Source: Chlorops oryzae (lineage: Eukaryota; Arthropoda; Insecta; Diptera; Chloropidae). Taken from it: 64,000 nucleotides of DNA. The translations under genes were made by a program, and so were the position numbers. The notes beneath the pieces were generated by a model. The model was given only the letters and a program-made list of their open reading frames with translations. It had not been told where the DNA came from and did not search any database. The stretch is taken from the NCBI GenBank assembly GCA_020466095.1, contig CM035807.1, forward strand, positions 31,204,166 through 31,268,165. Reading direction: 5' to 3'. Shown here one piece after another: positions 1-64,000 of the stretch (its first letter is position 1; each line of letters starts with the position of its first letter).

Positions 1-75
1 ATATTATGTATTTATATCTTTCTTTGTTACTCTCTCTCTCACTTTTTTCGTTTCTTTTTACGTTCTCTTTCGTTT

Positions 76-349
76 TACTCATAAGTCCAATTAGGTCGAA
101 AATTGGTCATTGCGACTTCTTTTCGACTAATATTAGGTAAACGGACTTCTTTTCGCCCTGACTTTGAAGTCGAAATGCCCTATTATGACATATTATTACC
201 GCCAATCGACTTCCAATCTATTCCCCACTTACGTCGACTCGACGTCGAATCGACGTAATTTCGACCTATTTAGGTTAGGTCAAGTAAATATTCTGACCTA
301 ATATAGGTAAGAATTTACCAATTTTCGACCTATTTTGCTACTTGGGTGT
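76..349. repeat. Possible inverted-repeat element with repeated TTCGACCTA-type motifs
   Basis: The left part reads AGGTCGAAAATTGGT and the right part carries its reverse complement ACCAATTTTCGACCTA, so the ends pair as an inverted repeat. The interior is unusually rich in TCGAC, CGACTT and GACCTA words compared with the flanks. This suggests an old MITE, but I found no clear target-site duplication and the boundaries are approximate. Confidence 0.35.
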
Positions 350-1600
350 CGACTTAACAGAAGCTCAACAATAGAAATTTTCTGATTTTTTGTAATTATG
401 GTTTATTTATTTGTTCACATATTTAATTTCGCCTCCATTTAGCTCTCACATTTCGATGAGTACGTGTATGATAGAAATTGTATTAAAAATTTGATAAATT
501 TTTTAAAAAATTATTCAAGAAATTTCTTTCAATTTGCTAAACATAATAAATAAGGAAAATGTATCAAATTTAATTTATTTTATTCATATTTTCAAATTCA
601 ATACCAGATGATTTAGTGAACTGGGTAAAACATATAAAAGTTCCTCCAAAAAGTATTTTTTTTTTTGCATTTTATGGTCCAAAGAATGTACAACATTATA
701 TACCGTAAGAAAGGGCAATCTTCGCGCAAAAATACAAAAATGCTTACTTTTTTTTGCTAGAACAAAATAAGAAAAATATTTGATGCCGAAAAAAGATCAT
801 GTTTACTGAGGAGTTAAATTTCATATGAAAAATTCCGCCAAAAATAACGGACAAAAATTTTTCAAATAAGGAAGAAACCAAAAAATTACTTAGATTATTG
901 GTAATAATCAGCCATCGAAATATTATCCATATGTGTTTTTGTTTGGACCACACATTATTCAAAAGGTTTTTAGTCGTAAATAGCTCTAAAATGGACTTCA
1001 AACGATTTGTGCCACACCTAGGGGTCAACATTTTTGGGGTCTTGAAATATTTTTCTTCTTATTAGGGGTATACCTTTCAGAAAATGGACGCGCACCGAAG
1101 AATTTCAACAATTTTGAAATGTCAAGCGATCTACTATGCATGCTTATATTTATTTCGAAAAATCGACAGCTTTCGGTTGCCATCTTCATGCGGTTGTTTA
1201 ACTTAATTTTTCCACATTTAACAGAGATAAAATTTCGTTCTTAAATAAAACTGAAAAAGCAGATATTTTAATTTCAAAACTGCAAACAGCTGCGTGTTCA
1301 CTTGTGTTCACTTGACCTGTGGCCTCCTTGATATTTATGACATGCTTAGTTGTATAACTAAAAGAACTGGCTAGTAATCAGTCATACCAAGACAACCCCT
1401 TGTCAGGTTATTTCATTATTTAGCCCAGTTGAGAAACAAATTTTTCGTAATGAACTTCAAATCTTATTTAGATACATATTTACGGACGATCAAGTTGCTT
1501 TAGAAAAATCGTCAAAATCTCCTATTGTATTCTACCAACCTAATTAGGCTCGATTCCCCTTCGAATTTTGCGTGCAAAGGACCATTTTTAAAAATCTCCA
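350..1600. other. AT-rich stretch without a recognisable gene
   Basis: The frames here are short, start in low-complexity DNA and show no domain. The stretch contains poly-T runs and ordinary intron-like sequence up to the Transib-like element that starts at 1606. Nothing functional can be supported. Confidence 0.5.
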
Positions 1601-1605
1601 CGTCA

Positions 1606-3427
1606 CACAGTCGGGCCGCTCCATATATTTTTTGGAAAAAAAATAGAAGGAGTGGTCGTGGAGCATTGAAATTTTGCAGAATCACTTCTGTGGGCTCAAT
1701 TAAGATATTTTGAAAAAAATCTTGGAAATCCGCCCACTGCCACGCCCACCTCCCATATAAATGCACAAGTGAAAACTTTTATTTTTGGGCCTAGGGACTT
1801 GAAATGCGGGACACTTCTTAATTGAGTTCTCCTCGAAACACATAAATTAAAGAATTTCAATTTTTTCCCAAAGCTTAAACATTGGTTGTCTCCATTAGTG
1901 ATGTAACGAATATTCGCATTCGCATTCGCATTCGCGAATATTCGCATATTTTTTCACATTCGCATTCGCGTTCGCATTCGCAAAATGTTGCGAATATTTT
2001 GCGAATATATAATTAGCAGAAAATTGACCAAAAATGTAAACTTTAATCGATTTTTTAAATTTAAATTTAAAAGCCAATATTTTAGCATTTAAAGAATTTT
2101 TTATGTGCTACCGTTACACAGATATTACACTTAAAATCTGCTCTCTCACACACACTTGCATTTTCAATTTTGCCGATCCCTGAATTAAACGCATTTGGAA
2201 TGCCTTTAAGTTCCTTCACATAAATTTTCATACAAGAACGACCGTCTGAGGGCTGCTAAACGAAAAACGACAATTACATTGCGTATTGCGCAGGGGCGTT
2301 ATGCTTGCACGAAATCGTCGGATTAGTTTTGTTGTTGTCATGTGACTGTTTTTTTTTTTAACACTTTGAAATTTAACATCGAAATGTGTAATTTCTTTTA
2401 CTTATGAATGAATTATTTTTTTCCAAAGTTAGTGCGCTATATAAATAAATGAATTGATTTGGTGATGTGTGCCAAATTTGAGATATAGATTCAAAAACTG
2501 AATATTCGCATTCGCATTCGCATTCGCGAATATGAGTAGGCATTCGCATTCGCATTCGCGAATGCTAAAATTTGACATTCGTTACATCACTAGTCTCCAT
2601 TCAAAAGAAGATAATACCCTCAACAGCATTCCCCGAACGATATTAGCCTTCGAAATCACCGAAAATATCCCACAAATGCATTCCGCTTTTTTAGTAAAGC
2701 ATGCCAAGTTAAAGTGTGTCATAGAAAGATATTGATGTTAAATAAGTTTTTGTTTACATTGAAATATCATTTAGTTTCGTTACGCCTACATATTCGTAAA
2801 AAAAATAATGTTTCATTTATAAATCGTTCCATGTTTTATTTATGTAAAACCTAAAAGTATGCCCCATTTTTTGTCTTATTGAGCATTTGTATGAAATATT
2901 GCTGTGACTTTTGAAATTCAAATCGATGTTACTTACAGAAAAGGTATTAGAAGGTGAATTTTTTTGTTTAGATTGAAAGTAGAGACTCGTACCTTTCAGT
3001 TTTATATAGTAAGAGGGCTAAGCAAGGCAAAGCACGTAAAGTTTTTTTCAAACAAAAAATGAGAAGTTGATATTTTTTACTCTAATTTCTGGCAAATTAT
3101 AATAATTATTGTACTTTTCCAATTAAAAAAAATTTTTTTTTCATGAAAGAGTAATAGCTATATTTCCACCAAAAAATAAAACAAAGGCAATAGCTTTGGA
3201 TTTTCGCATAAAAAATGTTCTCTATTTGGACTACAATTTTAATCTGAAATTTTTTGAATAACATTCCCTTGAGTTTTGATAGTTTTTTAAAAATTAAAAC
3301 ATTCAATTTTCATAAAAAATAATGTCGAACTTCTCATATCCAAATATTTCTTTATAAAAGTGAATCATTAAAATTTTGAAATTCAAAAGTTGAAAAACCC
3401 TATTTTTTCCACCGATGCCCCACTGTG
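1606..3427 (-). mobile_element. Transib-like non-autonomous element with nested hAT insertion
   Basis: The left end begins CACAGTCGGGCCGCTCC and the right end finishes GCCCCACTGTG, so the termini resemble the RSS heptamer CACAGTG with one substitution on the left. Both sides are flanked by CGTCA (1601-1605 and 3428-3432), a perfect 5-bp duplication. The left end matches, in reverse, the right ends of the elements at 36538-37520 and 56529-56985 (shared GACTCCATA-like, GGAGTG and CCACGCCCAC segments). Without the nested hAT insertion and its duplication the element is about 1.1 kb. It has no transposase frame. Transib elements are known for 5-bp duplications and RSS-like ends; assignment is by those signs only. 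Confidence 0.6.
1896..2592. mobile_element. hAT-like non-autonomous element with ATTCGC arrays
   Basis: The termini are a perfect 16-bp inverted repeat, TAGTGATGTAACGAAT at the left and its complement at the right. They are flanked by identical 8-bp duplications GTCTCCAT (1888-1895 and 2593-2600), the hallmark length for hAT. Just inside each end lie arrays of the hexamer ATTCGC/GCGAAT in both orientations, at about 1911-2008 and 2501-2562. Such subterminal repeats are typical transposase-binding sites in hAT elements. The 697-bp element has no coding capacity beyond frames created by the hexamer repeats. It is inserted inside the Transib-like element 1606-3427. Confidence 0.85.
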
Positions 3428-3432
3428 CGTCA

Positions 3433-5490
3433 TATGTTTGCATCGCTCATTTCTCCGATACTTTGAAATAATAAAAATAATATTTAAAGGAAATTTATAT
3501 TATTCTTTTTAATTTATGTTAATTTTATTTTATATATTTTTAGTTTATTTATTTTTAATTATTTTATTTAATTTTTGAATTTATATTCAAACGTGGAAAT
3601 TTTCTGTTACCCCCAAAAATTATTTACTTTAACACGTATTTTTAAGCGTAAAATTTAAAAATTAATGTTGCTTGGTCTATCTTCTCTGCTTTCTCAAAAA
3701 CCGGAGTGATCTCGGGGGTTTGTCTTCGCTTAAACATGTATTCGATCAAAATATCAGCACACGATCATATCAAGCACTCGAACCTTAATATTCAAGACAC
3801 ACACACACCATACTAAATCAACAATATCCGCTGAATTTAGCGGATTTTATCCGCTACAGTTTGATAATTTTAAAATTATATTTTAATCCTAGGTTACGGG
3901 GGGCGCGTTAGCACGATTGTAATTGATATTGATTTATGAGAAATTATATATATACTTATTAGTGGATGAATTTCCAAGCCTTAAAACACATGCATTCCGT
4001 TTAAAATTTTTGTAATCCTTTTTAACCTAAGGACCGATTTTACCTATCTATTTATATGAATCTTAAATCAAACGAACTGTCAAATTTCATTTAAAAAATG
4101 AATTTGTTTTATTTTGAATAGTTTTTAATCTGGCCAGATATTAAGTATTGGTAAGAAATTTCAAGCGCGAAAACTCCATTAAAAAAGAATGTTTGGTAAA
4201 GTTTATAATTGCAAATGCTTGTGAAATAACTGCCATAAAAACCATGAAAAGTTGGTAAACGCTAAACTTTCGGAGAAAGCATTAAAACGCACTCAAATAC
4301 ACATTCTGACTTGTGAGAATAACTTGAATGGGATAGGGGTTCCAGTCATGCTAATAAGTGTGCCATGTTTCAAATGTTTCACAAATACAATGTTTCACAA
4401 ATACACAATATTTTTTTATTTACATCCCTATTTTAAATGGATATTTCCTGGGAATTTTTCCGCTTGAAAAAAGGATGTATTCTTAGCGTCAGAAAAAGAA
4501 AGAATGTGATGATCTTACCTATAAAAAATGTTAGGAAATCTTGCTCATTCTATATTCCCATCCCAATATGCTTAGAATGGGGTAATTTTTTCAACTCCGC
4601 AGGGAAAAATTCCCCGGGAATAATAAGAACCGGGCTGACAAGATATTTATTAATATATACTATATTTTTATACTAAATTTAGTCGGGATCTTTGCCAAAA
4701 AAAATGTCCTACAAGAGAACAGTGCTTAGATGAAGATCCATGAAAAAAATCCGTTTCATTTTGCTGTTCGCCAACTAAACGGGTACATTCAGGAGACTCA
4801 ACAGTTGTCACTCAACATTTTGATGAAAAGTAGTTAAATAAATTTTGACACTAAAAATGGAGTCCGCTCAGTCAATATGAGGTGAATTTTAGTGAACAGT
4901 TGCACAAAATTTCAGTCTGTTGAATGCACCCAAAGATGAAGAACATTTGAGAGAGCACTGGAAGAATTTCGCTAAATTGATGACACTTTCAAGAGTCCTA
5001 AAGCGGGATGGGATAAGTTCTAAGATGATTTTTGCGTGTTCAAGAGCTAGTTTAATCTTGAATGTATTATTAATGCATCCAAATGGGAAACTGGCGATTC
5101 TAAACTCCATTGAAGAAGAACAATACTCCATATTTTTAAAAGGATATGTTTTTTGTTTTTCAATCAATCTTCAAAAAAAGATTTTTCATAAGACTTTTTA
5201 TAGAAACAATAAATAGGAAGATTCATCCCGTAATGGCAACGACTATTAATCACATATCATTCGAAAAAAAAAAAAAAAAAAAAACGAGTTATGTGCAAAT
5301 CAACATAAGCGTCCATGCCAACCTCCTTATGTCAATTACGGGGAAACATACATCAATCAAAGTTTTAAAAATAAATCAAGCTGTAAGCTCGAATCTGACT
5401 TCAGGAAACAAGTTCACTGCACTCGAGGCCAATAAAAAAAAAATATATACCTATGTACATATATATTTAGAGAAAAAAAAAACACTTTAG
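3433..5490. other. AT-rich stretch, no supported gene; small inverted repeat at 4440-4622
   Basis: Most of this interval is AT-rich and featureless. A short inverted pair (TTTCCTGGGAATTTTTCC near 4443 and GGGAAAAATTCCCCGGGAA near 4601) could be the ends of a MITE of roughly 180 bp, but no duplication is clear. A frame at 4896-5215 on the plus strand is mixed-composition for its first 80 codons, but it lacks an ATG start in good context and I recognise no family. A 21-base A run sits at 5264-5284. Confidence 0.4.
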
Positions 5491-5499
5491 GCATTTTTA

Positions 5500-5880
5500 C
5501 CGTAAAGCATTGTCAGCGCAAACCTGTTGCCGATCGCTGTTGACCGTTGCTGAAAACGCGTTTCAACATCGAAACACGTTGCACCATTTTTTGCTGTCGT
5601 TTGCTGTGCTGTGCTTGATATCGACATAATCCAATTACACATACATTACATACAGTTGACCGCTGATTGCATGCAATGAGAAAAATAAACTTCCCCATCG
5701 CGAACGGCCAAGCTATTCACGCCTTGGCACCCGCCATATTCCACGAAATGGCTTGGCTTCATGCATGCGAGTGCGTTGAGAGCAACTCTTGGGCGCGTGG
5801 CGCCGGTTCCAGTTTTGAAAAATCTCGCGCTAGACAGCGACTATTTTTTTTTTTTTTATTAATTGCACGCGAATAGCTCA
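5500..5880. other. Locally GC-richer unique segment, possible cis-regulatory DNA
   Basis: This segment is visibly richer in GC and CG dinucleotides than its surroundings (words such as GCGCGTGGCGCC and CGCGCTAGACAG). It has no repeats and no convincing codon structure. Such islands in fly introns are often regulatory or near promoters, but nothing here proves a function. Confidence 0.25.
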
Positions 5881-5937
5881 GATTTCATTGTCAAGGTAAA
5901 TGTTTTCCGTCATTAAAGTTCACGTTCGTCTCGGGCC

Positions 5938-5964
5938 GTCTGTCTGTCTGTCTGTCTGTCTGTC
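5938..5964. repeat. (TCTG)n microsatellite
   Basis: About six to seven perfect TCTG/GTCT units in a row, directly after the GC-richer segment. Confidence 0.9.
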
Positions 5965-6390
5965 AGCTTGTGTATGTGTGTCTAATTGAACGTTGCACTT
6001 CTTAATTCATCAATTTGACGATTAAATGCCAAGGCCAGTGGTTAAACATGGTTTGATTGATGGCAACGTAAACACCACATTAGCTGGAGTTGCGGTAGAT
6101 TGATTGAATGTTTGAAGTTATTTTCGAACTTTTTTTTTAAGCTTTATTCCCCTCTTTAAAAAAAAGCTAGGAACATTTTTTTAATCAATTTTTTTTCCCA
6201 ATGATCTTAAACACTTGTTTCGAAATTTGTTAACCCACTTTTTTTCGTGATCTTGTTCTAAATTTTCTTCGATCCTACACCATCGTGTTCGCACGAATAT
6301 CAAAACCAGATAAAAGCCGTTTCGCATCTCCGCTGATCGCACTTGACCGGCTTCTTCTGTGACTCGTAAATTTTCTACAATTCTTTTTAC

Positions 6391-6560
6391 TTAACCCTCT
6401 GATTGCAGGCTCTAACTCTAGACTGTGTTTGATTCGAATAAATGAAAAATAAATAACGAAACGAAGAAAAATGATATTTTCAGATTCGTTTTTCTTTACC
6501 CGAAATGAATTTTTTCATTGAAAAAAAAAAGCATTATTAGCATAAGCATTAAAGGGTTAA
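6391..6560. mobile_element. TTAA-flanked MITE, piggyBac-like
   Basis: The left end reads TTAACCCTCTGATTGC and the right end GCATTAAAGGGTTAA, so both ends are TTAA followed by CCCTYT. TTAA duplication with a CCC start is characteristic of piggyBac-type elements. The interior (about 6474-6535, TTTCAGATTCGTTTTTCT and GATTTTTTCATTGAAAA-like words) recurs at 20136-20187, which shows this is a dispersed family. The terminal repeat is short, so class assignment is tentative. Confidence 0.5.
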
Positions 6561-7410
6561 GTTCTAAATTCTTTCAGGTTTTCTTTCATGCTTCAATGTG
6601 CTCTCGGTTTGAGATATCATTTTCCAAAATTTTCAATTAGCTTTCGCATTGCATTGCTACATACTCGTACATTTGTCGGTCAACGGTAATTTAAGCCGCT
6701 GGACCAGTGTGAACTGGTTATAAATATGCATAAATCGAGTCGACAAATAGTTCAGCTTTCGAGGATCGTTTTCACGTGAATTCCATGTCATTCGGCAATC
6801 TGCATGGAGTTTAGCGAAAGACGGTGGTGTATATGACGAGTGGAGTGGTAAAATAAATTTTAATATGGTTATTGCGGTCATAAATTTAAGTTTTATGTTT
6901 TTTGATTTAAATCCGGGATGAATTCGCTTGTGACCAGATCGAAGCGAATTTGCTTAAGTATCGTTTAGCTATCGCATTAAATTATGATTTGTGGTGACAT
7001 TCTGCCTGGCAGATTTTCCCTGCCTGACAGACTTTACAAGAAAAAAAAAAAAAAAAACAGTGCAACATTTAATAAAATACATTTAATAATTTTGCGTTGA
7101 ATGAGGAGAGCGGGATAACACTGGGGAAAATTTTTTTTAATACTTATTTTCTTTTTTTGTGAGAAAGATGTTGATAGTGTAAAATTTATAAAAAAGTTTA
7201 GATTCCCTGTTTTATTAAGGGCCAATGTTACGATAAATAAAAATTGATTTTCTTATTTTTTCTATGGGATTTGTAGAGTTTTGTCCATTTAATTCATTTT
7301 TTAATAGCTTGGTAATAATATGTCAGTTGCCATTTATCTCCATCTATCTCAATAAGTTTTTGAGACATATAATTTTGAAAAAGGGATTACTTAAAACGAG
7401 TTTTTAAGGA
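6561..7410. other. No gene seen
   Basis: Mixed AT-rich DNA with A and T runs (for example near 7039-7058). A small repeat CTGCCTGGCAGATTTTCCC / CTGCCTGACAGA around 7003-7030 is the only structure noticed. Confidence 0.45.
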
Positions 7411-7470
7411 TACAGTCGAATCTGGATATAACGAGTCCCTGAAATAACGAAAAGCTCGAAAAAGTGAACG
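7411..7470 (+). mobile_element. One end of a pogo/Tigger-like MITE
   Basis: The sequence TACAGTCGAATCTGGATATA matches the left terminus of the complete element at 39707-39972 (CAGTCGACTCTGGATA preceded by TA). No matching right end was found downstream, so this is probably a truncated copy. Confidence 0.4.
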
Positions 7471-7810
7471 CTTTTTTGTTGCACGGACTGTTCTAAATAT
7501 TCAGGCCTGTAGAGAGGAGGGACTTTTTTTTTGTCCCACATTTTTGTGAGGGGATCTCGGACAAAATGCCTCGGGTAAGTTTTACTTTTTGCTTTCAATT
7601 TTGGTAAAGAAGATTCCGACTTTGAATTGGCAAAACGGTATCAAGGAGCGCTCAAATGCAGTAAGTGTACTCGAAGAAGATGTCCAGTTACATATTTTTT
7701 TTAAATATATTTTGGTCACAAAATTTTCAAAACGTCTTACTGGCTTGTAAGATAAAGCCCACAAATGTTAAAAAGAGATGAAAACAATCTTAACATTTTG
7801 ATGTTTGGAC

Positions 7811-8080
7811 CTACAAAATGGAGTTTTCTTTCGGGTCAGTGAGTACTACAACTATTTTTTGCAAGTTTAGGGCTAAAACTTTGTCAAAGACGGGAAAAAT
7901 ATTCAAATATTCAACGGTATACAAGATATAGCCATAAGAAAATGCGCAACTTAATTCTCGGCCATACTTTTGGAGATCGATTATAGTCAATCTGAGAAAA
8001 ACAAGTGCAGGGAGTTCTAACATTTTTTGAGAGCTTTCAGGAATTGCAGTCAAATTTTGGTGTACTTTTACGTGTTGCAC
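7811..8080 (-). repeat. Dispersed repeat family R1, copy 1
   Basis: Read on the minus strand, the block containing GAGAATTAAGTTGCGCA, GGCTATATCTTGTATACCGTT and TTAGCCCTAA matches the segments at 10610-10860 and 60690-60905 on the plus strand. The copies are diverged, with many substitutions and small indels. I see no conserved frame shared by all three, so this is more likely an old non-coding mobile element than a gene fragment. Confidence 0.6.
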
Positions 8081-9510
8081 CGTGTTGTTTTTTTACTTTA
8101 AGGAGTTTAAATGCTCGGCTTTAATAAGATTCAGTCTTCTAGATCATTAATAAGAAGACCGTCCGGGATTTGCTAAGGTTCTTCATTAAGCGAAGAACGC
8201 GTTTCTTTTTTCATAATAAAGGCATACTCCATCACAATGATATTAATTTTTTTTTTTTTTTTGAAGAATATTTTATATATTGATCCCCAATACTGGCAAT
8301 GTTGATATTTGTTGGCATACACGCTCGATTACCATCAACAAAAGGCAATTATACCGAATGATTTGCAATTCAAAGATTTAAAACCGGGCAGAGTACCCGC
8401 TCGTACTTCAAGTGATCTTCATAAACATTCGTGGCGTCGCCAAGCAACTCGGACGCATGTGCGCATGTGCTTTGCATAACATTACAAGGCGGTAAACGTC
8501 GCTACCTTTTACACAATTTCCCATATCCATATCCACATACAATATGTGTGTATGGTTGTACACTCTAATCCGCACAATCTCTCAATAAAATTCTAAACGC
8601 TTTTAAATTAAGAACTTCCGCCCACCGGTGGACGATGACGTTATTCCTACTTTTTGTGCGTTACGTGTACGATCGTTGTTGTTGTTTTTTCTCCTTCTTT
8701 TAAAGAATTTTTTTTTTCGCTTGTTGTCGGCTTAATTTATGTACTCACATGTCTATTGCGTTGTGTATTTTGCATTGTAGTAGCTCACGACTTCGGAGGG
8801 GCATTCTGACACCTTTTGCTACCTACAAATGCGAGCTACCGTTTCGCATTAGGCATTTATGATTTAACGGTTGGAGAAGCTATGACTCAAGCAACCGTAA
8901 AGTCAATAAACTCAATTTAGATGGGAAGAAAATTGTTCGAAGGTACGTTGTAGAGGTTAAGCGAAAAATATATCCCTGAGGTATGGTCTTATTTGGGTTA
9001 ATTGATTTATCATAAACGAAGAAATACCTCAACATCGTTTAAATGGGGCTTCAAACGAGCATTGCCCCACACCCCTTTGTTTTTTGAATGTCTCTTTTCA
9101 AATTACTCCGTCCGGATGATTGTTAAGGTAGTGAATTATGTAGACCTGCCTGCATATGTAATCGGCTTATTTAACTTCAGCGCCAGCTCGTATTACACTT
9201 TGACATTTTCCATTTGGAAGGTATCTCTCTATTTCTCTCTGTATTTCTTTGTAGGGTGAATCTGGCTTAGGCAATCGGAATAACTGGTTTTGTTAATCGT
9301 TGAAAATGAAAATGCAGTGTTTTTCGTAAGTTCGCGGAAAATACATGCTAAGTGCATTGTTATTTTGGTTTTTATTTTTGTTGTTATTGTTCACTTTTTA
9401 GCACGATCGCTTGAGCAACTTGAATGGAAGTGGGCGCGCTAAAATGCAGTGCTCCTCAAACTGTGGTTATTGGCAGTTTGGATAAGAAGTTTTGGAAATG
9501 ATTGAAAGTT
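8081..9510. other. No supported gene; unique DNA
   Basis: The interval contains unique AT-rich DNA. A segment near 8386-8440 with GGGCAGAGTACCCGCT followed by AAGTGATCTTCATAAA resembles 20547-20610. The short frames at 9002-9259 show no recognisable domain. Confidence 0.4.
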
Positions 9511-9517
9511 TTTTTTA

Positions 9518-10402
9518 TACCCGACACACTCTGTGTCGAGGGTATATTGCGTTTGTGTGGTTGTGTGTAACACCCAGAACCAGTCGAGATAGACCATACA
9601 AAATATATATAGAAATGATCAGCGTCACTAGGAGATTCGATTTAGACATGTCCGTCCGTCCGTCCGTCTGTCTGTCCGTCTGTTTGTCCGTCTGTCTGTT
9701 TGTATACAGTTTTCTTATCGAAGGAGTTGAGCTATGTATCTTGACAAAATTTGGTATGCGTGCTCACGGGGACATGAGTAAGAACAAGTTCGAGAATGGA
9801 CCCGATCGGACCATTTTTAGGGGTACCTCCAGTACTAGGGTCTGTTATGAAAATCACAAAAACTGCCTCAAAATCGAAGTTTTTCAAGATATTTTGATGA
9901 AATTTGATAGTTGAACATATTTGAAGTCAAGTTATTAAATTTCAAAAAATTCGAAAAGTGGGCGTGGCAGAAGGGCATTTTTCGAAAATTCTCTCCTACA
10001 CCCGAAATTCAAATGGGACTTGAACGAAATTTGGCAGTTTTGCTTCCTTTGTGGCTATAAACATCCTCTCCAAAACAATTTTTGATAGATCCATTATTAA
10101 GGGTACCTCCAGTACTAGGGTCTGTCTCAAAAATCTCAAAACTGCCCCAAAATCGGATTTTTTTGAGATATTCCACTGAAACTTAGAATTTGAGCATATA
10201 TTAAGGCCTCCGATTAGAAATCAAAAAAATTGAAATAAAGGGCGTGGCAAAAGGGCGGTTTTCATAAAGAAATTCAACAAAAGTCGGTATATGGGGCCCC
10301 TTATGGCCTTAAACACCTCTTAATATTAAAAATTATTTGAACATGTGTGTTTGTGTCGGGTATTCTATTGTCAGGCTCGCCTGACTATAACACCCTTACT
10401 TG
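9518..10402 (+). mobile_element. DINE-1-like (helentron-derived) non-autonomous element, full-length
   Basis: The 5' end starts TACCCGACACACTCTGTGTCG, a hairpin. The subterminal TACCCGACACA is repeated inverted near the 3' end as TGTGTCGGGTA (10354-10364). A (GTCY)n microsatellite occupies about 9650-9702, and GGGCGTGGCA motifs recur at 9960 and 10241. The 3' end carries a perfect hairpin GTCAGGC-TC-GCCTGAC (10370-10385) followed by CACCCTTACTTGT and a T run. Subterminal inverted repeats, an internal microsatellite and a 3' hairpin are established DINE-1/INE-1 traits. The 140-aa frame over its start is a by-product of the repeat. Confidence 0.75.
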
Positions 10403-10609
10403 TTTTTTTTTTTTTTTTGTTCAAAAGAACGCATTTCGAAGGACTATCTTTTCTTTTACACTTAGATGGAAGGCAGTCTTAGCAATCTTGAACAATTTCC
10501 GGGACCAAATAGCACGCTACATCACGTGAAATTTTAATCAATATTTCAGCCAAGATTAAAACTTCTTAAAATAAAGACCATAAGACGGTACATCATGTAA
10601 AATGTATCC

Positions 10610-10860
10610 GAAATTTATATGAAGTTTTTGAAAGTACTTGGTAATTGTAACAACTCCTTGAACTTGGTATTGGCAAATTGGCTACAGGTCAAATTTAAAT
10701 CGATTTCAAAAATTGGGGCTGAGAATTAAGTTGCGCACTTACTAATGGCTATATCTTGTATACCGTTAAATTTTTTATTTTCCGGTCTATCATAAAGATT
10801 TAGCCCTAAGCTTCCAAAAAATAGTTCAAGAAAAAAATGATCCCAAAAAAATTCCATGAA
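10610..10860 (+). repeat. Dispersed repeat family R1, copy 2
   Basis: This copy shares GAAAGTACTTGGTAA, GAGAATTAAGTTGCG, GGCTATATCTTGTATACCGTT and TTAGCCCTAAGCTTCCAAAA-type blocks with 7811-8080 (reverse) and 60690-60905. It ends directly at the TA where the next MITE begins. Confidence 0.6.
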
Positions 10861-10863
10861 GTA

Positions 10864-11000
10864 CAGTGTTCTCTCTCTTAAGCGGACACTTACGCGACCG
10901 AAATATGTGTCCGCTTAGCAGAGATCCTTAAGAGGAAACTATTTGAGAAGCAGGAACACTATTGCATTGCCAAAAGGTGTCCACAAGGAGGAGTACACTG
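10864..11000. mobile_element. Small TA-flanked MITE, pogo/Tigger-like
   Basis: The ends are CAGTGTTCTCTC... and ...GAGTACACTG, each flanked by TA (10862-10863 and 11001-11002). The left and reverse-complemented right ends agree over about 26 bp with mismatches and both reach GTGGACAC or GCGGACAC. An internal AAGCGGACAC / GTGTCCGCTT pair makes a second hairpin. TA duplications and CAGT ends are typical of pogo-type Tc1/mariner MITEs. Confidence 0.6.
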
Positions 11001-11002
11001 TA

Positions 11003-11637
11003 GCTATAAATAAATAGCAAAGATTTCGAAAATTTTTACGATTTTTTCACATCTTTTTAACACTTCGGACCCATAGATGAAAATTGTTTGACCAAAATCA
11101 GAACAGAAGAAGGAAAATTTGTCTTGCGGTCGTAAAACAGCTTGAGAGTTAGCAAAGCACTCGTGGCAATTTCAGCCTCTTCTCAAGACAGATATTATGG
11201 GTTCTTCATGCATTCCGGAGCCAAGGGAAGTTTCTTCTTCTTCTACAGGATTGTAAATTACTTACTACGGACTACGAAAAACTTGCCTTTACGAAGCCTT
11301 GAAAGGACATTGTGAGGTCAAAGAAGCTCTGCATTCTTATTGCTATGGAACCAGCTAAATCTCCTTCCATTCTATAGCATCCACTTTTATGGTTCATGAT
11401 CTTCTAGGCTATATAAAATAACCTTCTATTCACAAGATTTTCACTGGCAGAAAGTTCAAAATGGATATGAGAAAAAGCTCTTTAGAAAAAATTTATTTTA
11501 CATTTTGAATTGCTCACAAGTGAAACTTTTCCATGCAAGAAAATGATCCATATCATGTCGAGGGCATCACCGAAGACAATCTCTTTTAACCTGGAGCGTG
11601 CTTTCGGTGACAAAATTTAAAAAAAAAAATGTACAAA
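11003..11637. other. Spacer between the two DINE-1-like copies; no gene
   Basis: Unique-looking sequence between the convergent DINE-1-like elements. No frame of note and no terminal repeats were found. Confidence 0.45.
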
Positions 11638-12546
11638 CGAGTAAGGGTGTTAAAGTCAAGCGAGACTGGCAATAAAATACCCGACACAGATATACATGTA
11701 TAAATATTTTTCAAAACACTTCCAAAAACCAGGACCATTAAGAAAGAATATTCAAGAGATTTTTAAGGCCATAAGGAGCCCCGTATACCGCTTTTTGTTA
11801 AATTTCTTTATGAAAACCGCCCCTTTTCCACGCCCAATTTTCCAATTTTCTTGAGAATTCTAATCGGAGGCTTAAATATACGCTCAAATTCTAAATTTCA
11901 TTGATATATTTCGAAAAAGTCAGATTTTGGCGAAGGTTTTGGGATTTTTCTGACAGACCCTAGTACTGGAGGTACCCTTAATAATGGACCGATCAAGGAA
12001 ATTTTTTGGGAGGATGTTTATGGCTAAAAAGGAAGGATAAGTGCCAAATTTCGTTCAAGTCCCATTTGAATTTCGGGTCTAGGGGACAATTTTCGAAAAA
12101 CTCTCTTCTGCCACGCCCACTTTTAAAATTTTTGGAAATCGTATTACATGACCTGAAACATGTTCAAATATCAAATTTCATCAAAATATGTTGAAATACT
12201 TCGACTTTAGAGCAGTTTTTGTGATTATCGTAACAGACCCTAGTACTGGAGGTACCCCTAAAAATGGTCCAATCGGGTCCATTCTCGAACTTGTTCTTAT
12301 TCATGTCCCCGTTAGTACACATACCGAAAATAATCAAGATAGCTCAACTTTTTCGATAAGAAAACTGTATGCAGACAGACAGACGGACAGACAGACAGAC
12401 GGACAGACGGACGGACATGTCTAAATCGAATCTCCTAGTGACGCTGATCATTTCTATATATATTTTGTATGGTCTATCTCGACTGGTTCTGGGTGCTACA
12501 CACAACCACACAAACGCAATATTCCCTCGACACAGAGTGTCTACGA
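11638..12546 (-). mobile_element. DINE-1-like element, minus strand, nearly full-length
   Basis: On the minus strand this repeats the whole order of the 9518-10402 copy: the TGTGTCGAGGG start with AATATTGCGTTTGTGTGG, AGTGACGCTGATCA-type core, (GTCY)n tract (12371-12418), CCTCCAGTACTAGGGTCTGT blocks, GGGCGTGG motifs, then TGTGTCGGGTATT, a degraded hairpin (CAGTCTCGCTTGACT) and CACCCTTACTCGT. The terminal ACCC of the 5' hairpin is lost (GTAGACAC at 12538-12545). The two copies converge, with their 3' ends facing each other. Confidence 0.75.
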
Positions 12547-13723
12547 AATGGGATAAGCCAAAAAGTGCTTTCACGCTTTCTCTTTTATAATTAAAACTGT
12601 AATTTTTTTTTTAAAGATAATCCATTTCCGCAAATGTTTGTTGAAAGAAGACCTGCAAAGACCTCTTAAATATTCGTTAAATTCGCTCTAGTTTCCTTAA
12701 CTTTTATTCATTATTTTTATGATTATTGTAATTTGTTTTTTTTTTTTTTTAACTCCAGTCGAATTAATTTAAATGCAAATGACATAAATTCAGCGCCGAA
12801 AATTTTTCATTCAAATTTCCTTACACAAGCGCATTTGCAGTTGCATAAAAGCTGGGGAAATTTTCATGGTTTTGTTGACATTCTTCATGGTGCCGGCGCA
12901 CAGTGGTTATTTTCGGCACACATTCGAAACTAGAGCACTGCTATATTTTTTTAAAGGCAAAAAATAAACGACTAAGAAAAAAAAAGTGTCAATACATGCT
13001 ATTGGATGATTATGTTCGACCTAGACCCGCTTTAATTGGTGCGTGGAAAACTGAAGAAACGAATCCAAAGAATTGTGGAAATCAGCGAAAAATAAATTTT
13101 GAAATTAAAAAAAAAAATTGAAATGTTCGACGTAAAGATTTACGGTAGACTAGAAAAAACATTTTTTATTTTTTTCAACTCTCGTTCGATAGAGATTTCT
13201 AAAATTAGATTCCATTGCGATAAGCCTCATAAGGCGTAATTAGCTCTAAACGGAAATGCAACGCCTTCGGTAAAATGCCTCATAAATTTCGATGACGCTT
13301 CATTAACAACAGTTCATCGGCAGAGAACAGAGAACAGAGCACAGAGAACGGTGTGCCAATAACAAGGGCATCCAATATTCATTGTTGGTTTAGTGAAAAC
13401 ATCGGATTCGACGCACCTTCAATTCGAATTTCAATCAATCCGGACGTATAAACTACGAACGTTCATGTGCAGACATCCATACACAACATGCGAGTATGTA
13501 CATACAAACGGGTGCTGATTTTGATTGTTGCCTCGAGCTTTCCGAACCCACATTGTTCGATTCGCGTGATTTCGAAAACGAGGTCTCATCACTAAAATCC
13601 CACAATTCTCTATTAACACAATTTTCATTTTCTATTCAATTGTTTCCTTCTCCATCGTGGCGGGTTGCTCCGACGATAGCAAACATAAATATTAAGACCT
13701 ACAGCTGGTGGCAGCAACACCCT

Positions 13724-13753
13724 TCCATCCATCCATCCATCCATCCATCCATC
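13724..13753. repeat. (CCAT)n microsatellite
   Basis: Seven CCAT units in a row followed by two degenerate CATCCATC blocks to about 13770. The Ser/Pro/His-rich frame over it is a product of the repeat. Confidence 0.9.
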
Positions 13754-14363
13754 TTCAATCCATCCATCTTCAATGTTGTTGCTTGTATCTTCTTTTGATT
13801 GTTGCTTGTTGGTTCCGATGCCTTCAACGCTAATTCTAATCGCATTAAAACCATCGAGTGGCAACATGTTTCGTAGGCATAGTTTAGTTCTCAGCGAGCG
13901 TACTTGACCACATTTATTTTGTTTTTTTTTTTAAAGCTCGAAGCTCGATTTAAAGGCGAAAATGCTTTTTTGGTTTCTTTCATATATTAATACATACCTA
14001 CATATATTAAATATAGGCATATATACTTAGTTTTTGGTTTTTGAATAAGCAAATCAGTAGGGGCAGAATGAACTAATTAACAGGAGCTTATTGGCTCAAC
14101 CAATGGGCATTGCAAGCAAACATGCATTCATTCTCTCAATTTAGCTTTTAATGTGATAATTGTAATGCGCAATAAATTTATTTAATTGAATCAGTTGAAG
14201 TGATTTCATTTGGTAGGCCCTCAATTAAAGGGAACGTGGGGCAGGTCTGAAAAAGCAAAAATGTTCGACGAGTCGGTTTTTTTTCCGCCGAGCCTTTTTG
14301 AAGTACCAAGATAACCAAGGTAGTTTCTTCTCCTCTTTTCACTTTTCTTACCCGCTTTTTTAC

Positions 14364-14425
14364 CCTCTCCCTCTCTCTCTCTCTCTCTCGTTCTTTCTCT
14401 TTCGCTCTCTATTTCGCCCTCTCTA
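14364..14425. repeat. CT/CTTT-rich microsatellite
   Basis: A pure CT run of about 26 bases continues into TTCTTTCTCTTTCGCTCTCT. Its Glu/Arg-rich minus-strand frame is a low-complexity artefact. Confidence 0.9.
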
Positions 14426-17017
14426 CCATCCCACCCTCCTTCTCTATCAATTAAAAATACCAAATAAAATGATATTAGATATTTGACCGAATTTTTTCAC
14501 ACTTAAGGGCCTCGACCAAATCCCAAGGCTGTCTTCAAGCATCAAGCAACGCTTATGAATCATATTTAAGTTCAAGTTCAACATCAGAACTGACACATTA
14601 CAATTTTCCAACAAATTACTGTAGACAGCAGCTGCCCATAAAGCACGAAGCAATAAAAAAAATTAAAAAATTCTAATGTGTAGCTTTTTATTTTACGACC
14701 ACAAATAATACACGAAGCGATTATTTATGAATATTTTATCTAGAATTTTCGTAGGCTCGCTAAACACATGGCTTCTGGAAACGCAAAAGTCTTCGAAGCA
14801 CTTAAAATTTCAATACATATAATGAATCGCAATGGATTTTCTATTTAAAGTATCTAAGTAATGAAACGCTTCAATGACGATGACCACTTCGTTCACAAGG
14901 CAATGCCCTTTGACCCTTGAAATTTGCTTCAAATTTATTAATATTAATTTTGTTTTGTTTGTTGTTGTTCGTGAAATCGATTGTCTGAATTACATTCGAC
15001 TAATTCCAATCGCATAGGCCCAATTCGATTCATATCTTATCATCCAATTCCAATTAGCCACATTTAACTTTGCCTGGCCATGCCATTATCCATGCACTTT
15101 CTACAATATATACGTGCACCAACATGTGCATATGTGTGTATGTGAGCATATGTTGATAGTAAGAAAATAATTGGAAGTTTGATAGATTGAATTATGTATT
15201 TTCACAAAATAATTAAGCCATTGTTTTAGGAATTTAATGACGTTATCTAGGGAATTAAAGGGTGAAGCTCGTATCTCTTTTTGCAGGGAATTTCAAATGA
15301 TTTTTTCCTCCTTTTTTTTTTAGATAGATAGATGAACTTTATTTAATTAAATCTCAAATTGATTTACGATTCAATAGGGCTGAAAAGGCAAATAATTTGG
15401 ATCAGTAATCGTGGAATGTTTTTAGGGTTTGGTGGACATTTTGAAATCGTTAAATTTTCTGTGCAAAAAAAAAAAAAACGGGGATACTATGCCAAGATAA
15501 GCATATTTTTTATATTCGCACATTAGTCACGTTGAATCGTTTATCTTAATTCAAATAAAGTTCATATGCAATCAGGAAAATATTTGCAAAAATGTTTTTA
15601 TTGAAACGATAAATCTATTGTGAGAGCATTTCTTCGTTATCTTATCAGTTATTTAATTAAGTATAATTTACTGTGATGAAAACTAAAATTATCTCTCTGA
15701 TCTACAAAGATTTGAAAAATAAAACAAACACATATTTGAAAGGAGGCTTTCCACTTTTGAGTCACTTCTAGAACAAATATTTTAATTGAATGAAATATTT
15801 ATAGAACTCAACTCAATGTCTTTAGGTGTTTTTAAATCATCAAATCCTTTTATGTATTTCCCTGAAAAAATATCCTCAAAAAGCACCAGAAATTCTATCT
15901 CAAAAAATTTTTCGCTCAAGTCGACTTATTCACTTTTTCTTCTTATACATATCTATGTGTTTTTTGTTTTTTTTTGTCAAAATTGCTTCATTAAATAACA
16001 TTTAGTTGAATAATAATCAATAATGATTTCAAATCATTAAATATGCAGCGTGAGAAAAACAGGTTTCCGTTTTTTTTATTATTTTTTATATTAATAAGCA
16101 ACAAATATCTGAGATTTTTTTCTCAATAAGCTTCTAGCAAACAGCTGATTCGATTTTGTAACCAAAACAAAAATTAATCTTAGAGAGCAGTATGAAAATT
16201 CTCCCACTTGTAAAGAGAGCATTTGCTGCTATTGGATTGGTAGCGCAAGACAACTTGCATTGAGCGCATTTTGCACTGAAAAAAATTCTTCAACGCTTGA
16301 CAGTTTTTAAAAATATTTTTGAAAGAGATATTTATTTATAATGAAAAGAATTTTTTTTTTAAATGTATTAAAACATGTTAACAGGAATATCATTTAACTA
16401 TAACTATCATAAATTATATAACAAAACAGTAATAAAAATTATGAAAAAATACCGTTTAAGTAAACAAATTAATGCATCTGAAAAGGATGAATTCCAATAA
16501 ATCACTGGCAGCGTTTTTTTACCTTTAAATTTTTTTTTTTTCTGAAAACTGATGAATTCTAACATGTTTTCATTTAAATTATTTTTCACTTTGCTTGTCA
16601 AAATGACTTCAAAAAACAAAATTTGTAGAAAATAACGTAAAATAAGAATTAGGTTAGCTGCACTTGAAAGCAGTGGAAGTATTTTTAGAAAATTTTCTAG
16701 CCTGGACAGCGCTAAACCAATGGCTACTGCCGTATTGTAATTTGCTTCATATCAAACAGTGTGCTCTAAAATATTAGCTAATTTCGAAAACTGTCACTGC
16801 TGCTGCTACTGCCTTATGGTAGTTCAGCCTTAATATGCTCTCGAAATCTCTGATATATTATGTATGTATATATCTAAAAATTAACTTAAAGTTTTAGTTT
16901 TTGCCTCTTACATTGAATTGTTCATTGTACTGAATTCGAACATAAAAATCCCTCTTAAAGGAAAATTCTTTTTATAATTTTTAAAGCAAATTTGGATGGA
17001 TATTAGCAACGAGAACT

Positions 17018-17525
17018 TTGGCGGGACTTTTTCATTGTTTCAATCGAAATTTTTGCATTTTCTTAGATATTTTTTCCGAGCCCCTTTTTATAGGCATTAA
17101 AAAACGTTATGTGCCAAATTTAGATGTGTTTTTGCGTAAAACCGCTCATTTTGAAGCATCTTTGCCGCGCAAACATTTCCAATTTTTTGATATTACATGA
17201 AGGGCAATAAAAATTTTGCAGTTTCAGATTTTATCAAAATATTAAATCTTACAAAATAAAGATTTTAGAGAACTTTACGTGGGTTTTAATGCAGACTTTC
17301 GTACCTGAGGTATCCATAAAAAGGCTATTCTCGAACCTATTTTTAATAATGACTGATTCACTCTTAAAACCAAATTGCTCAACTCTCAACTTTGACAAGA
17401 AAACTGCAACAAAGAAAGGAAACGGCGAGACACACGAACATAAATTAATTTGAATTCTCTAGTTACACTCATAATTTCCCTCCGCGTGTTTTTAGGCGTA
17501 ACACTCGGCTGAACAAATACAATAG
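17018..17525 (-). mobile_element. Degenerate DINE-1-like remnant, minus strand
   Basis: In order, this resembles the 11638-12546 copy: GAGGTATCCATAAAAAGG, ATTCTCGAACCTATTTTTA, TTGACAAGAAAACTG, a decayed microsatellite, AATTTGAATTCTCTAGTTACAC and TAACACTCGGCT. Many substitutions and indels have accumulated, so it is an old copy. Confidence 0.5.
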
Positions 17526-17599
17526 ACCTTTATACAAAAAGCGAAAATTGACATTGAACAGTTAAAAGCCGTGAAATATAAGTATTTCTTCTTCGTCGG

Positions 17600-18560
17600 T
17601 TGCTAAAAACAAACTTGGCGACGGTCAAGCGGGAGATCCAAAATAAGATGAAAAATATTTTCAGTGTAATTATTTGTGTCAACTATTGTAGTGGCAGAGA
17701 GCAAGCTTAATGAGTGTGAGCGAGTAAAAGCTCAGTTAACCTAACCGAAAGTCGTTACAATCAAAGAGCGAAAGCCAACATCGAGTAATGTCAAAGAAGA
17801 AAAATTATTAAAAAAAAAAAGAAAAACGATGTAAGCACACAGAAAGCAGTTTGTTTGTGAGTACGTGAGCAGCCGGAGAGCCATGGTTCATGTGCTTGGC
17901 TCATTGACCAGGCTATGTGCAAAGGCCAAAGCAGTTGATATCGGAACTTGCTACGGCGAAGTGGTCTTCTGACGACGAACTCGACAGACGGGGTTTCGTG
18001 TGCGCGCGCGTTCGTTCGCTAAGAAATAAAACTTAATATCAAAAAGAAAGAAAAATAACAACAAAAAATAAGAAGAAGAAAGAAAAAAACAATTTTGTGG
18101 TGCGTTGTGTGTTTCATTTGTTATTGTTGTAAATTATAATTTACGGACAAAGGTTTCACGATTCGTGCACAATGGTCAATGAGACAAGGAAATTTTTTGT
18201 CTCACGAAAAATTACATTTTCAAAATAAAAACAATTTTCAATAACAAAAAAAAAAATTAATAAAAAAAAAATTAAAATAAATATATTAAATAGAAGGAAA
18301 TTTTGTCAAGTTTATTTTTGAAAATTCGTCGTCATTCGCATTCGCTGACGGATTGTCGAGTGTTGCCAAAAGTGAAAATTCTGACCCAGAATCCGTCAAG
18401 TCCTTCGTTCGGTGTAATTTACGGTAATGCGAACGATTTGTTGTTGTTTCGGTTTTGGTTCTGGTTGTTGTTGATGTTGTCGTTTTCTAGTTGTATTCGA
18501 AAGTTGTTGTGCCGCTGGAGGGAGAGTCGCGTCGTTTGAGAAAGTTTCTGACACAATCAG
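17600..18560 (+). promoter_or_regulatory. Possible promoter / 5' untranslated exon region
   Basis: The segment changes character: it carries an initiator-like CTCAGTT (17731-17737), a GC/CG-rich stretch (GTGCGCGCGCGTTCGTTCG around 18000-18018) and long A-rich CAAAAAAGAAAGAAAA-type tracts resembling fly 5' untranslated leaders. No TATA box at the right distance, no clear DPE and no well-formed splice donor could be fixed. It could equally be ordinary intron DNA with simple repeats. Confidence 0.25.
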
Positions 18561-20087
18561 GAAATGAAAAAGGAATACCTATAAAAAATTATGCCTCTAT
18601 TGTGTTTAAAAGAAAAAAAAAATGACGAAAATTCTCATCAAATTGTCGAAGAGTAATTCAATTGTGTTGTGTGCTAATTTAAAATAAAAGAAAATAATCT
18701 TTGTTGGCTTTAGATTAAATGCCTTTGGGTCGCACGGACTGGCAGGGGTTTAAGTCGTGAGCGATTTTTAGTCGGTTACCTAAACGAGCTTATCAGTTTT
18801 ATACTTAGGTGGAAAGTTTTTCATGTCGCGATGTTATTTTTTCTTTTTCTTCTTTTCAACTTTTTTTCCTATTCCCAATTTATTTTTATATGAATTTTTG
18901 CCGCAAATCTATCGTCCGAGGTTACGAGATTTTCATTCTCTTATCTATCAACGCGTTTTGTTTCTTCTTCTTCAAATATTTACAGTACGTCACAAACTGA
19001 TAGTGCCAAGCGGGGAAATATTCAAATTAGTTGCCGAAGTTTTTATTCCATTGTGTCACTTCGTTTTAACGGTGTTCAATTTTTGCCTTCTTTTTGTGGT
19101 GACTCTTTTCGTGTCTAGAGATGAGATATTTTTGTTGCGATTGCACGAAAAACTAGTCTCGGTGAACAGGTTTGATCTTGAAGTTCCGTTTTCGGCTTAT
19201 TATTCTTCGATGGTTTTTGTTATTTTTAGAGATTTCTTTTGTTAACTCTGGGTGAGGACTTTACTCTTTTGTTGTTCCGATAGAATAATCTCTTTGGGAA
19301 TAAATTAAAACAATCACAAAATAGAGACAAATATATTCTTTCAAGATTTGGTCGCATTTATTTTCAGTGTCATGGGCATTCTTTGGCTAAAATTGATTCG
19401 TCATTGGGAGTCGGCTTTAAACAGTCGAAAAAACTCTATTTTCATGTATATTCTAGTTGGAAGTAGGACCAAACTCTTATTTAGAATCCAAATTTTTTGA
19501 GATATATGTATATCATTTATAATATTGATACTAGGGAAAGAGCACGTCTCAGTTTTCTAACAAGGAATTCGAATAGCAAACATATGGGGAATTTTCCATC
19601 ATATGGCGAGAGACCCGGGGGTCTTCTTAGTTTTTTTTTCTGACTAAAGAGATACAATGAAGAATTAACTTTTATCAATGTATGTCAGGGGTGTTAAAGA
19701 GATCCGAATTGAGACTCTCACGAGGAACTGTTATCAGTTAAGGGAATCTCCCATAAACTAAAGAACATTTATGATCTTTAGTGGAGTCTTAGGATAGAAA
19801 ATTGTACAGGGAAAATTTTATGGGACCAAGTTTTTGTTCTTAGAAGATTTCAAAATGTAATTTTAGGAAATTTTTTCCTTGTTTTGAGAATTTCAGGGGA
19901 ATATTACCCTTAAAAACTGGCACAAGCGTCAAGAAGTGGCCTTTCAAAGAGGATGACAGGCTTTCGATCATCTACGGGTCAAAAATCAGCCTTTTTCAAA
20001 TTTTTCTAAATCTTCTTTCTTTTCTCACATACCTATATGGAGCTTTCAATTTCAGGCTCAGTGGGCCTTGATTGAATGTAACTTTCC
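18561..20087. other. No supported gene
   Basis: Two overlapping frames near 18809-19245 (up to 140 codons) encode Phe/Leu-rich products from T-rich DNA and start in a TTTTC run; I regard them as chance. The remainder is AT-rich and featureless. Confidence 0.45.
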
Positions 20088-20182
20088 TTAATCCACTAAT
20101 TCATGGCTCCGGATAAAAAAATACAACAAATTATTTCAGATTCGTTTTTCTCTTCCCGAGAAATTCGACGATTTTTTCATTG

Positions 20183-20213
<31 letters not shown>

Positions 20214-20228
20214 GCATTAGATGGTTAA
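20088..20228. mobile_element. TTAA-flanked MITE related to 6391-6560
   Basis: Both ends lie at TTAA (20088-20091 and 20225-20228). The inner ends read ACTAATTCATGGC and GGCATTAGATGG and are only loosely inverted. The interior matches 6474-6535 (TTTCAGATTCGTTTTTCTC, TTTTTTCATTGAAAA). An A run of about 28 bases (20183-20210) is internal. Homology to the other copy is stronger evidence than the ends. Confidence 0.4.
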
Positions 20229-22554
20229 TAACTTCAGTTCTTCAGATTGTTTTTCTCTCTTAAGGCTGTATGCAGATCATAAAAACTCTCGAGTTGCTAT
20301 ATTTTTGTGCCGAACTGTATTGAGGACTCCCTTTATTCTTTATTTACGTGCTCTCAGCTGATTTGCATCGCTAAAGTTCATGCTTTCGGGTTTCTATCTT
20401 GGCACATGTTGCTAATTTTCTATGCAAAACTTTTACACATACAAATATGTATATATGTGTAAATGCTTGATAATTTCTCATGTTATTTGCACTTGAATCA
20501 AAATACACGAATGGCTCGACGAACGATCCAAACGAACGAATAAACGGGGCAAAAGTACCCTGCTTTAAAGTCGCTCAAATTTAAGTGGTCTTCATAAAAG
20601 GCGATCAACACCAGCCATCGTTTGAGAGCGCTTATCATTTTCGATTAGTATTCGCTTGACCTTAACGTATGTATGTATCTCTGAGTGAAATATATTTAAG
20701 TATTTATTTTTGTTTTAGCATGAATTTTCCTCATCGTCGCTCTGTTTTTGCTTTTCGGCGGAGTTTTAAATAATTTCATTTATTTTTATTTTGCGAATTC
20801 CGTTCAATGAATTCTTAAAAGATTTTCGGTTGATTCTCACTTGAGTGTTAAAATTAAATACTTAAGCAAAATATCATAAAATAATAAATTGAATAAATAG
20901 GTAAAATAAAGGTCCAAAAATAAATATAAAATAAAATAATAATTTCAGTGCTTTCATTAAAAGGATCACTTTGCAGCTGCATAAAAGGATAATATAAAAT
21001 ATTCAAAGTGCTCAGAAAAAACAAGTGCATAAATCCAGCTAATTAAAAAATAAAAACGATTCAAATTTCAAGCATCCAATTCACACTCATTCCAGGTCAG
21101 TTTGCGAACAATTTCTTTTAATTATAAGTCTAAATTACATTTTAAGTACTACAAGCACACCCACAGCTTTCTGGTCGACTCTTCTTCCAGCTTCTGTCTG
21201 CGCGCCACACCCCGACTCGACTCGACTCGACTCTACCCGAATCCGAATATTTATGGCTTGAGTGCTAGTTTAGTGCAACGCTGAGTCAACTGAGTCTATT
21301 ACTTAATTATATTTTTATGCATTCTTAAACACGAAATGCTATGCACTCATCCTTCAAAGGATTCAAAAACTTTCGCCCACCCCTTTTACGCGCCTCGTTT
21401 TATGCCTCACTCTCTCGCTAACGTTCTAGCTTTCGAGCGCTGGCATTCGTTCCCTTAAGCCTTAAGGTAATGGTAACCATGCAGTCATGCGTCTGTCGTG
21501 CATGAAAACAATGCTTAAATGAAGTTTCCTGATTAAAATTCCGACGTTTGTCCCTTGTTTTATTTTTTTTTTTTTTAAAAATATTTTTTTTTTATTTATT
21601 GGCTGCAATGTTTAGTCAAGAAAATTTGGGAATTAATGTAATAAATGTCCTTTTATCATTTCGATAATCAACTATCCCTGACACTTTCATGAGCGCTCGA
21701 CATAAATGCATATCGCTTGCATGCGTAATTTAATTTTAACCCTTACCGATGTTTGGGTTTTGTCAAGTTTTTATGGTTTTTTGTTTTCTAGTTTTTTTTT
21801 TGCTTCTATTTTTTCCAAGTTATTTTTTATATTCTTTTCATACATGTTTTTCTGTTAGCTAATACGCCACTTTCACCTCCAACCCTCGTTGCCGTGTTCA
21901 ACTAAACCAACTAAGCGTAAATTGGACTTCATTAGTAACGCTCTTGGGGGACATTTATTCAGTTTGGTCGTTAAATTGATTCGTTTAGCGTGGGAGTGTC
22001 ACGTTATGTCTGTGCGACGTTGACTTCCAGTTCGTTCGCGTTTGTTTTGTTGTCTTCTTTCACAAATTGAAAAGGTGCTGAGAAAATATATCAGCGATTT
22101 TTTCTTTCACAATTTTTTTCTCTCTACAGCTATAGTTGAAAGCGACGAGATTGAAAGTGCTTTCCCAGAAGATAAGTGGATTAATTAAGGACTTTCGTAG
22201 TTTCATATGTCAGTATGAGACTTCTTCAAGTACTTTAAATTATATCTGAAATAGTTAACCACTTCAGTACTGCAAATATTAGATATAAGCCAAATAAGTG
22301 CCAGCATTTTCTTGCTTTGTTTTGTAAACTGGATACAAAAGGGTTAATAAGACTTGTGAGGATCTTGTAACAGCTCAAACGGATTATTACTACAAGAGAG
22401 ATAGTTTATATCTACATATTTGAATTTCCTCTTACTTATTTATGTATGTTCATCTATCTCCTGAGAATTCTGTCTTAGAAATTGAAAATTTGTTTTAACA
22501 TTCAAAGCTAGAAGAAAACACCTATAATTTTCGCTTCAGTTTGTGTTCAAGCGC
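20229..22554. other. No supported gene; unique DNA with simple repeats
   Basis: Contains a short (CGACT)n tract (about 21208-21234), T runs near 21560-21590 and 21787-21800, and otherwise unique AT-rich DNA. The segment 20547-20610 resembles 8386-8440. Confidence 0.4.
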
Positions 22555-23030
22555 CCCAATAACCCTTTCATTACCACTGAAAAATAACAATACGAAATTA
22601 ATTTCTTCAAAATTTATTTCGTCCTTCAATCAGTGTTTCTATAATTCTCATATGGTTTTGATAAAGTATAGTCCGAAAATCTTTTTTCCCAAAATAAAAT
22701 ATTGTCAAAGGCATATTTCGACAAAAAAGTCATTTTAATTAACCCAATCGGGACAATTCACCCGAGTACAATTTGGTAATGAAAAGGTTAACAAAGTTTT
22801 TATATCGAAAATACAAATGGCATATTTGAACCAAAAAAGGCATTTTCATTAACCTCAATGAGACATTATTCCCAAGTACGATTTGGTAAAGAAAGAGTTA
22901 ACAAAATGATTTCGATTGATAGTGGAAAATGGACTAAAACAGCATTTTAATTAACCCCAAAAGGACATTATGTCCGAGCACAATTTGGCAATGAAAGGGA
23001 TAATGATATTATTGGTGTTGATAGTGCACC
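22555..23030 (+). repeat. Tandem array of about 100-110-bp units with TTAACCC starts
   Basis: Units start at about 22731, 22841 and 22943 with CATTTTAATTAACCC or a close variant. Each then has a GGACAATTC/GGACATTATGTCC-like word, a TACAATTTGGTAATGAAA block and GGTTAA. A more diverged unit lies upstream (22555-22730, AATAACCCTTTCATTA). Similar sequence occurs at 34541-34595 (AATAACCCCGAAGGGACATTATATCC), so the unit is also dispersed. The TTAACC...GGTTAA layout suggests a tandemly amplified TTAA-type MITE. Confidence 0.6.
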
Positions 23031-24496
23031 ACGATGAATATTTTTCGTATTTTGTCACAACAATCGAATGCACAAATATTAAAATCATTGGGATTTTTTT
23101 TGTTATATCGAAGCCACGACCCAAAGGTCTAGAACAAATCCACATCATAAAACGTACTCAACAAAGATTAAATATTCAGTCAAACCGTAACGAGAGGCTT
23201 AAGAAAAGAGGATTTCTCTTGTCTTTTTGAGAAAAATTGACATAATTTCCTTCAAGAGATTCGGTTTCTTTAGATTTGCCAGGCACTTGAAGGTCCTTAA
23301 TGGCCTCGTGAAAGTCATTGTTCAATCCGTGCACAGCTGATGTTGATATGAATATTTGAATTCTTTGCTCTTAATAGGTTTCACGGGGGAAAAGTCGTCT
23401 GTTGATAAAGTATATTACAATGGTTGTTATGGTTTCCTTTATTACCTCATACCTGTGCTTAGGCATTCTGAACTGAATGTTTATGTACCCCATAATTTTC
23501 AAAAGCGGTTTATTGCATCCCTCACTAACTTATTCCGTTATTACCTTAAATTATTAAAAAATAATTTCTTTTAAGAAGCTTAAAAATTCTTAAAGCCCAT
23601 CGCAATCGAAAAATAATTTCTTAAAGAGAGAAGGTGGAAAATTTGGTACTTCCTTGTTCTCAAACTTTTGAAATTGATTTTCCGTAATTTCATTTTCTTT
23701 TCAAGGAAATACATACAAAGAAATATGCAAACAAGTAGTTGCCTGTAGTCTGCAGGTATTTCTTCTCCACCTCATTCCCAAATCTCCTACGTTTGTTTTC
23801 TTCCTTCCTGCTTTGCGCGACCCTTACACTTGACAATTCGAGCACATGCGTAGAAAGTTTGATTTCCGCGGTGGGGAAAAAATCTTCTTGATTTCTTGCA
23901 TAGAATTGAGAACGATTTTTTAAATTTATTTTAGAGGAAATAAAAAAAATAAAAATCTATTATTATCAAACGTTTAGGAATTGTTTTATTTGAATCGAAA
24001 ATAGTTTATTGCACGTGGCCGTGTTCTCTTGTACACACACACACACTCTCCCTCTCTCGCTCGGTCGCTTTTCCAAAGAGCAGGGAAATCTCAGTGAGAA
24101 TTACATTTCATTTTGGCAACGAGAGCTTTTCCGAACTTTTCCCCAATACCTAGTTTCTTCTCAAGTGGTTTCTAAGAAAATTATGCCTTGTTGACGAGCG
24201 AGGACTTTCGACAGTTAACCTTTCATTTATTGCTTAAATTCGTCTTAAATGACGTGAAGAAAATTATTAATGATTATTACTTATCCGATCGATAAGGTAT
24301 CGATTAATTTTCAATGCTCTTTTTCAGATTGATAACTAATTCGTGTAATTCATTAATAACTTTGTAAGGTAAAGGCAGAACAGGACAATAGATGGGCATA
24401 TTGCACTATCCATTTGACTACCACTATTATTTTAGGCCCCTTCGTATAAAATTGGTTTTTCTTATAATTTTTTTAAATATAAATTTTTATTATTGT
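23031..24496. other. No supported gene
   Basis: Unique AT-rich sequence with a CA/CT tract around 24034-24060. Short frames only, none with recognisable domains. Confidence 0.45.
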
Positions 24497-24509
24497 TAAT
24501 TGAGGCCTC

Positions 24510-24760
24510 GTGGCTCTGGGATAGCGTAGGGGATGCGTGCTATGCTCTTGATCCCAGGGTCCGAGGTTCGATTCCCGGCACAGGCGAAACGGATTGTAAT
24601 GCTACAAGCCCAGCACTGGTTTAAAAAAAAATCGTATTTTAGGGGCACGCTACATATTAAGACATAAACTCACACAAGCACAAGAAAACCCGTCGTTGTA
24701 TCACAATGGGCCGATAATCGGCCCAAGTGGCATCCACTTCAATCTACATACATATGTACA
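24510..24760 (+). mobile_element. tRNA-derived SINE with 13-bp target-site duplications
   Basis: The 5' head has a perfect pol III A box TAGCGTAGGGG (24522-24532) and B box GGTTCGATTCC (24565-24575), spaced as in a tRNA gene, and tRNA-like arms. It cannot be a working tRNA, since the acceptor pairing and terminator context are poor. The body continues with an A run, a unique region and an inverted word GGGCCGATAATCGGCCC (24708-24724). Flanks TAATTGAGGCCTC (24497-24509) and TAATAGAGGCCTC (24761-24773) match at 12 of 13 positions, as expected for LINE-mediated insertion. Confidence 0.8.
24522..24575 (+). promoter_or_regulatory. Internal pol III promoter (A and B boxes) of the SINE
   Basis: TAGCGTAGGGG fits the A-box pattern TRGYNNANNNG and GGTTCGATTCC fits the B-box pattern GWTCRANNC with no mismatch. 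The boxes start 43 bases apart. Confidence 0.8.
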
Positions 24761-24972
24761 TAATAGAGGCCTCAGGGAATCAAGGACTGCAATAAAGTAC
24801 CTAGATTATAAAAATTATTCTTAATAAACTGCGGAATAGATAAAAATAAATTTCAATCTTCTAGGTTTTGATTCTCCTGCATAAAAATGCAGTCAAACAT
24901 GACAAGATTAGTTAAGAAAATTTTTAATCGAATAGTCTCAGGACTGTTAGGGCTGGAGATACTCTGAACGTA

Positions 24973-25215
24973 CACTCAAAAAAGTTTCTCAAGAACTTTA
25001 TATTGTTGAGACAATGTTATTGAAAAGATTGTTGCATGAAGAGTTAATTTTCAGACCAATATAATTTCTGTGGTCATGCGAAGAACTTTTTTGTTGTTTT
25101 AAGAACTTCCATTTTTTTAGAATAATTTAATTTTTTGGGGGACGATTTAACCAACAAAATTGTTGGGACAAAGTATAAAATTGTTGGCAGTACCTACATT
25201 TGATTTTTTTGAGTG
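24973..25215. mobile_element. TA-flanked MITE with CACTCAAAAAA ends
   Basis: CACTCAAAAAA at the left and TTTTTTGAGTG at the right form an inverted repeat, each flanked by TA (24971-24972, 25216-25217). The 243-bp interior is AT-rich and non-coding. This is a common mariner-type MITE design. A single similar end (CACACTCAAAAAAGTG) occurs at 40327-40342. Confidence 0.65.
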
Positions 25216-25344
25216 TATAAAAGTTTCTATCAGGACATTGAAGACTTAATAATGACCTGAAAAATATGTGGGTGGGAAATTAAGAAATCTGTAGGCTTGG
25301 TAAGTTCCTTGTTGATATGCCGCTACGGCTGTGCTTGGCTATGC

Positions 25345-25435
25345 ATAGACTAACGTATCTCGGGGCAAGGATAGTGGGTCCCTGTTAGCTATTAGTCACT
25401 TTACTCCCCGAGATATACTGAGATTCAAAAGCAGT
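25345..25435. repeat. Short inverted repeat ATCTCGGGG / CCCCGAGAT
   Basis: GTATCTCGGGGC near 25355 and CTCCCCGAGATATAC near 25404 could pair into a stem of about ten bases with a 40-base loop. It may be the remains of a very small MITE or a structured transcript; no duplication is evident. Confidence 0.35.
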
Positions 25436-25661
25436 CTCAACTGAATGTAAGGGAAAATAGGCTGCACAAGAGATCTTTAAGGTTAATATGCTTTTATTGC
25501 CTTAATAACAATAGTAAAAATCATAAAAAGTTATTATTACTGTAGTGTCTAAGAAAATAAAGATCTGATTATGTATAGTTTTAGGTTATTTGGAGCAATT
25601 TTGCGTAATTTGAGGAGTTCATCTTTTGGTTAAAAAAGTACTATATGAGAAAGCAAAAACT

Positions 25662-26057
25662 ATATATCGTCGGCTTAAAGTGTAAACCTGCTAAGTCCAA
25701 TTTTAACCGATTCCGACTTTTCGATGTCATTCGAAAGAAAAAAGGACACTGCATCGTCAGGAAAAAAAATTCTGTTTTAATTTCAAATTCTAAATACGGA
25801 GAAATTGGTGATGAGTAAAACTGCTAAGTCCAACTGTGGTCAAAGTTCACAGCTAACACCAACAAGTGACTCCAAGTAGACTTTGTACCGTGCACAGAAT
25901 CGAATTTAGAAGAGACTTCATATAAGAACAAAATAAACCATCCATATTTTGGGTCTCCATCCCTACTTTGAAGTCTTGAAAAAAAGTGTTTTTTGTTTAC
26001 CCTGTAAAGTTTTGAAATTGTTAGTTAGCAGGTTTACACTTTAAGCCGACGATATAT
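25662..26057. mobile_element. MITE with perfect 33-bp terminal inverted repeats
   Basis: Bases 25662-25694 and 26025-26057 are exact reverse complements; each contains GTCGGCTTAAAGTGTAAACC. The word CTGCTAAGTCCAA recurs inside (about 25687 and 25816). The interior is non-coding. The ends fall in TATATA-like sequence, so a TA or TATA duplication is possible but cannot be separated from the repeat itself. Superfamily unknown. Confidence 0.75.
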
Positions 26058-27419
26058 TTCATTCAGTTTGGAGAAAAATTTTTGCCAATACTTCAGAGAT
26101 GCTTAAACTGAACTTTCATAGCCTTTCTAGTTTCCTCTTTCTTCTGAACGGTTAATGTTTTACTCTTGCTCTGGACAAGTTCGTTTGCGGCTCTCTGACA
26201 GTCTGTAAAAAATTATTATAATTTATTAAATTTTCTCTGTCTCGTAGAGTTCATGTTTCACATTTTAACTCATTTATCTTTGAACAGATTCCTTTTGATT
26301 TGCGTAAGAAAGCTCAAACTGTATTCAAATAAAATTATCTTTTTTGAATGTATCTTTTACCATCAACGATTCTTGCATTCAAACATTTGAAGTCATTAAA
26401 CCGAGAATATCGAACTTGTTGAAAAAGTTTTTGTTATGCAAAGTTGTTTTTTTTTTTAAGTTAATTCTTTTTGTTCTGCTGCATTTACCGTTTAAAGCTG
26501 GTTTTTATTGATCTCCACTCACTAAAATGTGAATCACCATCCCTATCACCTTTAATAAATTTATGAACCATCGGAGGAAATTTTCAATGAAGCTTGGCTA
26601 TGATTGTCCCTCTTTAACAGTAGCATTGTCAGCTTTTGAATATGGAAAACAACCTAATTAAAGATGATAATGAGGGAAAGAATTCAGAAAAAATTATTTA
26701 AAGTGAAGATAGATAGGATATAGATATAGAGGGACATAAAGGCCACCAGAGTCTTGATGCGTTAAAACGAATTAAATGCCTAGAGGAGATGTTTAATAGA
26801 AATCACTCAAAGTGGCACTTAGAAATGTGTTCCTTTAAGGCCAACATCGTTCCCGTCGATTCAAGCGATTATGGAAAATTGTCATTACGACGTTACTTAA
26901 AACAAGGTTGGCCACCCCTCCTTTAAGGGAATTTTTTCTGAGTCTAAAATTTTCACTATTCTCATTCTTTTTTTTTTTTTTGTGGATTCAATAGCGAGTT
27001 TTCTACATAAACGCTGATCCACTTTAAACCTTGAAACAGGTACTACCCTCTCAATGTGAATTGACACTGGTGATGTAACATGTGCACATTCAGTACCCTT
27101 CAGGGACATTTTTAAATACCCAGTAAGTACACAGTAAGGTCAAAATAGATATAAACTTTGAAAGTGAACTCATTTTGATGACGCTACGCTGCACTAAATT
27201 TAATAAATTAATCATATGATCCTCAATCCAGAGAAGGAAGTTAACGGACAGTTTATTTAGGCATGTCTGCAGTTACAAGACGCGATAGATTAGGAATATT
27301 TAAATCATGTAGGTATTTTTTTTTAAATTATTTGAATGATTTAATTATTTTTAAATAAATATTTCACCAAAATGTTTTACGAATCTCATAGCTTGGGGAA
27401 TTTTTGTTATTAATTAAAT
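26058..27419. other. No supported gene
   Basis: Unique AT-rich DNA with poly-T runs at about 26446 and 26968. No terminal repeats or domains were noticed. Confidence 0.45.
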
Positions 27420-27606
27420 ACAACCCAGTGATGGAGGAACTACATAACTCCAAAAACAGTTCAATCAAATCCATTCATGAACTCAATCTTTATCATGTCT
27501 CCCTGAATCTTCACTTCGTCAAGATATCTCGACTATTTCGATAAGGAAACTATATGACGACAGGCAAAATTACCTATTTATATCTCGACAGGGTCTGGAC
27601 ATAATC
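27420..27606 (-). mobile_element. Degenerate DINE-1-like remnant, minus strand
   Basis: The order CCAGTGATGGAGGAACTAC, CAATCAAATCCATTCATGAAC, TTATCATGTCTCCC, GATATCTCGACTATTTCGAT, AAGGAAACTATATGA mirrors 12240-12370 of the better-preserved copy. The microsatellite is lost. Confidence 0.45.
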
Positions 27607-27827
27607 AGGGGTGTCACAGAATCCTATAGCTGTCGGAATTGGTGTTTTAGTTGCCTGATTTTTCATATATATTTCATACACAGACGGATAAAATAGGGTT
27701 CTGTGCAATTAAGAACCGATAATAGTTCCGATTCAAAACTAAAAACAACAAAATGTGTAAATTCTATATGAAATTTCGGTCGGTTTTTATTCCGATTACG
27801 ACAGCTATCGGATTCTGTGACATACCT
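27607..27827. mobile_element. MITE with about 35-bp terminal inverted repeats
   Basis: The left end contains GTGTCACAGAATCCTATAGC and the right end GCTATCGGATTCTGTGACAT. The two ends align over about 35 bp with roughly five mismatches, including a shared CTGTCGGAAT/CTGTCGTAAT. No unambiguous duplication was found. The element abuts the DINE-1-like remnant at 27420-27606. Confidence 0.6.
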
Positions 27828-29574
27828 AAATAACCGGTTGTCGTCCACAAAGCAATTGCTTCTTATATTACGCCAAATAACATATTGGTTTAGCTATCCC
27901 CATTTTTTTTTTTTATCTTTAAAATGTTTTTTAAAATCTTACACAAAAGAAAAAACCTACAGAAAAACGCACACATCAAAGATGTTTATTGCGTACTGAC
28001 CTACGATATCGAGTATGGAATTGAAGCTTTTCTCCCAAAATGATGCTTTTAATTACTCTCGTTAAAAAAAAGTAAAAATTCCGAAATTCTTCCAAACTTT
28101 TTGTTTACTTTGGAGTGACGTCATCGCTGTCTGGGCTGAAAAAGTTTGTTTGATTTTGTAAATTGATTTTACACACATGAACGCCCCCAAAAAGTGGGAG
28201 CCAAAAATTACTTAGGTGTGTGGTTTTTGTGATTTTTGTATTTTGATTGTTTTTGATTTTAATTCGATTGTTGTTGTTGTTTTTGTTGTTGTTTAAATGC
28301 TTCAAATGCTTTTGCTCTTTGTTCATTACATTCATTTTTTATGTCTAACAATTTTGCTGGGTCATGGATTTTAAGATCTCACTTTCGATGCCGCTGGACA
28401 TGCAAAGTTTTTAATGTTGAAATAAAAAAAAACATTTAATAAAAAAAATGAAATCAATTCGAAGTGCTTCCGGTCTTCTACGTGCCAATGGTATTATTCC
28501 GAAGTAACTGACAATTCGCTCACTTTTGGATCGCCTTACTTAATTGGCAGCGTTAAGTATTTTTACTTTCGGCTCAGCTAAAGTCGTCTTGACTTGAATG
28601 ATAATGAAAATGGTATACAAAAAGGTATTATATTTGTTTTTTTGTTTTTTTTTTTTTGTTTTTTGGTTTCATTGAAATTTTGGATTCGTTTGAAATTCCA
28701 CAAAAAATATTTTTATACATACTTTTGTTCGAATAAACCCACGATTCCCTTGAACCTTAGAAGACGATAATAAAGTGCTGAATGTGTAAAAAAATTTTCT
28801 TTATTCTCTTGTCGAATCTCGTTCGTGGCGCACCCAACACATGAAGTTTTCAATAATTCATTCTTTTATCCCCCTTTATTCCGTTCATTTTGGTCCTTTG
28901 TTGACAATTGAAATTTGATACTTTTGCATATTTTGCTTATTTTGAATGTTCTGATTGTGCATGCGAACATGAAGGCCTAAATTGTTGAATATCGGATTAT
29001 AATTTATTTATTTTGATTATCTAACTGAAAGCTTCGATTTGTTTATTTTATTAGAGGAGTCAATTCAGTGTTTTCCAACGCTTAAATTGAATAATTTTAC
29101 CATAGAAAACGGAGAAAAAGATTTTGTTTTTCAAAGTCGCCCATATGAATCCCGTGACTTTCGCAACTCTTGCTTGTTGGCATTCAGAAGCTTTCATTGC
29201 TATCGTGTACTAAAAGCTCATTTATTTCTTCATTATTCAAACCAAGTTATTTCGGAGCGTGTGCTTTAAGGATACTTGAGCTTTGAAAAGCTTTTTGTTT
29301 CCCCAGCTAGCTTCCTAGTTTACAATTTTCCGTGAAATCCAATAGATGGCGTGTTAATTAGGGGCTCGTTTCTTTGCTCGGTTATCCTTCGCCCTAAAGA
29401 GCTTTTATGGCATGCTTACTGTACAGCTCAGGATTAAATAAGAGGTTTTAAGTTTTTTAATTCTAAATGCCATAAAAAATTGAAATTCAATTATTTTTCA
29501 TCACTTTTCTATACAAGGTTCAAGGGTTTCGCTGCACTTTTGTACGATTGTTGGGAAATGATTTTCACCTTCAC
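27828..29574. other. No supported gene
   Basis: Unique AT-rich DNA with a (GTT)n patch at 28267-28290 and T runs near 28641-28656. No domain-bearing frames. Confidence 0.45.
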
Positions 29575-30120
29575 TAATACCATGCCTACTACCTACTGCT
29601 ATTACTACTACGTTTTTTAGTAGTACTTTTCTAACTACACACTACCTTGTTTTACATACTTGATTTACTTTTACTTAGCTACTATGTTACTACTACTATT
29701 TTTACTAACACTTATAGTTCTTTTTTACTACTACTACTTCTATTTTTATACTACTAGGTCACAAATTTTATTATTACTGCCACTTTTGGGAGTATTTATA
29801 CTTTTTTACTATTACTTCTATTTTACTACAGCTTCTAGTACAATTTTAAGTACTATTTCTACTTTCATTGATGCTTTAAGTACTACAACTACTTCCACTT
29901 CTACTGTTTCTACCACCACTTATACTACTTCTTCTACTACCACTTACACTACTACTTCCACTAACACTTCAACTGCTATTTCTAATACTACTATTTCAGC
30001 TACTAATACTATTTATACTACTATTATTTCACCTAATACTACTACTACCTCTACGCCGACTTCTACTTCCAGTTCTGCTACAACTTCTGCTACGACTTCT
30101 ACTACTTCTTCTTGTTGCAC
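29575..30120 (+). repeat. Degenerate (ACT)n / (TAC)n trinucleotide tract
   Basis: About 550 bp are dominated by ACT, TACT and TTCTACT words. The tract gives a 185-codon open frame whose middle is almost only Thr and Ser. The frame has no signal for a secreted mucin (its first residues are an irregular Phe/Leu/Tyr run), and the same trinucleotide character occurs at 31560-31586 and 31872-32150. I treat it as a decayed microsatellite rather than a gene. Confidence 0.7.
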
Positions 30121-31586
30121 TACCACATCCCTGCTAATATTTCTTAAAATACTCTCGCTCATAAAATCCCGTGTGCTGCCTTGCAGATTGATTGAAGTCT
30201 ATTTGGCAGTGTTTTAAATTATCTATCATTTAAAAAAGATTAAATGATTTTCTGTCCCAACAATTAAGGCAAACAAGTCATTCCAAATCAAGCGGGTGAA
30301 AATAAAAATCCCAATTTAGTAAAACTAAAACCGACCTTTCCCCAAATAGGCGCGCCCCAACAAATGTCCGCGGAAACGGTCTTGGCACTTTATTATTTTT
30401 ATACACGTTTTGTTGTTTTTGTTTTTTGTTTGTTTTATTTTTGGGACCACCTAAAAACGAGAAAGAAGCGTAAACAGCAAGAGAACTTTTACGAACAAAA
30501 GCGTTGCCAAAAATTATGAACCTGTTTCTCTTGATTATTCATCTGCGCGGGTGTCCGGGTGTGCTTTTGAATGTTTATTTTCGGCCCACCGCGGAGACTA
30601 TAATCTGCGGTCCTCGGCACTTGTCGAAGAAGATTTTCGAATTGTTGTACTCTAGTTTTCATAATGGACGCCGAGAAAAATCAACAAAATTAAGAAATTT
30701 TTTTTATCACAAATTATTTAGAAGAAGATTAGATGAGTCGCCTGTGATTTGATTTGGATTTTAATTGATGCAATCGCTCGTGATTTTCATTCAATTTTTT
30801 TTTTTATTTTAATTACATTTGTTTTATGAATAATTCGTGTTCTTACGCTGAATGTGTTTTGTGATTTAATGTTTTGTTTGAAATTTTTATCGTTGCATTT
30901 GAATGCCGTCAGAAGATGACTCACATCAGTTAGAGAAACTATGAAATTTAAGAAAAATAATCTAATTTTTATGATTTGGGCATGTTTTCGTCTCAAACAA
31001 CGAAGAAGAAGAAGAATGGAAAGAAGGAGAAGAAGAAGAAATAAACATGTCAAGGCGACAATTTATTGGTTCATTTCTATAACAACACATTTTCTGTTTC
31101 GACAAATATTTCGTTTTTACAACTCATTTGAAGAATTGTTTCTATGTCATCTAGGAAATCTCGTCGGTTTTTGTGCGATGAAAAGAAAAATTCATTCCAA
31201 TGAGACAAAAGCTTCCAACGACTATCAATTATTTAGGTTGACAGCCCTTACAAAAAAATATGAAGATAAGCATTTCTCTTTGAAAGTTCTCATAAGCGAA
31301 AAAATATTTAACCCAGTAAGGAAGCCAATAGACTCAACAGGTGTTTACGGGAGACGATAAATCATTTTTCGAGAATGCCGTTGCGCCAGATGATGTCGTT
31401 GCTTTGTTTTTGTAATATTTTGTTGCATTCGTTCCGTTGATGGACAGGTGTGAGAAAGTTTGTAACAAAAAGTAAATACAAAAAATACTTAGATAACTAT
31501 AATGAAATACATCAACTTTGTTGATTTCAAAAAGCCATTTTCAACGGTGTGTGAATTGATTGCACTACAACTGCTACTACTGCTCC
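30121..31586. other. No supported gene; unique DNA
   Basis: Contains a locally GC-richer spot (GGCGCGCCCC near 30351 and 30541-30625) and an AGA-rich patch (31000-31045). Several frames of 80-140 codons exist but are low-complexity (Arg or Phe runs) and show no family. A regulatory role for the GC-richer spot is possible but unproven. Confidence 0.35.
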
Positions 31587-31871
31587 CAGGGGCGTAGCGA
31601 GAGAAAGAGTGCTTTTGTAGTGCTTATATTGGCCACAGTGGTATATTGAACAATTATAAGAGATTGACCGAAAAATTTTTTGGGGGGCCAAGAGGAAGTT
31701 TAGAGAGTTTTTGACCAAAAACCCAAAAAATCCGAAAAATTCATGACGTCCGATTTCGATGAAAATTTATATATAGAATAAGTGAAAAATTCTAAGAATT
31801 GTGGGGCAAAATTTTTTTCAAAATACTAATTACAACTAGTCTAGTTTGGGCTTAGTTCCAAACTGGTCCAA
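31587..31871 (+). repeat. Dispersed repeat family R2, copy A
   Basis: Begins CAGGGGCGTAGCGAG and shares GCTTATATTGGCCACAGTGG, TATATTGAACAATTATAAGA, AGGAAGTTTAGAGAG and TTCATGACGTC blocks with copy B at 41871-42172. The final roughly 45 bp (ACAACTAGTCTAG ... ACTGGTCCAAAA) is present in the opposite orientation in copy B. It is inserted in an ACT-trinucleotide tract. Class unknown; no coding capacity. Confidence 0.65.
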
Positions 31872-32150
31872 AAACTACTGCTACTGCTAATGCTACAAAT
31901 GCTTCTACTACTTCTTCATATTATTATTTTAACTTCTACTTCTACTACTAAGTACTTCTCCTTGTACGTCTAGTACTACTTCTACTACTTTTTCTACTAC
32001 TTATTCTATTAACACTTCCACTACCACATCAACTATTGTTTTAACTACTATGATGAAATCTACTACTTTTACTTTTTTATTTAATACTAACTACTTTTTT
32101 CGTAAAGTACAATATTTAATACTATTTTTACTAAAACTATTACATACAAT
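31872..32150 (+). repeat. Second degenerate (ACT)n tract
   Basis: CTACTGCTACTGC, ACTTCTACTTCTACTAC and similar words dominate. Together with 31560-31586 this probably was one tract split by insertion of the R2 repeat. Confidence 0.65.
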
Positions 32151-33836
32151 ACAACAAGGACTAGTTTTACTGTGAGAACAACAAAAAATAACTGATGCTT
32201 TCTAACTTTTCCGTTTAAAATTCTTATTGCACCAAATGCCATATGATAAAGCTCGGCAAAAACCCAATCGGTATTTTGTGCCACAAATGCCGAATGCTAC
32301 TACAATTTTTCGCAGCAGTAATACTTCTCAATCCTGGTGAAAATGCAAATCAAAGTAAAAGATTTATACCAGCGCGAGAGTAATTAAAACAAGCTATCAT
32401 TTCCCTTGTGCTAAGAGATTACGTACGAGTTAAGGCCCGTTTGACCCAATTCTATCATGCTTTGCGGCAATAGCGCTGAGCTTTCGTTGTTGTTGTTGCT
32501 GCTGCTGTTGTTGGGTTGTTCTTGGGTCAGCGAAAATCCGCTAGCAACAGTTTTAATGCCACGACACGCTGCACCTCGTTTATCGCATATTTCGGTTAAA
32601 ATCCGCTTTCCTCACTTTTGCCCTTTCACATCATCTCCCCTTCGTTAGCGAAAGAACAAATCACGAAAAATAAAACATCAAAAACAAAAAGACGACAAAA
32701 AAAACCCTCTTACCGCTTAGTTCAGAACAACAACAACAACCGCAACAACAGCTCATAGCCTCTGTTTACTAAGCATAATCAACACTTGATCACTAGGTTA
32801 CTGCTGGGCTTTAGCAACAAAATGAAAACAAAAAGAAAAACAAAACAAAATGAGAATAATAAAAATAAAAAAAAAATTATAAAAAGAACCTTTAAAATAA
32901 TACCTACGACCGAACAAAATTTGACTTCGGCTGGAGCATTGTACGCTACGAGCGCGGAATGAATACAATCAAATCACTTGAAGTGGAACGGACTTTTCAG
33001 ACAGCGGCTTTGTTCCGGCAGCTGTGACGAGCTCTGGATTTAACTATCGTTGAATAAAAATCTTGAATTCTATACGAAAAGTCATTTTTCATGCTTCTTA
33101 CCGGCAATTATTACCCACTCTTATGTTATTATTTATTTATTTTTTTTCTCTGTTTTTCTATATAATTTTTATTACAAATTGTAACAAATTTTTTTCTCTC
33201 TTTTTGATATTCTAACCTATTTTTTGTCTTATTGGTCTCTTTTTGTTAGTATCAATTTCATTTAGAATTTTTTAAAACTTAAGGAAAAAAAAAACTTATT
33301 CCCAAAAAGAGAGATTCTGACAAAGATAATTAATTACTTATGAATTTCACTTTAGATTTGGACAAGAGCTATCAAAAAAAAAAACAAAACCTGCTGTCAT
33401 TCGTGTTCATTTCCAATTCTTACAGATTCCGGTTCCACTGAAGCGACCTAAAAGAGTCATTAAGGCCAGTGACTTTTATTTGAAAAGCTAAAACAGAAGG
33501 TATTTTAGACCACACAGAGGATTTCATTCTGAAAAAGGGTCGTCATTTCAATAAAAAATTCTTTCACGTCTCCTTATCAAAAACTCATGAAAAGAGATTT
33601 TATTTTTATTAAAATAATTCAAATAATTCAATTTCAAATAAAATAATTTTTTTTTTATGGAGAGCTTCAAAGCTTGGAAATATAATCTTTTAAACTCCCA
33701 TCATAATATTATCAAATAGACTATTTTCTTGTTTTATTTTGTTACCTACTCGTAGATGAGTATTCGTATTAGTTTCATGAAGATCTTGTAACAGTTCAGA
33801 TCGACTATTATAAATACATTTTGAACACAAAATCGT
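32151..33836. other. No supported gene; GC-richer patch at 32400-32660 and 32910-33040
   Basis: The patch carries a (TTG/CTG)n tract (32484-32516) and CAACAACAACAAC near 32729. A TATAAAAAG word occurs at 32879, and CG-richer DNA follows at 32935-33030. These could be a promoter and leader on either strand, but no splice-supported exon was identified. Confidence 0.3.
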
Positions 33837-33894
33837 TTGAGAGAGAGAGAGCGAGAGAGAGGGAGAAAGATGGAGAGAGCGAGAGAGAGAGAGG

Positions 33895-33934
<40 letters not shown>

Positions 33935-34003
33935 GGGGGAGAGAGAGGGAGGAGAGAGAGGGAGAGAGAGAGAGAGAGGGAGAGAGAGAGAGAGGGAGAG
34001 ACT
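33837..34003. repeat. (GA)n microsatellite
   Basis: About 167 bases of almost pure GA/GGA. The Arg/Glu and Ser/Leu frames on both strands are products of the repeat. Such GA tracts can bind GAGA factor and adopt non-B structures. Confidence 0.95.
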
Positions 34004-34648
34004 AAAGTGTAACCCTGAGGAGTTATAGGGAATAGAAATAAATTTCAAGTAGTCTCATAAAAAATTTTTGTGTACCTGAACATTGCATTTCAGAAAAATA
34101 ATGTCAGAACTTTTTAGGTGTACTATATAAAGCTTAACTTCACTTATTTGCAGTTTCAAGTATTTTTTTTGCCATCTAAAATTTGAAATTTCTTTATATT
34201 TTTTAACTTTAGCAACCATTTTTGTGTGAAAACAGATCTTTTTCAGCACTTTTTTTCAGAAATCTGCGGTAAATTTCCTTCAAAATCTTAGCACAAATGT
34301 CATTACCTTATAAGCCTATCCTTATAAGTCTATCCTCAAGAATAATAGGATTGAAAGACGCTCAAATCACTCAAAGGTATATTTTGATTCTCTTTTAAGG
34401 TCCTTTCATAGTTGATTTTATAATTTACCCATGGTTACGTTTCAAACAATTAAATTCAAATAATATTTTTGAAAAACAGACTGTATTCAAAAACAGACTG
34501 TATTCAAAGGTATATTTAGTGAGAAAAATCGTTGCAAAATATAATAACCCCGAAGGGACATTATATCCTAATAAAATATTGAAAATGAAAAGGTTGAGCG
34601 ATATTTCAATCAAGTCTACTTCAAAAGACAGATTCGGATCCTTTTGTC

Positions 34649-34869
34649 TTAACCCTGCTGGTGCCTTAGGACCATTTGGTCCAAAATTCAATTTTTTTGA
34701 AACCAATATCTGGAGATTGATGAAATCTATTTACTTTCAGCCATAACAATCTTCTTGCAATCAGCTCAAATTGTTATTTTGACTATATATTTTGTATGAA
34801 AAATACACCGTGGATCAAATGTTTTCTAAAGCATTTTGTGCCACTTTCTTAAGGTAACAGCAGGGTTAA
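34649..34869. mobile_element. TTAA-flanked MITE with 22-bp terminal inverted repeats
   Basis: Left end TTAACCCTGCTGGTGCCTTA and right end TAAGGTAACAGCAGGGTTAA pair over about 22 bp with three mismatches. TTAA is the duplication, as in piggyBac-type elements. The 221-bp body is non-coding. A second CTTAACCCGAGAGTCG start follows at 34889 without a visible partner. Confidence 0.7.
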
Positions 34870-36304
34870 GTACATTTTTATTTTGTCTTAACCCGAGAGT
34901 CGCTGGTCATTTCAAAGTCGGTCTCGACCGATTTCAGTTTTTTTTTTTTTTTTGTTTTGTCATTTTGCATGGCATGCGCTTCAAGTCACGTTTTTATTTA
35001 TCTTTTACTTGATTACATTGTCAAATGTTTATTTTTGCTTTGGGGACTGACAAGTTATGTGCCTGAAGTGTGATATTTGTGTAAACATTCTTTTAACCCA
35101 TAAAATATCTCAGCAATAGAACAAAAAAAAAAAAAAAAGAAAATCATTCCATAAAATTGAGGACGATTTTCATGTTGAAGACACAAGAATTTTGATTCAA
35201 TATTTCTTTGAATAGAATTTTCCAATATTGAATATTCAATATAAATTTTAATTTCATTTCTTTATTTAGATTACACAGATTTGATGTTTACAAAAGAAGA
35301 AAAAAAAAAAAAAAATTATTGAAATGTGTAAATATGTTCGTATTTGAAGCGAAAGTATTTCATCGTTTTATGAAGTTGAATTTGACGCAAATATTTCTCG
35401 AAATCTTTTTATTAGGAGTTTGAAATATTCATTCAATATTTGATGTTCAATTTGAACACATTTTCGATCAAATGGAGAGCCTATTTATGTGTTTTATGCG
35501 TGAGCGTGTGTGTGTCCATGAATGCTCCAATGCATTTTGCAATATGAGCTGGCAATCGTCCAAGCAAAAAGTAAATAAAATAAGAAAATCGAGTAAGCAA
35601 TTTCGTTTCGTTTCGTATTTCAAATGCAATAATGTCCATCGGACGACGATGCTCACAGTGCGGCTGAATGATTTATCCGAATTGTTAGAGAAATGAAAAC
35701 AATTTATTGAAACAAACTTAATATTGATGATTTAAATAAACCAAACAAATACTGAGCTTGTTGTTATTTTGTTTTGTTGTTTGATGTTTTTTTTTTTTGT
35801 TCTTTTTAGATTTTGTGCCGCAAAAATGGGCGAATCGTTTTGTTACAACGAAAACAAATATTTGAGTTTGCTTGTGGTTATTCCATTTGATTTTATTTGA
35901 ATTTAAGCTTTTTCGAAAATAATTTTGAATTCTTTTCCAAACAATATTAAAAACAAATGTACATATGTACCATATGTATTTGTTCGAAACTTAGATTTAA
36001 TTAAATCAAATGAAAATAGATACCTTTGAGTGCCCCCAATACATTTCTTAAACTGTTTTTTAATAATATACATTTAACCTTCCTTCTCGACTAGTGACAG
36101 GATTTGCAACCCAATTTTTGCCTTTCATAATGTAGGTATAAAACATTGTCAAAAAAAAGAGGATTCTTTTGTAATCAGACGAAAATATTTTGAAGATTCT
36201 TTTGAGCCCAAGATGAGAAAAAATCATGCTGCTATTCTGACTCCTTTCCATCTATTCTCGAAATAGTTATATATTTCAAACCGAAAGAACACAATTGAAT
36301 CATT
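34870..36304. other. No supported gene
   Basis: AT-rich unique DNA with T and A runs (34938-34955, 35122-35138, 35301-35316). No repeats with definable ends. Confidence 0.45.
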
Positions 36305-36307
36305 GAC

Positions 36308-36530
36308 TCGAATAATGTTGTAAGCGACAAATTTCATATTTTTGGAAATTTTTCATGCCAGACAATACGAACAAAGTCATTTCACTTCTTTAATGTTGTG
36401 AAATGTTGTGAAATGTACAAGAGTTGACCAAATAAGAACACATTTTTGATAGCTTAAATGGCTAGAGTATTATTGAAATGAAAGCTAAAAAAATATAACA
36501 AAAAATTTTGTCGCTTACAACGTTATTCGA
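36308..36530. mobile_element. MITE with about 24-bp terminal inverted repeats
   Basis: TCGAATAATGTTGTAAGCGA at the left and TCGCTTACAACGTTATTCGA at the right pair with one mismatch, and the pairing continues into ACAAA/TTTGT. A GAC triplet flanks both sides (36305-36307 and 36531-36533), a possible 3-bp duplication. It lies immediately beside the Transib-like element that starts at 36538. Confidence 0.65.
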
Positions 36531-36537
36531 GACGATG

Positions 36538-37520
36538 CACAGTGGGAAAAATCAATCAAAAAATTTATGGTGACAAAACCTATCGAATTGGGTATCATTG
36601 TAAAGGAAAAACTTCCACTAATAAGTATAAATGCGGAATATAAATTTAAAGAAATAATGAGTATTGATTCTTCGATGCTTGAAAGTGAAGATTTTTTTTG
36701 TTTTTTTTTTTTTTGTAATCAAATTAAATAAAAGTTCCTATAAATTCTTTCTTTTACATATCGAAGCCAATTTTGTTTTATTTAATTTTTAAAATTTTTG
36801 GCAAAAAATAAATAAGTTTTCTTAATTTTACAATAAACCAATATCGGGTAAGGCCCATAAAGTACACGTTTTCTGTAGCCGATATCTTGTGAGTCCCGCC
36901 AGGTCCCACCATAATTCTTATAAAATATTTAAGAATACTTTATTATCTTTTAGAATATGTTAAGCCATCTGTTACTTTCTGCAAGCCCGTGAATAACACG
37001 TTTTTCAAAAGTGATCTAAATATTCGTATAGAACGTATGGAGTTGGTGCTTTTTTATACCATGAATTTCAGTGTTTTTGCGATTTCAAATATTTTTCTTT
37101 GGCAAGGCTGGGCTGGTTTTTTTAACGTTCTGTGTTAAATACACAATTAAATTTTATAACTAAATAATGTTCTCCAGTGTTTTTCAAATTTTCATACGAT
37201 TTCCAGGTGGATCATAAAAGCTCTATTTACTAAGTTTGCGTAGGAGAGGCACAAAAAGTGAGCGGGGTAGCACAACCAAGCGAAGTTTTTCCATCTAAAG
37301 AGCACGACAGTATGATATTTTTCGAATTTCAATTTTTTTGGGTTCAAAATTGTGAAATTTTGATCGACCCTTTACATGGGGGGGTTTGGTTTTGTTTTAT
37401 TTTCAAATTTTTTTTCAAAATTTCCTAATTAAATGGAAAGAACGTCCATGCCAAATTTTATTACAGTAGGGCAGCTCGTTCTATTTCTTTCCATGAAATG
37501 TATGGAGTCGATCCACTGTG
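36538..37520 (+). mobile_element. Transib-like non-autonomous element
   Basis: Starts CACAGTGGGAAAAATC and ends GATCCACTGTG, flanked by perfect 5-bp duplications CGATG (36533-36537 and 37521-37525). Reverse-complementing its right end gives CACAGTGGATCGACTCCATA, then a TTTCATGGAAA-type and AAATAGAA segment. These match the left end of 1606-3427 well. The inverted terminal identity is only about nine bases, as in many Transib relatives. No transposase frame is present. Confidence 0.65.
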
Positions 37521-37939
37521 CGATGATTCAATTGCCTGTTTTCATCATGAAAATAACCTTTTAAAATAATCCTTTCTCTCTTGCCCTCCCGTCTACATGA
37601 AAACCTATTACGCTAGGAAAATCTGGCTTAAAGGAGTTTCCAGACGATGGCAACCAAAGCCAACTATGAACTTGAATCAAAACAGAGAATTTTCAAAAAA
37701 CAATATCAGGTTGAAGTGAGTGTTAAACTCTAGGACTCATTGCTGTTATGTGCAATAATGCATGTAGTTCAGTGAGGTATTGCACAATAAGCTGAGCTGC
37801 TGCATTTCAATGAATTTATTGATGATGACTAGCTACATAATCAAATTATCCTTTGAATCAGAAAAAAAAAATTGCAATCTTTCGTAACCTTCCAAATTCC
37901 TACTTAGATACAATTTACTAACAATAAGATACATTGGTA

Positions 37940-38110
37940 TAATTGGCTGAAATGCCAATTTCCGAGGTGAGAGGAACTGGGTTCTATTTCCAGCTGAGGT
38001 CGTGGATGTTGCTTAGTTTTTATGTTTCTTCTTGGGTTGACAATTTTTAGTGGCATCAGGGCCCATGAGGCCTGAGTGTGTCAATATTCACGGTGGCAGC
38101 CATATTAACC
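37940..38110 (+). mobile_element. Possible degenerate tRNA-derived SINE
   Basis: TGGCTGAAATG (37944-37954) fits the A-box pattern and GGTTCTATTTCC (37979-37990) is a B box with two mismatches, about 35 bases apart and in the right order. A T-arm-like pairing CTGG...CCAG surrounds the B box. I found no target-site duplication. Relation to the SINE at 24510 is unproven. Confidence 0.3.
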
Positions 38111-39704
38111 TTACCTTGCCTAGGTGTAATAAAACTACCCGGAAAACTACTAATTTTTCATCACTCACTTATTCAATATTCCTGTCGTCAACTGAAAATA
38201 ACACGTTTAAACTACACAAAAAAAAAAAAAATTATATAAATAAATTATTAAGCGGCATAGCAAATGAGACATACCGTGCCATTAACGTTATTAGTTCAAT
38301 TTTTTTTTTTTTCTGTTATTTATTTTTAATTTGGCTTATGAGATTGCAAAAAAGTCACGCAAAAACGTCTCAAAAGTAATTATTCGAGGCAGACATAGTC
38401 GGGCCAAGAGTTGCGGGTGGTGGGTGGAAAGTGTGTTAAATTGAGCATATACGAGAACTGATATTTAGAATCAAACCAATAATTACCGTCAGTCATGTGA
38501 ACAATATTTTTAATTTCATGCCCAATTTTAGTCTTAGTTCCTGAAATTTCGGATCCATATCCCCCGAGCGATTGAAACCAAAAAAAAATTAAAAAAAATA
38601 TAAAAAAAATAAAAAATTGTTTTGTTCGTTTCAATTGACGAAATAAATACGTACGAAAAAAATCATTGGCTCCGTTCGTCGAATTCAAATTGGCCTCAAA
38701 TGACTCGATTTTGTTGATTTTCCTCTTCCACATAAAAAATGCCTGTTTGCTTTGGCTCCTCTGGTGCTTTTATTGTGAGAAAATCGCTTGGAGCCGTTCA
38801 TACGACCATACGTTGAATTCCTTCGCATGCATGCACGATTGTTTGATTATATTACTGTCTACTCCTTGAGGGTCAATAGACCATTTGGATAATTTATAGC
38901 CTTTATGTCGTAATGTATTGTTTTGTTATTATGTGTTTAAACATGAAAATAATCGTTTGTTTTTTGTTCGAAAATTGTATGCAATTTAATCTGTTTTTCC
39001 TTTCAATTGTCTTATGAATTCATAAGCTTTTCGAGACTTCGAGCTTAAGTCAAGGACAATACTCCTTTGTATTCTTCATACGAATAGAATTATTCGTCAT
39101 CATTCGTATTTTGTTGGCTCAATTGTGGCGGGAAGAAATCATTGAAAGATATAAAGTTTTTTTTTTTTTTTTTCGTAGAGTGGAATTTGAGGGTCCTCTT
39201 GTGTAAAAAGTGGACATAAAAAAGACCCCATTTCGAACGGCAGTCATAAAAAATTAATAGGCATTTAAGAACGACAGAGAATCTAAAGGAAATTCCAACC
39301 CTATTGAATCCTATCAATTCCCTCTTCAGGTCTCTATGAAGAATAAGGTTTTCAAGGCATGCATGAATCTTCCAAAGGACGACAATTTTTCAAAAAGCTT
39401 CTCATTGATTTTTGGTAGAAATTTTCCTCCCAAAAGGAGGAACTTTTCATAATCGGGCCATCGATGCCGTCATAGCTAAGATAAGCATTGACGTTGGAGG
39501 TGCCATAAGATGATGAAGAAAAATTAATTGTATGTGTATAGGTACATCCTCAAAGCTGATTCTCGTGGCTGTGAGTCCGCTCAATGACCAAGTACCTCTG
39601 TACTCAGTACCACCACTTTTTTTGGCCGGTAAAAATTATTAAGGTTTTCTCAAAAAAAAAAAAAAAACAAAACTTTAAGACCATCGGACTCCCCAAAGTT
39701 TACG
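38111..39704. other. No confirmed gene; mixed-composition minus-strand frame at 38380-38583
   Basis: The 3' part of a minus-strand frame (38583 down to 38380) encodes about 67 residues of balanced composition, including KIGHEIKNIVHMTDGNYW and ending in SWPDYVCLE. Its upstream part is a poly-Phe artefact of a T-rich run. No clear splice acceptor (AG) borders the good part. It could be a chance frame or a remnant of a real exon; I recognise no family. Confidence 0.3.
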
Positions 39705-39706
39705 TA

Positions 39707-39972
39707 CAGTCGACTCTGGATAAACTGTACTAAGTTTTTCAAAACCTGTTCATATTAAAGAGGTTGTTCACACCACCGAGACTCCATTTTTTTTTTTTTG
39801 AACTCAATAGGGACGTTTGTTACTTAGGTTATCCTAAGGATTTTTAAACAATCTAGCGAAGATTTTGAAAAGCAAGAATACGAGTGTAATATGTTGTAAA
39901 AGCCATAATTCAAGTGGTCACACTACGGAGGTGTTCACTCAATCCGGGGTTCACACTATCCAGACTCGACTG
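39707..39972. mobile_element. TA-flanked MITE, pogo/Tigger-like
   Basis: CAGTCGACTCTGGATA at the left and TATCCAGACTCGACTG at the right pair with one mismatch and are flanked by TA (39705-39706, 39973-39974). The 266-bp interior contains further GTTCACAC / GTGTTCACTC words and no frame. The end resembles 7411-7430. Confidence 0.75.
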
Positions 39973-39974
39973 TA

Positions 39975-41870
39975 GTTAGGTACCGAATTTTCATGATTTA
40001 ATAAGAGTTATTTACAATCAAACTTGGTACCTCCACCTACTTCGTTTACAGGTTGGTCACTGAGGAGACGTGAGGTTAAGTGATGAGGGTTTGCTAGATA
40101 GAAAGAAGAAGAAATTAACCGGTCTTTTGTTGGCGAAGAATTGGCTATGAAGAAATAAACTGTCTTATTGTTAGAGTAAATTCTTATAGGTTTCACTGTA
40201 ACTCTATTTCTGACTCAAACTTCTGAGGCAAACGCAAATGTACTTTTGAGCTCATAAAGCTTAAATTTCATTTCATGTCAACTCCACTTTAATGAAAAGA
40301 AAATCCTCTGTTCCTTTGAAAAATGCACACTCAAAAAAGTGCATTCTCATGTGAATTAAAAAAAAATTTCGATTGATTTTTTAATACTCCTCTTAAGCTT
40401 CGTATTTCATTCTAAGGTTTCATGTCTTTCATTGATAAACGAATAATTTTTTACCAGGCTTTTAAATTTAATTAAAATAAAGAACAAGAAATATTAAAAT
40501 ATCGATAACGTTCTTTGTCCGAAATGCGTTTTAAATTATTGAATGAAAAAATTACTTGAAAAAATACTCAGAGAAAAAATTTCACTTTTTTGTTCAAATA
40601 GTTTCCTTAACCGAATTGAAGCGTAAAAACGGCTTTTTAAAATTTATTTAAAATTTCGTTCGTTTATTTTCCAATTTGGTGATGGAAATAATTTTTTGTT
40701 TGTTTGCCACTTTATAGTAAAAAAAAATTGCGTTTTATCAATTTCATGCATTTTATTTATTAATGAAACGCGATGAGTTTTTTGTGACTTGATGTATTCC
40801 GACGATTTAAGTAAATCCGATGGTTGACTTATTAAATATGAATTACTTTAAATATGTCCGCTCAAAACCGGATCCGGCCAATCGAGTGATTTAATCGTTT
40901 AGAGGTTATTCTATTTTCATTTGATTTGTTCAGTTTAAATTGCAACGATATAAAACTATTTAATATACATGATTGAAAGTGAAAACAGTCAAATAGCATG
41001 CGGTCAAAAGCCCAAGCTGGAGACACACTCGAAAAAATTTAAGGCAATTCTACTTTTATTTATTGCTTACGGTGTCCCATTTTCTGTCATTTAAATCCTT
41101 ATCTCTCCGTTCGAGGGATTTCTCTTGGTTTTTATAAACCATTAAAAAAAAAATCTGAATTCTGTTTTCCTTCAATTTTTCCTATCTAAAGCCCCTCGTA
41201 TGAAAAGCGTTTGGGCCTTAGAATTGAAGGTTTAAAGTGTGTTCTGAGTTTTATTTTTATTCTTTTTTTTTATTCGATATTTCTTAGCAGGAGCGATCAA
41301 TGGGCGCTTTATCTTCCTTTCACAATCAAATTTGATTACCTCAAATAATGGCCTTGGCATTAAAAAAAAGTGCATTATAACCAATTCTAGATTAAAATTT
41401 TATGCGATTTTATTCTTTAAGCGAAACGCAAATCCGGTTCATGATTCAGCTTGAGCGTGTTCTTCGTCGGAGGCGTTTTTCTAGGCATGCTTGACACAGA
41501 GGTCGATGAATTCATTTTATTGTGAAAAGAAGCTTTTTCATGATGAAATTGATTTTTTTTCCACTCCTTTTCCTTTTTTTGTTTTTGTTTTGAAAGACAA
41601 GGTAAACCGCGGCACTAGCTGTTCACTTGGTGCCAATCGTGAAACAACGTCGTATAAAAGAACTACAATTCCACTTTAAATATTCGTAAACATCATTTAG
41701 TCTAATAGAAAGATTATCCATTACAAATCTGCTTTCTAAAAAACCTTGACCAATTCAAAATCTCTGCCCGAAACCAAAAATAATATTTTTAAAATATACA
41801 TATCAATGACGAAACATTCACTAATTGATTCCTTAACCGAATGATTTGGTCGGACTGTATTGCCTCCTTT
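39975..41870. other. No supported gene
   Basis: AT-rich unique DNA. A single MITE-like end CACACTCAAAAAAGTG sits at 40327-40342 without a partner. Confidence 0.45.
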
Positions 41871-42172
41871 CAGGGGCGTAGCTAGAGCAAGAGTGCTTTT
41901 GTAATGCTTATATCGGCCACAGTGGTATATTGAACAATTATAAGACATTAATCCAAAAAAATTTTTGGGGGTTTAGAGGAAGTTTAGAGAGATGTGGACC
42001 AAAAGCGCATAAAATCAAAAAAAATTCATGACGTCTGATTTTGATGAAAATTTTTATATAGAATATAAGTGAAAATTTCTAAGAATTTTGGCGCTCAAAT
42101 TTAAAAAAAAACGTTTTACAACTACTCCTTTTTGGACCAGTTTGTGACTAGACCCTAACTAGACTAGTTGTA
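41871..42172 (+). repeat. Dispersed repeat family R2, copy B
   Basis: Begins CAGGGGCGTAGCTAGAG and aligns with 31587-31871 throughout, apart from the last part. There, TTTTTGGACCAGTTTGTGAC to AACTAGACTAGTTGTA is the reverse complement of the end of copy A. The overall divergence suggests an old family. Confidence 0.65.
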
Positions 42173-44515
42173 TTCAGTTGTTTGAAAAACATTTTAAACA
42201 TTAGTGCTTACTTGAAACATATTTCAAGACTTATTGGAAAAGTAAAATGGCTTAACTTAGTAAAGAATTTTCAAGGACCTCTTTCACAGACTGTAACGAC
42301 GATAATTAAAAAATTTTTAGACTCATTTTAGATAATTAAATCTTCTATAAAATTATAATGAGTTTCTAACTAGACTCATGAACTAATTTAAGAGCGATAA
42401 TTGGTAAAAAAGATATTTTTAAAAAGATCAAACAGAAGATTTCCTTAGCCTTGTGAGTCTTTTCCCTTGGTAAACAATATTGTACAATTTCAGAGCTATT
42501 GAAGTATCAAATCGTTTGTGAAGTCTTGAAACCACTACACGCACCTAAGATATATTTTTAGAACTTAAAGACTTCCCCAAAACATTTTTCTCATCGTGCG
42601 TATTTATGAAGCATGAGATCCCTTAAGGGCATTACCTTTTCATAAAGTACGGCTTCTCGCTTCTGAATAAGCCTGTAGCTAGTTTCAAAACGCGTTGAAA
42701 ATGACCTTTTAATTGAATTAGATTGAACTGTTGTGTCTCTGTTGGTCACGAGGAGCTTGTTGCTCTGCAAACGATTGATCCAACGACCTCTCACCATTAA
42801 TTTGGCATTAATACGTTGCGTTAATTATGCTGTCAGCTGGTTAAGATTAATAACAACAGTGTTTACGAAACTATGTGTCATGTTGGTTCATTGGATACGA
42901 AATGCTTTTGGCTGACATGAGCCAATAGCCGACAAGGGATATTCAAACCACAAATTTACAGTGAGTGGATACCCCTAATATAATTTATAATTAAAATCAC
43001 TACGGTTGCGAAAATATCAACATTCATCAGGTCAGGTCTCCGACCACAAAGCTAGTTTAATTGAAAGCGAAAACAATATTAATTGAAAGAGAAACATATT
43101 CGGAAGTCAATTTAAGATATATAGAACGACTGAGTTGAGGTTATTTATGGCAGAACAATAAAAAATTAATTAAGATAATCGAATTAAATGATAAATGTGA
43201 AGATAGAAAAATTGCAATTCAATTTACAATACAGTATGCGATTCTCTAAATTGGAATGTGAGTGGGAGAAAGTAACGAGTTTTTGAATTTTTTATTTATT
43301 ATTTTTAGTATGTTATTTTATTTTTCTTAATTATTTATTTATTTATTTATTTATTTTTTTTTTGTTGATGAGTTTATCGCAAAGCAGTGCAACGAGGATG
43401 TGCACAAGAGCTTCAAACTATGTATGTTGAGAAGAGCAGTAAAACAACGTATTTGTGGTACTTGCCGCCACTGACCCGGCATAACTTGATTCTGCGAACT
43501 AACAGATCGAGAGGGACAGAGGAAGAGTGCGAGAGCGAGAGAGGGCACAAGTTCGTTCGTATCTTATTAACCTAATTTAATAAATGCAGCCACGCAATGC
43601 AGCAACGCGATGATTGCAAGGGACTGACAACAACACATCTAAGTGTATGCATCAGATGATGTGCTGTCTATTGGACTCGAGTTGTGGCGTCCGGCACCCA
43701 GAGGTCCGATGTCCGAGGCGAGCACACGTCGCCGCAATGAAGTCTTGTGCGGCGGCAATTTGGCTTTTGTTGAACAAGATTACTTTATGGTTTAATTGAG
43801 TTAAGATGCATGTTGTAAATTACTTAATTGTGTCCGAACGAGATACAAAGCCTTCCTCGATGGAAACATGCAAAATTAAAGTATCGAGAATGCTTTGGAA
43901 GTGAACTCATGAGCAAGCGATACTTGAGATTAGATAGAATAGTTTATAGAACGATTAAGTTCGAATTTCGGGCGAATGTATAAACAAGCTTTTAAGCTAC
44001 ATACATACATATGTACGTTTAAAGATCGAATAAAAAGGATGACGTCATTTCTTCTATTTGATATAAGATATTTTGTTATTTAGAAGTCAGACAGTAAATT
44101 AACACCTCACTTCGATTTCATTCATGCGGAACTTTCAGAAAAAAATCAATTAATGAATTCAATCGGAGCAGGTTTGTTCGCTTATTTTTTTTGGACTTTA
44201 TACCTTAAACGTCTTGATGGTTGCTTTTATTATTGAAGCTTTTTAGCGGTAAAATTTATGAGCTTTATACATGCAGATCAATTTTGATTTTTGGAGTCAT
44301 AGAATTTTATATGAAACTGCAGAAATCCATTGACTTTGAGGGTGCCAGAAACAGATTAAAAGGTAAACCCAAAAAAAAGAGATGCCATTGTTAAAAGCAG
44401 GCTCACCATGGTCTAGAAAAATTATTGGATTAATGATCCCAACCATCGGAAGCAATGCCCAAAAACGAGATGGTTAGGTAGAGAAGATTCATCAGAGAAA
44501 GCTAAGCACCTAGTG
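42173..44515. other. No supported gene; CG-richer, GAGA-containing segment at 43380-43760
   Basis: Most of the interval is AT-rich; an (ATTT)n tract lies at 43330-43356. The segment 43380-43760 is richer in GC and has GAGAGGGACAGAG and GAGAGCGAGAGAGGG clusters (43509-43548) plus CG-rich DNA near 43690-43760. This resembles fly regulatory or Polycomb/GAGA-type elements more than coding DNA, but no specific function can be shown. Confidence 0.35.
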
Positions 44516-44523
44516 GGCCCATG

Positions 44524-44782
44524 CATGGGCGGATCCAGAATCTCAGTCAGGGAGGGCCAAGGTACAAATAGTTTGTTCTGCATGTATGGTAACACTTTGG
44601 CGTCTCTTCATAGGTGTTGTCACATGTAAGCATAGGTTTCCTTTTATCTTATGAAAAATGATTTTGGCGGCCTTGCCTCATTTCTTGATACTCCTGAAAA
44701 ACTCGTTTGCCGTATATACTGAGCAGAAAATATTTAGAGGGGGGAAGCTGCCTCTCCCTGCCCTACTGTAAATACGCCCATG
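44524..44782. mobile_element. hAT-like non-autonomous element
   Basis: Starts CATGGGCGGATCCAGAA and ends AATACGCCCATG. It is flanked by GGCCCATG (44516-44523) and GGCCTATG (44783-44790), an 8-bp duplication with one mismatch. The interior reads like the edges of a larger element (AGGGAGGGCCAAGG near the start, CTGCCTCTCCCTGCCC near the end), so it is an internally deleted derivative of 259 bp. Confidence 0.7.
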
Positions 44783-44790
44783 GGCCTATG

Positions 44791-45424
44791 TCAAATGATT
44801 TTTTTAAAAAGAAGAAAATAATAGCGATATCGAAAAAAATGGACCCCGTCATTTGGCCCAAAAGGTCATGGTATAAAAAGATGCTTTAAAGTTCTCTGAA
44901 TGGAAAATCACAAACAGAATTTTTTTTACTTTATCAAAAATTTTTCTAATTAAAATATTTAGTCCAAGTTCTTTGAAACTTTGCAGCTTCGTTTTGCATT
45001 TCATTGTGAGTTTTGAATGAAGCAACATGCATGCAACATTCCTGAATCATGATGGATCATGCGGACGCGCGAATATCAAATATTTGTTACGCTTGCAAAT
45101 ATTCCGAATGGAATTTGATATTCTCACAAGCAACGACACAGAAATGTTCATGTTAGAATGGGAACTCGGATTTTCTGTTTCCTTATTCAATGCGAAGAAA
45201 AAATTTTTCATGGAGTCGAAACACGAGGAATTTAAAAGCTTAAACGATATGAAAAAAAAAAAAAAAAAATGGTATGAACACGATTTCAATGTGAGCTAGC
45301 TCCATGGTCCAATTAGTGTTAATTTCTGTTCATGGGAAATTTCAGAAAAAATTTCGATTATCATTTTTGCTATTTCGAAAGTGTTCCGAAAATTCTAATA
45401 TTTATCAGAACCTTAAAGTCAATA
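44791..45424. other. No supported gene
   Basis: AT-rich DNA with an A run at 45250-45269 and short frames on both strands without domain signatures. Confidence 0.45.
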
Positions 45425-45660
45425 TCGAATATTACTAGACGTTCATTGCGTTTGTGCGTCCTTTTGTGATGGACAGAACTACTCGAGACAGAACATACAA
45501 ATTATTTTAGAAATGAAAAGAATCAATATAAGATTCGATTCAGACACGTCCATCTGAATATCTCTCCTTCTATCTGTCTAATATTCACTCCCACTTTCTG
45601 TTCATCTGTTAGCTTGCCCAAGGAGTGAACCTATCTATACCAATTTTTTTAAAATGGGAA
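45425..45660 (+). mobile_element. Degenerate DINE-1-like remnant, plus strand
   Basis: Carries CATTGCGTTTGTGCG, ACTCGAGACAGAACATACA, AGATTCGATTCAGACACGTC, a decayed pyrimidine tract and AAGGAGTGAACCTATC, in the same order as 9540-9740. Confidence 0.5.
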
Positions 45661-45872
45661 AATATGAGGAAAATATGTGGTAATGGACCTTTTTCATACC
45701 AAAACGGGTCCCAAAGTAAAAAATTGAAAAAAAAAAATTTCGAAATTTTGGACTTTGATGGCAAAAAATTCTTTAAACTGCAAAAAAGTATACAAGAATT
45801 GTATACGCACAGAAAGGCTAGATTTTCTCTGTCGAACTGTTTTAAATTTTTTTTCCTGAAATGCAAGGCTTA

Positions 45873-46184
45873 GGCCCGATATTACAGTGCATACTTAAGG
45901 TCTCCTTAGCACTTAAGTAAAGCTTAAGTCTGTAAAGCATTTTAACAGTACAAATTTTAAGTGCTCCTTAAATAAGTTTCCAAATTAATTTAATGAAGGA
46001 ATTTCACTAATTTTACGAATTTTAAAAAAGTATAAACAAAAAGTATAGGTTTTTTCAAATGTTGCCTGCCGAAAACAATTTTCGTGAGTTTTGGATAAAA
46101 ATTGACTGTTAAACCGTTTGACACTTAAGGTGTTCTTAAGTCTTCAAGCTTCCTTAACTTAAGTATACACTGTAATATCGGGCC
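45873..46184. mobile_element. PIF/Harbinger-like MITE
   Basis: GGCCCGATATTACAGTG at the left and CACTGTAATATCGGGCC at the right are perfect inverted ends. The pairing continues with one mismatch through ATACTTAAG. TTA flanks both sides (45870-45872, 46185-46187). A 3-bp TWA duplication and a GG(C)CC start fit PIF/Harbinger. Multiple CTTAAG words occur in both ends. The 312-bp body has no frame. Confidence 0.75.
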
Positions 46185-46310
46185 TTAGAGTAAAAAAAGA
46201 AATTTTCTAAAACAACTGCAAATTTCTTCCTTTCCCTTATAACTCCTGAAGGGTGCATATGCGGCCCCCCTCCCATACGATTTTTTGTTCACAATGACCT
46301 CCTCTATCAA

Positions 46311-46800
46311 CAGTGCTGTCGTTTTTGTATCTTAGAATGTAGCAAAATGCTTTTAAAATGGTAGTTTTTATAAAATAAACGGAGTACTTCTAAAAAGAGG
46401 AGTTTTTAAGCAATAGAAGAAAAATAAAGACTACAATATTAATGAACGAAATTTAGAAGAAAAATTTTCCACTTTTTCGCTTCTCCAATCTTTTTGAAAT
46501 TTTTTTTATTCAACTTTCGAACATTCGATTATTGAATCTATACATGTAGCCCAAAAATGGCATCAGACATACATATGGCTTGACGCCAAAAATCATATCA
46601 AAATTATTGCTTGCTTTTCGCGAATGCTAAAAACAGATAAACGTATGCGAATATAAGAAGTTTTCGAAGAAGCTATAACAAAATTTATTTACATCTAAAT
46701 AGTAGTACGTTAATGAAAGGAGTATACTTACTATAGTAAGGTAGTACGGCGAGACAAAAAGTAAGAAAAAAACTACTATAGTAGCATTTCGACAGCACTG
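46311..46800. mobile_element. TIR element with CAGTGCTGTCG ends
   Basis: CAGTGCTGTCG at the left and CGACAGCACTG at the right are exact inverted ends, flanked by CTATCAA on both sides (46304-46310, 46801-46807). A 7-bp (or slightly altered 8-bp) duplication and a CAGTG start suggest a hAT-like element, but this is not certain. The right part has TACTATAGTA palindromes near 46731 and 46773. No transposase frame. Confidence 0.65.
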
Positions 46801-46899
46801 CTATCAACCCTATAAAAAAAGCACTCGCAAACACTTTCTGATTCATTTCCGAATCGTTTTTTTGTACGTATGAAGTTTTTAATTTCTGACAGATCTGGA

Positions 46900-47300
46900 G
46901 AGAGCGCCTAAGACAAAAATTCCAGAATGCAATTGATCGCATAATTTTTCGAGGTTTTCCAGTAGTGGGGTCTATTGTAAAGATTTCAAAAATTGATCTT
47001 TCAAACATATTTTTTATAAGAAAGTTATGATGAAATTCGTAAGATTAAGATTATTTGTTTCTATTTTATTTTATTATTTTAAGACCTCATAACTTATGAG
47101 TCATAAGCTATTTAAAGTAATCGTGACAAGTGGGAGGATCCCGAAAATTAATCCAAACATTTTTCAGAAATTGGAACGAAAATCGGCGTTTGAGCTTTCA
47201 TCATTCTCATAAACATTTACTGAGTAATTTTCTTGATTTGTATACTCGACATGAGTCGGGTATTGCTTTGCCAAGGAAGCTGGATAATGTAATTTTGAGT
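46900..47300 (+). mobile_element. DINE-1-like remnant, 3' part, plus strand
   Basis: GAGGTTTTCCAGTAGTGGGG, TCTATTGTAAAGATTTCAAA, AAGTGGGAGGATCCCG and CGACATGAGTCGGGTATTGC match the 3' half of the DINE-1-like elements. The segment 47119-47250 is especially close to the reverse of 53760-53905 (shared TTTCATCATTCTCATAAACA). Confidence 0.5.
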
Positions 47301-48789
47301 CATTCCTGTAAGGTCTAAAAAATATGAGCTATTCTCTCTAACATATCCATTACTGACCCATTAAAGACTTTTAACCCTTGTTTTTATTTTCACTATCTAG
47401 AAGGCACTTTTTGAAAATATTTTAATTAAATCCACCACGTGATGAAGGGGTTATTTTTTCCTTGCCATAAAAATATATTTTCTCATTACAAAATTTTAAT
47501 TAGTTTACATAGTTTATTTTTTTCATACATTTTAAATCAAGATATTAGTGAAAAAGCAAAGCTCATTTGAATTCTACCGAGAAAATACTCCGAAAAGGTG
47601 ATGGAATTTTCGCAAAATCGCTCGTGTAAAAATATTCGAAGTGACGCTAATTACCGCTTTTAAGTTTGACAATTTTTCGAAAAACCTCAATGAAGGGGAT
47701 AGGAGGGGGGGAACTCGTTTTTGCTTCAGCGATTTGACTACGACTTTCGATTATAAATTCTCGTCCAACCACCCGCTCTCTCCGTCAAAGCCACGATATT
47801 GTGATTTTTTAATAGAACTCGGCGTTGCGTAGTTCAAAATGGCCCTCCGTTATCGATTAAAAGCTTGAGAATTCAATTTTTTTAATACGGTAATCTCACC
47901 TAATTGGAATTTTTGTATGAACATAATTGATTTCTTTTTTGCTTAATTGGAAGGAAGCTTTAAGAATATTTGATTAAAATTTTTTTTTACTTCTAGTATA
48001 TATTTTTTGAATGAGGCCTTCTTTATCATGACCTTTGGAATAAGAGAATGGGACCTTTCTTAAACTTTACTTAGCGCTTGAGATCTTAATTTTTAAGTTA
48101 TTAAGGTTAAGTAAATTTCTGCTGTCATTATTTGAATTTTAATCAAATAGTTATTTCAGAACTTTTGAAGATTTTTGAGTCTGTCCTGCCTGTTGAGAAA
48201 GATGATCAAAAGAGGCAGTATTTCCAGTGCCTTTTCTTTCCTGAAGAGACCGATCATTGTTGAGAACTTTTGTTCAAACCTAGCATAAGAATTCATTGCA
48301 GCGAATGCATAAAGATGAAAATTTTATTGAGTTTTTAAGCAATTGCTTAGCTTGACATACAAGAAATAATCGTTTACCTATGAGTTCTGAAATAGGTATT
48401 TAAGGTCCATCGCGATTAACTAAAGTCAGAGATCCATCTCATTTGTATGCATACGAGCAAGATTGTATGCAAGATTAAAGTCCCCATTCAAAAGGCATTA
48501 TTCTCGGCCACAAATTCTTCTCTAAGTGCATGAGGACACCCTTTCAAAATATCCTAAGCAGACAAGATGATTCATAAAATCTATTTTCATTCGATGATTG
48601 ATTATTTGAGCTTTTTATTTGAAGGACTTTTTATGGATTTTCTACCTGTCGAGAAACTTTAAATGAACCCTTTCTGCTTTTCGCTCTCACCCTCTCTGAA
48701 TGCTCTTTTATCAATTTGTGGTTAAATTCAATAAAATAAAATGAACAACAGAAACCATTACAAAAAAAAAAAAAAAAAAAATAATAATA
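47301..48789. other. No supported gene
   Basis: AT-rich DNA. It ends in an A run followed by AATAATAATA (48762-48790) into which the long-TIR transposon is inserted. Confidence 0.45.
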
Positions 48790-49689
48790 ACACTGCTTAA
48801 CAAATTTGGAATTTATAAAAAGCAACTGAATATTTGTGCAATTTTCCTGTAGATCTCGGCCTCCTAAGCAAGAAAAAAAATTTTTTTAATTTTTTTATGG
48901 AAGAGTTTTTGAGAAAAAATTTTTTGAAATTTTTTTCAGTGCATTTCGTAGGTGCACTTGCTATTTCAAGCATATCTCGGGCCCCGATCTACCGATTTTA
49001 ATAAATATATTTTCCAAATATAGATAATTAAGCTCCCTACAACTTTTAGAATCAAAGTTTTTGATTTGCATGAGTAGTTTTAGTGCTAGAGGTGCAATTA
49101 TACAAGAAAATTGTGTTTTTTTCAAAAAAATCAGGGTAAATTTTTCATATAAAAATTTGTAAAAAATAGAAATCGAAGTGGAAAACCCATTTTCAAATTT
49201 TTTGCGTATAGCTAAGTATTTCTTCTAAAAAATAAGCCCCGTTTGGCTAAAAGCGGTGAAAAATTTACGGAGCTATGATTTTTTTGCCAAAACACTAAAA
49301 AATCGATATTTCACAATTTTTGCTTTGTTCACAAAACTTGTTCATATGAGCCGAAATTATTTTATGAAGGTGCAATTGAGTAAATTTTCACATATATAAA
49401 TGCATAAATGCTGCCTCTTTATTGATTAAAAATGAATGTCGTTTTGCCCTGCCTTTTAGAATATTGTGGTGGATTTGTTTACCTGCCGGTCTCAATGACC
49501 TGTACCAGATAAAAAAGGGTGCAGTGCTTTCCCTTAGTGGAAAAAAATATAAGGTATCATGAATACGTTTTGTGCGTTAACGTCAGTTTTTATACTAAAC
49601 GTGTTTCTTTACTTTCAATTTTGCCTAATGAATTGAGCGTAGTATAAAATACCTGAGGTTTTGCATACTTTACATACATACTTACATAC
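48790..49689 (+). repeat. Left long terminal inverted repeat
   Basis: Reverse complement of 51688-52576. It contains AGATCTCGGCCTCCTAAGCA, GGGCCCCGATCTACCG and GAACGTG-free AT-rich blocks shared exactly with the other arm. Differences seen by eye include GTGCAATTTT versus GTACAATTTT, and GAATCAAAG versus GAAACAAAG. Confidence 0.9.
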
Positions 49690-49710
49690 AGTATAGAAAA
49701 TTTATGGCAA

Positions 49711-49720
49711 TATATAAAAG
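49711..49720 (+). promoter_or_regulatory. TATA box of the transposase-like gene
   Basis: TATATAAAAG lies about 100 bases before the ATG and just inside the left inverted repeat, so it is unique to the plus-strand gene. No strong initiator was identified 25-30 bases downstream. Confidence 0.45.
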
Positions 49721-49813
49721 GGTAACACTTATGCGTTTAGATTAGTAGTCTTGAACTAAATTTTGAACAACGTACATCAATTGAAAATAAAACAAATTTT
49801 AAAATATAAAAAA

Positions 49814-51540
49814 ATGAGTAAAAGAACTCGTGTATTCATGTGCAAAAACAATCCGGACGATTTTTGCAATATTTGTGGATTATATATGTTAAAAAATAAA
49901 GGATTAGCGTTTACTGAAGCACTGCAAAAGCACTATTTCCATTACTTCGGTGTTTTGCCAACTCTCAATGAGCCGTGGACGCCTAAAAGAATATGTGACC
50001 TATGTCATAGAAAGTTATCAAAATGGGCTTCTGGAGAACGGTAAGAATTAAAATTTAATACGCTATAAAAAAAACTAACTATTTGCATTCTAGCTGTTAC
50101 ATGGATTTTGACACGGCAATGGAATGGAGTGAGCCCTTTTGTCACTCGGTGGACTGCTATTTTTGCCTTAGTGCAAGAAGTGGATTTGGGAAACATTTAA
50201 AATGGGAATACGCGAAAGTTGATTCGGTAAAATTTCCTCTACCTCATTCAAGTGATGTGCCTTATCCAGAATGCCCTGGCTCAGCACCCAAAATAGAAGG
50301 ATCATCAGAGGAAATGCTGGGGTCTAGTGGAAGTCAGTTTGAAACAAGTTTAACGCAACGAATACTCTCACAGGCCGAATTAAATGACTGGATTCGTGAT
50401 TTTGGTTTTTCAAAGGGTAAAGCTGAACTTTTTGCATCTAGAATGAAAGAACGCGGATTTGTGGCTCCTGATGTCAAAACAAGCATTTACAGAAATCGGC
50501 ACTTGCAATACGGAAAATTTTACGCAAAAGTAGACGATATCTGTTTCTGCAGCAATATTTTAGGCCTATTCGAAGAGCTCAATGAAGTCTACAATCCCGG
50601 AGAGTGGCGTTTATTTATCGATAGCAACAAAGAGAGCTTAAAAGCTGTCCTCCTACACAATGGCAACCAAAAACCGTCTCTTCCTGTCGCATATGCATCG
50701 CATTCTAAAGAAACCTACGAAACAATGAAAACGCTTTTGGATCATATTGAATATGACAAGCATAGATGGAAAATATGCGCTGATCTCAAGGTAGTGGCAA
50801 TTCTGTGCGGGCTTCAAGGAGGATATACAAAATATTGTTGTTTTTTGTGCAAGTGGGATAGTCGCGCTGACCACTTACACTATATTAAAAAAGATTGGCC
50901 TTTGCGAACCAACATTATAGTTGGTGCAGACAATATTCAACGCACTGCTCTCGTTGATAAAAATAATATTATATTACCGCCACTGCATATAAAATTAGGA
51001 CTTGCTAAGAACTTTATAAAAAAATTGGCAAAAGATGGAACACAGGAAGCTTTTGCCCGCTTAAAGGCGATCTTTTCCTACCTTTCACACGCAAAACTCA
51101 AGGAAGGAGTTCTAAATGGTCCAGAAATACGTAAACTTTTGCAAGACGACGAGTTCTCAAGCCTTTTGTCCCCAGTCGAAGCAGCAGCGTGGAGCTCATT
51201 CAAACTTGTTATACACAATTTTTTGGGCAACCACAAAAGTCCAGATTACAAGCAAATAGTAAATAACCTACTAAAGAATTATAAGAAAGCCGAAGTACAC
51301 ATGTCGTTGAAGATCCACTTTCTCGATTCGCACTTGGATTTTTTCCCTGAAAACTTAGGAGACGTAAGCGATGAGCATGGCGAACGTTTTCATCAGCAAT
51401 TAAAGGATATTGAAAATCGCTATAGCGGCCTTTTCGACACGGCAATGATGGGTGATTACGTGTGGTCCCTTGTGCGTGAAAATGATGGTAGTAAATATAA
51501 AAGACAAAGCGGAAGCAAGAACTTTTTTCAAATTGTATAA
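49814..51540 (+). CDS. Transposase-like protein of an unclassified arthropod family, 557 aa, two exons
   Basis: Exon 1 is 49814-50040 and exon 2 is 50094-51540. The 53-bp intron (50041-50093) has GTAAGA and a pyrimidine-tract TTCTAG acceptor, splits codon 76 (Arg) and keeps the frame. I chose ATG 49814 (AAAAAAATGAG context) because upstream in-frame codons lack an ATG. The N-terminus has a Cys/His cluster likely to bind zinc: C18xxC21, H40/H43, C61xxC64, then C92 and C97xxC100. A linker rich in Ser/Pro follows. The core block GEWRLFIDSNKESLKAVLLH puts Asp252 on a predicted first RNase-H strand; ICADLK gives Asp306, and a CCFLCKWDSRAD block (C324, C325, C328) follows. LPPLHIKLG and a C-terminal DEHGERFHQ (H504, E506, H509) complete the conserved blocks. 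I recall such blocks from many uncharacterised arthropod proteins. That this is the transposase of the surrounding element is inferred from its position between the inverted repeats. The catalytic residues are guesses. No frameshift or stop is present. Confidence 0.87.
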
Positions 51541-51553
51541 AAATAATTTTGGA

Positions 51554-51559
51554 AATAAA
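51554..51559 (+). terminator. Poly(A) signal of the transposase-like gene
   Basis: AATAAA lies 14 bases after the TAA stop, before the right inverted repeat, so transcripts can end without reading into the repeat. Confidence 0.55.
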
Positions 51560-51687
51560 TTTTTATTTCTTTAACACTTTTGCATTAGAGCTTATTTCAC
51601 AAATGTTTTACAGGAGTTGTACCAATTTGGTAGTTCATGTTGTCTTAAAGTGGGCTGCATCACAGCGGCCCCGGTGTATGTATGTAA

Positions 51688-52576
51688 GTATGTAAGTATG
51701 TATGTAAAGTATGCAAAACCTCAGGTATTTTATACTACGCTCAATTCATTAGGCAAAATTGAAAGTAAAGAAACACGTTTAGTATAAAAACTGACGTTAA
51801 CGCACAAAACGTATTCATGATACCTTATATTTTTTTCCACTAAGGGAAAGCACTGCACCCTTTTTTATCTGGTACAGGTCATTGAGACCGGCAGGTAAAC
51901 AAATCCACCACAATATTCTAAAAGGCAGGGCAAAACGACATTCATTTTTAATCAATAAAGAGGCAGCATTTATGCATTTATATATGTGAAAATTTACTCA
52001 ATTGCACCTTCATAAAATAATTTCGGCTCATATGAACAAGTTTTGTGAACAAAGCAAAAATTGTGAAATATCGATTTTTTAGTGTTTTGGCAAAAAAATC
52101 ATAGCTCCGTAAATTTTTCACCGCTTTTAGCCAAACGGGGCTTATTTTTTAGAAGAAATACTTAGCTATACGCAAAAAATTTGAAAATGGGTTTTCCACT
52201 TCGATTTCTATTTTTTACAAATTTTTATATGAAAAATTTACCCTGATTTTTTTGAAAAAAACACAATTTTCTTGTATAATTGCACCTCTAGCACTAAAAC
52301 TACTCATGCAAATCAAAAACTTTGTTTCTAAAAGTTGTAGGGAGCTTAATTATCTATATTTGGAAAATATATTTATTAAAATCGGTAGATCGGGGCCCGA
52401 GATATGCTTGAAATAGCAAGTGCACCTACGAAATGCACTGAAAAAAATTTCAAAAAATTTTTTCTCAAAAACTCTTCCATAAAAAAATTAAAAAAATTTT
52501 TTTTCTTGCTTAGGAGGCCGAGATCTACAGGAAAATTGTACAAATATTCAGTTGCTTTTTTTTTGTTTGACAGTGT
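51688..52576 (-). repeat. Right long terminal inverted repeat
   Basis: Exact partner of 48790-49689 apart from a few substitutions and the shorter outer part. The inner edge lies in a (TATG)n-like patch (51677-51712) that has expanded relative to the left arm. Confidence 0.9.
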
Positions 52577-52580
52577 AATA

Positions 52581-53048
52581 TAAGAGTTTTTTATTCTACA
52601 AAATTTTGTTGATTGCGGTTTGAGAGTCCTCTGGATGCACACATACGAACGCCACACAAATTCCAATCGAAGTAAAATGCATGTTAATAAATTCCACATG
52701 CAAAATAGAAGAGATAAAACCTCAACCAATAATTCCAAGTAGAAATGGAAAATTTACATATTTTTGTCACGCCATTCCGATCGTTTTATAGACAGACGAT
52801 GAATGGTGTCTATCAAATTTCGTACCTAGGTAAATTCTGTCATTTCGGTCGATATCAAAATTTTCCAAATTCATAAATAAAAAAACAAAAAAAAAAAATA
52901 CGTTCGGCAAGATAAGTCAAATAAATTCTCAAATAGGTAAATACACATCGATTTTGTGTATTTGGATCTTTATTTATGCCTTCCGATTGCATGAATTTTT
53001 TCAAGTTTTTTTTAGAGAGTTTTCGTTTGACTTTAAACAATTTTATAC
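52581..53048. other. No supported gene
   Basis: AT-rich flank of the transposon with short frames only. Confidence 0.45.
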
Positions 53049-53297
53049 TTAACCCATTTAACGCGTATGATACATAAATGTCACACACAAGTGTGGAGTG
53101 GAGTGAATGGAAACAATATTGCTCGGTGGGTAATATACAGCTGATCATAATAACTGTTTATTTTTGATGTAAATATATCAGAAAATAAACTTCAAGAACT
53201 ATGCTCCTTCTTTAGGTTAACCTGACCATGCTTAGGCACCACAAAAAAAAATTTTAAATTTAAGTTCAGCAAATGGCTCCCGCGTTTAATGGGTTAA
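53049..53297. mobile_element. TTAA-flanked MITE with 17-bp terminal inverted repeats
   Basis: TTAACCCATTTAACGCG at the left and CGCGTTTAATGGGTTAA at the right pair with a single mismatch; TTAA is the duplication. 249 bp, non-coding, piggyBac-like by its ends. Confidence 0.75.
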
Positions 53298-53679
53298 GGA
53301 AAACCAGAATGGCTTTGCGATAAGTTGTTTCATTTAGCTGTTATCACTGCCCGAAAATGGTCGAGTATGAGGTCTGTAAATCGAGAATGGATTATTTAAG
53401 TAAAAATAGAAATTTCTTGACTGGTAATATCAAAAGTAAATAATGATTTAATGCGTTCATACTACATTGACGAAAAATGTATTTTTCCAAAGCCCTTTGG
53501 TCTCCGCTATCAGAGCCCATAATTTATATCAGGTACTTCGTTCTTGTCTTATCTGGCTTGACGAGAACGAGAGTCGGTCAATTTACCCTTTCGAAAATGA
53601 ACTGAAGCCAAACGGTAGCCTCACGTATTCACTAATTGGACACGCAAATATCTTTTTAAAAAATATTAAGGAAATTTAA

Positions 53680-54300
53680 AACAAATAAAGGTGTAACAGT
53701 CACCCGAGATTGGCAATAAAATACCCAAGTCATGTGTACAATTCAGTTTATTTTTTTTTTTAGAGGAGAGATAATTTTTTATACAAGTCAAGAACATTTT
53801 TCAATGAATGTTTATGAGAATGATGAAAGCACAAATGCCGACTTTCGTTCCAGTTCCTGAAGATTTTTTTGTTAAATTGGCTTTAGTTGGGATCCTCCTA
53901 CTTGTCGGGTCATGCCCGATTTAAGAAGCATTTAAGGTCCTAAAATAATCTGAAGTTACATGAAGTTACTGAAATTCCATTATATCTTTAAAAAAGAATA
54001 CTTAGATAAGAGATGAGCTTTTGGGATCTCTATAACAGACCCAAGTGCAGGAGGTACTTTTTAAAATTATCCAATCAATTCTAAGTTTCTCTTGCTGACT
54101 CTTACCCTCTGAATCTAACGAACTTGGTCAACATTGCTTAATTTCTTGGCTAAGAAAATGATCAAAAGGCGCACTTTCATACAGTCAGACGAACACACAT
54201 TTGGACAACGAAAATGGTCAAATCGAATCTCATTTTGACAATGATTATTTCTGAATCTTCTGAACGTCTGTCTATATGGGATTTTCCAAACGGACGCGAC
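53680..54300 (-). mobile_element. DINE-1-like remnant, minus strand
   Basis: The minus-strand 3' end is visible as GGTGTAACAGTCACCCGAGA and ATTGGCAATAAAATACCC. GGGATCCTCCTACTTGTCGG matches the reverse of 47113-47128. AACAGACCCAAGTGCAGGAG, TTTCTTGGCTAAGAAAATGA, CAGTCAGACGAACAC and AATCGAATCTCATTTTGACA follow the order of the 11638-12546 copy. Confidence 0.55.
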
Positions 54301-54346
54301 ACTTAAATGAGCAATTTTTAGTCCCGAATTCAAGCGTGCGGTAAAT

Positions 54347-54771
54347 GGGCCAAAATTCTTTTTAATGCCTTAACTTCTGTCCCTGTCAATTAAATTCAGT
54401 TTTTCTGAAGGAGCAAACCAAATTAATAAAAATTTAGTTTTAACAAAAAAATTATGAATAACGAAATAAAATTCTCTAGTCGAATTGAAAAAAATCAATT
54501 ATTACCAAAACTCAATTTTTTTCCTTCGCAAATTACGGTAACATTGTTGTGTTATCTTGTCTTGTCTTGCCAAAAAAGACAACAATGTTACTGTAATTTG
54601 CGAGTAAACAAGATGGAAGTTTGGTAATATTCGATTTTTTTCCAATTGAAGTAGAGTATTTTATTTCGTTATTAATAAATTTTTTGGTAAAATTTATTTG
54701 TTATTAATTTGATTTGCTCTTTTACGAACACTGAATTTCGTTGACAGCGACATTAAAAAGAATTTTGGCCC
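54347..54771. mobile_element. Foldback element with about 200-bp arms
   Basis: The two halves are imperfect reverse complements over nearly their whole length, from GGGCCAAAATTCTTTTTAAT to ATTAAAAAGAATTTTGGCCC. The arms meet near 54560-54580 around ACAACAATGTTAC/GTAACATTGTTGT, leaving a loop of only about 30 bases. AAAT flanks both sides (54343-54346, 54772-54775). Confidence 0.75.
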
Positions 54772-54870
54772 AAATAGTAATTTTACTTCTCAATACTTTT
54801 GTGCAGTTTATGCGGACTTTTATATTTTTCAAAATTTCTATGCGGTCCCGAATGGCAATCAGCTATATCG

Positions 54871-55113
54871 CACACCCTCTGCTAAGGTGACACAACTCAA
54901 AAATTGTCATTTTTGAGTTAACATATGGAAATTGTTCATAGTTCACCTCTCTACCTGCACGAAAAATTCTATTCCGTTTTTGTTAATATAAAAAGCCGAA
55001 AAACTCCGTCAATGCATTTCTTCTTGCTTTAATTGACACTGCGACGCATTTTGTTTTTTGGGTTTTCTGAAAATTGAGAAACTTTGAGTTGTGTCACCTT
55101 AGAAGAGGGTGTG
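54871..55113. mobile_element. MITE with about 30-bp terminal inverted repeats
   Basis: CACACCCTCTGCTAAGGTGA at the left pairs with TCACCTTAGAAGAGGGTGTG at the right, and pairing continues through CACAACTCAAA. Flanks CTATATCG and CTATATAC could be an 8-bp duplication with two changes, which would fit hAT, but this is uncertain. Confidence 0.65.
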
Positions 55114-55275
55114 CTATATACGGATGCGACATATTTTTTACTTTTTCTGGAAATGCCCATATATGATTGCCTTTCGAATCTGCTTAGCAATTTTGATGAA
55201 TATATGAGTTCGCATGAGTTACGCGAAAGTATTCCGAAACAAAATTACTATTAACCGCATCCTTGAGTTCGGGAC

Positions 55276-56523
55276 GTTCGAACATTCGGGAAAACTACTC
55301 TCGTAAGGGTCAAGTCCGGGTAAAAATGTCCATTATTAGGTAGTTTTTTTTACTATGAGGCCCTATGCTCCATAAGGAGATAAAGGAATTAAGAAAAGGA
55401 AGAAGATATTTTACCATTTTCTCCATCGTATGAAGGATATACATAGTAGGTACCTTACACACAAAAGTACGAACTTCAAATACCCCCCAAACCGTATGCC
55501 ACCATAAATCAGACCGTATATATAATATGTGATTTCGCTCGTAATTGCCACCGTGAAATTGATTTAGATGATTTCGATTAAAATGGCAACTGTTGTAATT
55601 ATCTCAATAAATTTAAAATTTTAATTGACATAAATTAAGTGGATATAAATTCCAGAAAAATACATACTGAATAAGAAAAAAACAAAAGCAAAATGCAGGA
55701 ATTAAACTAATTTTTAGGCATTCGAGCGTTGAATGGAATTTTAACCCGAAATCCAAATGCGCAAATTGACCACAAATTCGTTTTAAAATTAACACGGAAA
55801 GTCAGTCCGAAAGACCGCAAATTTTCAAAGCACAATTCCAACAAAATAAATAAACAACTGCAGAAGCAGCAACAACGACAACATCAACAACGAAACCTAC
55901 AGCAACAAGGACAGCCATCAACATCCATTCACATGTGTTAATTTACAGCTTTTGTTTGTTACAAAAGGTACAGACAGATCGACAAGCAAACACACTGACC
56001 GACAGCCAAACGGCCAGACGGACAAACAAACCTGTAGACATGCAGCTAACCAAGAATGCACATGTTTGTGGTTCAATTTCATTACACTTAATAGTTAATG
56101 GGGGGATATGCCATCGCAGGGAATACGCAGCTACCGAGTCTCTTCGAACGTTGCAGCGCCACCATTGCAGATGAACATCAAATCGATGTGATTAACATAC
56201 TATACCTAAACATATATGTACATATGTAAATTGATAGAAATGTATATGCGTATGCATTGCATTATTTATTTTAATTCGAAAACAACAATAGCAAGCAAAT
56301 CCCCATGGGAACAAATGGCAAACAACACCAATCTAAATTATGCCGTCGCCCATGGGCGAACAACGGCCGAACGAAAGCACGAAAGACGGACAGACGGACG
56401 AACGGATGATAATAAATATCAATAAATTTGATTCGATTTAACTCCTTTTTCGCCAAAAATGCTTTCCCCAGTGCAGTTAAAATTTCATTCATCGAAGTCG
56501 ATTTATGGTCAACAATATCGACG
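55276..56523. other. No supported gene
   Basis: Unique AT-rich DNA with a CAA/CAG-rich patch (55843-55915) and GACAGACGGACA-type degenerate tetranucleotide repeats (about 55972-56040 and 56378-56406). Frames over these are low-complexity. Confidence 0.45.
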
Positions 56524-56528
56524 CGTCG

Positions 56529-56985
56529 CACAGTGGGATTTGGAGAACAAAAAAAAAAACTCTTTTTCAACCATCGAAATTAAAAAATGTAATGATGAAA
56601 ACTTGTTGGGGAATACTTCAGTAAGAAAAAGTAATTATTGGTTTGTCCAGAAGTTAATATTTCATATGTAAAAAATATGTGAAAATCAAAAAATTACTTA
56701 GCAGAAAATATCGAATTTTCCTTAATTTCATCAGAAATATTTCTGCTTTTACGATTTGAAACACATTTATTTTTTTCATTCAATATTATCCTTGCTTATC
56801 ACTTTGACCAAGAAATTTTCAGGAAGCATGAATGGTTTAAGAAATATATGCAGATCCAAATTGTGGGCGTGGCCGATATTGATGAGTATTTGTTTTCACC
56901 TAATTTCATTAAAATAAGGCTTTCATCGTTCTATGAGCACTCCTTATCATTTTAACACTCAACTGTGAGAAGCGGTCCCACTGTG
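56529..56985 (+). mobile_element. Transib-like non-autonomous element, short copy
   Basis: Starts CACAGTGGGATTTGG and ends CGGTCCCACTGTG. Flanks CGTCG (56524-56528) and CGTTG (56986-56990) match at four of five positions. Its right end, reversed, reads CACAGTGGGACCGCT, then GGAGTGCTCAT, a GATGAAA word and GGCCACGCCCAC, as in the left end of 1606-3427. 457 bp with no frame. Confidence 0.65.
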
Positions 56986-56990
56986 CGTTG

Positions 56991-57654
56991 GTCTGTCGAT
57001 GCTTTTGTTTACTGTCTCTTTACATTGCTCTTAACGGCATTGCATTGTTTCTAATGACGATTTCGAGGCTCGGGCCTACGATTGTCACAAACAATTATTT
57101 TGATTTAATTACAAAATGCCGAAAGTATTTACATAAATTCGATGCATATTAATCTGAGTCAAAACCGAAAGAAAAGAAAAAACATTAAAAAACTCAATGA
57201 AGAAGGGAAGCCCACAAATCAAAAGCTAAAAATTAAGTCTCAACTGGGAATTAAATTCGCAGTAAATGCAACATAAATATTTCAAATGCAAATGCAAAAT
57301 TCTATTTTCCAAATAATAAGTATAATACTTATGAAAGCTTGGATCTATTTGATTTTTGAATTTTCGTTTGTCCATTGTTCGCAAATGTTCGATGGATTAT
57401 GTTGAAAATTTTGGTTATGGATTTTATTGGTTTTTGTTTTTGTACTTATGAAGTGCTTAAATAGCAGCGGTAATGGTTTTTTGATTATCAGTCGAATAAT
57501 GCTTGAGTAAAAACTGGAAATTGCTAATTAGGAAATTTCTGATTAGATTCATATGGACTCATATACATATGAGGCTTAAATTAATCCGAAGAGGATTTTT
57601 ATTTGAAGCTTTTTATTATGAATTTGAATGAACTATGCTTTGTTTGACGGGGAC
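56991..57654. other. No supported gene
   Basis: AT-rich unique DNA; no repeats with definable ends. Confidence 0.45.
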
Positions 57655-58345
57655 GAACTGTTGAGGAGACGGAAGAGAAAGTCTGGTAATTGGGGAATGA
57701 TGAGAGCATATAGAGATAGAGGAATGGTAAAAAGGAATAAGGAAGAGGAATATTGAAAAGGAATAACGAAATAGTAAGGAATATTTATGGGAGATAATAT
57801 AAATGGGAAAGAATAGGAAGAGGATTATGAAGGAATAAGGGAAGAGGATATGAAAAGGAAATATGGACGAAGGAATATGGAAGAAGGAATATTTTGGAAA
57901 AGGAAATATGGAAAGGATATGGAGAGGAATATGGAGAGATATGGAAGCGAAAATGAGAGGAAATATGGTAGAGGAATAGTCGAGAAGAATTTTGGAAATA
58001 GAAAAGCGAATGAGACGAATAATGGCAAGAGAAGTAATATGGAGGAGGAATAGATGAAGGGATGAGAAATTGGAGAGAAAGCAAAAATAAAGAGGAAAAT
58101 GGTAGGGGAAATTAAGTGAGAAGAATGAAGAACGAGTAATGGAAATGAAAGAATGAACAAAAGAGACATGGAAAGAAGAAGCGATAGGAATGAGTAATGA
58201 AGAGGAATGGAGAAGAGTTTAGAAGAGGGAAATGTAGAAATAGGAAAGACGAAAGCCAAAGAAAAGGTGAGGAGAGCAATGAGGAAGAAGAAATGAAGGA
58301 GTAGACAAATAAATAGAGGCTATAAGGAGAAAAGAAAACATTTTT
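57655..58345. repeat. About 690-bp purine-rich tract built on GGAATATGGA-like units
   Basis: The plus strand is overwhelmingly A and G, with recurring GGAATATGG, GAGGAATATGGA and GGAAATATGG words, densest at 57840-57970. The several 60-140-codon frames on the minus strand (Phe/Ser/Leu/Pro-rich) are consequences of the composition. It looks like a degenerate minisatellite. Confidence 0.8.
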
Positions 58346-58860
58346 CATGGATATTTTTCACTGGAAGTAAATTGGTTGAATGAAGCCAAAAAGACTTTAT
58401 GGCAGAAAGTATGAAATGCATCTAGAAAATAGATAAGTATCTGAGGTTTTTAAAGGAAATGGTGAAACAGGTTTACGTCCAATGGTTTGATACAGTGTAT
58501 GCTGGAGAACTAGGAAATGCTATTACTGAGATAAGAGGCCAATAAATTTAAATTAAGTGAAGAGGAACGATTAAAATTGTGACTTTTGCTAGGGACCGGA
58601 AAAGAAAGTCAGGATTTAGAGGATAAACAGATATAAATAGGAATAAGAAAGCTATAAGGAAGGATAAAAAGAACATTTTCAGGATATATTTTTCACTGAA
58701 AGGAATTTGTTGAACGTGCCATGGGAGGGCCAAAAATAATTTCAGAAACTTGCAATTGCCCGGTGAACCTATGAAGGAATATGGAAGGTTCTGAGGGCTT
58801 TTACAAAGGAAATGGTCGAAAATGTTGGATTTGTGGCGTATGGGCGGGCAATATGAGTTT
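58300..58860. repeat. Diverged tandem duplication, period about 335 bp
   Basis: ATATTTTTCACTGGAAGTAA with GGTTGAATGAAGCC (58350-58387) recurs as ATATTTTTCACTGAAAGGAA with TGTTGAACGTGCC (58683-58721). CTGAGGTTTTTAAAGGAAAT (58441) recurs as CTGAGGGCTTTTACAAAGGAA (58791). The first unit overlaps the end of the purine tract. Confidence 0.55.
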
Positions 58861-59188
58861 TACAATTATCGTGGTAAACTATGTTGCGAAAAGCTTTACG
58901 TGGGATAAGGAAGTTGAATAAAATTTTATAATGTACTGAGTAGGGGGACAAAAACAATTTAATATTTTCGTGACTTTTGCATTCGCTAGAAGTGAACCGT
59001 TGCGAAATAGCAAGCTTCAATTTAGTAAGTTATGAAACATTATTGTGAGGCGTGATAGAGGCTAAAAAAATTTAGTTCTACAACGTTCCTTGGCACCCTA
59101 TTGCGAATGGAAGCTTCCAACTTTTAATAACAAAGTTCGATAAGACGCTTATGATTGAATTATTTATGCTTTGCTAGGATATCATATA

Positions 59189-59511
59189 CAGAGTGTCCCG
59201 AAAATGTTTGTAAAAATATCAACTGGAAGTGTCGAGTGGCAAGAGAAAGCATTTTATGATTAACAAATATAATTTAGTGGAACGTGGCTTAAGGAGGATG
59301 TAGCACTTAGGATCAAAGGTTTATTTTTGAATGAAATTTTTGCGTTTAAAATGAAAATATACTCAAAATTTCATACAAAAAAAAATTTTTTTAAGTGCTA
59401 CAGCTCGTAAACGGTACCACTAAGAGAGTTTTGTCCTGAAAACAAAAATTGTTTCTCTTGACTCGACCTATCGATGGTTTGATTTTGTACAAAAGTTTTC
59501 GGGACACCCTG
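59189..59511. mobile_element. TA-flanked mariner-like MITE
   Basis: CAGAGTGTCCCGAAAA at the left and TTTTCGGGACACCCTG at the right are inverted ends flanked by TA (59187-59188, 59512-59513). Weaker pairing extends to about 65 bp (GTCGAGT..CAAGAGAAA at both inner ends). CAGGGTGTCCCGAAAA-type ends are typical of insect mariner derivatives. 323 bp, non-coding. Confidence 0.75.
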
Positions 59512-59513
59512 TA

Positions 59514-60689
59514 TGTATATTCGATTTCATACGGGAGAATCAAATTAAGCTGATTATGGACACTTTCTCTGATATAATATCAAGTTCATTAAATATAAAA
59601 CAATTATTTTGGATTTAGAAAATCGATTTGGTAATACGATAAAAAGTTTTTGCGGACTCTCATTATCCATAAAAAAATTCCCCATGGTTGGCTTAAATAT
59701 AGGATATAGCACGATTTTAGATATAACGTTTGGATTTTGATTGATATAACTACGAAAGGAAATTGAAAAGGACATTCGTTTAGGTTTTTAGTCTCCTTCT
59801 AATGCTATTCGATTATACAGTCCACACAAGAGCCAATGAATAATGCTTCATTGAGCTCATTGTTTCGATCTTTTCTTGCATACACAAAATGTTATTTGAA
59901 CCGAATCGATGCATTTAACGATAACGACTTCTGAGTGCCTTAATTACGAAAAATCAAAGATTTCAATACAAAATGACAATCAACAATTTAATTACTTATA
60001 GTGTAATTATTTAATGCAGCAACCGCAATCAACTTGCGGTTGAGTTTGTCCGTCATTCATTCAATAATATTTTGAACTATTGTGAACTTTATTCGCACAT
60101 TGCCTTGTTTCATTTTATTGTTGGATTTTATGATCTGCAAGGCTTGATTTGATATTGCTCATATCAAAAATTTATTATACCCGCAATATTTATGGATATA
60201 TTCACACTTATGGCAGCTTTGAGAAACAAACAAACAAAAAGTGTTTTATGTTTATCGATGAATGTTTTCTTTTGATTATTTAAGAGGAGTAAATCTCACT
60301 CGAAGCACTTAAATTGCAATAAATTTTTATTTATTTTCTCAGAAAGTTTATTTTCCTAAGTTCATTGATATATTATTTTTAGTTAATGGGCAAAAAAAAA
60401 TGAAAATAAATAAATAAAAATAAAACAGAAAGATAGGAATGAGATAAGATATGATAAGTGGTTCCAACATTCTCTTTGAGTCTCTTAGAGAGTACATTGG
60501 TTGCAATGCCGTTAATAGCTTTTCGCCATAACTCCCCATGGGCCAGAGCCCTCGAAAATCGGGCTCAATTATATTTAATCAAATAACTTTTCTAAAACAG
60601 ATTTCTTTCATGGAAGATTATTACCCTCTTCATACCTTAGGTAAGCCTGTCTTTGTTACTTAAAATTGGTATAATAACACAGTGATACT
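59514..60689. other. No supported gene
   Basis: AT-rich unique DNA with short chance frames. Confidence 0.45.
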
Positions 60690-60905
60690 CTCATGAGGTC
60701 ATCGAATGTTTACAAAATTTGCACAACAGCTTCTGAAAGTACTTGGTAAATGTAGTTAGGTCAATTTTAAATCGATCCCGAAAACTATGGCCGAGAATTA
60801 AGTTGCGGTTTTAATTATTGCTTTTCTCGTAGACCGCTCAATATTTTAATTTCCTATCTATGAAAAAGTCTTAGAACTAAGCCTGAAAAATATATCTCTA
60901 CTAGT
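60690..60905 (+). repeat. Dispersed repeat family R1, copy 3
   Basis: GAAAGTACTTGGTAAATG, TTTTAAATCGATC, GGCCGAGAATTAAGTTGCG and CTCGTAGACCG-type blocks follow the same order as 10618-10830. Confidence 0.55.
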
Positions 60906-61066
60906 TGCTGACCTGAAAAACTCAATCTTTTAGCTTCATATCGCTAAATTAATAAGATTTATGGCCACTGAAAAAGGTTTTTTGGATTTTTTTTTTTATT
61001 AATTTGGTGATAAAAACATAAATACTTCTTGGATTACGCTCACTATATTTTAGCTTACCTTAATAC

Positions 61067-61507
61067 TAGTGATGCCCCGAATAGTGGATTTGGCCGAATA
61101 CCGAATACCGAATATTCGGTCAACCTCTCGGCCGAATAACGAATATTCGGCAACCGAATATTCGGCACGTAGTAAAGACAGCTTGGGCCTACTCGCGACT
61201 AGCTGGGGTCAAGGCAAAAGCTGCCGCTGAAAAATTTGCCCACTGTTTATAATGTTTTCGAAGAAAATTTAGAAGAATCTAGCGTACATTTAATATTTCT
61301 AAAGAATAAAATGCAAATCTGCTGTATTTTTAGTTCTCGTTAATTAAGTTTTTTTACGTTATTGTGAGAAAAATTTAATTTGTAGTTAGTGTTGATTTTT
61401 TTAATTAGTTATTTCTACTATTCGGTATTCGGCCTATATATAATACTGAAAACTGACGCCGAATAGGCCGAATACCGAATAGTGGCCGAATATTCGTGGC
61501 ATCACTA
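61067..61507. mobile_element. hAT-like non-autonomous element with CCGAATA arrays
   Basis: Starts TAGTGATGCCCCGAATA and ends TATTCGTGGCATCACTA, flanked by perfect 8-bp duplications CTTAATAC (61059-61066 and 61508-61515). Subterminal GCCGAATA/CCGAATA repeats crowd both ends (61092-61170 and 61415-61495). Its first eight bases are the same as those of the element at 1896-2592, so the two may share a transposase. 441 bp, no coding capacity. Confidence 0.85.
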
Positions 61508-61515
61508 CTTAATAC

Positions 61516-63547
61516 CCTCTTGCTAGTTTAAAGTTCAATAGTTTTTGATCCAAAATCAGAAGAAAAACAAAATTACCCTTTAAATGAATTCTCGAATTTT
61601 ATCATCCAGAATTATAATCCAAAGCCGAAAGTTTCTATTTGTAATGTTCCCATGCAGAGATTGTTTCTATTTGATATATCGATGGGCTATTGAAATTAAT
61701 AACTCCAAGGAAAAAATATTTTTTTTGTGCAACTTAAGTTTGGTTGGGGAGCTTGAAGAGCTACGGTAGACAAGGATGTTTAAGTTCGCCTAGGAAGCTC
61801 TAAACTTAATCAATCAAATAGTCCATCTGGCTTCTAGATTGTTTGGCTTGAAATGAGCTAATTTTTATCGTGACCTTCAGTACGTTTCTGTCCTTCTTTT
61901 CTTATTTCTAACACTGTTATTAAACATGACCAAATAATTACTTTTCACGGGAAGGAACTTTATTGAGGAACCCAGACTTTCCATCAAAACCAATCTTTGA
62001 TTTGTGTTGCCATTATTTTTAAGGCCTTGAAACAAGTTTTCTTTTTTGTTAAACTAAAATGCTTTCTTTAACTTTGATGAAATTGCTGCGATAAAAGCAA
62101 ATCGGCCTTCGAGGGTAGTTAATGTTAAAAACCAAAGTTCGGTTTGAATATTTTATAAGCTTCAAAGTCCTGCCTGTCAGTAATGAATGAAAGTATTTTC
62201 TTCTGAGGAAAAATGAAAAGCTCTCTGGGGGTAAATAGCAAACTCTAATTAGAGGAAGTGTTGAATAAATTTCACATTGGCTTCTTAAGTCGATTAATTT
62301 ATTGATTGAGTTGACTTTTGATGTTTTACCGATATTCATTGCTATTATTTTTCTTTGCAGTTTCATTTGACGTCACAATTTGAAGCATAAATCACGGAGT
62401 TCGAACTTCTTCAAGGTAATTTTTCATATTTATGTTTAAATATATTTGCTTAAGAATGCATTTAAACGACCATAAAAATCATCGACGATGGCTTCTCAAC
62501 CAGTTTTACGCAACTCATTCACTTTCTACGTCTTCTTTTTTTATTTATTTATTTTGTTTGTTTTCGAGTGGCCGTCAATCTGTCTATCTGTTGTACAATC
62601 ACGTTTCGTCCTCTTGGAACTCTTCCTCCTCCTTTCCGTTTTTCGCGTTGATGTTTGTTGTCACTTTTGATTTCTTTAAAAACAAATTCGTTGCACTTTC
62701 CTTTAGTCGTGACTAGTGGAAAAACGCCAAGGAAAACAAAAACCAAAAAAATGGCTAAAATTAAGAAGAAGGAAAAGTGGGGAGAAGAAGACCAAACAAT
62801 TCAGTCCATGCTGCTGCTTCGCGTATGTACCGAATTTTGTTGGCACAAGAAGCAATGTTTGCTCAGCAATTATTTGCTGCTTCCTCTTTTCTTAAAATAA
62901 CAGTCATCCATTTTTGGTAATTTTTTTTTTTTTGCTTTGTCGTTTTTGGTCCGACTATTTTATACGAAAATTTTCAGGACATTTCTCGGTAGCAAATGTC
63001 GTTGTTTGTTTTTCTACCGAAGTGACTGACGGTTCAAAAGTTCAAATGTCGCAATTGGTGTTGGCAATGATTCTCTCACGAAAACTTCAAATTAGCTTTA
63101 ATTGAAACTTCGTTAACAAACACTTTGATGGCAGGCAATTTGCTTACTTTTTGAGCTTATTGTTGGATCCAACGTGATGGCAACAATCCACTACAGAAAT
63201 GTTCTCGTGATTTTTGTGGTATTTTTTCGGTTTTTTCCATTGAGATTTTAAACGTTCGACTTATGTCGGTTTTAATGTTCTTAAATTCTGTTGATGCCGT
63301 CATAAAATGTGATGCGGTAATAGGGAATGAGGGTTTAAGTCTCGTTAAGCTCAAAATTGGGTTACAAACAATGTTGTTAAAGTTTTTAATCCTTTGGTTG
63401 CTGAAGTTTCTCATGAGCAACATTCGAACGTTCTCTCTCTCTCTCTGTCTCTCTATTTTTGCTGTTACGACTATGTGATACAGAATAATTTGTTGATTTA
63501 AATGGAGTTTGGTACATAATTGTTTTAAGAAAAGAATGCAAGAATGT
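61516..63547. other. No supported gene
   Basis: AT-rich DNA with a CT tract at 63430-63452 and several 60-140-codon chance frames lacking domain signatures. Confidence 0.45.
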
Positions 63548-63777
63548 GATTGCTTTTCCTTTCCCGGGGAAAAGTAATAATTCAATTCCCAAATTAATGT
63601 GGTTTATTTCCCTCTACTAAAATTAAGGGATAATTTGAATTGCCTCGACATTACGCTTGTGAAATTGATTTCCTGAATTGAGATATTAAAATTTCCCCTC
63701 AATATTGGTAAAGGGAAATAAATCACATCAATTTTTGAGTTCAATTACCATGACCCGGGAAAGCGAAAACAATTCAC
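63548..63777. repeat. Long imperfect palindrome with roughly 100-bp arms
   Basis: ATTGCTTTTCCTTTCCCGGG at the left pairs with CCCGGGAAAGCGAAAACAAT at the right. Pairing continues inward through AATTAATGTGGTTTATTTCC versus GGAAATAAATCACATCAATT and into CCCTCTACTAA/TTGGTAAAGGG. Little unpaired sequence remains at the centre. It may be a foldback MITE or the source of a hairpin RNA. Confidence 0.65.
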
Positions 63778-64000
63778 ACACCCGATAACCTTTTTTCAAA
63801 GCCAAGTCAAGTAATAGAGTGTAGACATGTAGAAAAATTTTCAAATTTGTGATTTTCGAAAAGGTAATGACTTCATTGAAATTGGTTCTTTTGTATAAAA
63901 GTAAATGTAATTTCTTGCAATTTTTTCAGATTTGAAGCAATGAAGAAAATGAGGAACAAAAAAGTTTTGTAATTTTATTAGTTGTTCAAAAAGTTCTAGG
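63778..64000. other. Right edge of the window, nothing recognised
   Basis: AT-rich DNA without repeats or frames of note. Confidence 0.45.

Follow-up and report, generated by a model that had tools for sequence, protein, structure and literature searches.

Structure of the element

The window analysed here, a 64,000-bp stretch of Chlorops oryzae DNA, contains an intact DNA transposon in which a single spliced gene is enclosed by two long inverted arms (Table 1). The initial annotation had described near-identical inverted repeats around one intact gene of 557 amino acids, and both statements are borne out: positions 48817-49689 and 51688-52560 match at 871 of 873 bases without a gap, and the gene has no internal stop and lies wholly between the arms. 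The inner arm edge falls within a CATA/CTTA microsatellite, and direct repeats listed for the element are short AT-rich matches only. The outermost parts are less alike. On the left, CACTGCTTAACAAA is followed by 11 extra bases, and the right end reads CACTGTCAAACAAA, so that the left 26 bp and the right 15 bp show 3 mismatches in 14 positions and then an 11-base difference in length. Although this contrast between outer ends (3/14 mismatches) and inner arms (2/873) was picked after the data had been inspected, it suggests that the arms were copied or homogenised later than the ends.

Table 1. Features of the transposon and its target site, as positions in the window
Feature	Position	Strand	Remarks
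Whole element, Chapaev3-type	48791..52575	+	CACTG...CAGTG, 3,785 bp
Left arm	48791..49689	+	899 bp, including left-specific outer end 48791-48816
Right arm	51688..52575	-	888 bp, including right-specific outer end 52561-52575
Interior	49690..51687	+	1,998 bp; other copies have it either way round with respect to the outer ends
TATA-like box, putative promoter	49709..49718	+	just inside left arm; TATAAA at 49713
Transposase exon 1	49814..50040	+	N-terminal zinc-finger region: C10, C18, C21, C61, C64
Intron	50041..50093	+	GT..AG, 53 nt
Transposase exon 2	50094..51540	+	DDE core D252, D306, E506; C325/C328, H374, H484/H489
Putative AATAAA polyadenylation signal	51554..51559	+	shortly 3' of stop
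Left target-site duplication TAA	48788..48790	.	A precedes
Right target-site duplication TAA	52576..52578	.	T follows

The tetranucleotide AATA is indeed present at each end (48786-48789 and 52577-52580), but reading it as the target-site duplication was an error of register; the better register places TAA, within A..T, around an element running from CACTG to CAGTG. We recognised 37 two-ended copies in the genome, that of the window included, by these same CACTG..CAGTG ends, and they are hence no independent test of the termini. Three (L052, L065 and L066) have too little flank, and 33 of the 34 testable copies, again counting the window's, carry an identical 3-bp duplication in the CAC..GTG register, which settles the register against AATA. 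The duplication is TAA in 18, TTA in 13 and AAA and TTT in one each, so that 31 conform to TWA; A precedes it in 31 of the 33 and T follows it in 30. The sole testable two-ended copy that lacks a matching duplication is L041. Two candidate groups were rejected on the length of the duplication: the P superfamily, to which Galileo belongs, with 7 or 8 bp, and the MULE/Foldback elements, whose target duplication is about 9 bp.

Copies in the genome

In the host assembly (442 Mb, 1,044 contigs), the left arm as query gave 420 first-look candidates and the interior gave 217, the best 40 being scored in each case. Fifty separate places were examined: the window, L009-L046 and, of the 20 loci L047-L066, the 11 that these did not already include. 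At 39 of them the interior is complete, with a mean pairwise substitution of 0.00089 and a maximum of 0.0030; the sample consists of best-scoring matches, so that older copies are missed, divergence is underestimated and these figures lean towards youth. Twenty-three of the 39 have no private substitution at all, and the others have 24 between them. The 18 that are coding (7 synonymous, 10 nonsynonymous and 1 stop, set beside expected shares of 0.20, 0.74 and 0.06 if all changes were alike) are too few for a test of selection. The intron keeps its GT and AG in every full-interior copy and the spliced gene is intact in 28 of the 39; such near-identical copies support the earlier suggestion of a recently active, possibly autonomous transposon, and we regard the element as probably autonomous.

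Flanks were compared at 39 places, one per place, and only those of L009 and L010 are alike, so the remaining insertions look independent. These two copies follow one another at a distance of about 3.7 kb and share identical 290-bp flanks; the second is incomplete, and the pair is probably a tandem duplication of one insertion site.

Two orientations of the interior

Many copies carry the interior turned round with respect to the outer ends. Of the two-ended copies whose interior is complete, 14 have the orientation seen in the window and 14 are flipped, with L018 in addition; when ten single-ended copies, oriented by hand from the visible end, are added, the count becomes 19:19 plus L018 (95% interval of the share, 0.33-0.67). 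The gene is intact in 15 of the 19 copies in window orientation, in 12 of the 19 flipped copies and in L018. Partial two-ended copies divide 4:4, with the reservation that in four of the eight the interior sequence runs both ways and the assignment follows the best-scoring piece. In L018 itself both ends are of the left type and the TTA duplication is intact; this copy is probably the product of end conversion.

Sequence markers bear on how these isomers arose. An A/T marker in the interior (window position 50884) is T in 13 of 39 copies, and an A marker of the right arm occurs in 24 of 40 right arms and in none of 47 left arms. The two markers are associated (P = 0.0006, 32 copies), but neither shows an association with orientation (P = 0.30 and 0.49): both orientations are found within three marker backgrounds (8:9, 6:3 and 3:2), the fourth background being a single copy. 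L012, in window orientation, and L041, flipped, also have one rare interior variant in common. By plain parsimony about three flips would be needed, or four if L041 is trusted, a number that conversion between copies could lower.

Could the two orientations be an artefact of assembly, in which a 2-kb middle was placed at random between 0.9-kb arms? The 19:19 ratio is exactly what random placement would give, and we take this alternative seriously while considering it unlikely. Against it, neither the window nor the 66 loci retrieved (295,991 bases) contain a single N, and three contigs of 97-173 Mb hold many near-identical copies 3.8 kb long, a sign that the reads probably exceeded the element in length. 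Furthermore, the linkage between interior and right-end markers shows that interiors are at least not freely shuffled among copies.

A little less likely still, in our judgement, is that the isomers arose only once and that transposition then multiplied each of them, with no repeated flipping. Among flipped, two-ended copies with a full interior, 10 of 11 that are testable keep their target-site duplication, L041 being the exception; most are therefore not products of exchange between copies, and isomers may transpose as such, as a single origin would have it. Either an assembly artefact or isomers of long standing could account for part of the 1:1 ratio. However, the mixed orientations within each of three backgrounds, together with the variant found in opposite orientations in L012 and L041, call for several flips or for conversion between copies, although the L012/L041 pair is weakened by the missing duplication of L041.

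Flips between inverted repeats are well known from bacterial composite transposons, the yeast 2-micron plasmid and chloroplasts. In the literature that we searched, which included few subscription journals, we found no report of interior-inversion isomers of a eukaryotic cut-and-paste transposon, a negative that carries little weight.

Family placement of the transposase

The transposase is split into 76 and 481 amino acids by its intron. Its protein family is abundant, 1,874 of the 7,993 candidates scored being matches, and, in agreement with the initial annotation, any of the 120 relatives listed that bear a name are called uncharacterized or hypothetical. Sequence searches of Pfam, NCBIfam and the PDB gave no match above cut-off, no relatives were found in viral contigs or in prokaryote genome contigs, no viral fold matched at E 0.001 or better, and a literature search with motif strings found no paper.

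The catalytic core nevertheless has a RAG1/Transib-like fold by fold comparison, although three other HzTransib structures score just 11.8-12.4, barely over the P element, which is also among the Foldseek matches of a full-length relative (E 1.7e-4). No EnSpm/CACTA structure is among the fold matches listed, an absence that is uninformative on the CMC grouping. At the level of sequence, aligning the profile to a single RAG1 sequence brought C(2)C, LH and the second D into line but fell short of significance (E 0.2); a forced global alignment with RAG1 was discarded as meaningless. Pfam support for an N-terminal Chapa domain is sub-threshold: RAG1_imp_bd matches the N-terminus of one relative (P0006) at E 0.0064, below the curated cut-off, and three others (P0007, P0038 and P0094) in a similar register, also below it. 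The N-termini of P0007, P0020, P0024 and P0026 resemble zf-AD, the insect ZAD domain (best E 0.00034, below cut-off), and ZAD may be related to the N-terminal finger of Chapaev and RAG1.

The initial annotation left the superfamily unplaced, and proposed that the element might define or extend one. That proposal is not supported by comparison with Chapaev3, for which Zhang and colleagues (2014, PMC4079192) describe CAC/GTG ends, a TWA duplication between A and T, and the motifs C(2)C, LH and H(4)H. The termini of the element fit the 5'-CAC...GTG-3' pattern, its target is A-TWA-T, and the transposase has all of these motifs, with LH at L373-H374, besides the DDE triad. The exon plan agrees as well: the Merrow and Garfield transposases, of the Chapaev3 clade of Chapaev (CMC, also CMCT, group), are described with two exons of 78+484 and 78+478 amino acids (PMC4079192, which also names a Garfield copy of a bracovirus), that is, about 556-562 amino acids split after about 76-78 when the window protein is included in the comparison. 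In a tree of the window protein and the 119 relatives listed, it groups with P0003 and P0010 (SH-aLRT 95) within a 13-row set (support 99). Six of the 119 have an open frame whose start matches residue 79, which is the first Met past the intron of the window gene, and all six fall in the 13-row set, as expected for a two-exon lineage. A wider class of 12 short rows, with 4 changes in the tree, was set aside as imprecise, since it takes in fragments as well as P0024, whose N-terminus is present.

With these termini, duplications, motifs and exon plan, and with a RAG1/Transib-like fold, the element is probably a new family of Chapaev3, as judged by setting it against published descriptions. Chapaev3 is one of four clades of the Transib superfamily according to Kapitonov and Koonin (2015, PMC4411706), who describe the Chapa zinc finger as common to Chapaev3 and the N-terminal part of RAG1; Kojima (2025, PMC12730594) treats it as a sublineage of Chapaev and gives C(2)C and H(3-4)H as common to EnSpm, Mirage, Chapaev, Transib and RAG1. 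Fragments named Chapaev3 have been described in another fly, Calliphora vicina (PMC3630058). From Transib, ProtoRAG and RAG1 the element differs in its 3-bp TWA duplication, at about 12% identity, and no second gene was seen in it. Duplications of Transib and RAG are 5 bp long.

A truly new superfamily, merely similar to Chapaev3 in ends, duplication and motif order, seems very improbable to us. The empty Pfam and NCBIfam searches would accord with it, as would a nearest protein just 66% identical in a word-limited search, and the likeness to Chapaev3 was judged from descriptions rather than from Repbase sequences; but the hallmarks tested, down to the target and the two-exon plan, are those of Chapaev3, and the fold is RAG1/Transib-like. 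A domesticated host gene with coincidental repeats has nothing in its favour beyond an intact reading frame and is practically ruled out by dispersed, near-identical copies with target duplications among the 50 places examined, where the one pair of like flanks is a tandem one.

Origin of the arms and a proposed mechanism

Complete Merrow and Garfield elements are described as 2.29-2.46 kb long, against 3.79 kb and 0.9-kb arms in Chlorops, and the interior-inversion isomers are likewise a feature of the Chlorops element when set against those descriptions. The earlier remark that such arms are unusual for fly transposons with so small a gene meets a counterexample in arm size in Galileo of D. 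willistoni, whose arms measure 765/757 bp, but the element exceeds the 2.3-2.5 kb of Merrow and Garfield. Galileo, a Drosophila element, resembles ours in its long near-identical arms, lengthened by inverted recruitment of internal sequence (PMC3573991), and differs in its P-type transposase and longer duplications; among the characterised copies of D. willistoni none is intact. Foldback elements and Tetris of Drosophila also have long inverted arms. Tetris is described as apparently non-autonomous, with tandem repeats of about 220 bp in its arms (PMC4079207), whereas a gene is present here.

Some Chlorops copies have arms extended inward, with interior sequence present twice in opposite directions (L011, L017, L023 and L046, four of the eight partial two-ended copies). 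Galileo has the same TIR1-F1-F1-TIR2 form, which Marzo and colleagues (2013, PMC3573991) explained by the copying of one end over the other. By the simplest reading, the present arms may be the fixed product of such an end-copying event in an ancestor with short repeats; the 0.9-kb arms probably derive from an inverted duplication of one subterminal region.

Very likely, then, the locus holds an intact, autonomous-looking Chapaev3 cut-and-paste transposon that has multiplied very recently, whose arms recombine and which exists as two isomers. We suggest that the transposase binds the CACTG ends, excises the element and, by cuts staggered by 3 bp, inserts it into ATWAT sites, as homologous enzymes and the duplications indicate. 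Recombination would keep the arms alike, and the same exchanges would invert the interior, giving the two isomers about equally among the copies seen. As the arms are alike and the invertible part encloses the TATA box, the gene and the polyadenylation signal, we expect flipping to be neutral. We would go further only tentatively, giving somewhat less than even weight to a flip-flop transposon in which excision and gap repair, or arm recombination, repeatedly re-randomises the middle while keeping the arms identical. Interconverting isomers would then stand at equilibrium, and aborted rounds would leave the snap-back copies with extended arms.

In kind the element is ordinary, a probable new Chapaev3 family; what sets it apart are the arms, its young age and the flipping that it appears to undergo. 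A nameless and abundant protein family gains a probable home in Chapaev3, near RAG1, the enzyme of antibody gene rearrangement and a distant relative, and the many intact, almost identical copies in one genome are good material for the biochemistry of a Chapaev3 enzyme and for comparison with RAG cleavage. If flipping is real, long arms would make a transposon invertible, homogenise its ends and yield derivatives with extended arms, and the origin of Foldback-like structures would become directly testable.

Other features of the window

Outside the element, the window (1-64000) has no Rfam match at the gathering threshold and only four stop-to-stop frames of at least 150 amino acids, all of low-complexity look. 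A second long inverted-repeat structure lies at 9526-12540, with arms of about 800 bp around about 1.4 kb; pieces of its arms are 78-96% alike and its ends are unlike those of the Chapaev3-type element.
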